Assembly: GCF_000427645.1 (NCBI RefSeq)
Contig: NZ_KE386571.1
Location: 1,167,676-1,231,675 of the forward strand
DNA from: Sphingomonas phyllosphaerae FA2
GTDB taxonomy: Bacteria; Pseudomonadota; Alphaproteobacteria; Sphingomonadales; Sphingomonadaceae
Reading direction: 5' to 3'
Length of the DNA stretch: 64,000 nt
Made by a program: the position numbers and the translations under genes. Under the pieces are notes generated by a model that was not told where the DNA came from, searched no databases, and saw only the letters and a list, made by a program, of their open reading frames with translations. Below are positions 1 to 64,000 of the stretch, piece after piece (position 1 is the stretch's first letter; every line of letters begins with the position of its first letter).

Positions 1-625
1 CGTAAGCGGCCTGCCAAAGAAGGAAATTCGACAACCGCTGCTCGCCCGAGGTGCGAATCAACAGGTCGAGCGGCGGCAGATCGTGCGTCTCAAGCTCGGC
101 GTCGATCGCTTCGGCATCGATCGCCATCGGATCGAGCGCTCCCGCCGCCGCCCGTGCCGCCAGCGACTGCGCCGCCGCAACCAATTCCGCCTGCGCACCG
201 TAGTTCAGCGCGATGGCGAGGATCGGACCGCGATTGTCGACGGTACGCGCCAGCGCATCGTCGATCAGCGCGACGACATCCTCCGGGAAGCGGCGATAGT
301 CGCCCAGCACGCGCAGCCGCACATCCTCACGCACCAGCTCGGCGAGATCGTTGCGGATGAACAGCTTGAGGAGTTTCATCAGCCCGCCGATCTCTTCGGC
401 CGGCCGACGCCAGTTCTCCGAGGAGAAGGCGTAGAGCGTCAGCGCCTCGATCCCCATCGCGCGCGCCGCACGCGTCACCGACCGCACCGCCTCGACGCCC
501 GCCCGGTGCCCCATCGCCCGCGGCAGCCGTCGGGCCGCGGCCCAGCGGCCGTTGCCGTCCATGATGATCGCCACATGACGCGGCAGGACGGCCGGCGCGG
601 CCTGCGGGATCGCCGCGGTCGCCAT
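1..625 (-). CDS. uppS: Isoprenyl transferase (undecaprenyl diphosphate synthase), 3' end beyond window
   Basis: Cis-prenyltransferase that condenses isopentenyl diphosphate onto farnesyl diphosphate to make the C55 lipid carrier for peptidoglycan and other envelope polymers; cytosolic and membrane-associated. The protein reads from ATG at 625 and contains the family signature MDGNGRWA (about residue 22 on) and, near the cut end, DLLIRTSGEQRLSNFLLWQ, the C-terminal substrate-binding signature. About 208 residues are visible out of a usual 230-250, so only the last few tens are missing. It lies 28 bp downstream of frr in the same orientation, the usual position in alphaproteobacteria, and is probably co-transcribed with pyrH-frr. 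Confidence 0.95.
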   Translation of the reverse strand, partial: MATAAIPQAAPAVLPRHVAIIMDGNGRWAAARRLPRAMGHRAGVEAVRSVTRAARAMGIEALTLYAFSSENWRRPAEEIGGLMKLLKLFIRNDLAELVREDVRLRVLGDYRRFPEDVVALIDDALARTVDNRGPILAIALNYGAQAELVAAAQSLAARAAAGALDPMAIDAEAIDAELETHDLPPLDLLIRTSGEQRLSNFLLWQAAY

Positions 626-653
626 CACATCCGTCCCCGAAGCGCGCGCGCCG

Positions 654-1211
654 TCACTTGTTGAGGATTTCCTTTTCCTTCGCCGCCGATACGGCGTCGA
701 TCTCGGTAATCGTCGTGTCGGTCAGCTTCTGGACCTCGGTTTCCAGACGCTTGCGGTCGTCTTCCGAGATGACGTTCTTCTTCTCGTCGGTCTTCAGCGC
801 GTCCATGCCGTCGCGACGCACGTTGCGCACCGCGATCTTGGCCTTCTCCGAATATTGACCGGCCAGCTTCGCCAGTTCTTTGCGGCGCTCTTCGGTCAGA
901 TCGGGGATCGGCAGCCGCAGCGTCTGGCCGTCGTTGATCGGGTTGAGGCCCAACCCGGCCGAGCGGATCGCCTTCTCGACGGGACCGACGTTGGTCTTGT
1001 CCCATACCTGGACCGACAGCATGCGCGGCTCTGGCACCGAGACGGTTGCGACCTGGTTGAGCGGCATATGCGCGCCATAGACCTCGACGGTCACCGGATC
1101 GAGCAGCGACGTCGAGGCGCGGCCGGTCCGCAATCCGCTGAGGTCACCCTTCAGCGCTTCGATCGCACCGTTCATGCGCCGCTCGAGATCGGCCTTGTCA
1201 TACGCGGGCAT
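654..1211 (-). CDS. frr: Ribosome recycling factor
   Basis: Splits post-termination ribosomes together with EF-G. The 185-residue product has normal family length, starts [20 protein letters not shown] and includes the conserved [17 protein letters not shown] region (the two-domain RRF core) and the C-terminal helical [10 protein letters not shown] segment. The same frame stays open upstream, but ATG at 1211 is chosen because it matches the family N-terminus and is preceded by a GGAG about 8 bases upstream. Its start overlaps the end of pyrH by 14 bp, implying translational coupling in the pyrH-frr-uppS operon. Confidence 0.97.
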
Positions 1212-1941
1212 CGATAGTCTCCATCTTCTTCTGCACGACCGTCGATACGCCCTTGCCGTCCAGCACGGCGGCGAAATTGCCGTGCTCGCGGATGTTGAAC
1301 ACGACGATCGGAATGTCCGAATCACGGCACAGCGCCACGGCGCTGGCATCCATTACCTTCAGGTTCTTTGCCAGAACCATGTCGTAACTGACTGTGTCAT
1401 AACGCTTCGCATCGGGCACCTTTTTCGGGTCGGCATCATAGACGCCGTCGACCGACGTGCCCTTGAACAAGGCGTCGCAGTTCATCTCGGCCGCGCGCAA
1501 TGCCGCGCCGCTGTCCGTGGTGAAGAACGGCGAGCCGACGCCGGCGGCGAAGATCACGACGCGGCCCTTTTCCAGATGACGCTCGGCGCGGCGACGGATG
1601 AACGGCTCGCATACCGAATGCATCGGGATCGCCGACTGGACGCGCGTGTCGACGCCGATCGTCTCCAGCGCGTTCTGCACCGCCAGCGCGTTCATGACCG
1701 TCGCCAGCATCCCCATATAATCGGCGGTGGCACGCTCCATGCCGTTCGCCGCGCCGGAGATGCCGCGGAAGATGTTCCCGCCGCCCACGACGACGCACAG
1801 CTCGTAGCCCTGCGCACGCACATCGGCGATTTCCTCAGCAACGCGTGCGGTCACCGCGGTGTCGATCGCCAGCCCCCCCTGCCCCATCAGGACCTCGCCC
1901 GACAGCTTGAGCAGGATGCGTTTGTAGCGAGGCTCGGTCAC
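1198..1941 (-). CDS. pyrH: UMP kinase, GTG start
   Basis: Phosphorylates UMP to UDP for pyrimidine nucleotide synthesis; bacterial amino-acid-kinase-fold hexamer, allosterically controlled by GTP and UTP in the family. The product is 247 residues from GTG at 1941 ([19 protein letters not shown] follows), with the glycine-rich [10 protein letters not shown] motif and the C-terminal [11 protein letters not shown]. The frame extends further upstream to 2007, but that extension has no family similarity and the GTG gives the canonical N-terminus. The 3' end overlaps frr by 14 bp. A 191-bp gap with a terminator separates it from tsf, so it may have its own promoter. Confidence 0.96.
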
Positions 1942-2054
1942 AGGATTTCCGTCGTTGTGGGAGGGCGAAGCGGCGCGGACCCTAAGCGGCGGGTACGCGG
2001 CTGGCAATGGGTTGACACGATCACGAAGCTCGTCCCGCGACGCACAAACGCAAA

Positions 2055-2084
2055 CCGCCGCCCCGGTGTCGACCGGAGCGGCGG
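2055..2084 (-). terminator. Rho-independent terminator after tsf
   Basis: A 13-bp stem with one mismatch and a GTCG loop lies 49 bp past the tsf stop. Read on the minus strand it is followed by TTTGCGTTTG, a T-rich tail. It probably ends the rpsB-tsf transcript ahead of pyrH. Confidence 0.7.
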
Positions 2085-2132
2085 CACGAATTCCGCGCGG
2101 CGTCGCAGGAAACCCGCGACGCGGTCGGCGGA

Positions 2133-3065
2133 TCAGCCCTGCGGCACGCCCGAAGCGGCGGCGACCTCGGCGGCGAAGTCGGACACTTCCTTCTCGATGC
2201 CCTCACCAAGCTGGAAGCGGACATAGTCCTTCAGCACGATCTCGGCACCGGCGTCCTTGCCGGCCTTGGCGACCACGTCGCTGATCTTGGTCTTGCCGTC
2301 CATGACGAACAGCTGGCTGACCAGCGCGTGCTCCTTGCGATACTTGGCAATCGAGCCCTCGACCATCTTGGCGATGATGTCGGCCGGCTTGCCCGATTCG
2401 GACGCCTTCTCGGTCGCGATCGCGCGCTCGCGCTCGATCTCGGCCTCATCGAGGTCGTTCTCGTTCAGCGCCTTCGGGAACGCGGCCGCGATGTGCATCG
2501 CCAGCTGCTTGCCCAGACCCTGCAGCACGTCGTCGGCGGCGGTGCTCTCCAGCGCGACCAGCACGCCGATCTTGCCGAGGCCCGGCGCCTGCTGGTTGTG
2601 GACATAGGCCACGACCGCGCCATTCTCGACGCTCAGCTGACGCGCGCGGCGGATCGACTGGTTCTCACCGATCGTCGCGATGTTGTTGGTCAGCACCTCC
2701 TCGACGGTGGTGCCCGACGGCATCTTCTCCGCCTTGATCGCATCGACGTCACCGCCGGTGGCGAGCGCGATCTGCGTCACGTCGCGGACGAAATTCTGGA
2801 ACTGCTCGTTCTTGGCGACGAAGTCGGTTTCCGAGTTCACCTCGACCACCGCACCCTTGGTGCCGGCGACGGCGACGCCGACCAGACCCTCGGCGGCGGT
2901 GCGGCTCGACTTCTTCTGCGCCGCGGCCAAGCCCTTGGTGCGCAGCCAGTCCAGCGCCGCGTCGGTGTCGCCACCGGTCTCGTTCAGCGCCTTCTTGCAG
3001 TCCATCATGCCCGCGCCGCTCTTCTCGCGCAGGTCCTTGACCATCGCTGCCGTGATATCGGCCAT
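2133..3065 (-). CDS. tsf: Translation elongation factor Ts
   Basis: Guanine-nucleotide exchange factor that recycles EF-Tu-GDP. The 310-residue product starts [20 protein letters not shown] (N-terminal UBA-like domain) and has the diagnostic [10 protein letters not shown] motif near residue 80 that inserts into EF-Tu. ATG at 3065 is chosen over an upstream in-frame ATG because it gives the conserved N-terminus and is preceded by GAGGACAG. It is the second gene of the rpsB-tsf pair, 109 bp downstream of rpsB, with a hairpin in the gap that may adjust read-through. Confidence 0.97.
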
Positions 3066-3138
3066 TTGACTGTCCTCGATTGTGATGGAGTCGACGCGCG
3101 GCGACATTTCCATCGCCACGCGTCGATCGGGAAATAGT

Positions 3139-3162
3139 GGAGGCGCCGGTTACGACGCCTCC
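3139..3162 (-). terminator. Intergenic hairpin between rpsB and tsf (attenuator or partial terminator)
   Basis: A perfect 7-bp stem GGAGGCG/CGCCTCC with a 10-base loop sits just after the rpsB stop; on the minus strand it is followed by ACTATTTCCC. The tail is weakly T-rich, so partial termination or an mRNA-processing or stabilising role is more likely than a full stop. Confidence 0.4.
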
Positions 3163-3174
3163 ATGACATTCGCT

Positions 3175-3978
3175 TTACGCGGCGGCGGTTTCGCCCTCGG
3201 CCGCTGCGGGTTCCGCGGCCGGCTCTGCGGCCAGCGCCTCTTCCGCCGGCGGTTCGCTCATCGCGCCCAGATCGACGCCACGGCTCGCCTGCTGCTGCTG
3301 GTTGCCGCGGGTCGAAGCGATCGCGATCGCTTCGCAGTACAGGCGGATGGCGCGCGCCGCGTCGTCGTTCGCCGGCACCGGGAAGGCGATGCCGTCCGGC
3401 GACACGTTCGAATCGAGGATCGCGACGACCGGGATGCCGAGCGTGTTGGCTTCCTTGATCGCCAGCTCTTCCTTGTTGGCGTCGATCACGAACATCACGT
3501 CCGGGATGCCGCCCATGTCGCGGATGCCGCCCAGCGACAGCTCGAGCTTGTCGCGCTCGCGGGTCAGCTGCAGCACTTCCTTCTTGGTGAGGCCGGCGGT
3601 GTTGCCCGACAGCTGCTCCTCAAGGCTCTTCAGGCGCTTGATCGAGTTCGAGATCGTCTTCCAGTTGGTGAGCATCCCGCCCAGCCAGCGGTGGTTGACG
3701 AAATGCTGGCCCGAGCGACGCGCCGCCTCGGCGACCGGCTCCTGCGCCTGGCGCTTGGTACCGACGAACAGCACCTTGCCACCCGACGCTACCGACTGGC
3801 TGACGAAGTCGAGCGCGCGCGCGAACAGCGGCACGGTCTGCGACAGGTCGATGATGTGGACGCCGTTGCGCTCGCCGAAAATGTAGGGCTTCATCTTCGG
3901 GTTCCAGCGGTGGGTCTGGTGGCCAAAGTGCGCGCCGGTTTCGATGAGCTGCTGCATGGAGACGACAGGAGCCGCCAT
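3175..3978 (-). CDS. rpsB: 30S ribosomal protein S2
   Basis: Component of the 30S head/body junction, needed for S1 binding. The 267-residue product starts [20 protein letters not shown] and has the two S2 signatures, the N-terminal [21 protein letters not shown] and the internal HHIID-type and [12 protein letters not shown] segments. The C-terminus carries an alanine/glutamate-rich tail (about residues 235-267), common in alphaproteobacteria. The start is supported by GAAGGAAAC about 7 bases upstream. It leads the rpsB-tsf operon; its 5' leader contains a small inverted repeat (GACCT..AGGTC near 4020-4033) that could serve autoregulation, which is only an inference. Confidence 0.97.
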
Positions 3979-4132
3979 GATGTGTTTCCTTCCGGTTGAG
4001 CCTCTGGGGAGCGAGTGACGCGACCTGAAAGGTCAGCGCACCGGTTGATGATGCTCCCCATGCGGGGTTGAGGCGCGCGCCTTAGCCGAAGCGGTTGCGC
4101 GATGCAACCGGCGATCGGGTGTTGACACCTGC

Positions 4133-4171
4133 GAACATAGATGGAACAAGGTGTGGGAACAGAGCGGGAAC
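4133..4171. promoter_or_regulatory. Two direct-repeat LexA-type boxes (GAAC-N7-GAAC, twice)
   Basis: GAAC occurs at 4133, 4144, 4157 and 4168. The first pair and the second pair are each separated by exactly 7 bases, giving GAACATAGATGGAAC and GAACAGAGCGGGAAC. This is the operator form used by alphaproteobacterial LexA. The boxes lie 98 bp upstream of the small membrane-protein gene at 4270 and 155 bp upstream of rpsB. Which transcript they control is not settled by sequence. Confidence 0.6.
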
Positions 4172-4174
4172 CTT

Positions 4175-4210
4175 GTTCCTAAACGTCCGCTCTGACATTG
4201 ATTTAGGAAC
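4175..4210. promoter_or_regulatory. 9-bp perfect inverted repeat, 18-base spacer
   Basis: GTTCCTAAA at 4175-4183 faces TTTAGGAAC at 4202-4210. A second perfect 9-bp inverted repeat, GGAACAAGG (4143) with CCTTGTTCC (4171), overlaps the LexA-type boxes. The density of inverted and direct repeats in this 80-bp stretch marks it as an operator region. Confidence 0.4.
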
Positions 4211-4269
4211 CACGGCGCTGTGCAGGAATTTACAGCACCATGGTTCGCACGATGTGCGAGGAGGCGAGC

Positions 4270-4512
4270 ATGGCGACCTTGATGGCGGTAATGGTGTTCG
4301 GTGGAGCGGCGGGTCTCGCGCTCTATGCGCTGGCGGTGACGGTGCTCCCGCAAGCCGCGCGGATCGCGGCAGTGCTGCGCGGGCAGTCGGGCAGCGCGCG
4401 GTTCGAACCGCTCTCGACGTTGGTCCGCGCCGAGCGGCGGATCGCGGTCAGGCGTTGGGCGGCAGGATCGACGATGACCCGGGTGACGTTGCGCTCGCGC
4501 GAAGCCGCTTGA
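4270..4512 (+). CDS. Small single-pass membrane protein, possibly SOS-regulated
   Basis: Unrecognised 80-residue protein. Residues 3-26 form one clear hydrophobic segment ([20 protein letters not shown]), followed by an arginine-rich soluble tail of about 50 residues, consistent with a single inner-membrane span. ATG at 4270 has a strong Shine-Dalgarno (GAGGAGGCGAGC) immediately upstream; an earlier in-frame ATG at 4240 lacks one. The 3' end overlaps the convergent pssA by 65 bp. Two LexA-type boxes lie about 100 bp upstream. Small SOS-induced membrane proteins such as Caulobacter SidA block division, so that role is one possibility, but nothing in the sequence proves it. Confidence 0.6.
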
Positions 4513-5260
4513 CGCGCGCGTAGCTGGCGACGCTGAACGGCAGCGCGAGCAGATAGGCGATGCCGGCCGCGGCGGCGGTCTGCCACGGCGCACTGACGGC
4601 CGCGGCGCCGACCGCCACCACGATCGCGATCGCCTCAAAACGGATATTGGGGCGCAGCTTCAGCGATCCGGTCGAGAAGGTGGCGAGGCTCGACACCATC
4701 AACAGTGCGACCATCACCGTCCACGGGGCGACCAGCCGTGGGTCGCGCAGGATCGGTGCCTCGGTGACGAACCACAGGAACAGAGGCAACAGCGCCAGCG
4801 CGGCGCCGGCCGGTGCCGGCACGCCGGTCAGGAACCCCGCCGATTTGTGTGGCTGGTCGTCGGCGTCGATGTTCGCGTTGAACCGCGCGAGGCGCAGCGC
4901 GCAGAACACCGCGAGGACTAATGCCGCCATCCAGCCGAACCGTGGCAGCGCATGCAGCGACCAGAGATACAGGATCAACGCGGGCGAGACGCCAAACGAG
5001 ATCGCGTCGGAAAGCGAGTCGAGTTCGGCACCGAACCGACTCTCACCGTGCAGCATGCGCGCGACGCGGCCGTCAAGGCCATCGAGCACGCCCGCGATCA
5101 GCACCATCACGACCGCCATTTCCCATTGCGCCGAAATGGCGAACCGGATGCCCGACAGTCCCGAGCACAGTGCCAGTGCCGTCACCGCGTTGGGCGCGAC
5201 CGCGCGCAGTGGCAGGCCACCGGGGGGGCGACGAAGCGGGCGGCGGATCGGCGGGCGCAT
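4448..5260 (-). CDS. pssA: CDP-diacylglycerol-serine O-phosphatidyltransferase
   Basis: Makes phosphatidylserine from CDP-diacylglycerol and serine; integral membrane enzyme. The CDP-alcohol phosphatidyltransferase motif is complete: DGLDGRVAR, then G and the two spaced aspartates in [10 protein letters not shown], at about residues 60-86. Several hydrophobic segments follow across the 270-residue protein, as expected for the type II PssA. It starts 4 bp after the psd stop, so psd-pssA form an operon that converts CDP-DAG to phosphatidylethanolamine. The substrate (serine rather than glycerol phosphate) is inferred largely from this pairing. Confidence 0.93.
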
Positions 5261-5264
5261 CCGC

Positions 5265-5987
5265 TTACTGCGACTTGCCGGTGATGCGTGGCACGCCCAG
5301 GCGTCCCAGCACCGTCTCGCCCGCCACCGCGCGCTGCCCCAGCGCGACCTGCGGTTCGAACCCTTCCGGCAGATACACGTCGACGCGGCTACCGAAGCGG
5401 ATCAGCCCGACGCGCTGGCCAGCCGCGACGATGTCGCCGATCTTGGCAAAGCCGACGATGCGGCGCGCCACCAGTCCGGCGATCTGCGTGAACCCGACCC
5501 GGCGGCCATCGAAGCCCTCGACCACAAAATGCTGGCGCTCGTTCTCTTCCGACGCCTTGTCGAGATCAGCATTGAGGAACTTGCCCGAGATATAGACGAC
5601 CTGCCGGATCGTTCCCGCGATCGGCGAGCGATTGATGTGCACGTCAAACACCGACATGAACACCGACACGCGCACCATCGGCGCCTCGCCGAGATCGCCG
5701 ATCAGCTCACGCGGTACCGGGACGCGCTCGATCATCGTGATCAGGCCGTCGGCGGGTGAGACGATCAGGTCGTCGCCGATCGGCGTGGTGCGCACCGGAT
5801 CGCGGAAGAACGCCGCCACCCACAGCGTCAGCCCCAGGAAGGGCCAGAAGAACACCTTGGACACGATCGTCATCAACAAGGTGATGCCGAACGCGATGGC
5901 GGTGAATTTCTGCCCCTCCGGGTGAACGGCGGGGAAGCGCCACTTGACGGTGGTCGTGACGACCGGCGGCTTGTCGAGCGAAGTCAT
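5265..5987 (-). CDS. psd: Phosphatidylserine decarboxylase (archaeal-type, pyruvoyl enzyme)
   Basis: Decarboxylates phosphatidylserine to phosphatidylethanolamine. The 240-residue length and the C-terminal FGSRVD motif fit the short PSD-A class, in which the proenzyme cleaves itself between Gly and Ser to create the pyruvoyl prosthetic group. Two hydrophobic stretches near residues 30-65 anchor it in the membrane, and [16 protein letters not shown] is the conserved central motif. It precedes pssA by 4 bp on the same strand and diverges from icd, with 107 bp between the starts. Confidence 0.95.
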
Positions 5988-6094
5988 CGCTTCGTCCTAT
6001 CTACGTAAGCGCGTGGTGACAACGCCGTAGGTTGATCCCTGCCCCCCTTCCCCCTATCGCCGCACCAAACCACCCACTCGAAGGACAAGCGAGC

Positions 6095-7315
6095 ATGGCG
6101 AAGATCAAGGTAAAGACGCCCGTCGTGGAGATCGACGGCGACGAAATGACGCGGATCATCTGGGAATGGATTCGCGAGCGCCTGATCAAGCCGTACCTCG
6201 ATATCGATCTCGATTATTACGATCTCGGCGTCCAGGAGCGCGACCGCACCGACGACCAGGTGACGATCGACAGCGCCAAGGCGATCCAGAAGTACGGCGT
6301 CGGCGTGAAGTGCGCGACGATCACCCCCGACGAGCAGCGCGTGGAGGAGTTCGGCCTCAAGAAGATGTGGCGCTCGCCCAACGGCACGATCCGCAACATC
6401 CTGGGCGGAGTCGTCTTCCGCGAGCCGATCGTGATGAAGAACGTCCCTCGCCTGATCCCCGGCTGGACCCACCCGATCGTCGTCGGCCGTCACGCGTTCG
6501 GCGACCAGTATAAGGCCACCGACTTCAAGGTGCCCGGCAAGGGCAAGCTGACCATGAAGTGGGAAGGCGAAAACGGCGACACGATCGAGCACGAGGTGTT
6601 CGACTTCCCGTCGTCGGGCGTCGCGATGGGCATGTACAATCTCGACGAGTCGATCCGCGATTTCGCGCGCGCCTCGCTCAACTACGGGCTGGGCCGCAAC
6701 TGGCCGGTGTACCTGTCGACCAAGAACACGATCCTCAAGGCGTATGACGGTCGCTTCAAGGACATCTTCGCCGAAGTGTTCGAGAGCGAATTCGCCGACC
6801 AGTTCAAGGCCGCGGGCATCGTCTATGAGCACCGCCTGATCGACGACATGGTCGCCTCGGCGCTCAAGTGGAACGGCGAGTTCGTCTGGGCCTGCAAGAA
6901 TTATGATGGCGACGTTCAGTCGGATCAGGTCGCGCAGGGCTTCGGTTCGCTGGGCCTCATGACCTCGGTGCTGATGACTCCGGACGGCAAGACGATCGAG
7001 GCCGAGGCGGCGCACGGCACCGTCACGCGCCACTATCGCCAGCATCAGCAGGGCAAGGCGACCTCGACCAACCCGATCGCGTCGATCTTCGCCTGGACCG
7101 GCGGGCTTAAGTACCGCGGCAAGTTCGACGGCACGCCCGACGTGACGCGCTTCGCCGAGACGCTCGAGCAGGTCTGCGTTGAGACGGTCGAGAGCGGCGA
7201 CATGACCAAGGATCTTGCGATCCTGATCGGCCCGGACCAGCGCTGGATGACCACCGAGCAGTTCTTCGAGGCGGTCCGCGTCAACCTCGAGAAGAAGATG
7301 GCCAACTGGGCCTGA
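6095..7315 (+). CDS. icd: NADP-dependent isocitrate dehydrogenase
   Basis: Oxidises isocitrate to 2-oxoglutarate in the TCA cycle. The 406-residue product starts [20 protein letters not shown] and carries the substrate-binding [14 protein letters not shown] and the metal/nucleotide region [17 protein letters not shown]-like ([20 protein letters not shown]), typical of the eukaryote-like homodimeric class found in alphaproteobacteria. The frame is open from 6032, but ATG at 6095 fits the family and follows GAAGGA. It stands alone, followed 46 bp later by a 77-bp palindromic repeat that may end transcription. Confidence 0.96.
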
Positions 7316-7361
7316 TTTCACGGTCGGGTGGTGGAGCGACGGTCCGCCGCCCAACCTCGTC

Positions 7362-7438
7362 CGTCATTGCGAGCGTAGCGAAGCAATCCAGAGTCGGCCC
7401 GGGACGCCCTGGATTGCTTCGCTACGGTCGCAATGACG
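7362..7438. repeat. Family A palindromic repeat, copy 1 (77 bp)
   Basis: Two 30-base arms (7362-7391 and 7409-7438) are inverted repeats of each other with one mismatch, around a 17-base loop. The outer end reads CGTCATTGCGAG and the inner end CAATCCAG. Two more copies with exactly the same length occur at 12962 and 54401. This one lies between the 3' ends of icd and the DUF5818-like gene. Confidence 0.95.
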
Positions 7439-7459
7439 AGACTTGTACGATGCCCCGCC

Positions 7460-7663
7460 CTAGGCCGCGCTGACGCCCTCAGCGGCGACGCGCCCTTCTC
7501 CACTCAAAACCCCTTGCACGCGCACCCGCTTCTGGACGTGATCCACCGGCACACGCGGCAGTTCCAGCACATAGCGACCGCCGCGGTCGCACTGCAGGAC
7601 GAATGCGCCGTGCTCGCGCACCAACAATCCGGTTTCGTCGATGGGGGTGCCGATGCTGCTCAT
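7460..7663 (-). CDS. Small conserved protein, DUF5818-like
   Basis: A 67-residue basic/neutral protein beginning MSSIGTPIDETGLLVREHGAF, with the sequence VLQCDRGGRYVLELPRVPVDH. It resembles the DUF5818 family I know from sphingomonads; no function is established. The single compact sequence without signal peptide or membrane segment suggests a small cytosolic domain. ATG at 7663 is preferred over a GTG 9 bases earlier, but neither has a clear Shine-Dalgarno. It lies just downstream of the tRNA gene on the same strand and converges with icd. Confidence 0.6.
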   Translation of the reverse strand: MSSIGTPIDETGLLVREHGAFVLQCDRGGRYVLELPRVPVDHVQKRVRVQGVLSGEGRVAAEGVSAA

Positions 7664-7713
7664 ATGTCGCACATGGCGACGAGGCGCATGTCGTGCAACG
7701 CGCCGAAATGCGG

Positions 7714-7789
7714 TGGTGGGCCCGGCAGGACTCGAACCCGCAACCTAGCCGTTATGAGCGGCCAGCTCTAACCATTGAGCTACAGGCCC
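7714..7789 (-). tRNA. tRNA with CAU anticodon, most likely tRNA-Ile2
   Basis: A complete 76-base cloverleaf with encoded CCA. The acceptor stem is GGGCCTG paired to CGGGCCC, the D stem GCTC/GAGC, the anticodon stem GGCCG/CGGCT with loop CTCATAA (anticodon CAT at 7754-7756), and the T arm GCGGG-TTCGAGT-CCTGC. The acceptor (GGGCCTG) and D-arm sequences match alphaproteobacterial isoleucine tRNAs rather than elongator tRNA-Met. C34 would be changed to lysidine by TilS so that AUA codons are read. A methionine tRNA is the alternative reading. Confidence 0.9.
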
Positions 7790-7837
7790 CGACACCGCGC
7801 CGCCCCGTAGCGCCGCGGCCCGCCCTCTGGCAAGCGT

Positions 7838-9415
7838 CTACGTCGCGCCGCCGCTCGCCTGCCCCGCCGCGCCGTCTTCGACGGCGGGCAGCAACAGCGT
7901 GAACAGACCCGGTGCGATCACGAATCGCCCCCCCAGCTCAGCGGCGAGATTGCGCACCAGCCGAAGCGCAAAGCCGATCCCCAGCAGCGGCGCACCTTCG
8001 TCACGCGACGCATCCTCGTCGTCCAGCGCGAACAGGCTCGCCTCGTCGCGCTCAGCGAAGGCCTCGGGCGGCGTCAACGCCAGCGCCAGCGTCCCTACGC
8101 CACCGACGAGGGCGAGCGTCAGCCGCTCGCCCGGCGCCGCAGCGGACAGCGCCACCGACAGCAATCGCGCGATCAATCGCTCCGCATCGTTGGGATCGAC
8201 CGCCCAGGCGGCATCGCGCACTGCCGGCAACGCCAGTTCGGCACCGCGCAAGGCAGCGAGCGGCGCGAGATCGTCCCCGATCCGCTGCAACAGCGCCGAT
8301 GCCGGTGCCACGCCATCGCCACGTTCCAGGGCATGGCCATCGATCCGGGCGGCCAGATCGAGATCCTCGATCGCGCCGATCAGATCACCGACACGGCGGC
8401 GGATGTCGCTCGCACGCTCCCGATAGGCGGGCGCCACCGGGCCCAGCAATTGCTGCTCGATCAGCTCCGAAAATCCCGCGATGGCGTTCGTTGGGGTGCG
8501 CAGTTCGTGCACCAGCCGTCGCAATCCCTCCGCGCCCGCGGCGCGATCACGCTCCAGCCCACGTTCGGCGCGCTCGTCGGCGCGTGGACGGCGCGCTTGA
8601 CCGCGCATGCCGGTGAACGCCCCCGTCGCGTGATCGAACATCGGCACCCCCGCGATCCGCCATTCGCCCGCGATCGCCGATTCGCCCGGCACGCGCAGCC
8701 GCGCGCCCGAGAACGGCGCGCGCTTGCGGAAGGCGCCCGAGGCGACGCCGTCGACCGCTGCGCCCGCCCAGACCCCGGCGCGATGGTCGAGCGTCAACCC
8801 GATCACCGCGCCGCGGGGTGCCGCGTCCAGCCAGCGGATCACGCCGGCTGCATCGGTTTCGAACTGAAAGCCGGCAAGGGGCCGCAACGGGTCACCACCC
8901 GTGCGCTGATGTGCCGAGATCCGCTGCACCAGATCGCCCACATCGAAGCCACCGGTCGTGGCCACGGGCGGTGGCGACGCCACGGGCGTATACGCCAGCC
9001 GGTAATCGGCGCCGCCGAAACTCTCCAGCGCGCGCTCGACCGACGGCGGCAGGTCGCGGCGCTGCCGCAGAACGTTGCGCCCGACCGGTCCCAGCCGCGG
9101 CAACAACGCCTCCCACGCCGGGGGATCAAGCCGTACCGCGCGAAGCGTAGCCGCCGCTACCTCGGGCGTATCGGTCGCGAACATTTCGATCAGGGCCAGC
9201 GGTGCATCGACCAGCGCCAGCGATCGCGCGCACGCCACCCGGACTGCCTCCGGCACACGGTCGCGCAATTGCCGCAGTCGCGCCAGCAGCGGGGCGTCCG
9301 CCAGTGCGCGGCCCCGGCCGATCAGGTCGACGAGCTGCCGGTACGCTGCGCGCGCGCCCAGTGCCGATCGTGCCTCGGCGGCCAGGACGGTCTTCAGGCT
9401 GTCGTTGAAGCGCAC
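7838..9415 (-). CDS. Soluble histidine kinase-like protein with helical N-terminal domain and degenerate ATPase
   Basis: 525 residues with no membrane segment or signal peptide. Residues 1-140 are helical, with repeated alanine/leucine-rich units resembling DUF2336/HEAT-like domains; 185-270 look PAS-like; a HisKA dimerisation domain follows with phospho-acceptor His303 in VHELRTPTNAIAGFSELI. The C-terminal HATPase region is odd: the N box (about 407-425, DAERLIARLLSVALSAA) lacks its asparagine, the G1 box lacks the DxGxG signature (LALTPPEAF), and only a G2-like GIGFALRLVRNLAAELGG (479-496) remains. It may be a weak kinase, a phosphatase or a scaffold. No response regulator is adjacent; the divergent neighbour is an Lrp regulator. 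Confidence 0.7.
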   Translation of the reverse strand: MRFNDSLKTVLAAEARSALGARAAYRQLVDLIGRGRALADAPLLARLRQLRDRVPEAVRVACARSLALVDAPLALIEMFATDTPEVAAATLRAVRLDPPAWEALLPRLGPVGRNVLRQRRDLPPSVERALESFGGADYRLAYTPVASPPPVATTGGFDVGDLVQRISAHQRTGGDPLRPLAGFQFETDAAGVIRWLDAAPRGAVIGLTLDHRAGVWAGAAVDGVASGAFRKRAPFSGARLRVPGESAIAGEWRIAGVPMFDHATGAFTGMRGQARRPRADERAERGLERDRAAGAEGLRRLVHELRTPTNAIAGFSELIEQQLLGPVAPAYRERASDIRRRVGDLIGAIEDLDLAARIDGHALERGDGVAPASALLQRIGDDLAPLAALRGAELALPAVRDAAWAVDPNDAERLIARLLSVALSAAAPGERLTLALVGGVGTLALALTPPEAFAERDEASLFALDDEDASRDEGAPLLGIGFALRLVRNLAAELGGRFVIAPGLFTLLLPAVEDGAAGQASGGAT

Positions 9416-9537
9416 GGAAACGATCGACCTCTTGTTACTGCTCGCGGATGATCCTGCCGCCGTACCTAGAGACGCGGCCGGTTCGGGGCTATCGCTGAGA
9501 ATCGCTCCGCATCCCGTATTGAAGCAGCTTTGAACAA

Positions 9538-9553
9538 TTGCGTTTCAGCGCAA
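9538..9553. promoter_or_regulatory. Inverted repeat TTGCG-N6-CGCAA upstream of Lrp gene
   Basis: A small perfect inverted repeat, TTGCG TTTCAG CGCAA, sits in the gap between the divergent kinase and Lrp genes, 65 bp upstream of the Lrp start. Its size and position fit an autoregulatory Lrp/AsnC operator or another dimeric regulator. Confidence 0.35.
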
Positions 9554-9618
9554 CAATCCTATAGCCGGATGTAAGGATGCTATCGCGAAGATGCGCGGGC
9601 AAATTAAGTGAGATAGTG

Positions 9619-10080
9619 ATGACCCTGGACCGGATCGACCGCGAAATCCTGGCGCTGCTGCAGGAGGACGGGCGGATGACCAATGTCGAACTCGCCGAGC
9701 GCGTCGGTCTTACCGCGCCCCCGTGCCTGCGGCGTGTCCGCGCGCTCGAACAGGCCGGTGTGATTCGCGGCTATCACGCCGAATGCGACGCCACCAAATT
9801 GGGCTTCCCGATCACGGTGTTCGCGATGGTCAGCCTGCGAAGCCAGGCTGAGGCCGATCTCGCCGCCTTCGAGGCGCATGTCGCTGCGATCCCCGAAGTG
9901 CGCGAGTGTCACATGCTCAATGGCGAGATCGACTTCATCCTGAAGATCGTCGCGCAGGATCTGGAGAGCTTCCAGCGCATCCTGACCACCAAGCTTACCT
10001 CGGCTCCGAACGTCACCAGCGTGAAATCGTCGCTGACGATCCGCACCTTCAAGGCGCAGGCGGGCGTACCGATCAGCTGA
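9619..10080 (+). CDS. Lrp/AsnC family transcriptional regulator
   Basis: A 153-residue protein with an N-terminal winged helix-turn-helix (LDRIDREILALLQEDGRMTNVELAERVGLTAPPCLRRVRALE, residues 3-45) and a C-terminal RAM/ligand-binding domain with the GEIDFILKIVAQDLESFQ pattern. The PPCLRRVRAL recognition helix is close to that of the true leucine-responsive regulator group. ATG at 9619 is chosen because it gives the family N-terminus; an in-frame start at 9577 adds unrelated residues. It diverges from the kinase gene and ends 61 bp from the convergent TPR gene. The target genes cannot be read from the sequence. Confidence 0.92.
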   Translation: MTLDRIDREILALLQEDGRMTNVELAERVGLTAPPCLRRVRALEQAGVIRGYHAECDATKLGFPITVFAMVSLRSQAEADLAAFEAHVAAIPEVRECHMLNGEIDFILKIVAQDLESFQRILTTKLTSAPNVTSVKSSLTIRTFKAQAGVPIS

Positions 10081-10085
10081 CAAAC

Positions 10086-10117
10086 GAAAAAGGGGCGACC
10101 CGCAGGACGCCCCCCTT
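10086..10117 (-). terminator. Rho-independent terminator after TPR gene
   Basis: Stem GGGGCG/CGCCCC with a 10-base loop, followed on the minus strand by TTTTTCGTTTG. It lies 24 bp past the stop of the TPR gene at 10142. The lrp transcript reads the same hairpin in reverse but without a T-run. Confidence 0.75.
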
Positions 10118-10141
10118 CCACGCGTCCGTGATCCGGGCGGC

Positions 10142-11410
10142 TTATGCGACCGGCGGATGATCGAGGAAGTCGATCCACCATGTCGCGATGTCGGCGCGCG
10201 GGCTGCCCGTCACCGCCTGGAACGCGGTCTTCGCGCCGGCCTTGTCGCCAGAGTTGGTGAGTGCGATGCCGAGGCGCGTGTTCACCGCATTGGCGTCCAC
10301 GCCGCCCTTCTGAAGCGCCGCGCGGTACAGCGTGATCGCCTTGGCGTACTCGCCGGTGCCAAGATACGCGTCGGCGGTGCTCGCGGCCAGCTTGCCGTCC
10401 GCTGCCTTCATCGCGCGCGCCTCGACTGCGGCCATCGAGCCCTCGTTCGAGATCGACTTGTTCGCCGCCGCCAGCAGGCTGCCGGCATCCGGGCTGTTCG
10501 CCGGGATCTTGCCCGCCGCCTTACCCTCGGTCAGCACCGCCTTCGATTCCCACGGCAGGCCCTGATCGAAGGTCCACTGCGCGTAGATCTCGTAATCATA
10601 CTGATCGGCCAGCGCCTTGCCGGCACGCAGCAGACGATACAAGTCGACCTTCTGGCCCTTGTCCAGCGTCACCATCGACTGCGGCTGGATACCCCACACC
10701 ACCAGCATGTCGCGCCAGTTCTTGGCGGTCGGATAGGCGGTCAGATAACGGCGCATCCACGCGCGCGTCTCGGCGGCATTCTTCGCCTGGTTGTTGCGCG
10801 CGATCGCATAGCGGAAGATGTCCTCCGACGGCTTCTGCCCCGCGGCCATCTGCTCGTCGACCATCTTGGCCAGCGCCGCCGAACCCCCGGCGATGTCGCC
10901 CGAATCCATCTTCAGCTTGACGAGCTGCAGCGGCAGGTTCGGGTCGTTGTAGCCGAGCTGCTGCGCCTGCTCGAAGAAGCGCATCGCGCCCGCCGCATCC
11001 TTGGCATTCGCCTGGATCACGCCGCGCTGATAGGTGTACTTCGCCTTGTCGGCCTGCGCCGTGCGCGGGCTGGCGATCAGCGCATCGAGCGGTGCGACGA
11101 GGTTGGCGTTGTTCGGACCACCCGGCTGGATCACCTCGAGGTTGAGGCGCAGCGCGGCGGCGATATACTTCTCGTCGTCGGTCTTGGCAGCGGCCTCGAC
11201 GGCGGCGACCAGCGGCGCTGCGGTCGCGACATCCTTGGCGGCAAGCGCGGTCTGCGCCTGCGCGGCGGGTCCGCGAACCTCGTTGCTGAGCTTGAGCTGA
11301 TCGCCCTTCTGCTCTTCCTTCTTCTTCTGTGCCACCGCCGGCTGCGACAGTGCGACCGTCGCACCACCAGCCAGAAGCACAGCCATCACGGCGTTCGAAA
11401 GGGTCTTCAT
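10142..11410 (-). CDS. Secreted TPR-like repeat protein
   Basis: 422 residues with a Sec signal peptide (MKTLSNAVMAVLLAGGATVAL..AVAQ, cleavage near residue 33) and then a lysine/glutamate-rich linker. The rest is helical with tetratricopeptide-like units, clearest at about 370-410 (AYLGTGEYAKAITLYRAALQKGGVDANAVNTRLGIALTNSGDKAGA). It is probably a periplasmic scaffold or adaptor; no enzyme motif is visible. ATG at 11410 is chosen for the signal peptide and GGAGAGACG just upstream, although the frame is open to 11734. It is monocistronic, followed by a strong terminator, and diverges from yaaA; a LexA-type repeat lies in the shared upstream region. Confidence 0.75.
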   Translation of the reverse strand: MKTLSNAVMAVLLAGGATVALSQPAVAQKKKEEQKGDQLKLSNEVRGPAAQAQTALAAKDVATAAPLVAAVEAAAKTDDEKYIAAALRLNLEVIQPGGPNNANLVAPLDALIASPRTAQADKAKYTYQRGVIQANAKDAAGAMRFFEQAQQLGYNDPNLPLQLVKLKMDSGDIAGGSAALAKMVDEQMAAGQKPSEDIFRYAIARNNQAKNAAETRAWMRRYLTAYPTAKNWRDMLVVWGIQPQSMVTLDKGQKVDLYRLLRAGKALADQYDYEIYAQWTFDQGLPWESKAVLTEGKAAGKIPANSPDAGSLLAAANKSISNEGSMAAVEARAMKAADGKLAASTADAYLGTGEYAKAITLYRAALQKGGVDANAVNTRLGIALTNSGDKAGAKTAFQAVTGSPRADIATWWIDFLDHPPVA

Positions 11411-11514
11411 CGACACGTCTCTCCAGAATTCGCGGGCGTAACGCTCGGTCGCTGCTCTAGTGCCCAGCGCGCGCGTGTACAAGGAATGTACCGTAGCAAT
11501 GCGTTGCCGCCGCT

Positions 11515-11529
11515 GAACCGCGATTGAAC
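11515..11529. promoter_or_regulatory. LexA-type direct repeat upstream of yaaA
   Basis: GAACCGCGATTGAAC: two GAAC half-sites separated by 7 bases, 29 bp before the yaaA ATG. The spacer is more GC-rich than usual and each half is preceded by T, so an OmpR-type response regulator with 11-bp spaced repeats is an alternative binder. Confidence 0.4.
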
Positions 11530-11558
11530 GCGCGTAACGGCGCGGGTACGGCGCGGGC

Positions 11559-12305
11559 ATGATCGCCGTTCTCTCCCCGGCCAAGACGCTGGACCTCGAC
11601 ACGCCACCCCCGTTCCCGGCCACACCCGCGCGTTTCGCGGCGGAGGCGGCGACACTCGCGAAGGCCGCCTCGCACCTCACGCAAAAGCGGCTGTCCGAGC
11701 TGATGAAGATCTCGCCTGCGCTCGCCAAGCTCAATGCCGATCGCTTCCGCGATTTCGACGCTGCCGAGGAACGCCCCGCGCTCTACACCTTCGCCGGCGA
11801 CGTCTATACCGGGCTGGAGGCGGCGACCCTCGACGAGCCCGCCGTACACTTCGCGCAGGACCATCTGCGCTTGCTGTCAGGCCTCTACGGCCTCCTCCGC
11901 CCGCTCGACGGGATGCGCCCCTACCGGCTTGAGATGGGCACCCGCTGGGCCCCGCGCCGCGACAAGCTGACCGACTGGTGGGGTCCGCGCATCGCCGACG
12001 CGCTCGCCGCCGATGTGGCGGCAGAGGGCTCGGGCACGGTCCTCAACCTCGCCAGCAACGAATATTGGGAGGCGGTCGCGGGCAAGCTCCCCGCTGCGAT
12101 CCGCGTCGTCGCGGTCGACTTCCGCGAAGCGGACGATCGCTTCATCAGCTTCCACGCCAAGAAAGCGCGCGGGATGATGGCACGCTATCTTGTCGAACAT
12201 CATGTCACCGATCTCGATGGCATGAAGGCGTTTGACACCGCCGATTACCGCTTCGATTCCGATGCCAGCGACGATGCGCGCTGGACCTTCCGGCGGGCGG
12301 CATGA
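11559..12305 (+). CDS. yaaA: Peroxide stress protein YaaA (DUF328)
   Basis: 248-residue member of the YaaA/DUF328 family, which in E. coli lowers free intracellular iron and protects DNA during peroxide stress. The N-terminus MIAVLSPAKTLD, the central FAQDHLRLLSGLYGLLRPLDGMRPYRLEMGTR and the LNLASNEYWEAV segment are the conserved blocks; total length is normal. The stop overlaps the start of the next gene in an ATGA, so the two are translationally coupled. A LexA-type direct repeat lies 29 bp upstream, suggesting control by DNA damage; E. coli yaaA is instead under OxyR. Confidence 0.93.
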   Translation: MIAVLSPAKTLDLDTPPPFPATPARFAAEAATLAKAASHLTQKRLSELMKISPALAKLNADRFRDFDAAEERPALYTFAGDVYTGLEAATLDEPAVHFAQDHLRLLSGLYGLLRPLDGMRPYRLEMGTRWAPRRDKLTDWWGPRIADALAADVAAEGSGTVLNLASNEYWEAVAGKLPAAIRVVAVDFREADDRFISFHAKKARGMMARYLVEHHVTDLDGMKAFDTADYRFDSDASDDARWTFRRAA

Positions 12306-12961
12306 CGCGCGCGGTCGTGATCGGTGCTGGTGGCGGGATTGGCGCGGCGCTTGCCGACGCACTGGCGGAGGAGGACAACGATGTCGTCCGCCTCACCCGC
12401 GCCGAGCTGGACCTGACCGACGAGCCGACCATCGCCGCTGCTGCGGCGCGCGTAGGCAAGGCCGATCTGGTCGTCGTGGCCACCGGGCTGCTCCACGATG
12501 CCGAGCACGGCCCGGAAAAGGCGCTGCGCGATCTCGACCCGGCGTGGCTGGCGCAGCAATATGCCGTGAACGCGATCGGCCCGGCGCTGATCGCGAAGCA
12601 TTTCCTCCCACTTCTGCCCCGTACCGGACGGTCGATGTTCGCGGCGCTTTCGGCGCGGGTCGGCAGCATTTCCGACAACCGGCTCGGCGGCTGGTACGGC
12701 TATCGCGCCAGCAAGGCCGCGCTAAACCAGCTGATCCGTACGCTGGCGATCGAGGACAAGCGCCGCAACGACCGCGGGATCGTCGTCGCGCTTCACCCCG
12801 GCACCGTCGACACCCGGCTGTCAAAGCCGTTCCAGCAGAGCGGACGCGACCTGTTCCAGCCTGATCGCGCCGCGGTGCAACTGCTCGATGTGCTCGACGC
12901 GCTGAAGCCGACCGACAGCGGCAAGCTGTTCGCGTGGGACGGCGCCGAAATCGCGCCATAA
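12302..12961 (+). CDS. Short-chain dehydrogenase/reductase (C-factor-like)
   Basis: 219-residue Rossmann-fold oxidoreductase. The N-terminal VVIGAGGGIGAALADAL is the nucleotide-binding TGxxxGIG-type motif; NAIGP, the catalytic serine (ALSARVGSIS) and YGYRASKAAL (Tyr-x3-Lys) complete the classical SDR active site at about residues 97, 117-122 and 136-143. It resembles the C-factor/YciK-like group of small SDRs, whose substrate is unknown. It overlaps yaaA by 4 bp (ATGA), so it belongs to the same transcript, and is followed directly by a palindromic repeat. Confidence 0.85.
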   Translation: MTRAVVIGAGGGIGAALADALAEEDNDVVRLTRAELDLTDEPTIAAAAARVGKADLVVVATGLLHDAEHGPEKALRDLDPAWLAQQYAVNAIGPALIAKHFLPLLPRTGRSMFAALSARVGSISDNRLGGWYGYRASKAALNQLIRTLAIEDKRRNDRGIVVALHPGTVDTRLSKPFQQSGRDLFQPDRAAVQLLDVLDALKPTDSGKLFAWDGAEIAP

Positions 12962-13038
12962 CGTCATTGCGGGCGTAGCGAAGCAATCCAGAGCGTCCTG
13001 ATCCGACACTGGATTGCTCCGCTACGCCCGCAATGACG
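12962..13038. repeat. Family A palindromic repeat, copy 2 (77 bp)
   Basis: Same structure and exact length as the copies at 7362 and 54401: 30-base arms (12962-12991, 13009-13038) with one mismatch and a 17-base loop. It begins at the base after the stop codon of the SDR gene, 135 bp before gyrA, so it could end the yaaA-SDR transcript. Confidence 0.95.
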
Positions 13039-13173
13039 GGCGGTGATGGCGGGTGCTTTCCGCCGAAGCGAGCCGGACGGTCGCCCATCCCGGTCGCCCC
13101 CGGGCGTGACTTTGCCCCGCGTGCGGCCTAGACACGCGCCTGAAACGAATCCGTAAAAAGAAAGTACCTCAAG

Positions 13174-15942
13174 TTGGCCGACGACACCGTCCTCGCCGAT
13201 CCTTCCGCTATCGCCCCCATCTCCATCGTCGAGGAGATGAAGACCAGCTACCTCGACTATGCGATGAGCGTCATCGTGGCGCGGGCGCTGCCCGACGTGC
13301 GCGACGGGCTGAAGCCGGTTCATCGCCGTATCCTGTTCTCGGCGAACGAAAGCGGGTTCCTCTACAACCGCCCGTATCGCAAATCGGCGCGCATCGTCGG
13401 CGACGTGATCGGTAAATATCACCCGCACGGCGACAGCTCGATCTACGAAGCCTTGGTTCGCATGACGCAGGACTGGTCGATGCGGTTGCCGCTGATCGAC
13501 GGTCAGGGCAATTTCGGCTCGATGGACCCCGATCCCGCCGCCGCGATGCGCTATACCGAAGCGCGGCTGGCGAAGTCCGCCAATTACCTGATGGACGATC
13601 TCGACAAGGACACGGTCGACTTCCAACCCAATTACGACGGGTCCGAGCGCGAGCCGCAGGTGCTGCCCGCGCGCTTCCCGAACCTGCTGGTCAACGGTGC
13701 CGGCGGCATCGCGGTCGGCATGGCGACCAATATCCCGCCGCACAATCTCGGCGAAGTCGTCGACGCTTGCCTTGCCTATATCGACAATGGCGCGATCACC
13801 ACCGAGGAGCTGATGGAGATCGTCCCCGGCCCGGACTTCCCGACCGGTGCGATCATCCTTGGCCGTGCCGGCGCGCGCTCGGCCTATGAAACCGGGCGCG
13901 GCTCGGTGATCGTGCGCAGCCGTCACAAGATCGAGACCGGGCGCGGCGACCGCACCTCGATCGTGCTGACCGAGATCCCGTTCCAGCAGGGCAAGAACGC
14001 ACTCGTCGAGAAGATCGCCGAGGCCGCCAAGGACAAGCGTATCGAGGGCGTCAGCGACATTCGCGACGAATCGAACCGCGAAGGCGTCCGCATCGTCATC
14101 GATCTCAAGCGCGATGCGACGCCCGAGGTGGTGCTCAACCAGCTGTGGCGGCATACGCCCGCGCAGGGCTCGTTCCCCGCGAACATGCTCGCGATCCGCG
14201 GCGGCCGCCCCGAGCTGCTCAACCTGCGCGACATTATCAGCGCGTTCGTGCAGTTCCGCGAACAGGTCATCACGCGTCGCGCCAAGTTCGAGCTGAACAA
14301 GGCCCGCGAGCGCGCGCACATCTTGCTCGGCCTCGTCATCGCCGTCACCAACCTCGACGAAGTCGTGCGGATCATCCGCGGGTCGTCGAGCCCGGCCGAG
14401 GCGCGCGCCAAATTGCTCGCGCGCGAATGGCCGATAGCCGAAATCGCGCCGTATCTGCGGCTGGTCGAGGCGCTGGAGACCGATGTCGCGGGCGATACCT
14501 ATCGCTTGTCCGAAGTACAGGTCCGCGCGATCCTCGACCTGCGCCTGCACCGCCTCACCGCTTTGGGGCGCGACGAGATCGGCGACGAGCTGAAGACGCT
14601 CGCCGATTCGATCGCCGAATTGCTCGCGATCCTGTCCGATCGCGTGAAGCTCTACGCGGTGATGCGCGATGAATTCCGCGAGGTGCGCGAGCTGTTCGCG
14701 ACCCCGCGCCGCACCGAGATCGCCGCCGCTGCTGACGGGATCGACGACGAGGATTTGATCGAGCGCGAGGACATGGTGGTGACCGTCACCATGGCGGGCT
14801 ACATAAAGCGCACCCCGCTGGACGCCTTCCGCGCGCAGGCGCGCGGCGGCAAGGGCCGCGCTGGCATGGCGACCAAGGACGAGGATGTCGTCACCAAGCT
14901 ATTCGTCACTTCGACGCACACGCCGGTGCTGTTCTTCTCCACGCTCGGCCGCGTGTACCGCATGAAGGTCTGGCGTCTGCCCGAAGGCGGGCCCGCGACG
15001 CGCGGTCGCCCGATGATCAACCTGCTGCCGCTCGAACAGGGCGAGACGATCTCGACCGTGCTGCCGTTGCCCGAGGACGAGGCGGAATGGGGCAAGCTCC
15101 ACGTCATGTTCGCGACCGCCAAGGGCTCGGTGCGCCGCAACTCGATGGACGCGTTCACCAACGTGCCGTCGAACGGCAAGATCGCGATGAAGTTCGAGGG
15201 CGATGACGCCGACGACCGGCTGATCGGCGTGGCGTTGCTCGACGAGGGCGACGACGTGCTGCTCGCCACTCGCGCCGGCAAGGCGATCCGCTTCGCCGCC
15301 GACGAGGTTCGCGAGTTCCAGAGCCGCAACTCGACCGGCGTGCGCGGCATCACGCTCAAGGGTGACGATCAGGTCATCTCGCTGTCGGTCCTGCATCGTG
15401 TCGAGGCCGATGGCGAACTGCGCGAGGCATACCTTCGCAACGCGCCGTGGAAGGAGCGCGAAGGCGAGCTGTCGATGGACCAGCACGATTTCGAGCGGCT
15501 CCGCGCCGTCGAGCAGTTCATCCTGACGGTCTGCGCCAACGGCTATGGTAAGATCAGCTCGGCCTATGAATATCGCCGCACCGGCCGCGGTGGGCAGGGC
15601 ATCACCAACATCGACAATATCGCGCGCAACGGACCGGTCGTCGCCAGCTTCCCCTCGACCAAGGCCGAGCAGCTGATGCTGGTCACCGATCAGGCGAAGA
15701 TGATCCGGATGCCGCTCGGCTCGCTGCGCGTCATCGGCCGTGGCTCGGCGGGCGTGCGTTTGTTCAACGTGGCGAAGGACGAACATGTCGTCTCCGCCGC
15801 GCGGATCGACGAGGAGCCGGAGCCCGAGGATGCCGCCGAGGCGCTGGTCGCCGAGGAACTGTCTGGCGATCAGCCGGTTGCTCCGGTGGACGATGCGACG
15901 ATCGGCGACGATGAAGCCGCCGGCCAGGAGGATGGTGAATGA
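13174..15942 (+). CDS. gyrA: DNA gyrase subunit A, TTG start
   Basis: Breaks and rejoins DNA during negative supercoiling, with GyrB. The 922-residue protein has the winged-helix/tower core with [26 protein letters not shown], the quinolone region [17 protein letters not shown], the catalytic tyrosine in [10 protein letters not shown], the GyrA box QARGGKG (about residue 552) and six-bladed C-terminal repeats, then an acidic tail. TTG at 13174 is the only usable start: the frame has a stop at 13141 and the next ATG would remove 21 conserved residues. The residue matching E. coli Asp87 is Glu. The stop overlaps the following gene in an ATGA. Confidence 0.97.
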
Positions 15943-16292
15943 CCGACATGCCGCTGACCGCCTATAAGGTCCTGACCGCCGAGCAGATGGCGGCGCTGGA
16001 GCAGGACGGGCGGTTCGGCGGCGCGCCGGTCGATGTGGCCGATGGCTACATCCATTTGTCGACCGCCGAGCAGCTTGCCAAAACGGTCGACAAGCATTTC
16101 GCCGGACAGGACGACCTCCACATCGCCGCGGTCGACCTCGCCGCACACGGCGACAAGGTGAAGTGGGAGGAGTCGCGCGGCGGCCAGCTGTTCCCGCATC
16201 TCTACGGTGAAATGCTTCTGAAGACGGTAATCGCCTACGGGCCGCTCGACCGCCACGCCGACGGCACCGTGAAGCTGCCCATCGCCGGCTGA
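15939..16292 (+). CDS. DUF952 family protein
   Basis: 117-residue soluble protein with the DUF952 pattern: AYKVLTAEQMAALEQDGRFGGAPVDVADGYIHLSTAEQL near the N-terminus and FPHLYG later. The family is structurally related to glutathione-metabolism/ADP-ribosyl-type folds, but no activity is assigned. Its ATG overlaps the gyrA stop, so it is co-translated with gyrA; the pairing may simply be transcriptional convenience. It ends 6 bp before a long palindromic repeat. Confidence 0.85.
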   Translation: MTDMPLTAYKVLTAEQMAALEQDGRFGGAPVDVADGYIHLSTAEQLAKTVDKHFAGQDDLHIAAVDLAAHGDKVKWEESRGGQLFPHLYGEMLLKTVIAYGPLDRHADGTVKLPIAG

Positions 16293-16297
16293 GCCGC

Positions 16298-16427
16298 GTC
16301 GCCCCTGCGCAGGCAGGGGCCCATGTCTGTCGAATGCTCACGAAGCATCGTCACACATCCCGACGCACCTGTGTGAACGTCACGTCAGGACGAAACAGAC
16401 ATAGGCCCCTGCCTGCGCAGGGGCGAC
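16298..16427. repeat. Family C long palindromic repeat (130 bp)
   Basis: Arms of 33 bases at each end match as inverted repeats with one mismatch, around a loop of about 64 bases. Each arm contains its own hairpin, GCCCCTGC-GCAG-GCAGGGGC. Outer ends read CGTCGCCCC. It fills the gap between the convergent DUF952 and DUF488 genes and includes the last base of the DUF488 stop codon. Confidence 0.9.
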
Positions 16428-16858
16428 TAAACGAACAAATCCACCACCTCACGCCCCGCCGCCACCGCCTGCAACAACAGCGTCCGGTGGCAATGGCAGG
16501 GCTCCCGCTCGAAACACAGCAGCGCGCTCGGCACCTCGTCCGCCAGCGCCAGCATCTGCGCCGCCTGCGCCTGCGCTTCCGGCAGCTCCAGCTGCACCTC
16601 ATACACCGCGGTCAGCGTTGCGACGTCACCCTTCTTGGCCGCATTACGCCCGCGCTTCGGCGTTCCCAGCGCCTTCAGGTGCACATATTCGATCCCCTCC
16701 TCGCGCAGCGACGCCGCCAGCGGTGACTTGGAGAAGCCCGGCCGCCGCGACAGCGGCAGCGCGCGGACGTCGATCACTCGCCGCACGCCCGCGGCCCGCA
16801 GCGCGGCGATGAATTCGGCCATCGTCGCGCCTTCATAACCGATGGTATAGATCGTCAT
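16427..16858 (-). CDS. DUF488 domain protein
   Basis: 143-residue soluble protein of the DUF488 family: MTIYTIGYEGATMAEFIAAL at the start, the VIDVRALPLSRRPGFSKSPL block, and LLCFEREPCHCHRTLL, whose Cys-x-Cys/His arrangement is conserved. The molecular function is not established. ATG at 16858 gives the family start; the frame is open to 16954 but that part has no similarity. It converges with DUF952 across the family C repeat and lies just downstream of the DUF2490 gene. Confidence 0.88.
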   Translation of the reverse strand: MTIYTIGYEGATMAEFIAALRAAGVRRVIDVRALPLSRRPGFSKSPLAASLREEGIEYVHLKALGTPKRGRNAAKKGDVATLTAVYEVQLELPEAQAQAAQMLALADEVPSALLCFEREPCHCHRTLLLQAVAAGREVVDLFV

Positions 16859-16963
16859 GCCATGCGAAGTGGTTGCCCACCGCCCGCAAGACAAGCCACC
16901 GGCAAACAGCCGCATGGCCGAGGCGGAGCGTTCAACGGCGCCCGAAAGCTCCATCGGCGGCGA

Positions 16964-17662
16964 TCAATCGTGCAGGATCGGCCCGATCGCGTTGATCGTC
17001 AGTTGCAGGCTGAGCGCATGTTCCATCACCGGGCGTGCGCCATTCCGTCCGAAGCGAAACTGGTTCAAGTAACCGATGTCCAGCATCGCCTTGCGCGAAA
17101 CCAGCGGCACGGTGATGCCCAGCATGTTGCGCATCCGCTCGTAGCCCGAGCGTTGGCCCCACCGGGTAGAGTTGGGAAGAAAGAAGCTCTCGTGTGAGGC
17201 GAAGAACGCGAGCTTGCGGCTGCGCAGCGGGATGTTAGCGCGGACGAGCGGCCGGATACGTACGCCGACCTCATCGCCGCCCGGATTGAACCGCTCGTCC
17301 ACGCGAAACCGCGCGACCAAATTCCCGTGCGACAGCACCACCTGCTGACGCAGGCGATTTTCGTGGACGCCCGGCCCGGTGGCGCTGAACAGGCCCACAC
17401 GGCGGTAGCCGAACCCCCACTCGATCGCCTTGCCGCTTTTCCACCCGAGCAACGCGCCATATTCGGTCTGACTGATCCCGTCGGCGCGATCGCCCCAGCG
17501 ACCAATCTGTTCGAGCGTCACCCGCACTTCGGGGGTCAACGGCACGTTGAGGTTGACCTGCTCCCAGAATTGCTCGTCCTCGACTTGCGCCGCCGCCGGC
17601 GTCGCAATCATCAACGCGCCGGAGAGCAGCGCCGCGCAGCGCAATGTGGACACGGAAAACAC
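16964..17662 (-). CDS. DUF2490 family outer-membrane-type protein
   Basis: About 232 residues. A signal peptide (STLRCAALLSGALMIATPAAAQ) is followed by alternating strands rich in arginine and aromatics (EQFWEQVNLNVPLTPEVRVTLEQIGRWGDRADG), typical of DUF2490, a predicted beta-barrel of the outer membrane. GTG at 17662 is proposed as the start because it precedes the signal peptide and has GGAG about 9 bases upstream; a second GTG 9 bases on is possible. The long open frame further upstream is not credible protein. It diverges from the hydrolase at 17837. Confidence 0.7.
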   Translation of the reverse strand: MFSVSTLRCAALLSGALMIATPAAAQVEDEQFWEQVNLNVPLTPEVRVTLEQIGRWGDRADGISQTEYGALLGWKSGKAIEWGFGYRRVGLFSATGPGVHENRLRQQVVLSHGNLVARFRVDERFNPGGDEVGVRIRPLVRANIPLRSRKLAFFASHESFFLPNSTRWGQRSGYERMRNMLGITVPLVSRKAMLDIGYLNQFRFGRNGARPVMEHALSLQLTINAIGPILHD

Positions 17663-17836
17663 CCCCCAAGGCTCCTTTCGGCCGCATATAGCGATGCCGC
17701 ACCGGTGCGCCAGTCGCCGCGCGCGCATCGGCCACCGTCGCGCCGACCGGAGCGCGCCGGATGTTGTTGCGACGACACCGCAATCGGCGATAAAAGAGTG
17801 ACTTGCACACCGTACGAACAGACGCGACGGTAGGCC

Positions 17837-18937
17837 ATGCTGACCACCCTCCTCCTGCTCCTGCAGGCCGCCACCGCGCAAACCCCTGCCCTTACCCCGG
17901 CAGCCACGCCCACGGCGTCCGCAACCAAATGGCCGGCACGCGACGCACAATTCACGATCAGGAACTTTCGCTTTCGCTCTGGCGAGACCTTGCCGGAATT
18001 GCGCCTCAACTACACCACCCTCGGCTCACCGCACCGGAACGCCAGGGGGGAGATCGATAATGCGGTGATGATCCTGCACGGCACCGGCGGCACCGGTCGC
18101 CAGTTCCTCAGCCCGCAATTCGCGGACGAACTCTACGGTCCGGGCCAACCGCTGGATATCACCCGCTATTGGATCATCCTCCCCGACGGCATCGGGCACG
18201 GCAAATCGTCCAAGCCCTCGGACGGTTTGCACATGCGCTTTCCGCGCTACGATTATGACGACATGGTCGATGGCCAATATCTCCTGCTCCGCGACGGCCT
18301 GAATATCCGCCGCATGCGCCTCATCATGGGCACATCGATGGGATGCATGCACAGCCTGGTCTGGGGCGAGACTCGCCCGGACTTTGCCCGCGCGCTGATG
18401 CCGCTTGCCTGCGAGCCGGTCGAGATCGCCGGGCTCAATCGCATGTGGCGCAAGCTGGCGATGGACGGGATCACCGCGGACCCGGCCTGGGCGGGCGGCG
18501 AATATCGCACCCCGCCGACGCAGGGGCTGCGCACCGCCGCGAGCCTGCTGTTCGTGGCAGGTGCCGCCCCGCTCTATTTCCAGGCACAATATCCCAAGCG
18601 TAGCTCGGCGGAAGCGTTCGCGGAGGAGCGCGTGACCGCAGCGATCGCCGCGACCGATGCGAACGACCTGCTTTACCAGATCGACGCCTCGCGATCCTAC
18701 GATCCGTGGCCGCGACTGGAGGCGATCACCGCACCCACGATGTGGATCAACTCGGCGGACGACTTCATCAACCCCCGCGATCTCGATTATCCCGTTCGCG
18801 CCGTCGCACGGATGAGGGACGCGCGCTTCCGCCTCATCCCCGAAACCGCTGACACGCGCGGACATGGCACCCACACCGCGGCCCGGTTCTGGAAGCAGGA
18901 TCTGGTCGACCTGCTACAGCGGACCGACCAGCGCTAG
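17837..18937 (+). CDS. Secreted alpha/beta hydrolase, homoserine acetyltransferase-like
   Basis: 366 residues starting with a short signal peptide (MLTTLLLLLQAATAQ). The fold resembles MetX: NAVMILHGTGGTGRQFLSPQF, the nucleophile elbow GTSMGCMHSL (serine, about residue 173), an aspartate in INSADDFINP and a histidine in TRGHGTHTA near the C-terminus complete a catalytic triad. Because it is exported and stands apart from methionine genes, an esterase/hydrolase role is more likely than homoserine acylation. It diverges from the DUF2490 gene. Confidence 0.8.
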   Translation: MLTTLLLLLQAATAQTPALTPAATPTASATKWPARDAQFTIRNFRFRSGETLPELRLNYTTLGSPHRNARGEIDNAVMILHGTGGTGRQFLSPQFADELYGPGQPLDITRYWIILPDGIGHGKSSKPSDGLHMRFPRYDYDDMVDGQYLLLRDGLNIRRMRLIMGTSMGCMHSLVWGETRPDFARALMPLACEPVEIAGLNRMWRKLAMDGITADPAWAGGEYRTPPTQGLRTAASLLFVAGAAPLYFQAQYPKRSSAEAFAEERVTAAIAATDANDLLYQIDASRSYDPWPRLEAITAPTMWINSADDFINPRDLDYPVRAVARMRDARFRLIPETADTRGHGTHTAARFWKQDLVDLLQRTDQR

Positions 18938-19008
18938 CGTCGACAGCCGGCAACAGGCCGCCTGCCGCTTACGCAACAATGCCCTTCGTCTAGGTCAGTC
19001 AAGCCGGC

Positions 19009-19698
19009 CTAGGTCGATGCCTTGCCCGACGTCAGCGCATGTACCCGCAAGCGCGGGAAAACGTCCTCCAGGGATCTGGTGTCCGGCAGGACATAGACAT
19101 AGCCGCCCTTCTTCTCGAACAGTGGGCGCAGGTTCGAGGCGTAGAACGCCTTCGGTACGTTGATGCAGCCGAAGGTGATCCGATTGTCGTCCACCTCTGG
19201 CGACAACATGCGCGCGCGCCGGTTTTCGGATTTGGCGGCATCGCCCGGGATCGGGTGGATCGCGACGCTGTTGGTGTAATCGACCCACAGGACGCGTTGC
19301 CGCCCCGCGGCATAGCCGAACTTGGCGAGGAAGCGTCCCGCCGGGGTGGTCTTCTCGGCCGGCCCGATCTCACCGAGCTTCTTGCTGCCAACGCCGGGCG
19401 TCGCGTCGTCACCCGGCGCGATGCCGAGCAGCACCGGCACCTGCGCCAGCAGCTTGCCGCGACCATCGAAGAGCATCATCGACGCATCGTGCTTGTCGAT
19501 GACTGCATAGGGCAGCGCGTGATTGTCGCGCGACGTCGCGATCCAGTCGGCAACGCGCGCCCCATCGGCCGATGGCGACAGGGCAGCTTCCGTCGAGGAC
19601 GTCGGTGCTGCGACCGCCGCGCCTTGCGGCGTCGCCTTGGAAACCGGCGGAACGCCAGCAGCGAACAGAGCAACACCCGCAAGTATCTGTGAAATCAT
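19009..19698 (-). CDS. L,D-transpeptidase (YkuD domain)
   Basis: 229 residues with an N-terminal signal-like hydrophobic segment (ISQILAGVALFAAGVPPV). The catalytic block has His148 in AIHPIPG and the nucleophile Cys178 in RITFGCINVP, the YkuD pattern H-xn-(S/T)xGC. Such enzymes make 3-3 peptidoglycan cross-links or tether proteins to peptidoglycan. ATG at 19698 is chosen for the export signal. It lies immediately downstream of a coiled-coil lipoprotein gene, 148 bp away on the same strand, with a hairpin between them; the neighbour could be a tether substrate (inference). Confidence 0.85.
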   Translation of the reverse strand: MISQILAGVALFAAGVPPVSKATPQGAAVAAPTSSTEAALSPSADGARVADWIATSRDNHALPYAVIDKHDASMMLFDGRGKLLAQVPVLLGIAPGDDATPGVGSKKLGEIGPAEKTTPAGRFLAKFGYAAGRQRVLWVDYTNSVAIHPIPGDAAKSENRRARMLSPEVDDNRITFGCINVPKAFYASNLRPLFEKKGGYVYVLPDTRSLEDVFPRLRVHALTSGKAST

Positions 19699-19721
19699 CA
19701 ACCTATCGCCACAAGCCGAAA

Positions 19722-19746
19722 GCGGCCGCCCTGTGCGGGCGGCCGC
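19722..19746 (-). terminator. Strong hairpin after lipoprotein gene
   Basis: Perfect 10-bp stem GCGGCCGCCC/GGGCGGCCGC with a 5-base loop. On the minus strand it is followed by TTTCGGCTTG. It could end or attenuate the abundant lipoprotein transcript before the L,D-transpeptidase gene. Confidence 0.55.
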
Positions 19747-19846
19747 CGGATCATCGTCAACACCCGCAGGGCGCTCGGGTTCACCGGACACGTCCTCGCG
19801 TCGTCATCGCGCGACGACGGGAACGCCCTGCACGCGTCGATATTGT

Positions 19847-20155
19847 TTAGTGGCGAGGGCGCTTGCCGCGCTGCTCCTGCTGCTGAAGCCGCTGCTCGAC
19901 GCCGTCGACGCGGCCGTTCAACTGGTCGAGGCGCTGGCCCTGCTGCTGCGCCTGCCCCGACGCAGCCTGCGCCTCGGCGAGCGCCTGCTTGGCGGTGCCG
20001 TCGGTCGCCTGCAACTGCGTTTCCAGCGTGCTGACGCGCGCGCTGACCGGCTCGATCTGCTCGCGCACATACTTCTTGGTGGCACAGCCGCCGAGCGTCG
20101 GGGCGATCAGCAGCACGGCCACCGCGGGGGAGAGTTTGGCAAAGGAGGTAAGCAT
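19847..20155 (-). CDS. Small coiled-coil lipoprotein
   Basis: 102 residues. Signal peptide with lipobox TLGGC, acylated Cys24, then ATKKYVREQIEPVSARVSTLETQLQATDG and heptad-patterned Ala/Gln/Leu-rich sequence to residue 95, ending basic (RGKRPRH). This layout matches Lpp-like or Pal-associated trimeric/dimeric coiled-coil lipoproteins that sit in the outer membrane facing peptidoglycan. It does not end in the YRK of enterobacterial Lpp. The start ATG follows GGAAG, and a good -10 (TATACT) lies 60 bp upstream. It is next to an L,D-transpeptidase gene. Confidence 0.75.
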   Translation of the reverse strand: MLTSFAKLSPAVAVLLIAPTLGGCATKKYVREQIEPVSARVSTLETQLQATDGTAKQALAEAQAASGQAQQQGQRLDQLNGRVDGVEQRLQQQEQRGKRPRH

Positions 20156-20216
20156 CACAGTCTTCCAAATAATCTCTAGCCCGGCGAGGGAGCCTAGAAC
20201 GTAACGCACCGGCAAT

Positions 20217-20245
20217 AGTATAGACGATGAACCGAGCCCGGAATG
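20217..20245 (-). promoter_or_regulatory. Putative promoter of lipoprotein gene
   Basis: On the minus strand TATACT (20222-20217) matches the -10 consensus at 5 of 6 bases, about 60 bp before the lipoprotein ATG, in an AT-richer gap. The -35 position 17 bp away (CATTCC) is poor, so this is tentative. Confidence 0.35.
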
Positions 20246-20360
20246 CGATCAGTCGAGGGGTGATCCCCGCTAATCTTCGTGGTAGAGTACTTTTGCATCA
20301 AAGATGATCAGTGCGGTTACTTGGATATTAACCACCGCTGAACAGAAGCAGGCGCGGTTG

Positions 20361-20936
20361 TTACTTTCTCGAATCGCGACGCCGGTCGTTTGCAAACGGA
20401 TCGAGCGGGATGCGGCCTTCCGGATCGCGGGTCGATTTGGCGACTGCAGGCGCGCGCTGCCGATCGACGCACTTGCGCAATTCGGCAATCGCGGCGCCGC
20501 TGCCATCCAGCTTCAGCTCTTCGACCGGCACGTCGCCACGCCGAACCCTCAGCGAGTCGGACGATGCGAAATTGCGCGGGAACGTCGCGCCAAAATTGGT
20601 GACGAACCCGCGTTGCCCCGCGGTGGCGATGCCGATGGCGAGATGGCGGGGAAAGGCTGAATTGGACAGGCGGAAATCGAGCCGAAGCTGCTCGCGCGCG
20701 CGGATCGACCAGTTCGGGTTGAGCAGCGTCAGGCGGTTGCTGCCGTCGATATCCAACCCGAACTGTAGCGTGGTGCCGCGCGGCTCGGGATAGGTGCGCG
20801 TCAGAAAGCAACCTTTCTGATCGCTACTGGGGGAGACGACCCACGCGCCGACCTCGCGGGTGGCATAGTCGGCGGCGGCGGGAGCGGCCGCGAAAGCCAC
20901 GAAGGACAGGAAGGCGGAGAAGGAGATGATGCGCAT
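20361..20936 (-). CDS. Hypothetical secreted protein
   Basis: 191 residues with a clean signal peptide (MRIISFSAFLSFVAFAAAPAAA, then DYATREVGAWVV). The mature part is beta-rich with one pair of cysteines (KGCFLTRTY and LRKCVDRQ) that could form a disulfide, and a highly charged C-terminus ending in DRRRDSRK. I do not recognise a named family with confidence; the layout (GxWxV...C near the N-terminus) faintly recalls invasion-associated locus B-type periplasmic proteins. It diverges from the FMN reductase and is followed by an AT-rich 205-bp gap. Confidence 0.6.
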   Translation of the reverse strand: MRIISFSAFLSFVAFAAAPAAADYATREVGAWVVSPSSDQKGCFLTRTYPEPRGTTLQFGLDIDGSNRLTLLNPNWSIRAREQLRLDFRLSNSAFPRHLAIGIATAGQRGFVTNFGATFPRNFASSDSLRVRRGDVPVEELKLDGSGAAIAELRKCVDRQRAPAVAKSTRDPEGRIPLDPFANDRRRDSRK

Positions 20937-21054
20937 GGCGCGGGTCTTAGCGCTTATTCGACGTGGAGTTTAGCGCTCGTGGCGCGTTCATTCAGGGTTG
21001 AGAGATGCCGAGCGCGCGCCGATGATCGGTGCGCTCCTTCAGGAGGATACCCCG

Positions 21055-21645
21055 ATGGCTGACCGGATATTGATCTTCTACGGCTCCTATCGTTCGGATC
21101 GGCAGGGCATCCGGCTGGCCCACTACCTCGTGCGTGCCTTTACGGAGCGTGGCGCGGCCCCCGAACTCATCGATGCCAAGGCGATCGGGCTGCCCATGCT
21201 CGATCGCATGTACAAGGAATATACGGCCGGTGAGGCGCCACCTGCACTCGAAGAACTCGCGGGCAAGATCCGCGGCGCCGACGCCTTCGTGTTCGTCACC
21301 GGAGAATATAATTGGGGCCAGCAGCCCGGGCTGAAGAACCTCACCGATCATTTTCTGGAGGAATGGTTCTGGCGCCCCGCTGCGATCGCCAGCTATTCGG
21401 CCGGCCGGCTCGCCGGCGCGCATGCCAGCGTCGCATGGCACGGCACGCTGACCGAGATGGGGATGGTCGTGGTGTCGAGCACGCTCACCGTGGGCAGCAT
21501 CGGCCACACGCTCGACGCCGAAGGTAATCCGACCGGCGACGGCGGCGCGTCATTGACCCGCGCCTTCCCGCGCTTCGCCGACGATCTCGCCTGGTGGACC
21601 GCCGCCGCGCGCGAGCAGAAGGCGAAGGTCCCGCCGCCTTACTGA
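21055..21645 (+). CDS. NADPH-dependent FMN reductase family protein
   Basis: 196-residue flavodoxin-fold protein. MADRILIFYGSYRSDRQGIRLAHYL is the FMN phosphate-binding loop and VFVTGEYNWGQQPGLKNLTDHF is the conserved family motif (usually P-x-Y-N) that lines the isoalloxazine site. Such proteins reduce quinones, azo dyes or flavins. ATG at 21055 is preceded by AGGAGG about 9 bases upstream, so the earlier in-frame start at 20998 is rejected. It diverges from the secreted protein gene and precedes a small hypothetical gene by 48 bp. Confidence 0.88.
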   Translation: MADRILIFYGSYRSDRQGIRLAHYLVRAFTERGAAPELIDAKAIGLPMLDRMYKEYTAGEAPPALEELAGKIRGADAFVFVTGEYNWGQQPGLKNLTDHFLEEWFWRPAAIASYSAGRLAGAHASVAWHGTLTEMGMVVVSSTLTVGSIGHTLDAEGNPTGDGGASLTRAFPRFADDLAWWTAAAREQKAKVPPPY

Positions 21646-21693
21646 CCATGTCGCACGTGGCGCAGGCCGGTTCGGCGCTCTAAGAGATCGCGA

Positions 21694-22056
21694 ATGAACG
21701 AAGCGTCTGAAACATGGCAGCCCGAGCGCGTGCGCCTCTGGCTGGAACGTCGCGCAGCAGCGGCCCGGCTCGACCAGGCCGCAGCCGACCGGCGCGGGTA
21801 CGAGGCACAACGCGACTACGACAAGGCCGCCGCCGAGGAATGGGTCTGCCGCACCCTGCGCGCCAACGACCGGATCGACGACCAGCAAGCCTTCGCCGCC
21901 GACATCAAGGCCTTGCTGGGGCAGGACGAATATCGCGCGACCGGCATCTACGACGATCAGCATTTCGAACGAAACGTGCGCGCCTGCCTTCGCAAGATCG
22001 CCAAGATGACCAAGACCAACGAAGGCTTCGCCAACACCTTGCGCTATCAGGCCTGA
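21694..22056 (+). CDS. Hypothetical helical protein
   Basis: 120 residues, strongly charged and predicted helical, with a run of arginine/alanine ([44 protein letters not shown]) and a C-terminal [21 protein letters not shown]. No signal peptide or membrane segment and no family that I recognise. Support comes from plausible amino-acid composition, its place between two same-strand genes (48 bp after the reductase, 40 bp before trmFO) and absence of a better frame. The Shine-Dalgarno (AAGAGA) is weak. Confidence 0.5.
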
Positions 22057-22096
22057 ACCCCTGACAAGACCCGCGGCACCCGCTATCCGCGGCGGT

Positions 22097-23407
22097 ATGA
22101 CGTATGACATTCATATCGTGGGAGGCGGGCTCGCCGGCTCGGAAGCCGCTTGGCAATGCGCCGAGGCCGGCTTCAAGGTCCGCTTGTCGGAGATGCGCGG
22201 TAGCGGCGACACCACCCCTGCCCACCACACCGACGATCTCGCCGAGTTGGTCTGCTCGAACAGCTTCCGCAGCGACGATGCCGACAGCAACGCGGTCGGG
22301 CTGCTCCATCAGGAACTGCGCGCGCTCGGCTCGCTGATCCTGCGCGAAGGCGACCGTCACCGCGTTCCCGCGGGCTCGGCGCTGGCGGTCGATCGCGACG
22401 GCTTCTCGGCCGGCGTCACCGCGGCGGTGGCGGCGCACCCGAACATCACGGTCGTCCGCGAGCGGATCGATGCCCTCCCCGACACCCCCGCGATCATCGC
22501 CACCGGCCCGCTCACCGCGCCCGGCCTGTCGGAACGGATCGCCGCAGAGACCGGCCGCGACTCGCTCGCCTTCTTCGACGCCATCGCCCCGATCGTCCAC
22601 CGCGACTCGATCGACATGGAGACGGCGTGGTTCCAGTCGCGCTGGAACAAGGGCGAAGGGACGGACTACATCAACTGCCCGCTCGACAAGGACCAGTATC
22701 ACGCCTTCGTCGCCGCGCTGATCGACGGCGAGAAGACCGAATATCGCGAATGGGAGAACGTCCCCTATTTCGAAGGCTGTATGCCGATCGAGGTGATGGC
22801 GGAACGCGGCCCCGAAACCTTGCGCTTCGGCCCAATGAAGGGCGTCGGCCTCGACGACCCGCGCACCGGCCGCTGGCCCTATGCGTGCGTCCAGCTCCGG
22901 CAGGACAATGCGCTCGGCACGCTATGGAACATCGTCGGCTTCCAGACCAAGCTCAAGCATGCCGAGCAGGTCCGACTGTTCCGCACGATCCCCGGTCTCG
23001 AAAACGCCGAGTTCGCGCGGCTCGGCGGGCTGCACCGCAACACCTTCCTGCGCTCGCCCGAATTGCTCGACGAGACGCTCCGGCTCCGCTCGCGGCCGAA
23101 CATCCGCTTCGCCGGACAGATCACCGGCTGCGAGGGCTATATCGAAAGCGCGTCGATCGGCCTGCTCGCCGGCCGCTTCGCAATCGCCGAGCTACGCGGC
23201 GAGACGCTCGCCCCGCCGCCGGTGGAGACCGCGCTCGGTGCGCTGCTGTCGCACATTACCGGCGGCGCGGAAGCGGACAGCTATCAGCCGATGAACGTCA
23301 ATTTCGGCCTCTTCCCGCCGATCCCCGGCCGCACGAAGAAGGCCGACCGCAAGAAGATGTACACCGACCGCGCGCGGTCCGCGCTGGCGGAGTGGCTGGC
23401 TGCCTGA
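22097..23407 (+). CDS. trmFO: Methylenetetrahydrofolate-tRNA-(uracil-5-)-methyltransferase
   Basis: Folate- and FAD-dependent enzyme that makes m5U54 (ribothymidine) in tRNA. The 436-residue protein starts with the FAD dinucleotide fold [20 protein letters not shown], followed by the TrmFO signature [11 protein letters not shown] and, later, [18 protein letters not shown] and GGLHRNTFL(R)SP. The C-terminus [21 protein letters not shown] is also diagnostic. Its presence means this strain uses the folate route rather than SAM-dependent TrmA for this position. A palindromic repeat begins 9 bp after the stop. Confidence 0.96.
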
Positions 23408-23415
23408 CCATTCCA

Positions 23416-23497
23416 CGTCATCCCGGACTTGATCCGGGATCCCGCTTCTTCTCGACGCCCGTAAGAAGCGGGGCCCCGGATCAAGTCCGGGGCGACG
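23416..23497. repeat. Family B palindromic repeat, copy 1 (82 bp)
   Basis: Left arm begins CGTCATCCCGGACTTGATCC and right arm, read in reverse complement, begins CGTCGCCCCGGACTTGATCC; both end near CGCTTCTT. Each arm folds on itself (ATCCCGGA/TCCGGGAT on the left, GCCCCGGA/TCCGGGGC on the right). It lies between the convergent trmFO and Lrp genes. Confidence 0.93.
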
Positions 23498-23509
23498 ACC
23501 ACCACGAAG

Positions 23510-23980
23510 CTAAACCGGAAGCGCCGTCGTATATTTTGTCATCGACAGCGCGAAATGCGACGACGCCCCCGCCACCGAAGGATGCCCGAGCATCACCTGC
23601 ATCAAGAAGTGGTTATAGTCACTCACATCCGCGACGACGATCCGCAGCAGGTAATCCCACTCTCCCGACATCGAGAAGCTCTCGACGATCTCCGGCCGCC
23701 CGTCCACGAATTGCTCGAACGCCTGCCGCGCCTCGACCGCATGGCTCCGCATCCGCACGTTGCACAGCACGTTGACCCCGCGCCCGACCGCCGCCGGATC
23801 GACCAGCCGCACCGTGCGCGTCAGCACCCCCGCCGCCTCCAGCGCCTTAACCCGCCGCCAGCACGACGCCGAGGATGCCCCGACGCGCTGCGCGAGATCG
23901 GCATTGCTGAGCGTCCCGTCCTCCTGCAACGCCGAAACGATGCGGCGGTCTATGGCGTCGAGTTGATCAATCTGGTTCAT
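23510..23980 (-). CDS. Lrp/AsnC family regulator beside phhA
   Basis: 156-residue regulator with an N-terminal winged HTH (LDAIDRRIVSALQEDGTLSNADLAQRVGASSASCWRRVKALE, residues 7-48) and a RAM domain (SMSGEWDYLLRIVVADVSDYNHFL). It is transcribed divergently from phhA, with 95 bp between the starts, the standard position for a local regulator of aromatic amino-acid catabolism; PhhR of Pseudomonas does this job but belongs to another family. ATG at 23980 gives the family start. It is distinct from the Lrp gene at 9619 (different recognition helix). Confidence 0.9.
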   Translation of the reverse strand: MNQIDQLDAIDRRIVSALQEDGTLSNADLAQRVGASSASCWRRVKALEAAGVLTRTVRLVDPAAVGRGVNVLCNVRMRSHAVEARQAFEQFVDGRPEIVESFSMSGEWDYLLRIVVADVSDYNHFLMQVMLGHPSVAGASSHFALSMTKYTTALPV

Positions 23981-24075
23981 GAACACGCAGTATAATGCCG
24001 CGAGCGTTTCACCGAAAGCCACAACAGGTGCAATTCTGATAAGCATTGATCGCGCCCATATGCGATCGTATCCCC

Positions 24076-24927
24076 ATGGCAGATGCAGCGCTGATCCGGC
24101 CCGAGGGAGCCGCCGCCGACTGGACGATCCCGCAGGGCTGGGACACGTACACGGCTGAGGAACACGCCACCTGGGACACGCTGTTCGCGCGCCAGATTGC
24201 GATGCTGCCGGGCCGCGTCACCCCCGAGTTCACCGCCGGCCTCGACGTGCTCCGCCTGTCGAAGCCCGGCATCCCCGACTTCGACGAACTCTCCGAGCGG
24301 CTGATGAAGGCGACCGGCTGGCAGGTCGTCGCCGTCCCCGGCCTCGTCCCCGACGATGTCTTCTTCGATCATCTCGCCAACCGCCGCTTCGTCTCGGGCA
24401 ATTTCATCCGCCGCCCCGATCAGCTCGACTATCTTCAGGAGCCCGACGTCTTCCACGACGTCTTCGGCCACGTCCCCCTGCTCGCCAACCCCGTGTTCGC
24501 CGACTACATGCAGGCCTACGGGCAAGGCGGGCAACGCGCCGCGGCGATGGGCGCGATCGAACGCCTGTCGCGGCTCTACTGGTACACCGTCGAATTCGGA
24601 CTGGTACGTTCCGGCGACGACCTCGCGCTCTATGGGGCCGGTATCGTTTCCTCACGATCCGAATCGGTCTTCGCGCTCGACGACGCCTCGCCCAACCGCC
24701 TTGCGTTCGACCTGAAGCGCGTGATGCGCACCCGCTATCGGATCGACGATTTCCAGCAGAGCTACTTCGTCATCGACAGCTTCGAGGACCTGCTCGACCA
24801 GACGCTCAACACCGATTTCGCCCCGCTGTACGCCGATCTGGAAGGCCAGCCGGATCACGACCCGGAGACGATCCTGGCGCACGACCGCGTCTACACGCGC
24901 GGCACGCAAGCGCACGCCCGCCATTAA
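24076..24927 (+). CDS. phhA: Phenylalanine 4-monooxygenase
   Basis: Converts phenylalanine to tyrosine with tetrahydrobiopterin and non-haem iron. The 283-residue bacterial monomeric form has the iron ligands in FHDVFGHVPLL (two His, about residues 136-141) and Glu in YTVEFGLV (about 180), plus PDVFHD and RTRYRIDDFQ. ATG at 24076 is used; the frame opens at a TTG 30 bases earlier, which is less convincing. hppD follows 24 bp later, so the two make an operon that leads phenylalanine to homogentisate. Confidence 0.95.
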   Translation: MADAALIRPEGAAADWTIPQGWDTYTAEEHATWDTLFARQIAMLPGRVTPEFTAGLDVLRLSKPGIPDFDELSERLMKATGWQVVAVPGLVPDDVFFDHLANRRFVSGNFIRRPDQLDYLQEPDVFHDVFGHVPLLANPVFADYMQAYGQGGQRAAAMGAIERLSRLYWYTVEFGLVRSGDDLALYGAGIVSSRSESVFALDDASPNRLAFDLKRVMRTRYRIDDFQQSYFVIDSFEDLLDQTLNTDFAPLYADLEGQPDHDPETILAHDRVYTRGTQAHARH

Positions 24928-24951
24928 TCCCTTCACCTGAAAGGCCCGACC

Positions 24952-26010
24952 ATGACCGATCCCGCCAATCCGCTCGGCCTTGCCGGCTTCGAGTTCTGCG
25001 AATTCACCTCGCCCGATCCCGACACGCTGGCGAAGCAATTCGAACAGATGGGCTTCGTCGCCGCACACCGTCACCCGAGCAAGCAAGTGACGCGCTACGT
25101 ACAGGGCCGCATCAACCTGTTGCTCAACCGCGAGCCGACCGGGCAGGCCGCCGACTTCCGCGCGCTCCACGGCCCGTCGGCGAGCGGCATGGCGTTCCGC
25201 GTTGCCGATCCGCAGGCCGCCTATGACCATGCGATCGCCGAGGGCGCGGTCGCGGTCGACGCGGCGGCGGGGACGCTCGGCGACGGCAGCTTCCCGATCG
25301 AGGGGATCGGCGGCAGCTACCTCTATCTCGTCAAGGCCGGTGCGGACCTCTACGCCGATTGGGAGGAAGTCCCCGGCTGGCGCGAGGCTGCCGAGCAGAA
25401 CAATGTCGGGCTCGATATCCTCGACCACCTGACCCACAACGTCCGGCGTGGCGAGATGCGGACATGGTCGAGCTTCTACGGCCGGCTGTTCGGGTTCGAG
25501 GAGCAGAAGTTCTTCGACATCAAGGGCAAGGCCACCGGGCTGTTCAGCCAGGCGATGATCGCCCCCGACCTGGCGATCCGCATCCCGCTCAACGAGAGCA
25601 AGGACGAAACCTCGCAGATCGAGGAATTCATCCGGGAATATAATGGCGAAGGCATCCAGCACCTCGCGCTGACCACCGACGACATCTACGAGACGGTCGA
25701 GAAGCTGCGCGCGCGCGGCGTGCGGCTGCAGGACACGATTGAGACCTATTACGAACTGGTCGACAAGCGCGTCCCCGGCCACGGCGAGGACCTTGAGCGG
25801 CTGAAGCGCAACCGCATCCTGATCGACGGCAATGTCGGCGACGAGGGCATCCTGCTCCAGATCTTCACCGAGAATATGGTCGGCCCGATCTTCTTCGAGA
25901 TCATCCAGCGCAAGGGCAATCAGGGCTTCGGCAACGGCAATTTTCAGGCGTTGTTCGAGAGCATCGAGCTGGACCAGATCCGGCGCGGCGTGGTGAAGGT
26001 GGACGCCTAG
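24952..26010 (+). CDS. hppD: 4-hydroxyphenylpyruvate dioxygenase
   Basis: Non-haem iron enzyme that turns 4-hydroxyphenylpyruvate into homogentisate. The 352-residue protein has the two-domain vicinal-oxygen-chelate fold with metal ligands His in LDHLTHNVRRG, His in IQHLALTTDD and Glu in IFFEIIQRKGNQGFGNGNF near the C-terminus. It starts 24 bp after phhA, with AAAGG upstream. The aminotransferase that supplies its substrate is not in the window. Confidence 0.96.
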   Translation: MTDPANPLGLAGFEFCEFTSPDPDTLAKQFEQMGFVAAHRHPSKQVTRYVQGRINLLLNREPTGQAADFRALHGPSASGMAFRVADPQAAYDHAIAEGAVAVDAAAGTLGDGSFPIEGIGGSYLYLVKAGADLYADWEEVPGWREAAEQNNVGLDILDHLTHNVRRGEMRTWSSFYGRLFGFEEQKFFDIKGKATGLFSQAMIAPDLAIRIPLNESKDETSQIEEFIREYNGEGIQHLALTTDDIYETVEKLRARGVRLQDTIETYYELVDKRVPGHGEDLERLKRNRILIDGNVGDEGILLQIFTENMVGPIFFEIIQRKGNQGFGNGNFQALFESIELDQIRRGVVKVDA

Positions 26011-26029
26011 ATGAATCCAGCCACCTCAC

Positions 26030-26113
26030 CGTCGCCCCGGACTTGATCCGGGGCTCCGCTTCTTCTTGAACCTTGGAGAAGAAGCGGGATCCCGGATCAA
26101 GTCCGGAATGACG
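26030..26113. repeat. Family B palindromic repeat, copy 2 (84 bp)
   Basis: Opposite orientation of arm types to copy 1: the left arm is the GC type (CGTCGCCCCGGACTTGATCC) and the right arm the AT type (reverse complement CGTCATTCCGGACTTGATCC). It sits between hppD and hmgA, which are on the same strand, 42 bp before the hmgA start. Confidence 0.93.
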
Positions 26114-26155
26114 GAAGAAGGCAGACGATCCGACGGGTCGATACAGGAGAGAGCC

Positions 26156-27451
26156 ATGACCGACACGCCCCGCTACCACCCCGGCTTCGGCAACCATGTG
26201 TCGACCGAGGCGGTCCCCGGCGCGCTCCCGATCGGTCGCAACTCGCCGCAACACGTCCCGTTCGGCCTATATGCCGAACAACTCTCCGGCACCGCCTTCA
26301 CCGCGCCCCGCCACGAGAATCGTCGCAGCTGGCTCTATCGCCTCCGCCCGACCGCGCAGCACCCCGCCTTCACCCGCTACGACGGCGCACCCAACCTCCG
26401 CGCTGCCCCCTTCGACACCCCGCCGTCTCCCAACCGGATGCGCTGGGATCCGCCGCCGTGGCCCGAAACGCCAACCGACTGGCTCGACGGCCTCGTCACC
26501 TACGGGGGCAACGGCAGCGTCGCCGACCAGACCGGCGTCGCGATCCACCTCTATGCCGCGACCGCCGACATGGACCGCGCCTTCTTCTCCGCCGATGGCG
26601 AATGGCTGATCGTCCCGCAGGAAGGTCGCCTCGCGATCGACACCGAACTCGGCCGCCTCGACGTCGCCCCGCTACAGATCGCGGTCATTCCTCGAGGTGT
26701 CCGTTTCCGCATCGCGCTCCCGGACGGACGCGCCCGCGGCTATGTCCTCGAAAACCACGGCGCGCCCTTCCGCCTCCCCGACCTCGGCCCGATCGGCGCC
26801 AACGGCCTCGCCAATCCGCGCGACTTCGAGTCACCCGCCGCATGGTTCGAGGATCGCGACGAACCCTGCACCGTCATCCAGAAATTTCAGGGCGCGCTCT
26901 GGCAGACCAGGCTCGACCATTCGCCCTTTGACGTCGTGGCATGGCACGGCAACCTCGCCCCGTATCGCTATGATTTAACACGCTTCAACACGATCAACAC
27001 CGTGTCGTTCGATCACCCCGATCCATCCATCTTCACCGTCCTCACCTCACCGAGCGACACTCCCGGCACCGCCAATTGCGACTTCGTGATCTTCCCCCCG
27101 CGGTGGATGGTCGCCGAGGGCACATTCCGCCCGCCGTGGTTCCATCGCAACGTGATGAGCGAGTTCATGGGGCTGATCGCCGGCGCCTATGACGCGAAGG
27201 AAGGCGGCGGGTTCATCCCCGGCGGCGCCAGCCTCCACAATCAGATGAATGGCCACGGCCCAGATCAGGCGAGCTACGAGAAAGCCGTCGCAAGCGACTT
27301 GAAACCAATTAAGATCGACGGGACGATGGCGTTCATGTTCGAAACCCGCCACGTGGTGCGGACCACCGCCTGGGCGCAAACATCGGCAACGATGCAGCTC
27401 GACTATGACGACGTCTGGCGCGGCTTTCCCAAGGCGACACTACCGCGGTGA
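26156..27451 (+). CDS. hmgA: Homogentisate 1,2-dioxygenase
   Basis: Opens the ring of homogentisate to maleylacetoacetate. The 431-residue protein shows the family start [19 protein letters not shown] and the iron-binding block [14 protein letters not shown] (His, Glu) with [12 protein letters not shown] (His) at about residues 330-370. The frame runs back through the family B repeat to 26066, but ATG at 26156 has AGGAGAGAG upstream and gives the normal N-terminus. Maleylacetoacetate isomerase and fumarylacetoacetase genes are not present downstream, so the pathway is completed elsewhere. Confidence 0.96.
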
Positions 27452-27496
27452 TCCAGCGCACTGGAAAAAACCGTCGACCTTGCTAGCGTGCCCGCC

Positions 27497-27814
27497 ATGC
27501 AATTTCTGAAGATCCTGTTCTGGTCGCTGCTGGCGTTCGTCGCCGCGGTGTTCACGTTCGGCAATTGGACCAACGTCACGATCCAGTTGTTCGGCGGGCT
27601 GGTCGCGGAGGTGAACCTGCCGCTGCTGCTGCTGGTCACCTTCCTGCTCGGCTTTGTGCCGACGCTGATCTACCAGCATTGGGTGCGCTTCCGGCTGCGC
27701 CAGCGGCTGACTGCTGCGGAGCGCGCGACCGAAAGCGCGCTCGCCGCCGTCCGTGGGATCGAGACGCCTCCCCCTTCCACGCCCCCCGCGGCTCCCACGA
27801 ACGGAGCCGAGTGA
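27497..27814 (+). CDS. lapA: LapA family (DUF1049) membrane protein
   Basis: 105 residues with two hydrophobic segments (about 5-24, [20 protein letters not shown], and 38-57, [20 protein letters not shown]), then a basic helical stretch and a proline-rich tail. This is the LapA/DUF1049 layout; in E. coli LapA works with LapB in controlling lipopolysaccharide assembly, but here no lapB follows. It overlaps pyrF by one base (TGATG), so it is co-translated at the head of the pyrF-trp-accD gene string. Confidence 0.75.
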
Positions 27815-28488
27815 TGGCCAACCGGATCTTCGTCGCGCTGGACACCCCCGACCTCGATCGCGCCCGCGCGCTGGCGCAAAGGGTCCGCCACCACGTCGGC
27901 GGGATCAAGCTCGGGCTGGAATTCTTCTGCGCGCACGGACCCTCGGGCGTCCGCGCAATGGAGGAAATCGGCCTGCCCGTCTTCCTCGACCTCAAGCTCC
28001 ACGACATCCCCAATACCGTCGCCAAGGCGGTGCAGTCGCTGGCCGGGCTCGCCCCCGCCGTGCTGACCGTCCACGCCAGCGGCGGACGCGCGATGCTCGA
28101 GGATGCCAAGGCCGCCGCACATCCCTCGACCAAGGTGGTCGCGGTGACGATGCTCACCAGTCTCGACGACGACGATCTCGCCGCGACCGGCGTCGCCGGC
28201 AGCGCGCACGACCACGTCTTGCGCCTTGCCGAGTTGGCGCGCGCGGCCGGGCTCGACGGCATCGTCTGCTCAGGCGCGGAGGTGAAGGCCGCGCACGCCG
28301 CCTGGCCGAAGGGTTATTTCGTCGTCCCTGGCGTCCGCCCCGCCGATGGCGAGGTCGGCGATCAGAAGCGCGTCGTCACCCCGCGCATGGCGGTCGACCA
28401 CGGCGCCTCGATGCTGGTGATCGGCCGCCCGATCACGCAAGCCGAGGACCCGGACGCCGCCGCGCGCGCGATCGCCGGCACGCTCTAA
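27814..28488 (+). CDS. pyrF: Orotidine 5'-phosphate decarboxylase
   Basis: Last step of UMP synthesis. The 224-residue TIM-barrel has the catalytic Lys/Asp array [13 protein letters not shown] (about residues 57-69) and the phosphate-binding PGVRP and GRPIT loops. The start is set by the TGATG overlap with lapA. The trp genes follow after 42 bp. Confidence 0.96.
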
Positions 28489-28530
28489 CGCGTTATTGGC
28501 AGGGTGGCGGCAAGCGCCTAAAGCCGCGCG

Positions 28531-29165
28531 ATGCCCGTCACCGCCAAGATCTGCGGCCTGTCCACGCCCGCCACGCTCGACGCCGCGCTGAAGGGCGGCG
28601 CGAGCCACGTCGGCTTCGTCGTCTTTCCCCCCTCGCCGCGCCACCTGACGCTCGACCGCCTCGCCGGGCTCGCCGCGCAGGTCCCCGCGCACGTCCGCAC
28701 GGTCGGGGTGTTCGTCGACCCCGACGACGAGCTGCTCGCCGCAACGGTCGCCGCCGGCAAGCTCGACGCGATCCAGCTCCACAAGACCGCACCCGCGCGC
28801 GTCGCCGCGCTGCGCCGCCTGTCGGGGCGCGAGACATGGGCGGCGATCGCGGTGAAGACCCGCGCCGACCTCGCCACCGCCGCGCACTATGCCGACGCCG
28901 CCGACCGCCTGCTCTACGACGCCAAGACCCCGGAGGGCGCGACGCTCCCCGGCGGCATGGGCCTGCGCTTCGACTGGCAGCTGCTCGACGGCGTCCGCCA
29001 CCCGCTCCCGTGGGCGCTGTCCGGCGGGCTCGACCCTACCAATGTCGCCGAGGCGATCGCACGGACCCGCGCCCCGCTCGTCGACGTTTCGTCGGGCGTC
29101 GAGTCCGCGCCCGGCGTCAAGGACGTGGACAAGATCACCGCCTTCCTGCAACGGGTTTCCGCATC

Positions 29166-29169
<4 letters not shown>
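28531..29169 (+). CDS. trpF: Phosphoribosylanthranilate isomerase
   Basis: Third step of tryptophan synthesis from anthranilate. 212 residues; KICGL near the N-terminus (catalytic cysteine), [20 protein letters not shown] and the phosphate-binding [10 protein letters not shown] and DVSSGVES motifs are all present. Its stop overlaps the trpB start in an ATGA. Confidence 0.96.
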
Positions 29170-30391
<1,222 letters not shown>

Positions 30392-30395
<4 letters not shown>

Positions 30396-31192
30396 CCCGC
30401 CTTGCCGATGCCTTCATCGCCGATCGCCCTGCGCTGATCTGCTTCGTCACGGCTGGCGACCCGTCGGTCGCCGCGACCCCCGCGATCCTCGACGCGCTGG
30501 TCGAAGGCGGCGCGGACGTGATCGAGTTGGGGATGCCGTTCACCGATCCGATGGCGGACGGCCCGGCGATCCAAGCCGCGAACATCCGCGCGCTCGGCGC
30601 TGGCATAACGACCGCCGACATCCTTCGGATCGCGAAGGATTTTCGTGCCCGCCACCCGCTCGCCCCGCTGGTGCTGATGGGCTATGCCAATCCGATGCTA
30701 CGCCGCGGGCCGGAATGGTTCGCCACCGCGCTCCGCGATGCCGGGGTCGATGGCGTGATCTGCGTCGATCTGCCCCCCGAGGAAGACGATGCGCTCGGGC
30801 CGGAATTGCGCGCGATGGGCATCAACTTCATCCGGCTTGCCACCCCGACCACCCGCGACGCACGGATCGCGGACGTGCTGAACGGCGCCAGCGGCTTCGT
30901 CTATTACGTCTCCGTCGCCGGCATTACCGGCAAGCAACAGGCGCAGCAGGCGTCGATCGAGGAAGCGGTCGCGCGGTTGAAGCATGCCACCGACCTGCCC
31001 GTCGCGGTCGGCTTCGGCGTCCGAACCCCGGAACAGGCGCGCGCAATCGGCCGCGTCGCGGACGGGGTCGTCGTCGGCTCAGCGATCGTCGAGATCGTCG
31101 CCGAACACGGCACCGCTGCCGCCGCACCGGTCGCCGCCTATATCAAGACGTTGTCGGCCGCACTTGCCGACGCACGAAAGGTTTCCGCATGA
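30392..31192 (+). CDS. trpA: Tryptophan synthase alpha chain, TTG start
   Basis: Cleaves indole-3-glycerol phosphate to indole. The 266-residue product has the catalytic glutamate and aspartate in [19 protein letters not shown] and the phosphate site GFGVRTPEQ. The start codon is TTG at 30392, overlapping the trpB stop as TTGA: the translated start (TTG)TRLADAF matches the usual MTRL family N-terminus, and no ATG or GTG lies nearby. The stop overlaps the accD start in an ATGA. Confidence 0.95.
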
Positions 31193-32055
31193 GCTGGCTC
31201 AGCAACGTCCGCAACGCGCTATCGGGGATCGTCCCCGGCGGCGCCAAGGCGCAGACCCCCGATCACCTGTGGCACAAGTGCAAGGGCTGCGGGACGATGG
31301 TCTTCACCAAGGAGCTGGAGGAGAACCTCTACGTCTGCCCGACCTGCGACCATCACGAGCGGATCGGCCCCAGCGAGCGGTTCGAGCATCTGCTCGACCC
31401 GGCCAGCATCGACGTACTGCCCGCGCCGCGCTCGCCCGAAGATCCGCTCAAGTTCCGCGACTCGAAGCGTTACGCCGATCGCCTCAAGGCGGCGCGCGCC
31501 AGCACCGGCGAGCAGGACGCGTTCGTCAACGCGCGCGGCACGATCGACGGCCACCGCGTCGTGATCGGCGTGCAGGATTTCGCCTTCATGGGCGGCTCGA
31601 TGGGCCAGGCGGTCGGCGAGGCGTTCATCCAGGGCGTCGAAACCGCGGTGAAGGACCGCGCGCCGTTCATCGTCTTCACCGCCTCGGGCGGCGCGCGGAT
31701 GCAGGAAGGCATCCTCAGCCTGATGCAGATGCCGCGCAGCACCGTCGCGATCCAGATGCTCCACGACGCCGGTCTGCCCTATATCGTCGTGCTGACCGAT
31801 CCGACCTCGGGTGGGGTGATGGCGGCCTATGCGATGCTTGGCGACGTCCACATCGCCGAGCCGAAGGCGACACTCGCCTTCACCGGCCGCCGCGTGATCG
31901 AAAGCACGATCCGCGAGAAGCTGCCCGACGATTTCCAAACCAGCGAATATTATCTGGAGCACGGCATGATCGACATGGTCGTCCACCGCCGCGACCTGCG
32001 CGCCAAGCTGGCGACCGTCATCGGTTATCTGTGCGGCGAGCGGAAAGCCGCCTGA
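31189..32055 (+). CDS. accD: Acetyl-CoA carboxylase carboxyltransferase, beta subunit
   Basis: Zinc-ribbon subunit of the carboxyltransferase that makes malonyl-CoA. The 288-residue protein has the four zinc cysteines in CKGCGTM and YVCPTCDHH (residues 27-49), the crotonase-fold [12 protein letters not shown] and [20 protein letters not shown]. It is translationally coupled to trpA by ATGA and followed by a family B repeat that separates it from folC. Confidence 0.97.
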
Positions 32056-32109
32056 CCGACGGCCGGACCACAGCGGCCCATCAACAGTCGCCGATCACCT
32101 ATCCTTTTC

Positions 32110-32194
32110 CGTCATCCCGGACATGATCCGGGATCCCGCTTCTTGCTTCGGTCGCCGACAAGAAGTGATGCCCCGGACCAAGTCCGGGGCGACG
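32110..32194. repeat. Family B palindromic repeat, copy 3 (85 bp)
   Basis: Left arm AT type (CGTCATCCCGGACATGATCC), right arm GC type (reverse complement CGTCGCCCCGGACTTGGTCC). Each arm closes on itself: ATCCCGGA/TCCGGGAT left, GCCCCGGA/TCCGGGGC right. It lies 54 bp past accD and 59 bp before folC. Confidence 0.93.
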
Positions 32195-32253
32195 AACGAA
32201 GAAGGAGGACGGATCGGAAACGCCAAGTGACGACGGCAGGTAGCTAAAGCTGG

Positions 32254-33600
32254 ATGGATCACACCCCGAAAACCGCCGATCACGCCGTCTCCAGCAACGC
32301 CGCCGTTCAGGCGCAACTCGACCGGCTCTGGTCACTCGCCCCCGGCGCGGACATCCTCGGGCTCGACCGGATCACGCGCCTGCTCGCGCGGCTCGGCGAC
32401 CCGCACCACGCGCTACCGCCCGTCTTCCACGTCGCCGGCACCAACGGCAAGGGATCGACCTGCGCCTTCCTGCGCAGCGCGCTGGAGGCGGCGGGGCACC
32501 GCGTCCACGTCTACACCAGCCCGCATCTCGTCCGCTTCAACGAACGCATCCGCATCGCCGGCCGTTTGATCGACGACGCCGCGCTGGCATCGCTGCTCGC
32601 GGAAGTGCTCGATCAGGCCGACGGCATCGGCGCCAGCTTTTTCGAGATCACCACCGCCGCCGCCTTCCTCGCCTTCGCGCGCACCCCGGCCGACGCCTGC
32701 GTGATCGAGGTCGGGCTCGGCGGTCGGCTCGACGCCACCAACGTCCTGCCCGCACCCGTCACCTGCGGGATCGCGGCACTTGGCGTCGATCATCAGGCGT
32801 TCCTCGGCGACTCGCTCGAACAGATCGCCGCCGAGAAGGCCGGGATCGCCAAGGCCGGCGCACCGCTGGTGACGATGCACTATCCGCCCGTGATCGCCGC
32901 GCCGATCGCGCAGGCCGCCGCCGGGTGCGGCGCGCCGTGGTACGCGCTCGACGACGCATGGCGCTTCACCGTCGTCGACGATCGCCTCCGGTATAGCGAC
33001 ACCGCGGGCGCGCTCGACCTTCCGCTTCCCACGCTGCCCGGCGCGCATCAAAGCGCCAACCTGTCGCTTGCGGTCGCGATGATCCGTCATCAATCCGCGG
33101 TTCCGGTGCCGGCATCGGCGCTGGCGGTCGCGGCGACCGACACGCACTGGCCCGCTCGCCTGCAAAGGCTTTCCTCGGGGCCGCTCACCGCCGCTCTGGG
33201 CTCGGTGCCGGTCTGGCTCGACGGCGGCCACAATCCTTCCGCCGGTCAGGCGATCGCCGACTCGCTCGCCCGACTGACCGACGGCCGCGGCGCGCGACCG
33301 TTGACGGTGGTCGTCGGCATGCTCGCCAACAAAGACGCAGCCGGATTTCTCGCGCCCTTTGCCGATGCGATCGACACGCTGGTCGCCGTCCCGGTCCCCG
33401 GGCACGCCTGCCACGCGCCCGCGGACCTGCTCGCCGTCGCCGCCCACCTCGGCATCCCCCGCAGCGAGACCGCCGCGGACATCCGGGCGGCGCTTGCGCA
33501 GATCGCCGCGCGGCCGACGCCGCCTGAGGCGGTATTAATCGCCGGGTCGCTGTACCTCGCCGGTGAGGTGTTGAGTGCCAACGACGAAGCGCCCGACTGA
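32254..33600 (+). CDS. folC: Bifunctional folylpolyglutamate synthase/dihydrofolate synthase
   Basis: Adds glutamate to dihydropteroate and folates. 448 residues of the Mur-ligase fold: P-loop HVAGTNGKGSTCAFL (about residues 54-68), YTSPHLVRFNERIRI, the glycine loop EVGLGGRLDATN, EKAGIAK and the C-terminal DGGHNPSA. It is in the same orientation as accD but separated by 198 bp with a family B repeat, so it may have its own promoter. Confidence 0.95.
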   Translation: MDHTPKTADHAVSSNAAVQAQLDRLWSLAPGADILGLDRITRLLARLGDPHHALPPVFHVAGTNGKGSTCAFLRSALEAAGHRVHVYTSPHLVRFNERIRIAGRLIDDAALASLLAEVLDQADGIGASFFEITTAAAFLAFARTPADACVIEVGLGGRLDATNVLPAPVTCGIAALGVDHQAFLGDSLEQIAAEKAGIAKAGAPLVTMHYPPVIAAPIAQAAAGCGAPWYALDDAWRFTVVDDRLRYSDTAGALDLPLPTLPGAHQSANLSLAVAMIRHQSAVPVPASALAVAATDTHWPARLQRLSSGPLTAALGSVPVWLDGGHNPSAGQAIADSLARLTDGRGARPLTVVVGMLANKDAAGFLAPFADAIDTLVAVPVPGHACHAPADLLAVAAHLGIPRSETAADIRAALAQIAARPTPPEAVLIAGSLYLAGEVLSANDEAPD

Positions 33601-33609
33601 CGCAAAATC

Positions 33610-33624
33610 TGCGATTGACTTGCA
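33610..33624. promoter_or_regulatory. Fur-like box (TGCGA-N5-TTGCA)
   Basis: TGCGATTGACTTGCA is an imperfect palindrome similar to the Fur boxes described in Caulobacter. It lies 45 bp upstream of the DUF6628 gene, right after the folC stop. A single match by eye, so tentative. Confidence 0.35.
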
Positions 33625-33669
33625 ATAGCGGACAGGCGACCTTGTGCGGGCAAGAGGAGTCGCCTGTTC

Positions 33670-34107
33670 ATGACCCACCTTCCCGCCCCCGTTCTCACTG
33701 CCAACGCGCTGCCGCACGCCCTTCCCGAATGCCCCAATGCGCGGGTCGTGCTTTTCGCGATGCGCCGCATGGGCGCCAACGGCCTGTCGGACGCGCGCGC
33801 CGCGCACGGCTTCTTCACCAGCTTCGGTGAGGCCTTCCGCCGCCCGCTGCTGTTGATGCGGGCGCTGATGGCCGATCTTGCCGGTACCGCGACGGTCCCG
33901 ATCGCCATCGCCCCGTGCTGCTGCGCGCGGATGACCGCGTCGGAGCAGGTGTTGCTCGCCATCCTCGCGCGGATCGAAACCCGCACCGCCAGCGCGCGCC
34001 TGCTGATGCAGGATCTGTTGGGGCAACGCCACGTCGACGGCGTCCTCGCCAGCGCCGCAGCGCTCGCCGCCGCCTTCGCCGACGAGGGCCGCCCCGTCTC
34101 CGTCTAG
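33670..34107 (+). CDS. DUF6628-like protein with a CCC motif
   Basis: 145-residue soluble protein. Conserved-looking blocks are RRMGANGLSDARAAHGFFTSFGEAFRRPLLLMRALMADL and IAPCCCARMT, with three consecutive cysteines at 83-85. It resembles the DUF6628 family I associate with sphingomonads; no function is known. The cysteine cluster could bind metal or an Fe-S cluster, which would agree with the Fur-like box upstream, but that is inference. A good GAGGAG precedes the start. Its stop overlaps the end of the convergent permease gene by 4 bp. Confidence 0.7.
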   Translation: MTHLPAPVLTANALPHALPECPNARVVLFAMRRMGANGLSDARAAHGFFTSFGEAFRRPLLLMRALMADLAGTATVPIAIAPCCCARMTASEQVLLAILARIETRTASARLLMQDLLGQRHVDGVLASAAALAAAFADEGRPVSV

Positions 34108-35444
34108 CCGGCCGCCCCGTCGCGCGCGTCGCCCGGCCCTTCGGTGCCCGCGCTCCCGACCGAGCGGTCGACCAGCCCCGACCGGCTCATCCACCAGAAC
34201 AGCACGACACCGGGCAGCGCCAGCACCACGGTCAGCAGGTAGAAATTGACGTAGCCGACCTGCTCGACGAGCGCCCCCGCGCTCGCCCCGGTGACGATCC
34301 GTCCCACGACGCTCGCCGCGGCCGAGATCAGCGCATATTGCGCGGCGGTGAAGCGCAGGTCGCACAGCGCCGAGAAATAGGCGACCACCGTCACCCCGCC
34401 GATCCCGGACGCGATATTCTCGAACGTCATCGCGCCGGCCAGCCCGAGCGTGCTGTGCCCCGCCGCGGCCAATGCCGCGAAGCTCGCGTTGGACACCGCC
34501 ATCAGCACCAGACTGATCAGCACCGACCGCTTCAGCCCCAACCGCGCATATATGACACCGCCGAGGAAAATACCGATCAGATAGGCCCAGAACCCGACAC
34601 CGACGTCGTACAAGGCGATTTCGTCGTTGGTAAATCCGGTGTCGTTGAGCAACAGGCGCAGCACGAGCTGCCCCAGAGTGTCACCGATCTTGTGGATCAG
34701 GATGAACAACAGCACGACTACGGCCCCCGGCCGCGCAAAAAACTGCACGAACGGCCGCCAGATCGCCGCCAGCGTGTTCCCCACCCCGCGCCGCGGCTCG
34801 ACATCGCGGTGCCGTCGCGGCTCCCCGACGATCAAACCTGCTACCATCGCAGGCAAGGCAAGCACCGCCGTCGACAGGTAAGCGGCGGTCCACCCGTGCC
34901 GCGCCGCCACGAACAGCGCCAGCGACGCCGCCCCGGCGGACCCGATGCGCCACCCGTACTGGCTCATCCCCGATCCGACACCCAACTGGCGCGGCTCCAA
35001 GATTTCAATGCGATAGGCGTCGATGACCACGTCGAAGGTCGATCCAGCGACCGCCACCAGGATCGCCGCGGTCACCGTCGCCCCGATGCTCGCCCGCGGA
35101 TCGACCAGCGCCAGATTGGCCACGGCGGCGATCACCAGCACGCCCGCGACCAGCAGCCACGACACCCGCTGCCCCAGCGCGCCGAGCACCGGCAGGCGCA
35201 CGCCGTCGACCACCCACGCCCATAAGAATTTGATATTGTAGACAAGAAACGCGAGACTGAACGCCGTCACCGTCTTCTTGTCGATCCCGCTCTGCGCCAG
35301 CCGCGTGGTCAACGTCGCCGCGATCATCGCATAGGGAAAGCCTGAGGAGACGCCCAGCGCGAAGGCGGCGAGCGGCCCGCGCTCCAGATACGGGCGGACA
35401 CCATCCACCCAGCTCCGTCCGTCCATTCGCGCCGCCATCCACAT
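34104..35444 (-). CDS. ampG: AmpG-like muropeptide permease (MFS)
   Basis: 446-residue 12-helix transporter. The N-terminal ERGPLAAFALGVSSGFPYAMIAATLTTRLAQSGIDKKTVTAFSL matches AmpG, which imports GlcNAc-anhydroMurNAc peptides for cell-wall recycling; the KFLWAWVVDGVRLP loop is also typical. It thus takes up peptidoglycan turnover products and can feed beta-lactamase signalling elsewhere. Several N-terminal ATGs are possible. It is followed on the minus strand by nothing closer than the convergent DUF6628 gene and is 43 bp downstream of the response regulator. Confidence 0.88.
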   Translation of the reverse strand: MWMAARMDGRSWVDGVRPYLERGPLAAFALGVSSGFPYAMIAATLTTRLAQSGIDKKTVTAFSLAFLVYNIKFLWAWVVDGVRLPVLGALGQRVSWLLVAGVLVIAAVANLALVDPRASIGATVTAAILVAVAGSTFDVVIDAYRIEILEPRQLGVGSGMSQYGWRIGSAGAASLALFVAARHGWTAAYLSTAVLALPAMVAGLIVGEPRRHRDVEPRRGVGNTLAAIWRPFVQFFARPGAVVVLLFILIHKIGDTLGQLVLRLLLNDTGFTNDEIALYDVGVGFWAYLIGIFLGGVIYARLGLKRSVLISLVLMAVSNASFAALAAAGHSTLGLAGAMTFENIASGIGGVTVVAYFSALCDLRFTAAQYALISAAASVVGRIVTGASAGALVEQVGYVNFYLLTVVLALPGVVLFWWMSRSGLVDRSVGSAGTEGPGDARDGAAG

Positions 35445-35486
35445 CGCCTTCGTTAAGCCTGCGATGGGCTTAGCGCGAAATCGCGG

Positions 35487-35936
35487 TCAGGTAAGCCCGG
35501 TCATCGACGGCCCGCCGCCGAACAACCGCAACCCGCCCGGCACCCGCGGCGGCGCTTTCCCTGCTGCGGCCGACTCGATGGCGTCGATCGAACTCAAAAG
35601 ATCGCGCGGCGTGTAGGGTTTGGCGAGACAACCCACCGCCACGCCCTCGGCATCGGCCGGGCAGCTTCCCGTCACGAACAGCACCGGAATGCCTCGCGCC
35701 ACGGCCGAGCGCGCGACATCCAGCCCGCTACCGTCGGCCAGCCGCACATCGACCAAGACAAGATCGATCGCCGCGCCGCCCTCCAGCAGCCGCACCGCAT
35801 CCGCGACCCGATCGACGGTCGCGACGACGTCGAATCCCTGCTCGCTGAGCAGATGCTCGGTGTCGAACGCCACCAGCGGCTCGTCCTCCACCACCAGCAG
35901 CTTTTCAATGGATCGCTGTTTCCGCCCGAACAACAT
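35487..35936 (-). CDS. Single-domain response regulator
   Basis: 149 residues, one receiver domain: acidic pocket in LLVVEDEPLV (about residue 15), phospho-aspartate in LVLVDVRLADGSGLD (about 62), conserved Thr in LFVTGSCP and Lys in CLAKPYTP. There is no DNA-binding output; a short proline/glycine tail follows. Such stand-alone receivers act by protein contacts. ATG at 35936 (MLFGRKQRSIEKLL) is preferred over a GTG 39 bases earlier because homologues I recall begin that way. The gene lies just upstream of ampG on the same strand. Confidence 0.85.
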   Translation of the reverse strand: MLFGRKQRSIEKLLVVEDEPLVAFDTEHLLSEQGFDVVATVDRVADAVRLLEGGAAIDLVLVDVRLADGSGLDVARSAVARGIPVLFVTGSCPADAEGVAVGCLAKPYTPRDLLSSIDAIESAAAGKAPPRVPGGLRLFGGGPSMTGLT

Positions 35937-36072
35937 CGCTTGTTTCGCCCCGGTATCGTCTTCTTCGCTCAACACGGCTGGGGCGATTTATGTCCCGCCT
36001 CTTTCCGCACGTGCCCGACAGTCGACAATCACGGTCCTTGTTGCGGACGAGCACAGACCGTAAGCGATCCGG

Positions 36073-37149
36073 ATGGCCGACGAACGTTCCCCACACCGCA
36101 TCGCCAAGCTGCTCGCCCGCGCCGGCGTCGCCTCCCGGCGCGAGGTCGAGCGGATGATCGCCGAAGGACGCGTCGCCAAAGATGGCGTCACGCTGGATAC
36201 CCCCGCCACGATCCTCCCCTCGCTCGACGGAGTCACCGTCGACGGAGAGCCGGTCGCCGCGGCCGAGCCGACCCGGCTCTTCCTCTTCCACAAGCCGACG
36301 GGCGTGCTCACCGCCGAGCGCGATCCGGCAGGCCGCGCGACGATCTACGACCGGCTTCCAGAAGATCTGCCGCGGCTCGTGCCCGTAGGTCGCCTTGATC
36401 TCAACACCGAGGGGCTGCTGCTTCTCACCACCGATGGCGAGTTGAAGCGCCAGCTCGAGCTTCCGTCCACCGGGGTCGAGCGCAGCTACCGCGCCCGGGC
36501 CTATGGCCAGATCAGCCAGGCGCAGCTTGAGGAACTCATTCACGGCATCGAGATCGATGGCATTCGCTATGGTGCGATCGATGCCAATCTCGAACGTCGC
36601 ACCGGCGCGAACGTCTGGATCGAGATGACGTTGAGCGAGGGAAAAAATCGCGAAGTGCGTCGTGTGCTCGAACATCTCGGATTGCGTGTGAGCCGGCTGA
36701 TCCGGACCCGCTACGGCCCGTTCGTTCTCGGCGATCTTCCGGTCGGCGACATCGGCGAGGTGCGCGTCGCCGATCTGATCGCCTTCCGCCAGACTCTGAA
36801 GGCCGCCGCACGCCTGCGTCCGCCGGTCCCGGATGTGACGGTGCCGGGCAGCCGCCGTACGGCGTCGCCGCGGCAGGCGCCATCCGCGCGCCCGGCCCGG
36901 CCAAATGTTCTCCGGCCGCCGCGTGCCGCCTCCGGCTCGCCCGTCAGGCCGGCAGGCGCGCCGCCACGACCGGCGCGAGCCGCTGCAGCGGCACCTCGTC
37001 CAGCGCCGAAGCCTGCCGGCCCCGCCACCGAAGAGCAGACGCTCACCCCGCAGCGTCCAGCACGCATCAAGCGTCAGCCGGGCTGGGCCAAGCCGAAACC
37101 CAAGCCCGGTGCCCGGCCACGTTCGGGCGGTCCGCGGGGGCGCAAGTGA
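36073..37149 (+). CDS. rluB: 23S rRNA pseudouridine synthase RluB family, long basic tail
   Basis: Isomerises uridine in 23S rRNA helix 89/90 (position 2605 in E. coli). The 358-residue protein has an N-terminal S4 RNA-binding domain (RIAKLLARAGVASRREVERMIAEGRV), the RsuA/RluB catalytic motif VGRLDLNTEGLLLLT (catalytic Asp about residue 109) and EGKNREVRRVLEHLG. After residue about 258 there is a roughly 100-residue tail of proline, arginine and alanine, expected to be disordered and RNA-binding. The stop overlaps the rsmD start (GTGA). Confidence 0.92.
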   Translation: MADERSPHRIAKLLARAGVASRREVERMIAEGRVAKDGVTLDTPATILPSLDGVTVDGEPVAAAEPTRLFLFHKPTGVLTAERDPAGRATIYDRLPEDLPRLVPVGRLDLNTEGLLLLTTDGELKRQLELPSTGVERSYRARAYGQISQAQLEELIHGIEIDGIRYGAIDANLERRTGANVWIEMTLSEGKNREVRRVLEHLGLRVSRLIRTRYGPFVLGDLPVGDIGEVRVADLIAFRQTLKAAARLRPPVPDVTVPGSRRTASPRQAPSARPARPNVLRPPRAASGSPVRPAGAPPRPARAAAAAPRPAPKPAGPATEEQTLTPQRPARIKRQPGWAKPKPKPGARPRSGGPRGRK

Positions 37150-37685
37150 GGATTATCGCCGGCCAGTGGCGCGGTCGCCCGCTCGTCGCGCCCAAGGGCG
37201 ATGCGACCCGCCCCACTGCGGATCGCACGCGTGAGGCGCTGTTTTCGATGCTGACCAGCCGTGTCGGCAGTTTCGAGGGGCTGGCCGTAGCCGATCTGTT
37301 CGCTGGCTCGGGCGCGCTCGGGCTGGAGGCGCTGTCGCGCGGCGCCACCACCTGCCTGTTCGTCGAGCAGGACAAGACGGCGCTCGACGCCTTGCGCGCC
37401 AACGTCGCGAAACTCGGCGCGACGGGTGCGGACATCCGGCCGGCATCGGTCATGGCGATCGGCCCGGCACGCGCGCCGCTCGACGTCGTGATGATGGACC
37501 CGCCCTATACGACCGGCGCGGGGGCGGTGGCTGCGGACAAGCTCGCGCGACTGGGCTGGATCGGCCCGGCAACATGGGTTTCGATCGAGACTGCCAAGGG
37601 CGAAGGCGACGTGCCGCCCGGCTTCGTGGTCGACGCCGACCGCACGCATGGTCGCGCGCGGCTGTTGCTGCTGCGGCTCGGCTGA
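37146..37685 (+). CDS. rsmD: 16S rRNA (guanine966-N2)-methyltransferase, GTG start
   Basis: 179-residue Rossmann-fold methyltransferase. RIIAGQWRGRPL at the start, RPTADRTREALFSML, the SAM-binding ADLFAGSGALGLEALSRG and the catalytic DPPY motif (MMDPPYTTG) identify RsmD. GTG at 37146 overlaps the rluB stop, giving a coupled pair of rRNA-modifying enzymes. The 3' end is 3 bp from the convergent MFS gene. Confidence 0.95.
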   Translation: MRIIAGQWRGRPLVAPKGDATRPTADRTREALFSMLTSRVGSFEGLAVADLFAGSGALGLEALSRGATTCLFVEQDKTALDALRANVAKLGATGADIRPASVMAIGPARAPLDVVMMDPPYTTGAGAVAADKLARLGWIGPATWVSIETAKGEGDVPPGFVVDADRTHGRARLLLLRLG

Positions 37686-37688
37686 GCC

Positions 37689-38978
37689 TCAGGTAGCCAC
37701 CACCCGCGGGCGCATCGCCACCAAAGCGATCAGGCTCACCAGCGACATCGCCGCCAGATAGCCGCCGACCAGCGACAGCCCGCCGTGCCTCGCCAACGTC
37801 TCGGCCGCGACAGGCGTCAGACCGCCGCCGATGATCCCTGCCATATTGAACGCCAGGCTGACGCCCGTGTAGCGCACCCGCGCGGGGAACAGCCCCGGCA
37901 GCCATGCCCCGAGCGGTCCATAGACAAAGCCCATTGCGAACAACGCCAGTGCAAGGCTAGCGAAGATCAACAATAACGATCCCGATCCCAGCCCCGGTGC
38001 CAGCACGAAGCCTGCCACTACCGCAAACACGCAGCCCCACGTCAGGACATGCCGCGCGTCGCGTCGGTCGGCCCAGATACCCGACAAAACGATCCCGACG
38101 GCCATGAACAGGATCGCGCCGAGTTGCATCGAAAGGATCGTCGGGCGCGCGATCCCCAGCCGGGTCGTGGCATAGCCCAGCGCAAACGCAGTCGCGATAT
38201 AATAGACCGCGAAGCACGCAATCGCGCCCGCCGTCCCACCGATCGCCGCGCGCCAGTGATCGCGGAGCAGTTCGCCCATCGGCACCGCGGGTGGCGGGCC
38301 TTCCTCCAGTACCTGCGCAAATGCCGGGGTCTCGGCAATCTTCAGCCGCACCCACAGGCCGAGCCCGACCAGCACGATCGACAACACGAATGGGATGCGC
38401 CAGCCCCAGGCGGCGAAGTCCTCCGCACTCATTGCCAGGCCCAGCAGCAGGAACAGCCCATTGGCGGCAATGAACCCGACCGGCGCGCCCAGTTGCGGCA
38501 CCATGCCATAGCGTCCGCGCCAGCCGGGTGGTGCGTTCTCCACGGCCAGCAGCGCAGCGCCACCCCACTCGCCACCAAGGCCGAAGCCCTGCCCGAACCG
38601 CAATACGCAAAGCAGCACCGGTGCGAGGTAACCCGCCTGCGCATAGGTCGGCAAAAAGGCGATGGCGAGCGTCGAGCCGCCCATCAGCATCAGGCTGACC
38701 ACCAGCGTCGATTTGCGCCCGATCCGATCGCCGTAATGCCCGAATGCCCATGCCCCGACCGGCCGGGCGAAGAACGCTACCGCGAGACTCGCATAAGCCG
38801 CCAGCAGTTGTGCTGACGGATCGCCGGGGGGAAAAAACAGCGGTCCGAACACCAGCGAGGCAGCCGTCGCGTAGATGTAGAAATCATAGAACTCGACCGA
38901 CGTGCCGACGAGGCTGGCGAGCAGGATGCGGCGATGCGAGGTGCCTGCCAATGCGGCGGGCAAAGATGATACGGCCAT
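37689..38978 (-). CDS. MFS transporter, metabolite:H+ symporter (MHS) type
   Basis: 429 residues and 12 predicted helices. The start RRILLASLVGTSVEFYDFYIYATAAS and the loop GHYGDRIGRKSTLVVSLMLMG with QGFGLGGEWGGAALL are signatures of the MHS family (shikimate, alpha-ketoglutarate, proline/betaine carriers). The exact substrate cannot be read from sequence. It converges with rsmD, 3 bp apart. Confidence 0.85.
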   Translation of the reverse strand: MAVSSLPAALAGTSHRRILLASLVGTSVEFYDFYIYATAASLVFGPLFFPPGDPSAQLLAAYASLAVAFFARPVGAWAFGHYGDRIGRKSTLVVSLMLMGGSTLAIAFLPTYAQAGYLAPVLLCVLRFGQGFGLGGEWGGAALLAVENAPPGWRGRYGMVPQLGAPVGFIAANGLFLLLGLAMSAEDFAAWGWRIPFVLSIVLVGLGLWVRLKIAETPAFAQVLEEGPPPAVPMGELLRDHWRAAIGGTAGAIACFAVYYIATAFALGYATTRLGIARPTILSMQLGAILFMAVGIVLSGIWADRRDARHVLTWGCVFAVVAGFVLAPGLGSGSLLLIFASLALALFAMGFVYGPLGAWLPGLFPARVRYTGVSLAFNMAGIIGGGLTPVAAETLARHGGLSLVGGYLAAMSLVSLIALVAMRPRVVAT

Positions 38979-39034
38979 TGCCCCTTTCCGCGCGCCGGTT
39001 GCCCCACGTCAACGCACAAAAATATGTCGTTGCA

Positions 39035-39200
39035 GTCACGAAATCGGGTTTCGAAGACACATGGCAGCAATGTTGACGGTTTAGGGGACGAATGTGCGAG
39101 GCAGCTTTTATGGCGCGCATCGCATAATGCCGGGCTTTCCCCCCTCGCCCGGCCATTCCCTGAACTACGGGGCGGTCCCTGGCGACCGCCCCGATTTTTC
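39035..39200 (+). ncRNA. Candidate small RNA ending in tandem hairpins
   Basis: The gap between two minus-strand genes holds two consecutive hairpins that read as a plus-strand RNA 3' end: GCCGGGC/GCCCGGC (39129-39153) with a C-rich loop TTTCCCCCCTC, and GGGGCGGTC/GACCGCCCC (39169-39192) followed by GATTTTTC. There is no plus-strand protein gene upstream for this terminator to serve. A weak promoter-like pair (TTGCCC at 38999 and AATATG at 39021) is present. The 5' end is a guess. Confidence 0.25.
39169..39200 (+). terminator. Strong plus-strand intrinsic terminator
   Basis: Perfect 9-bp stem with a 6-base loop and a run of five T on the plus strand. Read on the minus strand, after DUF5872, the same hairpin has no T-run, so its natural direction is plus. 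Confidence 0.6.
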
Positions 39201-39693
39201 AGCGCGATACCGCATCGCGCAATTGCGCCTTGTTCATCTTCGAGCGGCCGGCGATCCCGCGCTTCTTCGCCTCGGCATATAGCTCATCGCGGCTACAATG
39301 ATCGCGCGCCTCCGCAGTCTTTTCCGCAATGTCCCCGGGCTGCGCAGAAAATTGCCGGCCCTTGCGCGTGTCGGCGCGCTTCTTGGCGGTCGTCCGGGCA
39401 TATTCCTTGTCGGAAAGCGCTTCGCGTGCCTTCTTGGGCAGATATCGCTCACCGGTCTCGCCGCTCTGCTTGCCCGATTTGGTTCCCCATTCTTCCTCGG
39501 TCCATTGATGGAGCGAATTGTCAGCGTCCTTGCCGTCCTTATAGCCGCCGCCTCGCTTCTTATATTCGGTGACCGCCATCTGCGCCTTACGCGCTGACCA
39601 CTGGCCTTTCTTCCCGCCTTTCGACCCGGCGGTGATTTCTTCCTTCACCTTCTCCCACAAGGCGGGGTCGGATTTTTCGGCGGTTTCGGACAT
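39199..39693 (-). CDS. DUF5872/Rho-N (SAP-like) domain protein
   Basis: 164-residue, lysine-rich protein. The first two thirds (WEKVKEEITAGSKGGKKGQWSARKAQMAVTEYKKRGGGYK) match DUF5872; the C-terminus SRDELYAEAKKRGIAGRSKMNKAQLRDAV is a Rho N-terminal/SAP-like helix-turn-helix often found in nucleic-acid binding proteins. The start has AGGAGGTGC. It lies 51 bp downstream of uvrD on the same strand and would share its LexA-type control if co-transcribed. A DNA-associated role is an inference. Confidence 0.75.
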   Translation of the reverse strand: MSETAEKSDPALWEKVKEEITAGSKGGKKGQWSARKAQMAVTEYKKRGGGYKDGKDADNSLHQWTEEEWGTKSGKQSGETGERYLPKKAREALSDKEYARTTAKKRADTRKGRQFSAQPGDIAEKTAEARDHCSRDELYAEAKKRGIAGRSKMNKAQLRDAVSR

Positions 39694-39744
39694 CGGCTGC
39701 ACCTCCTGTGCGACAAACCCGTCCCGCACCGAAAAGACGCAGAC

Positions 39745-42054
39745 TCAACTCGCGGTGACGAAGCTGTCCATCACCCGCTTGCGTCCGGCCTGCTCGAAAT
39801 CGATCTCCAGCTTGTTGCCCTCGATCTCCGCGATCGCGCCATAGCCAAATTTCTGGTGGAACACGCGCTGTCCCACGGAAAGGTCGCCCCGCCCCTTGTT
39901 GCCGAGGCTCACCGCGGAGGCGCGACTTTCGACCACCCGCACCGGCTCGCGCGTGAAGGTGCGGCTCGACCATTCGCCGCCGGGCTTGGCGCCGAGCGTT
40001 CCCGCCGCCCGCTGCCACCCCGGTCCGCGGCCGGTCCCTCGCGCCACATCGGCAAAGGGATCGGCGCGCTCGGACCAATTCGCGCGCCACAGGCTCTCGC
40101 CCCCCGACATGCTCGTCTCGCTCTCGACATGCTGGGGCGGCAGTTCCCCAACGAAGCGCGATGGGATCGAGCTGGTCCACTGGCCGTAGATGCGGCGATT
40201 GGCAGCGTGCAGGATCGTCGCCAGGCGCCGCGCGCGCGTGATCGCGACATAGGCTAGCCGCCGCTCCTCTTCCAGCGAGCGCGTCCCGCCTTCATCGAGC
40301 GCGCGCTGCGACGGGAACAACCCCTCCTCCCAGCCCGCGAGGAAGACGGTGTCGAATTCCAGCCCCTTGGCGGCGTGGATCGTCATGATCGTCACCTTGG
40401 GATCGTCGCGGGTCGCCTCATTGTCCATGACGAGGCTGACGTGTTCCAGGAACGCACCGAGGTTCTCATATTCCTCCATCGCGCGCACCAGCTCGGTGAG
40501 GTTCTCCAGCCGCCCCGCGGCCTCGGTCGACTTCTCCGCCTGATACATTGCGGTATAGCCGCTCTCATCGAGGATCTGCCGCGCCAGCTCGGGATGCGGC
40601 AGGTCGCGCGCCATATCGCGCCACCGCGCGACGTCGCCTACGAACCGCCCCAGCGCCTTGCGCGCCTGCGGGGTCAGCTCATCGGTGTCGAGAATGCGCG
40701 CCGCCGCGATCGACAGCGGCAACCCCTCGGCGCGCGCAAGCTGATGCAGCTTGGCAATCGCCTTGTCGCCGAGCCCACGCTTGGGCGTGTTGACGATCCG
40801 CTCGAACGCCAGATCGTCGGCGGGCTGGTTCACGACGCGCAGATACGCCAGCGCATCGCGGATTTCGGCACGCTCGTAGAAGCGGAACCCGCCGACGATC
40901 CGGTACGGCAACCCGATCGCGATGAAGCGATCCTCGAACTCGCGGGTCTGATGCTGCGCACGGACGAGGATCGCGACATCGTCGAGGCTCTTGCCCGATC
41001 GCTGCGTCGCCTCGATCTCGTCACCGACGCGACGTGCTTCCTCGGGACCGTCCCACACGCCCAGCACGCGGACCTTTTCGCCCGCGTCCAGCTCGGTCCA
41101 CAATTCCTTGCCGAGCCGCCCGCCGTTGTTGGCGATCACCCCGGATGCGGCGCCCAGAATGTGCGGCGTTGACCGGTAGTTCTGCTCCAGCCGGATCACC
41201 TTCGCGCCAGGGAAGTCCTTTTCGAACTTCAGGATGTTCTCGACCTGCGCCCCGCGCCACGAATAGATCGACTGATCGTCGTCACCGACGCAGCAAATGT
41301 TGCGCCGCTCCTGCGCCAATAGCCGCAGCCAGAGGTACTGGACCGAGTTCGTGTCCTGGTATTCGTCGACCATGATGTAGCGAAAGCGCTGCTGATACTG
41401 CTCCAGCACGCCACGATCGCGCTTCAAGATCGTCAGCGCATGCAACAGCAGGTCACCGAAGTCACAGGCGTTCACCGCCTTCAGCCGTTCCTGATATTGC
41501 TGGTACAGCTCGCCACCCCGGCCGTTCGCATACCGCTCGCTCTCGCCCGCATCGACGTGGGCCGGCACCAACCCCTTGTTCTTCCATTCATCGATCAATC
41601 CGGCGAGCGACCGTGCTGGGAAGCGCTTCTCGTCGATGTCCGCAGCAAGCACCAGTTGCTTGAGCAACCGCAACTGATCGTCGGTGTCGAGAATGGTAAA
41701 ATTGCTCTGCAAACCAACCAATTCGGCATGACGCCGCAGCATCTTGGCGCCGATCGCATGGAAGGTGCCCAACCACGGCATTCCCTCCACCGCATCGCCG
41801 ACCAGCCGCCCGACCCGCTCGCGCATCTCGCGCGCCGCCTTGTTGGTGAAGGTTACCGACAGGATTTCCGAAGGATAGGCGCGTCTGGTCCACAGCAGAT
41901 GCGCCAGCCGGGCCGTCAGCGCGGCCGTCTTGCCGGTGCCTGCTCCGGCCAGCACCAGCACCGGTCCGTCGGTCGTCAGCACCGCATCACGTTGCGGGGA
42001 GTTGAGCCCGGCCAGATAGGGCGGGTCCTGCGTAGCGGCGGAAAGATCGGTCAC
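39745..42054 (-). CDS. uvrD: UvrD/PcrA-type DNA helicase, GTG start
   Basis: SF1A 3'-5' helicase for nucleotide excision and mismatch repair. The 769-residue protein shows LNSPQRDAVLTTDGPVLVLAGAGTGKT (Q motif and Walker A), TFTNKAAREMRERV, the Walker B DEYQDTN, GDDDQSIYSWRGA, VIRLEQNYRST and, later, TIHAAKGLEFD and VAITRARR: the full set of motifs. The C-terminal region ends in the Tudor-like RNA-polymerase-binding segment. The start is GTG at 42054; a LexA-type box begins 4 bases upstream, which leaves no room for a Shine-Dalgarno. Confidence 0.96.
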   Translation of the reverse strand: MTDLSAATQDPPYLAGLNSPQRDAVLTTDGPVLVLAGAGTGKTAALTARLAHLLWTRRAYPSEILSVTFTNKAAREMRERVGRLVGDAVEGMPWLGTFHAIGAKMLRRHAELVGLQSNFTILDTDDQLRLLKQLVLAADIDEKRFPARSLAGLIDEWKNKGLVPAHVDAGESERYANGRGGELYQQYQERLKAVNACDFGDLLLHALTILKRDRGVLEQYQQRFRYIMVDEYQDTNSVQYLWLRLLAQERRNICCVGDDDQSIYSWRGAQVENILKFEKDFPGAKVIRLEQNYRSTPHILGAASGVIANNGGRLGKELWTELDAGEKVRVLGVWDGPEEARRVGDEIEATQRSGKSLDDVAILVRAQHQTREFEDRFIAIGLPYRIVGGFRFYERAEIRDALAYLRVVNQPADDLAFERIVNTPKRGLGDKAIAKLHQLARAEGLPLSIAAARILDTDELTPQARKALGRFVGDVARWRDMARDLPHPELARQILDESGYTAMYQAEKSTEAAGRLENLTELVRAMEEYENLGAFLEHVSLVMDNEATRDDPKVTIMTIHAAKGLEFDTVFLAGWEEGLFPSQRALDEGGTRSLEEERRLAYVAITRARRLATILHAANRRIYGQWTSSIPSRFVGELPPQHVESETSMSGGESLWRANWSERADPFADVARGTGRGPGWQRAAGTLGAKPGGEWSSRTFTREPVRVVESRASAVSLGNKGRGDLSVGQRVFHQKFGYGAIAEIEGNKLEIDFEQAGRKRVMDSFVTAS

Positions 42055-42057
42055 GCC

Positions 42058-42072
42058 GAACAGGTAGGGAAC
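42058..42072 (-). promoter_or_regulatory. LexA-type box directly before uvrD
   Basis: On the coding strand GTTCCCTACCTGTTC, i.e. GTTC-N7-GTTC, ends 3 bases before the uvrD GTG. Gene identity (a classical SOS gene) and position strongly support a real operator. Confidence 0.7.
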
Positions 42073-42261
42073 GCGTGCGCCACGGGCAAGCGAAACGGCG
42101 AAGAGTTACAGTCACGCGGGCGTCTTCGACCAGACGCACCGCCGTAAAGCCCCACGCCTAGGGGCCGTCGGGTCGGCGACCAGGGCGCGCCGGCAAGTCG
42201 CCCGCCTTGACGCAGAGGCGACGCATGTCGCGGCCGCCGAACCACCCCAGGAGTACCATCG

Positions 42262-42585
42262 ATGAACCGCCTCGATTTCGCCGCGCTTGCGGTAACGCTG
42301 ACACTTTGCCTTTCGCCGACAGCCGCAACGGCCGATGCCGATCGCGTGCCGCTCACCGCGCGAATCGCGGTCCGCGATCTCGACCTCGCCAGCCGCTTCG
42401 GTCAGGGGCAGTTCCGACGGCGCGTGGATCACGCCGCTGCCAGCACCTGCGGTGTCGGCATGAGCATCCGCGAGCGGCTCGACGTGCTGCGGTGCCACAC
42501 CGAGATGCGCAGGGACGCGCAGGTCCGGCTCGCAGCACTCGCTCACAGCGGCGAGATCGAGGTCGCGGCGCTTATATCGCGCTGA
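42262..42585 (+). CDS. UrcA family secreted protein
   Basis: 107 residues with a signal peptide (MNRLDFAALAVTLTLCLSPTAATA). The mature part ARIAVRDLDLASRFGQGQFRRRVDHAAASTCG...RCHTEMRRDAQVRLAAL follows the UrcA pattern: a Y/V-x-DLDL motif, conserved Arg, and two cysteines spaced about 25 residues apart, likely a disulfide. UrcA proteins are abundant in sphingomonads and of unknown function. The start has CAGGAGTACC upstream. Confidence 0.82.
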   Translation: MNRLDFAALAVTLTLCLSPTAATADADRVPLTARIAVRDLDLASRFGQGQFRRRVDHAAASTCGVGMSIRERLDVLRCHTEMRRDAQVRLAALAHSGEIEVAALISR

Positions 42586-42693
42586 CCGTGACAGGGGGCG
42601 GGTCTCGCAGCGAGGTCCGCCTCTTGCCGCGATCAAGTGAAAGGACGAAGGTGCCAGCGCGTATCGTTGATCGGCCCTACATGTCATTGTGAA

Positions 42694-42716
42694 GGCGTCT
42701 GATTGACGCCAGTTTT
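42694..42716 (+). terminator. Hairpin with T-run after UrcA gene
   Basis: GGCGTC-TGATT-GACGCC followed by AGTTTTC, 108 bp past the UrcA stop. Short stem but correct layout for a plus-strand intrinsic terminator. Confidence 0.45.
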
Positions 42717-42945
42717 CAATGCTGAGAGCGTCGATGGCTAGTCGGCATCTCGCGGCTATTAAATCCTTTCCGGATAAAGCAGCATAATACCTCGTCCGGC
42801 CGCCGCATACGCGACTTTGTGCACGCAGCTTAGTTTCTATCACGATCCCGCACCGGCGGACCGCTTCGTCATGCCGGCAATCCCAAAAACCTCACTGCAT
42901 CAACCGATCTACTTTATTTGCCGGCCGATGACCGGGATCGGCGAT

Positions 42946-42963
42946 AGGTCATCAAACTGTCAC
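42946..42963 (+). promoter_or_regulatory. Pho-box-like direct repeat upstream of pit
   Basis: AGGTCAT CAAA CTGTCAC: two 7-base repeats with the 11-bp period of the PhoB box (consensus CTGTCAT-N4-CTGTCAT). Matches are 5/7 and 6/7. It ends 26 bp before the pit start, close enough to overlap the promoter or leader. Confidence 0.55.
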
Positions 42964-42989
42964 GCTTCACGCCGACAGCACGACTCGTC

Positions 42990-44624
42990 ATGGCATCCAG
43001 TGTCCTTGAGGCTTCGCCTTCGTCACCGCCCGCGGCAACGCGATCGTTCGACGGTCCAGTCCATCCATTCGCTCGTTTCGCCTTCCTGGCGGTCGTCATT
43101 CTGGGCTTCGGCTATGCCGGGATCAGCGTCCTGATCGACACCCAGCAGGTCGGAGAGCAGCTTGCGCTTGGCGTCTTTGCCTTTTTGGGCCTCGCCCTGC
43201 TGATCGCGCTGGGGTTCGAGTTCGTCAACGGCTTCCACGACACGGCCAATGCGGTCGCGACCGTCATCTATACGAACGCGCTGCCCGCGCATTTCGCGGT
43301 CGTGTGGTCGGGCTTCTTCAACTTTCTCGGCGTTATGCTGTCGTCAGGGGCGGTCGCCTATTCGATCATCACGCTGCTCCCCGTCGACCTGATCCTGAAT
43401 GTCGGCTCGGGTGCCGGGTTCGCGATGATCTTCGCGCTGCTGTTCGCAGCCGTGCTGTGGAACCTGGCGACCTGGTACGTCGGCTTGCCCAACAGCTCGA
43501 GCCACACGCTGATCGGGTCGGTGCTGGGCGTCGGTTTCGCCAACCAGCTGCTGACCAGCGACAGCGGCGGCACCTCGGGTGTCGACTGGACACAGGCGAC
43601 CAAGGTGCTGACCGGGCTGTGGATGGCGCCGCTGATTGGGTTCGGGGCGGCGGCGCTGCTGCTTCTGGTCGTCCGCCACATGGCGCGCAATCCGCAACTC
43701 ATGACCCCCCCTGAGGGCAATACGCCGCCTCCGCGTGGCATTCGCGCGCTGTTGATCTTCACCTGCACGGCGGTGTCGTTCAGCCACGGGTCGAACGACG
43801 GTCAGAAGGGCATGGGGCTGATCATGCTCATCCTGATCGGCTGCGCACCGACTGCCTACGCGCTGAACCGCACGCTGCCCGCAAGCGAGACGCCCGCCTT
43901 CGTCCAGAGCGCCAATGATGCGCGGACGACGCTGATCCAGCACGGAGCGGCCTCAGTCGAACCGGGGAAGGCACGAAAGATACTCCGCGATTCGCTGAAG
44001 AAGCGCGACGTGGTGAATGGACGCACCTACGGAGCAGCGATCGCCGTGTCGGAGGACCTCGCCCGCCGTGTCGCCGGATATGGCTCGTTGAGCCAGGTGC
44101 CCGCCAGTGCCGCACCCAACATCCGCAACGACATGTACATGGTCATGGACACGACGCGGATGATCACCTCCGCCGAGCATAATGGCTTCAACGATGGCGA
44201 GAAAGCGGTCCTCAACGACTATCGCACCCGGCTGGAGCGCGGGACGCGCTTCATCCCGCTGTGGGTGAAGGTGGCGGTGGCGCTGGCGCTCGGGCTCGGC
44301 ACGATGGTCGGCTGGAAGCGAATCGTCGTCACGGTCGGCGAGCGGATCGGCAAGCAGCACATGACCTATGGCATGGGCGCATCGGCAGAACTGGTGGCAG
44401 CGGGTACGATCCTGGTCGCCGATCGCTTCGGCTTGCCCGTGTCCACGACCCACATCCTGTCGTCAGGTGTCGCTGGCGCCTCGGTGGCGAGCGGACATGG
44501 GCTGCAACGTCGTACGCTGATCCAGCTTGCCGCGGCCTGGCTCATGACGCTGCCGGTGGCGATGGTGCTTGCCGGCGGGCTTTATTGGTTGCTGCTGACC
44601 ATCGTCAGGACCGCCGGACTTTAG
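42990..44624 (+). CDS. pit: Inorganic phosphate transporter, PiT family
   Basis: 544-residue low-affinity metal-phosphate:H+ symporter. GFEFVNGFHDTANAVATVIYTNAL (about residue 75) and the second copy FSHGSNDGQKGMGLIMLIL are the duplicated PiT signatures. About ten hydrophobic helices flank a soluble central loop (residues about 290-400) larger than in E. coli PitA. N-terminal residues 1-25 are polar. A Pho-box-like site 26 bp upstream suggests control by PhoB; in Sinorhizobium PhoB represses the pit operon. Confidence 0.93.
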   Translation: MASSVLEASPSSPPAATRSFDGPVHPFARFAFLAVVILGFGYAGISVLIDTQQVGEQLALGVFAFLGLALLIALGFEFVNGFHDTANAVATVIYTNALPAHFAVVWSGFFNFLGVMLSSGAVAYSIITLLPVDLILNVGSGAGFAMIFALLFAAVLWNLATWYVGLPNSSSHTLIGSVLGVGFANQLLTSDSGGTSGVDWTQATKVLTGLWMAPLIGFGAAALLLLVVRHMARNPQLMTPPEGNTPPPRGIRALLIFTCTAVSFSHGSNDGQKGMGLIMLILIGCAPTAYALNRTLPASETPAFVQSANDARTTLIQHGAASVEPGKARKILRDSLKKRDVVNGRTYGAAIAVSEDLARRVAGYGSLSQVPASAAPNIRNDMYMVMDTTRMITSAEHNGFNDGEKAVLNDYRTRLERGTRFIPLWVKVAVALALGLGTMVGWKRIVVTVGERIGKQHMTYGMGASAELVAAGTILVADRFGLPVSTTHILSSGVAGASVASGHGLQRRTLIQLAAAWLMTLPVAMVLAGGLYWLLLTIVRTAGL

Positions 44625-44778
44625 CCGCGGTCGCCACCGCAAGCGAAAGGACCGATTTCCGCGACGGCCTTAGTTGGCTGGCGTGCCGAAGGGCTTGCCG
44701 CGATAAAAGCGGCAGAGTTTCACACGCTCAACTTGAAGCACGCGCTACAATCACCGCGCGCGACAAACGCCGTTCGCG

Positions 44779-45120
44779 TCAGCTTTCGACGGAAAGCAGT
44801 GTTACCCCGGCATAACGCTCCTCGCCCGGCACAAACAATTCGCTTGGCTTGAACCGCCGTGGCGTAATGCGCAGCGCCGAGAGTCCCGCCAATTTAAAGG
44901 CGCCGATCTTCGGTTCCTTCGGCGGCTGCCCGTCACGCTCCAGCGTCAGCGCGTCGAGGTAAATCTCACCATGCTTGGTGTAGAGGATATGTGGGGCCAG
45001 CGTCACGCTGCCACGATTGTACATCGCTGCAATCGCCTGCAATTTGACGATCGCCTCGAAGACGACGGGAACGGTATCGGGCACCGCCGGCGCGGGCCGG
45101 CTGTCGGTTTCGGCACTCAT
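44779..45120 (-). CDS. Hypothetical conserved protein
   Basis: 113-residue soluble protein of unrecognised family. The centre reads VVFEAIVKLQAIAAMYNRGSVTLAPHILYTKHGEIYLDALTLERDGQ and the end AGLSALRITPRRFKPSELFVPGEERYAG, a beta-rich pattern resembling WYL-type or other small regulatory folds, though I would not assign one. ATG at 45120 is preferred to one 12 bases earlier. It lies 75 bp downstream of the S9 peptidase gene on the same strand. Confidence 0.6.
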   Translation of the reverse strand: MSAETDSRPAPAVPDTVPVVFEAIVKLQAIAAMYNRGSVTLAPHILYTKHGEIYLDALTLERDGQPPKEPKIGAFKLAGLSALRITPRRFKPSELFVPGEERYAGVTLLSVES

Positions 45121-45195
45121 CGCGCGCCCCATAGCCGATCGCGCCGCACCGCAGCAAGATTGACGTCGGAAACGCTGCGTTCCCGCGCCGGACCT

Positions 45196-47298
45196 TCAGG
45201 AAGCGCCGAGCAACTTCTGTGCGAAATACGTCATTTGCAGCGCCTGGAGCCTTGCCCCCTGCTCGATGTCAGCATCCCCCGAGTGGCCCCCCGCAGTATC
45301 CTCGTAGAACAGATAGGGGAGCCCGAACTCTTTGAGCCGCGCGGCGAATTTGCGGGCGTGCTGCGGGCCGACGCGATCGTCCTTGGTGGTCGTCCAGATA
45401 TATGGCTCGGGGTACGCCACGCCGCGTTTGACGTTGTGATACGGTGAGATCCGGCGCAGAAACGCTCGCTCCTCGGGCACCGCCACCGATCCATATTCGT
45501 CCACCCACGACGCGCCGGCCGCGATCCGTTCGTAGCGCAGCATGTCTAGCAACGGCACCTGAATGGTCACCGCTTTCCACAATTCGGGATGCTGATTGAG
45601 TTCGACTCCCATCAGCAGCCCGCCGTTCGAGCCGCCATAGATGCCGAGCTTCGCAGCACTGGTGAATCGGCGAGCCATCAGGTCCTTGGCGACCGCAGCG
45701 AAATCGTCGTAGATCACCTGACGCTTGGTCTTGCGCCCTGCATCGTGCCATGCCGGACCGAACTCGCCCCCGCCGCGGATATTGGCGAGGACATAGGCAC
45801 CCCCGTGCTCCAGCCACAATTTGCCGGTGATCGCCGAATAGCTGGGCAGCATCGGTAATTCGAAACCACCGTACGCGGTCATGATCGTCGGCGTGCTGCC
45901 GTCACGTGGCGCATCGCGACGATGCACGATGAAATACGGGATATTAGTCCCGTCGCTCGATGTGGCCTCGAACTGGTCGGCCACAAGGCCGGCTGCGTCG
46001 AACTTCGCGGGTAGCGCCTTTACCTGCGTCGGCGCCGCATCGCTTCCGGCAAGGAAGCGCGCGAGCGTCGTTGGGGTGAGAAAGCCCGTGGTCACCAGGA
46101 AGGCGTCGTCGTTGTGGTCGCTGGTCCCGGCGACACCGAAGCTGGCATTGTCGGGGAGGGCCATCTGCTGTGCGCTCCAGCCGACAGCCGTGGGCGTATA
46201 GACATTGATCCGGCCACGTACATTATCGGTATAATCGAGGATCAGGTGATGCCGGGCGGCATCGACGCCGCTCACAGCCTGGCGAGCTGTCGGTGCGAAG
46301 ATCAGCGTCGGCGCCATCCGTCCGGCTACCAATTCCTTCAGCGGCAACGAGGCGACGGCGCCGGTCGGGATCGCCCCCCACGGCTCGCTGGTCGTGAAGA
46401 TGACGCGCCCGTCGATCATCGCCACAGGTGCGGTACGCGGCGGCAGATCGAGCTTCGTCACTCCGGTCGGCGTCCACAACAGCCGCTCGGCACCGAAGAA
46501 GGTCTTCTGCCGCTCGATGAACACCGCGCGGTTGCCGGCGCCATCGGTGATCACGCTGGCGTAGCTGCCGAGTTGATCGTCGGGTGCGCCGCGGAAAACT
46601 TCCGCTGCCTGCGACAATGGTTGGCCGCGGCTCACCTTCTTGACGACGAACGGATAACTCGACGCGGTCATCGTGCCCGCGCCCCAATCGCGGCTGACCA
46701 GCAGCGTGTCCTTGTCGAGCCACACCGCGCCCTGCTTCGAGGTCGGCAGCACGAAGCCGTCGGCCACGAACTGCCCGGCCGCCAGATCGAACTCGCGGTA
46801 GGTGACCGCATCCTCACCGCCCTCGGACAGCGCGACGAGGCACAGCCGCTCGTCGGGCGCGAGGCAGGTCATTCCCTTGTAGACCCATTTGCGCCCTTCG
46901 GCGGCGCTGAGCGCGTCGACGTCGAGAAGCGTGCGCCAGGCTGGCGTCGGTGCCGCATAGTCCTCGATCGTCGTCCAGCGGAGGATGCCCTGCGGATGAT
47001 CCGCGTCTCGCCAGAAGTTGACGATCCGCCCCATCACCTGCTGCGGCATCGGAATACGATCCTTCGCCGCGGCGATCGCCAGCGCTTCGGCATAGAACTG
47101 GCGGTAGCGTGGATCGTTCTGGAGGCGCGGGAGCGTCCGAGCATTCTCGGCGGCGACCCACGCCTGCGCACGCGAACCGTCCTTATCCTCAAGCCAGATA
47201 TATGGATCGGTGTTCGCCACGCGCTGCGCCCAAGCGGCCGCCGCCGTCATCGTCAACGCCGCACCTGTCAGCAACCAACCGATCCGATTGCGCTTCAT
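45196..47298 (-). CDS. Secreted S9A prolyl oligopeptidase
   Basis: 700 residues with a signal peptide (MKRNRIGWLLTGAALTMTAAAAWAQ). The N-terminal PYIWLEDKDGSRAQAWVAAENART is the S9A start, a seven-bladed propeller follows, and the C-terminal hydrolase domain has the nucleophile in GIYGGSNGGLLMG (about residue 551), Asp in TKDDRVGPQHA and His in GGHSGDAD. It cleaves short proline-containing peptides in the periplasm or outside. ATG at 47298 has GGAG 8 bases upstream; another ATG lies 24 bases before it. It diverges from an MFS exporter gene. Confidence 0.9.
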   Translation of the reverse strand: MKRNRIGWLLTGAALTMTAAAAWAQRVANTDPYIWLEDKDGSRAQAWVAAENARTLPRLQNDPRYRQFYAEALAIAAAKDRIPMPQQVMGRIVNFWRDADHPQGILRWTTIEDYAAPTPAWRTLLDVDALSAAEGRKWVYKGMTCLAPDERLCLVALSEGGEDAVTYREFDLAAGQFVADGFVLPTSKQGAVWLDKDTLLVSRDWGAGTMTASSYPFVVKKVSRGQPLSQAAEVFRGAPDDQLGSYASVITDGAGNRAVFIERQKTFFGAERLLWTPTGVTKLDLPPRTAPVAMIDGRVIFTTSEPWGAIPTGAVASLPLKELVAGRMAPTLIFAPTARQAVSGVDAARHHLILDYTDNVRGRINVYTPTAVGWSAQQMALPDNASFGVAGTSDHNDDAFLVTTGFLTPTTLARFLAGSDAAPTQVKALPAKFDAAGLVADQFEATSSDGTNIPYFIVHRRDAPRDGSTPTIMTAYGGFELPMLPSYSAITGKLWLEHGGAYVLANIRGGGEFGPAWHDAGRKTKRQVIYDDFAAVAKDLMARRFTSAAKLGIYGGSNGGLLMGVELNQHPELWKAVTIQVPLLDMLRYERIAAGASWVDEYGSVAVPEERAFLRRISPYHNVKRGVAYPEPYIWTTTKDDRVGPQHARKFAARLKEFGLPYLFYEDTAGGHSGDADIEQGARLQALQMTYFAQKLLGAS

Positions 47299-47383
47299 TC
47301 CTGTCGCTCCGTTCGCCATCATGGTGTTGTGCGATACCGTCCCGGCGGGAACAACCCCGTCGTCGATGCGTCAACGGCGCAGC

Positions 47384-48796
47384 ATGATGGATCCGCCAAC
47401 GGCCGCCGACGGCCTTCCCCTGCCGAGGCGTTACGCAGCGATCGGCGCGCTCTCGTTCGGGACCGCCTTGGTGATCATCGATGGTGGCGTCGCCAATGTC
47501 GCCTTGCCGACCATCGCGCGAGACCTGCATGTCGGATCATCGTCGGTGGTGGCGATCGTGACGGTCTATCAGTTGATGCTGGTCATGCTGATGCTGCCGT
47601 TCGCCGGTCTGGGCGATCGGATCGGCCTGAAACGCATGTACCAGCTGGGACAGATGATCTTCACGATCGCCACGTTGCTGTGCTTCTTCGCCAAGAGCCT
47701 GCCCTTCCTGCTGGTCGTCCGGGCGGTACAGGCGGTCGGGGCCGCCGGGGCGCTGGCCGTGGCGTCGGCGCTGATCCGCCAGACCTATCCCTCGGCGCAG
47801 CTCGGACGCGGATTGGGGATCAACTCGGTCGTCGTTGCGTCGTCGGCCGCCGCGGCGCCGACCATCGGAGGACTGGTGCTATCGATCGCGCCGTGGCCGT
47901 GGGTATTCGCCAGCGCGATCCCCTTTGCGGTCGCCTCCTTGCTGCTCGGCCGTGCGTTGCCCGACCCGGCGCCGCGTGACCGGCCGTTCGACGCGATCGG
48001 CGCGGTGCTGTGCGCTTCGATGTTCGGGCTCATCATCGGCGGGGCCGAAAGCGCGGTGCATGGCGACAGCCCGGTCGTATCGTTCGCGATCGTCGCGTTG
48101 GGAGTGGTGATCGGCCGCTTCTACATCCGTCGGGAGCGACGTTCGACGCAGCCGATCCTGCCGGTCGACCTGCTGTCGCGACCGGTGATCGCGTTATCGA
48201 CGATCGGCGGGTTTACGGCCTTCACCGCATCGATGACGCTGCTGCTGTCGACGCCGTTTCGCCTGACGCACAGCTACGGCATGTCCGCCGCAGCGGTCGG
48301 CGCGGTGATCGCGCCGTGGCCGCTGACCAACATGATCGTCGCGCCGCTGATGGGGTGGCTGTCGGATCGGATACCGGCGGGATTGCTGGGCGGGATCGGC
48401 ATGGCGATCTCGACCACGGCCTTGCTGTTGCTTGCCTTCATGCCCGCCGATCCTTCGTGGTTCGATATTGCGTGGCGCATGTCGCTGTGCGGTGCGGGGT
48501 TCGGCACCTTCCTGCCGCCCAATGCCCGGCTCATCATCGGCTCAGCACCCCGCGAACGGGCGGCCGCGGCGGGCGGGTTGGTCAGCACCGTACGGCTCGT
48601 CGGGCAAACGACCGGCGCAACGGTGGTGGCAGGGCTGCTCGCGCTGGACGTCGGTGCCGGACGGACACCGCCGCTCGCCGCGGCCGGGCTGGCGGTGATC
48701 GCGGGCCTGTGTAGCCTCGCGCGGTTGCGGCCGTCGATCCGCGATCCGGAGCGCGGCGAGGCCGAGGACGTGCAACCCGCGGCCGCGGTCCGCTGA
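47384..48796 (+). CDS. MFS transporter, DHA2 (EmrB/QacA-like) family
   Basis: About 470 residues with 14 predicted helices. ALSFGTALVIIDGGVANVALPTIARDL is the DHA2 motif D1, and LGDRIGLKRMYQLGQ the conserved loop 2-3. Members export lipophilic drugs, dyes or metabolites with H+. No membrane-fusion partner gene is adjacent. The start is uncertain: in-frame ATGs occur at 47321, 47366, 47384 and 47387, and the first would leave only 22 bp between the two divergent start codons. Confidence 0.82.
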   Translation: MMDPPTAADGLPLPRRYAAIGALSFGTALVIIDGGVANVALPTIARDLHVGSSSVVAIVTVYQLMLVMLMLPFAGLGDRIGLKRMYQLGQMIFTIATLLCFFAKSLPFLLVVRAVQAVGAAGALAVASALIRQTYPSAQLGRGLGINSVVVASSAAAAPTIGGLVLSIAPWPWVFASAIPFAVASLLLGRALPDPAPRDRPFDAIGAVLCASMFGLIIGGAESAVHGDSPVVSFAIVALGVVIGRFYIRRERRSTQPILPVDLLSRPVIALSTIGGFTAFTASMTLLLSTPFRLTHSYGMSAAAVGAVIAPWPLTNMIVAPLMGWLSDRIPAGLLGGIGMAISTTALLLLAFMPADPSWFDIAWRMSLCGAGFGTFLPPNARLIIGSAPRERAAAAGGLVSTVRLVGQTTGATVVAGLLALDVGAGRTPPLAAAGLAVIAGLCSLARLRPSIRDPERGEAEDVQPAAAVR

Positions 48797-48800
48797 CCGT

Positions 48801-49133
48801 TCAGCCGCGCGCGCCGATCCACGCCAGCCAAAGCCATCCCCCGATCAGCAACGTGCCGCCAAGGGGCGTGATTGCGCCCAGCCAACGCGGCAACCCGAGC
48901 GCCATCAGGTACAAGGTGCCCGCGAAAATCGCACTACCCGCCAGAAACAGCCATGCCGGCCCCCGCGCCTCGAAGCGCACGGCGAGCAACGCCGCCAGCG
49001 CATGGACGAGCTGATAATGCGCGCCGGTCTTCAACCACTCGACCGCCGCGCCCGAAGCGCCGTGCGCACCGAACGCGCCGGCCGCGACGGCCAAGGCGCC
49101 GGACAGCGGCGCCAGTACGAGGATCAGGTTCAC
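48801..49133 (-). CDS. DUF423 membrane protein, GTG start
   Basis: 110 residues, three to four hydrophobic segments; LAVAAGAFGAHG, the loop TGAHYQLVHALAALLA and the late GTLLIGGWLWLAWIG match DUF423, small inner-membrane proteins of unknown role. GTG at 49133 overlaps the stop of the antiporter gene (GTGA) and has GGAG 7 bases upstream, so it is the coupled last gene of the operon. It converges with the MFS exporter, 4 bp apart. Confidence 0.82.
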   Translation of the reverse strand: MNLILVLAPLSGALAVAAGAFGAHGASGAAVEWLKTGAHYQLVHALAALLAVRFEARGPAWLFLAGSAIFAGTLYLMALGLPRWLGAITPLGGTLLIGGWLWLAWIGARG

Positions 49134-50893
49134 GATCGCTCTCCCCCGCCCCACGGATGATGTTCGGCGATCATCGCGCGCGCGGCGCGGGGATCGGTGG
49201 CCTCGATCTGGATGCGCAGCCGCTCCTTGTCGCTGGCGCGATACATCTGCTCGGCGCGGTCGATGTCGCCGGGGGCGATGTCCAGCCCGGTCATCGCCAG
49301 CCGCGCCATCTTCACGGCCGACTCCATGACCTCACGAATAACGGCGCGGGCCGGACCATTCTTCAGCTTGATCAAAGCGCGACGATCGTAAGCGCGGACG
49401 TAGAGCGCCGCATTCGGGAACGCCTCGTGGATCGCCTCCAGCTGGTCGAGCGACAACTGGTCGCCGTCCATGCAGAACAGGATCAGCTCGGCCTCCCCCC
49501 CGCCCGCCTGCCGCAACAGATCGAGCCGGGTGCCGTCGCCGTAATAGACCTTGGACCCAAGCTCCCCGGCGATGTCGATCATCTCGATATCGGTGTCGAT
49601 CAGCGTGACCGGAATATCCTGCGCCATCAGCATCTGCCCGACCGTCTGGCCGAAGCGACCATAGCCGACGATGATCGCGTTTGCCCCGTCCGCCTTCGGC
49701 CCGTCACGGTCGCTCTGCGCGGCGATCGGTTCCTCGCGGAAACGGCGGGTGAACATCATCAGGAACGGCGTCGTGGCCATCGACAGCGTGATGATCGCGC
49801 CGAACAGGCTCGCGGCATCCGGGGCGATCAACAGCGCCTGTTGCGCCTGTGCCAGCAGCACGAACCCGAACTCACCGCCCTGGCTGAGCAACAGACCGAG
49901 CGCTAGCGCCTGTCGCCAGCCCATGCGAAACGCCAGCCCGAGCACAGTGATGATCGCGGCCTTGGTCGCGATCAGCGCGGCGGCCATCGCGATCACGAAC
50001 ACCGGGCGATCAGCAATCGCCTCCAAATTCAGCATCATGCCGACCGCGAGGAAGAAGAGGCCCAGCAGGATGGCGCGGAACGGCTCGACGTCGGTTTCCA
50101 GCTCGTGCCGGTACGGACTGTCAGCGAGCATCACGCCCGCGACGAACGCCCCGAGCGCGGTGGAAAGGCCCAGCCGTTCCATGACCGCCGCCGCCGCGAT
50201 CACCGTGAACAGCGCGGCGAACACGAACATCTCGCGCTCGCCCAGATGCCCGATCAAGCGGAACAATGGTCGCAGCACGAAGCGGCCGGCCGCGACCAGC
50301 CCGACGATCGCCAGGATCGTATAGAGCCCCAGGACCCAGCCCTCGGGCCCGCTGGTGGCAGCGGGATTGCGGCTCATCGCGGCGATGATCGTGATCATCG
50401 GGATGATCGACAGATCCTGGAACAGCAGGATCGAGAAGGCGCGCTCCCCGAAGGGCGTGCGCAGCCGCCCGGAGGATTGCAGCATCGGCAACACCTGCGC
50501 GGTCGACGACAATGCGAGCGGCATGCCCACCGCGAGCGCCGCGGCCAGCGAGAAGCGCGCGGCAAGCGCCAGGATCGCGGCCAAGGCGATGCCGCAGGCA
50601 ACGACCTGGATCAGCCCGAGGCCGAAAATGTCTTCCTTGAGCCGCCACAGCCGCTGTGGGCTGAGTTCGAGCCCGACGATGAACAGCAGCAGCGTGATGC
50701 CGAGTTCGGCGAATCCCAGCTTCGCCTCGGCATCGCCGACCAATCCGAGAAGATGCGGTCCCACCACTGCGCCGGCGACGAGGAAGCCCAGCGTCGCACC
50801 GAGGCCTAGCCGACGGAACAGCAGCACGAATACCAGCCCGCTTCCGAGCAGGATCGTGCCGTCGCGAATCATCGAAAGGTCAGCGTGTTCCAT
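49130..50893 (-). CDS. Monovalent cation:proton antiporter-2 (Kef-type) with TrkA-N domain
   Basis: 587 residues. The N-terminal 380 form a CPA2 transporter: LGFLVAGAVVGP, ELGITLLLFIVGLEL and the ion-site LLSQGGEFGFVLL, about 12 helices. The C-terminal RCK/TrkA-N domain begins IIVGYGRFGQTVGQMLMAQ (NAD(H) or nucleotide binding). Kef-type systems release K+ during electrophile stress under glutathione control, or exchange cations for pH balance; no KefF/KefG ancillary gene is present. It overlaps the scaffold gene by one base (TGATG). Confidence 0.92.
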   Translation of the reverse strand: MEHADLSMIRDGTILLGSGLVFVLLFRRLGLGATLGFLVAGAVVGPHLLGLVGDAEAKLGFAELGITLLLFIVGLELSPQRLWRLKEDIFGLGLIQVVACGIALAAILALAARFSLAAALAVGMPLALSSTAQVLPMLQSSGRLRTPFGERAFSILLFQDLSIIPMITIIAAMSRNPAATSGPEGWVLGLYTILAIVGLVAAGRFVLRPLFRLIGHLGEREMFVFAALFTVIAAAAVMERLGLSTALGAFVAGVMLADSPYRHELETDVEPFRAILLGLFFLAVGMMLNLEAIADRPVFVIAMAAALIATKAAIITVLGLAFRMGWRQALALGLLLSQGGEFGFVLLAQAQQALLIAPDAASLFGAIITLSMATTPFLMMFTRRFREEPIAAQSDRDGPKADGANAIIVGYGRFGQTVGQMLMAQDIPVTLIDTDIEMIDIAGELGSKVYYGDGTRLDLLRQAGGGEAELILFCMDGDQLSLDQLEAIHEAFPNAALYVRAYDRRALIKLKNGPARAVIREVMESAVKMARLAMTGLDIAPGDIDRAEQMYRASDKERLRIQIEATDPRAARAMIAEHHPWGGGERS

Positions 50894-51327
50894 CAGCTAC
50901 CCCGCGCGGTGCGTGCCTGATCGGCCGCATCGGCCGCGGCCTCGAACGCGAGGCGGATCGACGGATGCCGCGCGGTCAGCTTCAGCCCGGGCGTGAACAG
51001 ATCGAGGCCCGGCCAGTCGGGCACGTCGCCTTCGCCCGCCAGCCAGTGCGTCAGCGCGTCGCGCGCCCCGACCAGTTCCTCGACCGAGCGGCCGACCGCG
51101 TGACGGGCGAGCAACGTCGAGGACGCCTGACCGAGCAGGCAGGCGCGCACCTGCGTGCCCAGCGCCGCGACGCGGCCGTCCTCGCCGAGCCGAACGTCGA
51201 CGGTCACGCGGCTGCCGCAGATCGGGGAACGGCGCTCGGCGGAACCATGTGCATCCGGCAGGCGATCCGGAAAGGGATTGCCGATCGCCAAGGCGCTGAT
51301 CTCGGGGGTGTATAGGTCGAGGCTCAT
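50893..51327 (-). CDS. Fe-S cluster scaffold-like protein, two of three cysteines
   Basis: 144 residues of the IscU/NifU N-terminal fold: SPICGSRVTVDVRL (Cys37) and VRACLLGQASSTLLARH (Cys63) correspond to the first two cluster ligands. At the third ligand position, expected near residues 119-128, the sequence is ARHPSIRLAF with no cysteine. Either it binds a cluster with another residue or it has another job. It overlaps cvpA upstream and the antiporter gene downstream by one base each (TGATG), so the operon is translationally coupled. Confidence 0.82.
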   Translation of the reverse strand: MSLDLYTPEISALAIGNPFPDRLPDAHGSAERRSPICGSRVTVDVRLGEDGRVAALGTQVRACLLGQASSTLLARHAVGRSVEELVGARDALTHWLAGEGDVPDWPGLDLFTPGLKLTARHPSIRLAFEAAADAADQARTARGS

Positions 51328-51878
51328 CAGGGTCGGTCGCTTTGGCGGGAGGGAGTACGCGGGCCGAACACCGGCTGCCCCTTGCGGCGGCGGTCGACGA
51401 AATCAGCCACCGCGCCACTGGTCGCCACGAGCAGCGGGAAGATACGCGCATTCTTGACCCACGCCGGGCGCCGGGTGGGCCCGCCGCCGGTCAGATCCAG
51501 CATCAGGACGAGGAACAGGAAGGCAAGGCTGGCGAGGATAAGGCCCTTGAGCGCGCCGAAGCCAAAGCCCAGCGCGCGATCGATCGGGCCGAGGACCGAC
51601 GTGCGGGTGCGGGCCGAAATCGCGTTGATGATCAATCGACTGACCAGATAGGTCCCGCCGGTCAGCAGCACAAAGGCCAGCACCGCCGCGCCGGACACGC
51701 TGGCGATCGAGCCGGCCAGCGCCTTCGACAGCGGCAGATGCAGGATCTTGAGCGCGAAGATCATCGCGACCCACGCGAACAGCGCCAACACCTCGCCGAC
51801 GAACCCGCGCCGTGCACCGCCGATCGCCGTCAGTGCGACGAGCACGAGGACGGCAATATCGAGCGGTTCGAGATTCAT
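51327..51878 (-). CDS. cvpA: CvpA family protein
   Basis: 183 residues with four hydrophobic helices: LDIAVLVLVALTAIGGARRGFVGEVLALFAWVAMIFALKIL at the start is the CvpA signature, then GTYLVSRLIIN and the loop GPIDRALGFGFGALKGLILA. CvpA is an inner-membrane protein linked to envelope homeostasis and colicin V production; its biochemical role is unclear. It heads the cvpA-scaffold-antiporter-DUF423 operon, 150 bp downstream of radA. Confidence 0.9.
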   Translation of the reverse strand: MNLEPLDIAVLVLVALTAIGGARRGFVGEVLALFAWVAMIFALKILHLPLSKALAGSIASVSGAAVLAFVLLTGGTYLVSRLIINAISARTRTSVLGPIDRALGFGFGALKGLILASLAFLFLVLMLDLTGGGPTRRPAWVKNARIFPLLVATSGAVADFVDRRRKGQPVFGPRTPSRQSDRP

Positions 51879-52028
51879 GCGCCTTCCTTATGGTGCGATC
51901 CGCCGTCCGGCTAGGCCCGGATGTTGGCGAAGGTGGCGCCAATCGCCACCCATGCGCGCCTCAGGGCCGCACCTGATGGTCCCGTCGGACCGCCAGCCTA
52001 GCAAAAGTTGGCGCATGTAGGACAGCGC

Positions 52029-53396
52029 TCACCCACGCCCCAGCAGGTGATCGACGAACTGCCCCAAGGTGCGGAACGCCGATTGGCGCATCGCAGCCGT
52101 GTCGACCGACGAGGGCAGCAAGGCACGCTCGAACCCTAGTTTCGCCGACTCCTTCAGACGAAGCGGAGCGTGCGCGACGGGGCGTAACTCTCCTGACAGC
52201 GCAATCTCACCAAAGGCGACCGCGTCGGCGGGGACCGGGCGTTCGCTGAGACCGGACACCAGCGCGGCGGCGACCGCGAGGTCTGCAGCAGGATCCTGAA
52301 TGCGATAGCCGCCGGCGACGTTGAGATAGACTTCGCAGGTCGAGAAGCTGAGCCCACACCGCGCCTCCAGCACCGCGAGGATCATCGCCAGCCGCGCCGA
52401 GTCCCAGCCGACCACCGACCGACGCGGCGTCGCGCCGCTCGCCACCCGCACGACCAGCGCCTGTATTTCAACCAACACCGGACGCGTACCCTCCAGCGCC
52501 GGGAAGACGGTGGCGCCAGTCACCCCCTCGTCACGCTGCGTGAGAAACAGTGCCGAAGGGTTTGAAACCTCAACCAATCCGTCGCCCGCCATTGCGAACA
52601 CACCGATCTCGTCGGTGCCCCCGAAGCGGTTCTTGAGGCTGCGCAGAATGCGATATTGATGACTGCGCTCGCCCTCGAAGCTGAGCACCGTATCGACCAT
52701 ATGCTCCAGCACGCGCGGGCCGGCGATCGCGCCGTCCTTGGTGACGTGGCCGACCAGCACCACCGCGGTGCCGCGTTCCTTGGCAAAGCGGATCAGTTCC
52801 TGCGCGGTGGCGCGCACCTGGCTGACGGTGCCGGGGGCGCCCTCGATCAGATCGGAATGCATCGTCTGGATCGAATCGATCACCAGCAGGCGCGGCGGGG
52901 TTCCATGCCCCAGTGTCGTCAGGATATCCCGCGTGGATGTTGCCGCCGCGAGCCGCACCGGGGCATCGCCAAGTCCCAATCGTTGCGCGCGCAGTCGCAC
53001 CTGATCCGCCGCCTCCTCGCCGGAAACATAGGCAACGTCGTGGCCGGCGCGCGCGAGCGCCGCAGCCGCCTGTAACAGCAAGGTCGACTTGCCGATCCCC
53101 GGGTCGCCGCCGATCAACGTCGCCGATCCCGCGACCAGCCCGCCGCCCAGCGCGCGATCGAACTCGGCGATCCCGAACGGAAGCCTGTCGGGCAGTACCG
53201 ATTGCGCGTCGAGCGCGGTCATCGCGATCATCCGCCCGCCGCCTTGCAGATTGTGCTTCGCCTGGAACGGCGTAGCGTTGAGCGGCGCTTCCTCGACCAG
53301 CGTGTTCCATTCGGAGCAATCCACGCACTGACCCTGCCAGCGATGATGGACCGAGCCGCACGACTGGCAGACAAATCTCTTTTGAACCTTCGCCAT
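52029..53396 (-). CDS. radA: DNA repair protein RadA (Sms)
   Basis: RecA-like branch-migration factor in recombination repair. The 455-residue protein has an N-terminal zinc finger (VCQSCGSVHHRWQGQCVDC, residues 9-27), Walker A in GGDPGIGKSTLLLQ, the RadA-specific SLKNRFGGTDE and a C-terminal Lon-protease-like domain (FSTCEVYLNVAGGYRIQDPAADLAVAAALVS) without the catalytic serine dyad. A LexA-type box lies 21 bp upstream. Confidence 0.96.
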   Translation of the reverse strand: MAKVQKRFVCQSCGSVHHRWQGQCVDCSEWNTLVEEAPLNATPFQAKHNLQGGGRMIAMTALDAQSVLPDRLPFGIAEFDRALGGGLVAGSATLIGGDPGIGKSTLLLQAAAALARAGHDVAYVSGEEAADQVRLRAQRLGLGDAPVRLAAATSTRDILTTLGHGTPPRLLVIDSIQTMHSDLIEGAPGTVSQVRATAQELIRFAKERGTAVVLVGHVTKDGAIAGPRVLEHMVDTVLSFEGERSHQYRILRSLKNRFGGTDEIGVFAMAGDGLVEVSNPSALFLTQRDEGVTGATVFPALEGTRPVLVEIQALVVRVASGATPRRSVVGWDSARLAMILAVLEARCGLSFSTCEVYLNVAGGYRIQDPAADLAVAAALVSGLSERPVPADAVAFGEIALSGELRPVAHAPLRLKESAKLGFERALLPSSVDTAAMRQSAFRTLGQFVDHLLGRG

Positions 53397-53417
53397 TGTT
53401 TGCGCCTAGCGCATCAG

Positions 53418-53432
53418 GAACGATCAGGGAAC
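53418..53432 (-). promoter_or_regulatory. LexA-type box upstream of radA
   Basis: On the radA coding strand GTTCCCTGATCGTTC (GTTC-N7-GTTC), 21 bp before the ATG. The divergent gene at 53556 is 123 bp away and is a less likely target. Confidence 0.6.
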
Positions 53433-53555
53433 ACACTTAAGGTGAACAAGACGTTCATCGCAGGGCAAGGCGGGTTCTCACAAGTTCGGAACCCTGTTGG
53501 GGGCGGACCGTTTGCTCCCGACCAAGATTTTTGCCAACGAGTAAAGGAGTTCCTC

Positions 53556-54230
53556 GTGAAGCATTTCGCCGTTCTCGCCCTTGCCTCTGCTGCGCTGATC
53601 CCTGGCGCTGCGCTTGCACAGGCGCCGGCCCAGGCACCCGCAGCCGGCCAGACCACCGCGGCGACAGGCGCCGCCGTCACCACCGGTGCGACCGTCTATG
53701 ACACGTCGGGCGGCGTCGTCGGTACGGTCGAATCGACCGACGGCACCAACGCCGTCGTCAATACCGGCACTGTAAAGGCCGCTATCCCGCTGACCTCGCT
53801 CGGCAAGGGTGCACAGGGACCGGTGCTGGCCATGACCAAGGCGCAGCTTGAGGCTGCTGCCGGCCAGCAGCAGGCGCAGGCATCCGCGGAGTTCAAGTCG
53901 AAGCTGGTCCCCGGTGCGACCGTATATGGCATCGGCGGGACGCAGCTGGGGACGATCAAGTCGGTCGACGCCAGCGGCGTGACGCTGACCACCACCGATG
54001 GTGATGCGGTGCTGCCGGTGACCGGCTTCGGCCCGGGGCCTCAGGGCATCGTGCTCGGCATGACCGCGGCGCAGTTGAAGGCGGCGATGTCGGCCGCAGC
54101 GCCGGCAGCGGGCGCGACGGCGGCGGCGGGTGCCACCGCCGATGCGACGACTGCGACTGCCGATACGGCGGCTGCGACGACGACCACCGAGACCGCGGCG
54201 CCGGCAAAGTCCAAGCGCAAGCCGCGCTGA
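53556..54230 (+). CDS. Secreted protein with two tandem PRC-barrel-like repeats, GTG start
   Basis: 224 residues: signal peptide (KHFAVLALASAALIPGAALAQ), an alanine/proline linker, then two homologous units of about 60 residues. Each begins GATVY, has a G-(T/V)-V/I-x-S core turn (VVGTVESTDGTNAVV and QLGTIKSVDASGVTL) and ends QGPVLAMTKAQLEAA or QGIVLGMTAAQLKAA. A low-complexity Ala/Thr tail and a basic KSKRKPR end follow. It is likely periplasmic; function unknown. GTG at 53556 has AAAGGAG upstream. A strong terminator follows. Confidence 0.78.
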   Translation: MKHFAVLALASAALIPGAALAQAPAQAPAAGQTTAATGAAVTTGATVYDTSGGVVGTVESTDGTNAVVNTGTVKAAIPLTSLGKGAQGPVLAMTKAQLEAAAGQQQAQASAEFKSKLVPGATVYGIGGTQLGTIKSVDASGVTLTTTDGDAVLPVTGFGPGPQGIVLGMTAAQLKAAMSAAAPAAGATAAAGATADATTATADTAAATTTTETAAPAKSKRKPR

Positions 54231-54275
54231 GTTGGGTGGTGGCGGGGTTCGGCCCCGCCGCTGACCTTGGCGAGA

Positions 54276-54314
54276 CGCCGTCCGTGCGGTCAGGCACGGG
54301 CGGCGTTTCGTTTG
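54276..54314 (+). terminator. Rho-independent terminator after duplicated-domain gene
   Basis: Stem of 12 bp (one G.T pair) CGCCGTCCGTGC/GCACGGGCGGCG, loop GGTCAG, followed by TTTCGTTTG. It ends the transcript of the gene at 53556. Confidence 0.75.
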
Positions 54315-54400
54315 TTGGGACGTGAGTCTTTCGACCGTCTGGAGGACGAGGCGGGATCGCGAGATGACGCCTTTTCGGGTGATGGGTTGGTACAGCCGAT

Positions 54401-54477
54401 CGTCATTGCGAGCGTAGCGAAGCAATCCAGGGCGTCGTGATCCGGCCTTGGATTGCTTCGCTACGCTCGCAATGACG
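54401..54477. repeat. Family A palindromic repeat, copy 3 (77 bp)
   Basis: Arms 54401-54430 and 54448-54477, inverted and nearly identical to the copies at 7362 and 12962, with a 17-base loop. It lies between the convergent duplicated-domain gene and alaS. Confidence 0.95.
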
Positions 54478-54522
54478 GACGTGGGCAGCTGGCGTCGGCT
54501 CTGGAGCGATCGCTTGTAGGGC

Positions 54523-54556
54523 AGAAGCGGGGCCCCGGATCAAGTCCGGGGCGACG
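54523..54556. repeat. Half family B repeat (single GC-type arm, 34 bp)
   Basis: AGAAGCGGGGCCCCGGATCA and the following bases match the right arm of the complete family B element at 23416; no facing arm is present. It lies 5 bp from the alaS stop and 45 bp from the family A copy. Confidence 0.85.
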
Positions 54557-54561
54557 TAGCC

Positions 54562-57225
54562 TCAAGCGGCGACGGTACGCGCTTCCAGCGCGGCGCGGAT
54601 CGCGGCGATCGCGTCGGCGGCCTTTTCGCCATCGGGACCACCGCCTTGTGCCATGTCCGGGCGACCGCCGCCGCCCTGCCCGCCAAGAACCGCCACCGCC
54701 TGTCGCAGCAGGTCGACCGCGCTGATCTGACCCGCCAGATCGGCGGTGACGCCGACCGCGACCGAGGCGCGGCCATCGTTGACCGCGACCAATGCCGCGA
54801 CGCCCGAGCCGACGCGCGCCTTGGCATCGTCGACCGCGCCGCGCAGGCCCTTGGCCTCGAACCCGTCGAGCACCTGACCGACGAAGCCGACGCCGCCGAC
54901 CGTCTCGGGGCCCGCCGCCGCACCACCGCTGCCGCCGCCGAGCGCCAGCGCCTTTTTCGCCTCGGCCAGTTCGCGCTCGAGCCGGCGGCGATCCTCGACC
55001 AGCGCCGCGACGCGCGCGGGCACTTCGTCGGGCGACGCCTTGAGCGTCGCCGCCGCCTCGCGCAGCTTTTCGTCGCGCGCGTTGAGCCATTGGCGCGCCG
55101 CCTCGCCGGTCAGCGCCTCGACGCGCCGGACCCCCGAGGACACCGCGCTCTCACCGACGATCTTGAACACGCCGATGTCGCCGAGCGCGCGGACATGCGT
55201 ACCGCCGCACAATTCGATCGAATAGGTTTTGCCGTCGTCTTCGGTGCCCATCGACACGACGCGCACCTCGTCGCCGTATTTCTCGCCAAACAGCGCCATC
55301 GCACCCTCGGCGATCGCCTCGTCGGGGGTCATCAGCCGCGTCTCGACGCTGCCGTTGCGGCGAATCTGCGCGTTGACCGCGCGTTCGGCCTCGGCGAGTT
55401 CGTCAGCGGTCATTGCGCTGTTGTGCGAGACGTCGAAGCGCAGCCGCTCGGGCGCGACCAGCGAGCCCTTTTGCGCGACATGCGTGCCGATCTTCTGGCG
55501 CAGCGCCTCGTGAAGCAAGTGGGTGGCGGAGTGGTTGGCGCGGATCGCGGCACGACGCGCGACATCGATCGCCAGCTTGACGGTATCGCCGACCTTCAGC
55601 GCGCCCGCAGCGATCGTCGCATGGTGGACGAACAATTTGCCGAGCTGTTTCGAGGTTTCGGCAACGTCGGCGTGGAAGCCATTGTCGCTGCTGATGATCC
55701 CTGCGTCACCGACCTGTCCGCCGCTCTCGCCGTAGAAGGGCGTCTGGTTGACGATCACGTCGACGGTGTCGCCGGTCGCTGCGTGATCGACACGCTTGCC
55801 GTCCTTGACCAGCGCGAGCACCACGCCTTCGCCGACGTCGCTGCTGTAGCCGGTGAACTCGGTCGCGCCGACTTCCTCGACCAGATCGAACCACAGATCG
55901 TCCGATGCCTTTGCGCCCGAGCCCTTCCATGCGGCGCGCGCGGCGCGCTTCTGTTCGGCCATCGCGGCGTCGAAGCCGGCGCGGTCGACCTTGAAGTCCT
56001 GCGCGCGCAGCGCGTCTTCGGTCAGGTCGTAGGGGAAGCCGTAGGTGTCATAGAGGCGGAAGGCCGTGTCGCCGGACAGCGTGTCGCCCGGCTTCATCCC
56101 CGTCGTCGCATCGTCGAGCAGCCGCAGCCCCTTGTCGAGCGTCTGGCGGAATCGCGTCTCCTCCTGCCGCAACGTCGCCTCGATCAGCGGCTGGGCGCGG
56201 ATCAGTTCGGGATAGGCGACGCCCATCTCGGCGACGAGCGCCGGGACCAGCCGGTGCATCAGCGGCTCCTTCGCGCCGAGCAGATGCGCGTGGCGCATCG
56301 CGCGACGCATGATCCGGCGCAGCACATAGCCGCGGCCTTCGTTGGCGGGCAGCACGCCATCGGCGACGAGGAAGCCCGAGCAGCGCAGGTGATCCGCGAT
56401 CACGCGGTGGCTCGCCTGATTGTCGCCGGTGGTGTGCGTGTGCGTCAGCGCGCCGGAGGCGGCGATTAGCGCCTTGAACGTGTCGGTGTCATAATTGTCG
56501 GTGACGCCCTGCAGCACCGCCGCGACGCGCTCCAGCCCCATGCCGGTGTCGATCGAGGGGCGCGGCAGATCGCCGACGATCGCATCGGCCTCCTGCACAT
56601 GCTGCATGAACACGAGGTTCCAGATCTCGACGAAACGGTCGCCGTCTTCATCCGGGCTGCCCGGGGGGCCACCGGGGATATGCTCGCCGTGATCGTAGAA
56701 GATTTCCGAGCACGGGCCGCACGGACCATCCGAGCCCATCGCCCAGAAATTGTCCTTGGTCGGGATGCGGATGATGCGATGTTCGGGAAGCCCGGCGATC
56801 TTCTTCCACAGCTCGAACGCCTGATCGTCGGTGTGGAAGACGGTGGCGGTCAATTTGTCCGCCGGCAGCCCCCATTCCTTCGTCAGCAGCGTCCAGGCGT
56901 GGGTGATCGCCTGTTCCTTGAAATAGTCGCCGAAGCTGAAATTCCCCAGCATCTCGAAGAAGGTATGGTGGCGCGCGGTGTAGCCGACATTGTCGAGATC
57001 GTTGTGCTTGCCGCCGGCGCGGACGCATTTCTGCGACGACGTCGCCGTGCTGTAGGGCCGCGTCTCCAGCCCGGTGAAGACGTTCTTGAACGGCACCATG
57101 CCCGCGTTGACGAACATCAGCGTCGGATCGTTCTGCGGCACCAGCGGCGCCGAGGGCACGATCTGGTGCCCGGCCGAACCGAAATAGTCGAGGAACGAGC
57201 GGCGAATGTCGTTGGTAGCGGTCAT
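54562..57225 (-). CDS. alaS: Alanyl-tRNA synthetase
   Basis: Class II synthetase. The 887-residue protein has the N-terminal catalytic core ([49 protein letters not shown]), the editing domain with zinc ligands in [13 protein letters not shown] and [14 protein letters not shown], and the C-terminal DHHA1-type domain ([10 protein letters not shown], about residues 855-864). Length is normal. It is monocistronic in this window and diverges from the PEP-CTERM gene. Confidence 0.97.
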
Positions 57226-57366
57226 GGCGCTCGACTTAATCCGCGAACGGCGCGCTGCCTAGGCCCCCAGCGTGCGCAACGGCTCGTCGCGCGAGGGACG
57301 GTCGCGCGGTTGTTACCGTCACCTATGTATGCGAAGCCGCCTGCCGACGATTCGGGGGTAAGCTGA

Positions 57367-58083
57367 ATGAAGCATTTACTGACGCTTGCCGCGATTGCGG
57401 CGGCGACGCTCGCGAATGGCGCGACGGCGGCGACGCTGATCCAGTTCGACAGCGAACAGGGCGCCTCCCGCGGCTTCGACGCATTCGACAGCCGCACGGG
57501 CACGCTGAACGCGGTCACGTTGACGGTCAAGCTTGCGAAGACGCGCGGCTGGGCCGTCGGGGCGCCGAGCGGCAGCGCTTCCACCGCGAACGTCTCGTGG
57601 ACCATCGCCGGCAACTGGCGTCTCGGGTCGAACAACAATGCGCTCGGTGAGCCGCTCGTGGCGCTGAACGGATCGGGGAGCGCCGTCGTGCCGCTCGACC
57701 GGAGCGACGGCGACTATGATTTCGGCTTCTTCGGGGTCACCGCGACCGGCGCGGCAACCTTCCAGTTCGATCCGGCGCAGTTCCTCAATCGGCGGATCAC
57801 GTTCAACGGCTACGATCTGGGGCAGACGGTCGGGTCGGGCGACACCAGCTTCACCGGGATCCCTGCGGGCGGCACCATCAACCAGCTCCGGGGCGGGTGC
57901 ATCGTCGACAATGGCAATGCCAGCGCGCCGGGTGAGGATTTCTGCGGCAGCGCGAGTTACACGCTGACCTACGATTACACCCCGGCAGTGCCGGAGCCCG
58001 GCACCTGGGCGCTGATGATCGCCGGGTTCGCCGCCACGGGGGCCGCGCTGCGTCGCCGCCGCCGGACGCTGGCCGTCGGCTGA
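57367..58083 (+). CDS. PEPxxWA-CTERM sorting domain protein
   Basis: 238 residues: signal peptide (MKHLLTLAAIAAATLANGATA), a beta-rich domain with two cysteines (about 178 and 193), and a C-terminal VPEPGTWALMIAGFAATGAA followed by RRRRR, the PEP-CTERM tripartite signal in the PEPxxWA variant typical of sphingomonads. Such proteins are processed by exosortase and exported with exopolysaccharide; no exosortase gene is in the window. It ends 3 bp from the convergent M24 peptidase gene. Confidence 0.88.
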   Translation: MKHLLTLAAIAAATLANGATAATLIQFDSEQGASRGFDAFDSRTGTLNAVTLTVKLAKTRGWAVGAPSGSASTANVSWTIAGNWRLGSNNNALGEPLVALNGSGSAVVPLDRSDGDYDFGFFGVTATGAATFQFDPAQFLNRRITFNGYDLGQTVGSGDTSFTGIPAGGTINQLRGGCIVDNGNASAPGEDFCGSASYTLTYDYTPAVPEPGTWALMIAGFAATGAALRRRRRTLAVG

Positions 58084-58086
58084 CGC

Positions 58087-59343
58087 TCAGACCGGGCGGT
58101 CGAGCGAGGCCGGCGGGGTGCTGAACCACGCCGGCCCGCTGTCCGTCATGTGGAAGCAGTCCTCCAGCCGCACGCCGAATTTGCCGGGCAGGTAGAGGCC
58201 GGGCTCGTCCGAGAAGCACATGCCGGCGGCGAGCGCGGTGCTTTCGCCGTGGACGAGGTTGACCGGTTCGTGCCCGTCCATCCCGATTCCGTGTCCGGTG
58301 CGATGCGACAGGCCAGGCAGCCGATAGCCCGGACCATAGCCGAGCGTCTCGTAATACCCGCGCACCGCGTCGTCGATCGTGCCGGCCGCCACCCCGATCC
58401 GCGCCGCGCGGAATGCAAGCGCCTGTGCGGCCTTCACCCGATCCCAGACCGTGCGTTGCTCGGCGGTGGCCGCGCCGTGCACCCAGGTGCGCGACACGTC
58501 GGATTGATAGCCCTGCACGGTGCAGCCGCAGTCCATCAGGACGACCTGCCCGTCGGCGAGGCGGATCACCTCGCGGCTGCCGTGCGGCAGCGCCGCGGCC
58601 GGACCGATCAGCGCCATCGAGAATTCGGGGTCGCCACCAAGCTTTCGAGTCGCCGCGGTCATCAGCGCGCCGATCTGCGCGCCGGTCATTCCCGCCTCGA
58701 CGCGCGGATGCGTCCAGCGATAGGCGGCGATCGTCACATCGGTAGCGCATTGCATCAGCGCGATCTCGGCCGGCGTCTTGATCATGCGGCACCCGCGGAC
58801 GACCGGGTTGGCGCTGACCAGCTTCGCGCCGGGTAGCGCGTGCGCCAGCCCATCGAACGCGAAGAAGCGCGCACTTTCCTCGATGCCAATCGTGCGGCCC
58901 GCCAATTTGCGGTCGCGCAGGAAGCCGGCCACGACCTTGAGCGGATCCTCGTCCTCCTGCCACACGCGCACCTCTGCGGGGACGGCAAGCGTCTGGCGGA
59001 CCGAGGGTTCCTCGAAGAAGGGCGTGACGATGCAGGGATCGCCCTCGACCGGGATCACCGCCGCGGTCAGCCGCTCGCTGCGATGCCAGACGACACCCGT
59101 GAAGTAGATCAGGCTCGATCCCGGCTCGATCAGCACCGCCGCGATCCCGTGCGCCTTCATCAAGGCCTGCGCGCGCGCCAGCCGCCGCGCGCGCTCCGCC
59201 GCGCCGATCGGCACCGCGCCGCCGGTCAGATCCGACAGGCCAGCAAGATCGGGCTCGGCGGCACGCACGATCGAGGTGGCGAGCACGGCAGCGGCACCGC
59301 CCAGAACGGCGCGGCGCGAAGGGCGGGAGTGGGCGAGGAACAT
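58087..59343 (-). CDS. Exported M24 family (Xaa-Pro) peptidase
   Basis: 418 residues with a twin-arginine signal (HSRPSRRAVLGGAAAVLATSIVRA). The creatinase-like N-terminal domain is followed by the pita-bread catalytic domain with all five metal ligands visible: Asp in VLMDCGC, Asp in GYQSDVSRTW, His in GHGIGMDGHEP, Glu in FSDEPGLYL and Glu in VRLEDCFHM. Tat export means the metal is loaded in the cytoplasm. The same frame remains open for 450 codons upstream of ATG 59343, but that stretch is antisense to the symporter gene and not protein. Confidence 0.9.
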   Translation of the reverse strand: MFLAHSRPSRRAVLGGAAAVLATSIVRAAEPDLAGLSDLTGGAVPIGAAERARRLARAQALMKAHGIAAVLIEPGSSLIYFTGVVWHRSERLTAAVIPVEGDPCIVTPFFEEPSVRQTLAVPAEVRVWQEDEDPLKVVAGFLRDRKLAGRTIGIEESARFFAFDGLAHALPGAKLVSANPVVRGCRMIKTPAEIALMQCATDVTIAAYRWTHPRVEAGMTGAQIGALMTAATRKLGGDPEFSMALIGPAAALPHGSREVIRLADGQVVLMDCGCTVQGYQSDVSRTWVHGAATAEQRTVWDRVKAAQALAFRAARIGVAAGTIDDAVRGYYETLGYGPGYRLPGLSHRTGHGIGMDGHEPVNLVHGESTALAAGMCFSDEPGLYLPGKFGVRLEDCFHMTDSGPAWFSTPPASLDRPV

Positions 59344-59415
59344 GGTTGCGAACGATACGGTGCTTGACCGAGCCGCCGCAATCCCCTTCCCTGTCGGCAC
59401 AATTGGGAGCGATGA

Positions 59416-60738
59416 ATGGCCAAGCGGCTGACTCTGTATATCCTTGGCGGGCTGGTGCTCGGGCTGATCGTCGGGCTGGTGCTCAACAGCTGGCTCGACG
59501 ACGGCTCGCCCGCCGCGCAGGTGCGGCTGACCGAGATTGCGGGTTATTTCTCGATCCTGACCAGCATCTTCCTGCGGCTCATCAAGATGATCATCGCGCC
59601 GCTCGTCTTCGCGACCTTGGTGTCGGGGATCGCGCAGATGGGCGATACCGCCGCGCTTGGGCGGATCGGCGCGCGTAGCCTCGCGTGGTTCATCACCGCC
59701 AGCCTGTTGTCGCTGACTTTGGGTCTCGTGATGGTCAACCTGCTGAAGCCCGGCGTCGGGATCGGGCTGCCGCTGCCGCCCGCGGGCGAGGCGACGGGGC
59801 TGGCGACCGCCGCGTTCAACCTGAAGGACTTCTTCACGCATATCGTCCCCGCCTCGATGGTGGATGCGATGGCGAAGAACGAGATCCTGCAGATCGTCGT
59901 GATGTCGGTGTTCGTCGGGGTCGCGATCACCGCGGTCGGTGAAAAGGCCGCGCCTTTGGTGAAGGCGATCGACGCGCTGGTGCACGTCATGCTGCGGGTC
60001 ACCGATTATGTGATGCGCGTGGCACCGGTCGCGGTGTTCGCGGCGGTAGCGGGAACGCTGACCGAGCGCGGGCCGGCGGTGATCGGGCAGCTCGCGTACT
60101 TCATGGGCAGCTTCTACCTGACCTTGCTGGTGCTGTGGGCGGTGCTGCTGGGGATCGGCTTCCTGTTCATCGGTGCCCGCATCCGCGAGTTGATCCGTTA
60201 CGTGCGCGAGCCGTTGCTGGTCGCGTTCTCGACCGCCTCGTCGGAGGCGGCGTACCCGCGGATGCTGGAAGCGCTCGACCGCTTCGGCGTGCCGCCGCGG
60301 ATCGCCAGCTTCGTGCTGCCGCTCGGTTATTCGTTCAATCTCGACGGATCGATGATCTACATGACCTTCGCGTCGATCTTCATCGCGCAGGCGTACGGCA
60401 TCGACATGTCGCTGGGGCAGATGATCACGATGCTGCTGGTGCTGATGGTCACGTCGAAGGGGATCGCGGGCGTACCGCGCGCCAGTCTGGTGGTGATCGC
60501 GGCGACCCTGCCGATGTTCAAGCTGCCCGAGGCGGGGTTGTTGCTGGTGCTGGCGATCGATCATTTCCTCGACATGGGGCGCACCGCAACGAACGTGATC
60601 GGCAATGCGGTGGCGAGCGCGGTGATCGCGAAATGGGAGGGCGGGCTCGACCCGCGCGAATCGCCGGTGATCGCGGGAGCCGCGGCGCCTTCGGGGCATG
60701 GGCCGGCGCGTGAGGTGGAGAGTTTCCGGGAGGTTTAA
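59416..60738 (+). CDS. Dicarboxylate/amino acid:cation symporter (DAACS)
   Basis: 440 residues, about eight transmembrane helices and two re-entrant loops of the Glt fold. IFLRLIKMIIAPLVFATLVSGI (helix region), AFSTASSEAAYPRML (the serine-rich re-entrant loop HP1), LGYSFNLDGSMIYMTFASIFIAQ and HFLDMGRTATNVIGNAVAS are family signatures. It takes up glutamate, aspartate or C4-dicarboxylates with H+ or Na+. It diverges from the M24 gene, with 72 bp between starts. Confidence 0.93.
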   Translation: MAKRLTLYILGGLVLGLIVGLVLNSWLDDGSPAAQVRLTEIAGYFSILTSIFLRLIKMIIAPLVFATLVSGIAQMGDTAALGRIGARSLAWFITASLLSLTLGLVMVNLLKPGVGIGLPLPPAGEATGLATAAFNLKDFFTHIVPASMVDAMAKNEILQIVVMSVFVGVAITAVGEKAAPLVKAIDALVHVMLRVTDYVMRVAPVAVFAAVAGTLTERGPAVIGQLAYFMGSFYLTLLVLWAVLLGIGFLFIGARIRELIRYVREPLLVAFSTASSEAAYPRMLEALDRFGVPPRIASFVLPLGYSFNLDGSMIYMTFASIFIAQAYGIDMSLGQMITMLLVLMVTSKGIAGVPRASLVVIAATLPMFKLPEAGLLLVLAIDHFLDMGRTATNVIGNAVASAVIAKWEGGLDPRESPVIAGAAAPSGHGPAREVESFREV

Positions 60739-60766
60739 GGGTTTGGCTGCTTGCCTGCGGCCACTC

Positions 60767-60861
60767 CGTCATTCCCGCGCAGGCGGAAATCCAGAACCTC
60801 TGACGTTCAAATTCTATCGACGGACCTGCGCGTCTGGATTCCCGCCTTCGCGGGAATGACG
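60767..60861. repeat. Family D palindromic repeat (95 bp), dRS3-like
   Basis: Arms begin CGTCATTCCCGCGCAGGCGG and, facing, CGTCATTCCCGCGAAGGCGG, with two to three mismatches between them. The core ATTCCC-N8-GGGAAT is that of the Neisseria dRS3 element. It lies between the convergent symporter and comM genes. Confidence 0.88.
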
Positions 60862-60886
60862 GCGTTGATTTTACGGAGTCTGCAAG

Positions 60887-62392
60887 TCAATTCCGTGGCG
60901 GTTGGCGACGGTAGCTGAGCGCTTCGGCGATGTGGATGCGCCCGATCGTCTCCGCCACGGCGAGATCGGCGATCGTCCGCGCGACGCGAAGGATGCGCGT
61001 ATAGCCGCGCGCTGACAGCTTCATTGCCACCGCCGCCTGCGCCAGCAATTCGCGCCCCGCCGCGTCGGGTGAGGCGAAGCGTTCGAGCGTCTCTCCATCG
61101 AGTTCCGCATTCGTGCGCAGGCCGCTGTCCGCCAATCGCGTGGTCTGGATCGCCCGCGCTGCCGCAACCCGCGTTGCGACCTCCACCGAGCCCTCGGCGG
61201 GCGGCAACGTCAGGTCGACGGCGCTGACCGCCGCGACCTCGACGTGCAGATCGATGCGGTCGAGCAGTGGTCCGGACACCTTCGCCTGATAGTCGGCCGC
61301 GCATTTCGGGGCGCGGGCGCAGGCTAGCGCGGCGTCGCCGAGGTGCCCGCAGCGGCACGGGTTCATCGCCGCGATCAGCTGGACGCGTGCCGGGTAGGTG
61401 ACATGCGCATTGGCCCGCGCGACGCTGACGGTGCCGCTTTCCAGCGGCTGGCGGAGCGAATCGAGCACCGCGCGCTGGAACTCGGGCAACTCGTCGAGGA
61501 ACAGCACGCCGTGGTGCGCGAGGCTGACTTCGCCCGGCTTCACCTTCAGGCCACCGCCCGTCAGCGCCGCCATGCTCGCGGAATGATGCGGGCTGCGGAA
61601 CGGGCGCGTGCGGGTCAGCGTGCCGCCCGGCAGCGTGCCCGCGACCGACTGGACCATCGATACCTCCAGCGCCTCTGCGGGATCGAGCGGCGGGAGGATG
61701 CCGGGCAGGCACGCTGCCATCAGCGACTTGCCCGCACCCGGCGGGCCGACGAACAGCAAATTGTGCGCGCCCGCGGCGGCGATCTCCAGCGCGCGCTTGG
61801 CGACTTCCTGCCCCTTCACCTGTCGCAGATCGGGGCCGGTTCGCGCCTCCTGCACGTCGCCAGGCTTCGGCAGCGCCAGAAGGCCGTGGCCTTTCAGATG
61901 GTTGAGCAGCGCGAGCAGGTCGGGGGCGGCGATCACCTCGATGCTGCCGCTCCACGCCGCCTCGCTTCCCTGCGCGGCGGGGCAGATCAGCCCCCTGCCC
62001 GTCTCGGCGGCGTGAAGCGCGGCGAGAAGGACGCCCGGCGACGGCGCGAGCCGCCCGTCGAGGCCCAGTTCGCCGACGATGACGTAATCGGCGAGCGCCT
62101 CTGCATCGACCACGCCCATCGCCGCGAGCAACCCGAGCGCGATCGGCAGATCGAAGTGCGAGCCTTCCTTGGGCAGATCGGCGGGCGACAGGTTCACCGC
62201 AATGCGCTTGGGCGGCAATGACAAGCCCATCGCCGCGATCGCGCCGCGCACCCGCTCGCGGCTTTCACCGACTGCCTTGTCGGCCAGCCCGACGACGTTG
62301 AAGGCGGGCAGCCCGGGGATCAGCTGCACCTGCACCTCGACGCTGCGCGCCTCCAGCCCCAGATAGGCTACCGTCGATACGATCGCGACCAT
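60887..62392 (-). CDS. comM: ComM/YifB family Mg-chelatase-like AAA+ ATPase
   Basis: 501 residues. N-terminal Lon-substrate-like domain (EVQVQLIPGLPAFNVVGLADKAVGESRERVRGAI), Walker A in LFVGPPGAGKSLMA (about residue 213), Walker B in GVLFLDELPEF, RQPLESGTVSVARA and the C-terminal cysteine-rich AMNPCRCGHLGDAALACARAPKCA. ComM is a branch-migration motor for natural transformation and recombination. ATG at 62392 gives the family start; the frame is open 279 bases further without similarity. It diverges from the small membrane-protein gene at 62493. Confidence 0.94.
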   Translation of the reverse strand: MVAIVSTVAYLGLEARSVEVQVQLIPGLPAFNVVGLADKAVGESRERVRGAIAAMGLSLPPKRIAVNLSPADLPKEGSHFDLPIALGLLAAMGVVDAEALADYVIVGELGLDGRLAPSPGVLLAALHAAETGRGLICPAAQGSEAAWSGSIEVIAAPDLLALLNHLKGHGLLALPKPGDVQEARTGPDLRQVKGQEVAKRALEIAAAGAHNLLFVGPPGAGKSLMAACLPGILPPLDPAEALEVSMVQSVAGTLPGGTLTRTRPFRSPHHSASMAALTGGGLKVKPGEVSLAHHGVLFLDELPEFQRAVLDSLRQPLESGTVSVARANAHVTYPARVQLIAAMNPCRCGHLGDAALACARAPKCAADYQAKVSGPLLDRIDLHVEVAAVSAVDLTLPPAEGSVEVATRVAAARAIQTTRLADSGLRTNAELDGETLERFASPDAAGRELLAQAAVAMKLSARGYTRILRVARTIADLAVAETIGRIHIAEALSYRRQPPRN

Positions 62393-62492
62393 GTTCCCCC
62401 CCGTCCCCGCGCGCCTCATAGCGGCTTTGCAGCGCGGCGAAATGGCGAAGCGGTGACTTGCAACTGCAACACACCGGCGCCACATCGTCATC

Positions 62493-62768
62493 ATGACCCG
62501 CCGCCATCCGGCCCTGCGATATGCGCAATTGCTGCTTGGTGGGCTGTTGCTGCTACTCGCCGCGGTGATCGCGCCCTTGCCGGGGCCGGGCGGTGTGTTT
62601 CCGATGGCGGCGGGGTTGGTGCTGATCCTGCGCAACTCGCCACGCAGCCGGCTGTGGTTCGCGCGCGCCAAGCGACGCTGGCCACGAATCGGCGGGATCG
62701 TCGATGTCGCGCTCCGCCGGCGCAGTGCGCTGCGGCGGCGCGCGCGCGATCGTGCGGCGGCGCGTTGA
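62493..62768 (+). CDS. Small PGPG-motif membrane protein
   Basis: 91 residues with two hydrophobic segments (about 9-26 QLLLGGLLLLLAAVIAPL, and 32-46 GGVFPMAAGLVLILR), the motif PLPGPGG between them and a strongly basic C-terminus (RRRSALRRRARDRAAAR). The pattern is like short PGPG (YbaN/DUF454-like) membrane proteins; I cannot assign a function. No Shine-Dalgarno is visible. It sits 87 bp upstream of rpmH. Confidence 0.6.
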   Translation: MTRRHPALRYAQLLLGGLLLLLAAVIAPLPGPGGVFPMAAGLVLILRNSPRSRLWFARAKRRWPRIGGIVDVALRRRSALRRRARDRAAAR

Positions 62769-62855
62769 CTTTGGCGGCAGCCTCCCCTAACGGCGTCCTT
62801 CTTTCGGGCCGTCCGCTTGGGCGGCCCTTCGACATTCGATTTCGGGACATGAACG

Positions 62856-62990
62856 ATGAAGCGGACCTTTCAGCCGAGCAATCTGGTGCGCGCCCGCCGT
62901 CACGGCTTCCGCGCGCGGATGGCCACGGTCGGCGGCCGGGCGGTGATCCGGGCGCGTCGCGCGCGCGGTCGCAAGAAGCTGTCGGCGTAA
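62856..62990 (+). CDS. rpmH: 50S ribosomal protein L34
   Basis: 44 residues, [20 protein letters not shown] through [15 protein letters not shown], the whole conserved L34 sequence. It heads the rpmH-rnpA-yidD-yidC cluster. The start ATG at 62856 follows the alternative ATG at 62850, which is out of frame. Ribosomal protein and RNase P protein genes are co-regulated in most bacteria. Confidence 0.97.
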
Positions 62991-63013
62991 TCACGACGGA
63001 TACCCGCCCTTCC

Positions 63014-63391
63014 GTGGCTGCGGCTGCGGTCGGGCGGATGACCAGACGGCCGGAGTATCTGGCCGCGAACGCCGGGCGTCGGGTGCCGATGCCCGGCTTC
63101 GTGCTTCTGGTGCACCCGCGCGACGACGGTGACACGACGATGCGGATCGGCATCACCGTCACCAAGAAGGTCGGCAACGCGGTGGTGCGCAACCGCATCA
63201 AGCGGCGCTTTCGCGCGCTGTCGCGTGAGATCCTGCCCGATCATGGCTGGCCCGGCGCCGATCACGTATTGATCGGGCGCGAGGCGGCGCTCACCTCCGA
63301 TTATGCGGACCTGCGCGGGCATCTGGCCAAGGCGCTGGCGAAGAGCCGCAGCGTCGCGCCGGGCGGCAATCGATCACGGCCGAAACGGTGA
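63014..63391 (+). CDS. rnpA: Ribonuclease P protein component
   Basis: Protein subunit of RNase P, which trims tRNA 5' leaders. The core [26 protein letters not shown] (the RNR motif) is unmistakable. The start is uncertain: GTG at 63014 gives 125 residues and a leader of eight residues before [17 protein letters not shown], similar in length to other RnpA proteins; ATG at 63038 is the alternative. It follows rpmH by 23 bp and overlaps yidD as GTGA. Confidence 0.92.
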
Positions 63392-63600
63392 TCGCACGCG
63401 TGCTGATCCTGCTCGCACGCGGGTGGCAGCTGGGGCCGTCGGTCCTGCTACCGCCCTCGTGCCGGTTTCAGCCGTCATGTTCAGCCTATGCAATCGAGGC
63501 GCTTCGCCGCTATGGCGCGGGCAAAGGTAGTTGGCTGGCAATACGCCGGATTGCGCGGTGCCATCCCTGGGGCGGGCACGGGCACGATCCGGTGCCATAA
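63388..63600 (+). CDS. yidD: Membrane protein insertion efficiency factor YidD, GTG start
   Basis: 70 residues; [23 protein letters not shown] with three conserved cysteines, [15 protein letters not shown] at the end, and an amphipathic N-terminal helix are the YidD signature. It aids YidC-dependent insertion. GTG at 63388 overlaps the rnpA stop. Confidence 0.93.
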
Positions 63601-63618
63601 GGAAAGCGTGGGACGCTG

Positions 63619-64000
63619 GTGAAGGACGAGAGCAAGAACTTCGTGCTGTTCGCGGTGATCGCGGCGCTGATCCTGTTCGGATGGCCGCTGATCCAGAGCC
63701 GCGTCTTCCCGACGGCGAACCCGCCCGCGACCAAGATGGTCGACGGCAAGAACAAGCCGCTGCCCAATCCCGCGGCGGACCCGACCGCCGACTCGCCCGC
63801 GGCGCTCCGCGACCGCACGGTGGTGCTGGCCGAGAGCCCGCGCGTTCGGATCGACACGCCCGCGCTCAAGGGCTCGATCAACCTGAAGGGTGCGCGGATC
63901 GATGATCTGGTGCTGACCCGCTACAAGGAATCGATCGCCAAGGATTCGCCGCCGATCCGGTTGTTCTCGCCCGCGGGGACGCAGGACGCCTATTTCGCAG
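63619..64000 (+). CDS. yidC: Membrane protein insertase YidC, 3' end beyond window, GTG start
   Basis: 127 residues are visible from GTG at 63619: KDESKNFVLFAVIAALILFGWPL is the first transmembrane helix, followed by a proline-rich linker and the start of the periplasmic domain (VRIDTPALKGSINLKGARIDDLVL), as in Gram-negative YidC. An in-frame earlier start is excluded by a stop. It completes the rpmH-rnpA-yidD-yidC order. Confidence 0.94.
   Translation, partial: MKDESKNFVLFAVIAALILFGWPLIQSRVFPTANPPATKMVDGKNKPLPNPAADPTADSPAALRDRTVVLAESPRVRIDTPALKGSINLKGARIDDLVLTRYKESIAKDSPPIRLFSPAGTQDAYFA

Follow-up and report, generated by a model that had tools for sequence, protein, structure and literature searches.

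Positions 4122-4512 of the window, the 64,000-nucleotide stretch of Sphingomonas phyllosphaerae FA2 DNA that was analyzed, probably form an SOS gene in which a promoter blocked by LexA drives an inner-membrane protein that would pause cell division as SidA does and would then be removed by a protease through its C-terminal xAA end. Two LexA-type boxes lie within a promoter that points at a small ORF. The boxes, GAACATAGATGGAAC (4133-4147) and GAACAGAGCGGGAAC (4157-4171), are on the forward strand, are exact matches to GAAC-N7-GAAC, and sit precisely where the first-pass annotation had placed them. That annotation did not describe the hexamer TTGACA at 4122-4127, which reads as the -35 element of the ORF promoter. 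It lies 5 nt ahead of box 1, and therefore the boxes appear to occupy the spacer, the -10 region, and the start of a promoter directed toward the ORF. Box 1 is in the spacer, and its second half overlaps the candidate -10 element AACAAG (4145-4150), which was placed by the 17-nt spacing. Box 2 covers the probable transcription start. A scan for consensus promoters finds none at the ORF promoter, and the -10 element is weak in S. phyllosphaerae FA2.

Matches to the box pattern are more numerous than expected by chance, both in the window and in the genome. The window has five exact matches, compared with a mean of 1.5 in 100 dinucleotide shuffles, three of which had at least five; with this mean, the earlier estimate of about one chance match per window was a fair one. 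The whole genome has 89 matches versus 33 for the reversed control pattern. Because the control is matched this often, a lone match is weak evidence, and what counts is the pair of boxes, their position in the promoter, and their conservation. The other sites in the window, at 11515-11529, 42058-42072, and 53418-53432, have no clear repair gene alongside. More sites without a clear adjoining repair gene are found at L152 (957-1172, minus strand), L136, L140, and L143, and one such extra site precedes a 72-aa protein that has no NCBIfam match. The extra sites, some of which are intergenic, may belong to additional SOS genes or may be due to chance.

The same box form is found at SOS genes elsewhere in this genome. 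Intergenic boxes precede recA, lexA (two overlapping boxes), and uvrA, and also rmuC, a radical-SAM repair protein, two ImuA-like genes, and a topoisomerase nearer to ParC than to GyrA. The NCBIfam cut-off is passed by recA, lexA, and the radical-SAM protein; the other genes preceded by boxes fall below it, and three of them were read from stretches cut at the end. The inspected sites are a non-random 53 of the 89, with nine in loci returned by searches and the rest picked by hand, AT-rich spacers first. By our own gene calls, 29 of these sites are intergenic and 24 are intragenic, and the intragenic ones are likely chance matches. A LexA domain is found in all 26 genomes tested, including those without the gene near rpsB. 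According to the available text of PMC3323433, GTTC-N7-GTTC is the LexA motif of alphaproteobacteria. The features expected of a LexA regulon are therefore found here: a direct repeat in the promoter, the motif at recA, lexA, and uvrA, and LexA itself. SOS control of the ORF through LexA is well supported as a prediction from sequence, and we infer that LexA binds the boxes and that DNA damage induces the gene.

The promoter and box are conserved together throughout the sampled genus. The pattern TTGAC-N4..8-GAAC-N7-GAAC was sought in 420 nt upstream of the homologous ORF, and it is found in all 70 loci, which are the 73 loci with the ORF minus G012, G019, and G149. The weak homologue in G149 (L059) has a box with one mismatch, in the first half-site. 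The first-pass annotation had named loss of the boxes with retention of the ORF as an observation that would count against it, and none of the 70 loci shows such a loss. Markov sequences gave 0.009 boxes and 0.0000 combinations of TTGAC and box per locus, while the reversed pattern was present in 0 of 70 loci and the opposite orientation in 1 of 70. The gap between TTGAC and the box is 4 nt in 13 loci, 5 nt in 34, and 6 nt in 23. The second half-site of the first box is GAACATA in 48 of the 70 loci, suggesting that the -10 element overlaps the box, and a second box lies 23-25 nt from the first in 26. Among the 80 named loci, the upstream sequence is long enough in 79, and all 79 have the combination; this set overlaps the 70-locus sample and includes many loci from the same species. 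Together with the boxes at recA, lexA, and uvrA, this conservation supports the original reading of the ORF as a candidate SOS-controlled small membrane protein of sphingomonads.

The frame at 4270-4512 on the forward strand is coding, and the ORF is a gene. It encodes 80 aa with an N-terminal transmembrane helix and a basic tail that ends in REAA. The ribosome binding site GAGGAGG (4258-4264) is located 5 nt before the ATG, and one transmembrane helix is predicted, in agreement with the first description of an 80-residue, one-span membrane protein gene with a strong ribosome binding site. The ATG at 4240, which would give a longer ORF, is not common to the closest relatives, while the start at 4270 aligns with theirs. 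Homologues at E ≤ 1e-3 are found in 73 of 151 sampled genomes of the genus (its own included), and none of them has internal stops. Differences at codon positions 1, 2, and 3, summed over ten pairs among the five closest sequences, number 120, 64, and 264. The closest named relatives are in Sphingomonas endophytica DSM 101535 (91%, residues 1-70), an uncultured Sphingomonas (89%), and Sphingomonas sp. 8AM (88%), and nearly all of the 80 named loci with a homologue are titled Sphingomonas. The gene is also present in records titled Arthrobacter sp. TPD3018 and Microvirga sp. SRT01 (L302/L304). These two titles look wrong, since the records carry a Sphingomonas gene.

The protein of the window matches no curated family; its best Pfam hit has an E value of 0.089 (13.2 bits, cut-off 33.6), and NCBIfam gives no matches. 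Among 20 members, the best E values are 0.022 in Pfam and 0.06 in PHROGs, each for a single member and neither assigning a family. PDB sequences also give no matches. In the literature on LexA and the SOS response in sphingomonads, on alphaproteobacterial LexA, on SOS-induced small membrane inhibitors of division, and on SidA and DidA, the gene is undescribed at the level of titles and the first parts of abstracts, with few subscription journals represented, and the available text of PMC13384398 and PMC6473078 has nothing bearing on it.

The shape of the protein is that of a small membrane anchor with a charged tail. By hydropathy and predicted helix it has the single transmembrane helix and the length of less than about 110 aa that are typical of small SOS membrane division inhibitors. 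The AlphaFold model (mean pLDDT 77.5, pTM 0.35) has only two helices, at residues 2-36 (confident) and 48-79 (less certain). The positive-inside rule is a guide to membrane topology, and across the 70 loci the net charge is 0 or -1 in the first five residues and +3 to +10 after residue 26. Because of these charges and this rule the basic tail is predicted to be cytoplasmic, with a very short N-terminus outside. The C-terminus is AA in 63 of the 70 loci and VA in the other seven; for comparison, 5 of the 55 genes predicted in the window end in AA. A C-terminal xAA is also the end of SsrA-type tags. The available text of PMC5422525 describes these tags as being read by ClpXP, and by analogy the xAA end may be a degradation signal.

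The distribution of the promoter is wider than the distribution of the protein sequence. With profile A1 the family is detected in one genome out of 387 from the class (its own genome) and in 14 of 247 from the order, of which 13 belong to the genus of the window (its own included); this search is not fully sensitive, as the first-look candidates scored per genome were limited to 14 and 22, respectively. A genus-only gene was considered and rejected, because a survey of the region upstream of rpsB shows positional equivalents missed by the profile. The survey included 48 genomes of the family (23 genera, its own included) and 22 loci of other families in the order. Within 450 nt upstream of rpsB, an exact box is present in 35 of the 48 family genomes and TTGAC plus box in 29; within 700 nt a box is present in 36. 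Of the 23 genera, 16 have a box near rpsB. In 34 of the 36 family loci the box is followed by an ORF that is 40-130 aa long, carries an N-terminal hydrophobic (transmembrane) segment, and starts 15-260 nt after the box start, and 33 of these 34 ORFs end in [AVT]A, that is, in Ala after Ala, Val, or Thr. In the other families none of the 22 loci has a box upstream of rpsB, one has such an ORF at a matched distance, and none has the [AVT]A end. There are a few exceptions within the family: a box without an ORF of this description in L073 and L083, a similar ORF that lacks a nearby box in L090, and a box with one mismatch before a similar ORF in L080. The sequence upstream of rpsB in L063 looks like part of a coding region and is uninformative. 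Sequence similarity among the ORFs of the family is mostly lost, and the argument that they all share one ancestor is built on position, promoter, and shape rather than on alignment.

The promoter also accompanies the small gene where the two stand apart from rpsB. A blind search for TTGACN4-8GAACN7GAAC covered 17 genomes: ten from the family in which rpsB has no exact box within 700 nt, the genome of the window, and six from other families (the genomes of L059 and L080 were left out). In six of the ten family genomes (G593, G616, G569, G626, G132, and G602), a site precedes an ORF of this type. The six ORFs have likely starts 61-194 nt from TTGAC and lengths of 55-106 aa; five end in AA and one in RA, and some are a few kb from rpsB while others are elsewhere. 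G607, G578, G590, and G572 have no site in this search. Sites without such an ORF include second sites in G569 and G626, two others in the genome of the window, and four in three genomes of other families. Over the 17 genomes the true pattern has 15 matches. The site alone is not specific, because the reversed control has five matches, but the combination of site and ORF is specific. The chances are about even that these genes represent an unnamed SOS effector common to Sphingomonadaceae, recognizable by its promoter, its membrane anchor, and its xAA end and not by its sequence. Such an effector would inhibit division and would evolve so fast that homology is seen almost only within a genus, with a LexA switch fixed throughout the family.

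The proposed mechanism begins with LexA on the two boxes, which would block a sigma-70-type promoter (TTGACA at 4122, with the boxes over the spacer, -10, and start). DNA damage would lead to RecA-driven cleavage of LexA, and the promoter would open. The 80-residue protein would then be made and enter the inner membrane with its one N-terminal helix, leaving the basic tail in the cytoplasm, and it would pause cell division through membrane contacts, as SidA does in Caulobacter. The nearly universal xAA end would mark the protein for rapid degradation by a protease of the cytoplasm (ClpXP/ClpAP or FtsH) after repair. The promoter layout, the box conservation, the match to the SOS genes of the genome, the composition of the helix and tail, and the C-terminal conservation come from the sequence itself. 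The topology, the division target, and the proteolysis are what we infer, and the steps after the switch are modeled on SidA, DidA, and SosA, as described in the available text of PMC4211646 and PMC6851548. By analogy, the protein is most likely a transient inhibitor of division that acts like SidA or SosA and carries a C-terminal degradation signal. We class the gene with the SOS-induced small membrane division inhibitors as a candidate, and not as SidA.

The comparison with known division inhibitors shows both likenesses and differences, as far as the available text of the cited papers goes. SidA, with 29 aa, and DidA, with 71 aa, are small proteins of the inner membrane that inhibit division in Caulobacter crescentus (PMC4211646). 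SidA (CCNA_02004) is likewise a small inner-membrane protein from an alphaproteobacterium and is SOS-induced (PMC4211646, PMC11034885), but its 29 residues set it apart in length from the 80 aa found here, in a comparison made by description, and the gene of the window adjoins rpsB. DidA is similar in size and has one predicted transmembrane helix, but it is SOS-independent, unlike the gene with LexA-type boxes described here (PMC4211646). SosA of Staphylococcus aureus has a comparable length (77 aa); it is a division inhibitor with one membrane span that is induced in the SOS response, is found at one chromosomal place at 25-60% identity, and is turned over through its C-terminus (PMC6851548). 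The C-terminus of SosA has been shown to be extracellular, with turnover tied to CtpA (PMC6851548), whereas here the tail is predicted to be cytoplasmic and has an xAA end. YneA of Bacillus subtilis is grouped with SosA as an SOS-induced division inhibitor.

Synteny with sidA by way of dnaE and rpsB is a lead only. Twenty alphaproteobacterial loci, each with 8 kb upstream of rpsB, were chosen from 94 matched genomes, and a dnaE-like motif is found in seven of them. In L213 (G195), at 3802-3981 on the minus strand, LexA-type boxes overlie a short ORF that has a single hydrophobic segment and is located upstream of dnaE, which is in turn upstream of rpsB. This ORF is possibly a sidA-like gene; it is on the dnaE strand, while the gene of the window is instead divergent from rpsB. 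Pelagibacter is also listed with dnaE adjoining rpsB in the available text of PMC2704228. In the genome of the window the dnaE-type genes are far from rpsB. The nearest listed box is about 4 kb from the first of them, and the second is in the region of the ImuA-like genes.

An SOS-controlled toxin of the TisB kind, which would depolarize the membrane or slow growth and would be further controlled by a structured leader, is also compatible with LexA-type control of a one-span hydrophobic protein, but it is unlikely. TisB of Escherichia coli is named as a membrane toxin and is a membrane protein, as is the protein here. It is an SOS-controlled, very short peptide without a long tail, and the toxin is under antisense RNA control. 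The leader of the ORF is about 110 nt long in the window, counted from the putative start, has an inverted repeat in the 5' UTR (GAACCACGGCGCTGT / ACAGCACCATGGTTC, 4207-4246), and folds more stably than shuffled sequences (about 4158-4281, z = -4.06). Several inverted repeats with common arms are seen in this leader. Fast divergence would also suit a protein whose physical character outweighs its sequence. However, the stability of the leader is modest across the genus, with a median z of -1.39 in 70 loci and values below -2 in 21, a basic tail of about 50 residues has been kept, which TisB does not have, and no antisense gene was noticed.

About as doubtful as the toxin is an SOS-controlled membrane protein with another job, such as modulating a membrane protease, an envelope enzyme, or a transporter during damage. 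The data fix the regulation and the membrane location but not the target, and the best conserved stretch among 20 aligned Sphingomonas members, which lies within the tail, could bind a partner. A looser tail motif, PLxxLxxAExxIA[VI]RRW, is present in 58 of the 70 loci. In those 58 loci the helix of the motif shows no amphipathic character (mean moment z -0.31). The motif is not visible in the positional equivalents from other genera in the family survey, and hence there is no need to postulate a conserved partner in the cytosol; parsimony favors the role known for small SOS membrane proteins elsewhere.

The divergent rpsB gene (ribosomal protein S2; 3175-3978, minus strand), whose N-terminal part has a match in 107 of 109 genomes of the order, had been offered as the alternative target of the boxes. 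It is very improbable that the boxes serve an rpsB-tsf operon with the ORF as a bystander. The boxes do occupy the intergenic region, at a distance of 155-193 nt from the start of rpsB in the window, but TTGAC points at the ORF with nearly fixed spacing to the box, and in the ORF promoter the boxes cover the spacer, the -10 element, and the start. A candidate rpsB promoter (TTGCAT ... GCTAAG, 4081-4107, minus strand) is separate from the boxes and lies between them and rpsB, with the boxes upstream of it, and a loose pattern of this type fits 52 of the 70 loci. LexA control of rpsB is judged unlikely because of this candidate promoter and because the box stays with the small gene where it is parted from rpsB, as in the six genomes above; in other families rpsB has no boxes (0 of 22). 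The rpsB leader (3979-4085, minus strand) is structured and conserved in the family; visual inspection shows stem changes on both sides, and a CCGGTG...AACCGG pairing lies close to the ribosome binding site. This leader was considered as a new RNA and rejected, since it fits the rpsB leader motif published in PMC2704228, in so far as the available text describes it. Rfam has no match at E ≤ 1 in 3000-5500 of the window. On the other side of the ORF is a convergent gene (4448-5260, minus strand) that reads as pssA-like, of the CDP-diacylglycerol-serine phosphatidyltransferase type, and overlaps the 3' end of the ORF by 65 nt.

Finally, another regulator reading GAAC direct repeats could be proposed, as the assignment of the boxes to LexA comes from their sequence, but the identical box form at recA, lexA, uvrA, and the ImuA-like genes of this genome makes this highly improbable.

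The proposed SOS division inhibitor offers a concrete candidate for the link between DNA damage and cell division in a large family of bacteria from soil, water, and plant surfaces. It is a case of regulation that is conserved far beyond protein sequence, and it suggests that such genes may be found by searching for promoters rather than for proteins. The fast-evolving small membrane protein encoded next to a ribosomal protein gene, under its conserved LexA-type switch, is a good candidate for the factor that would pause division in sphingomonads while DNA is repaired.
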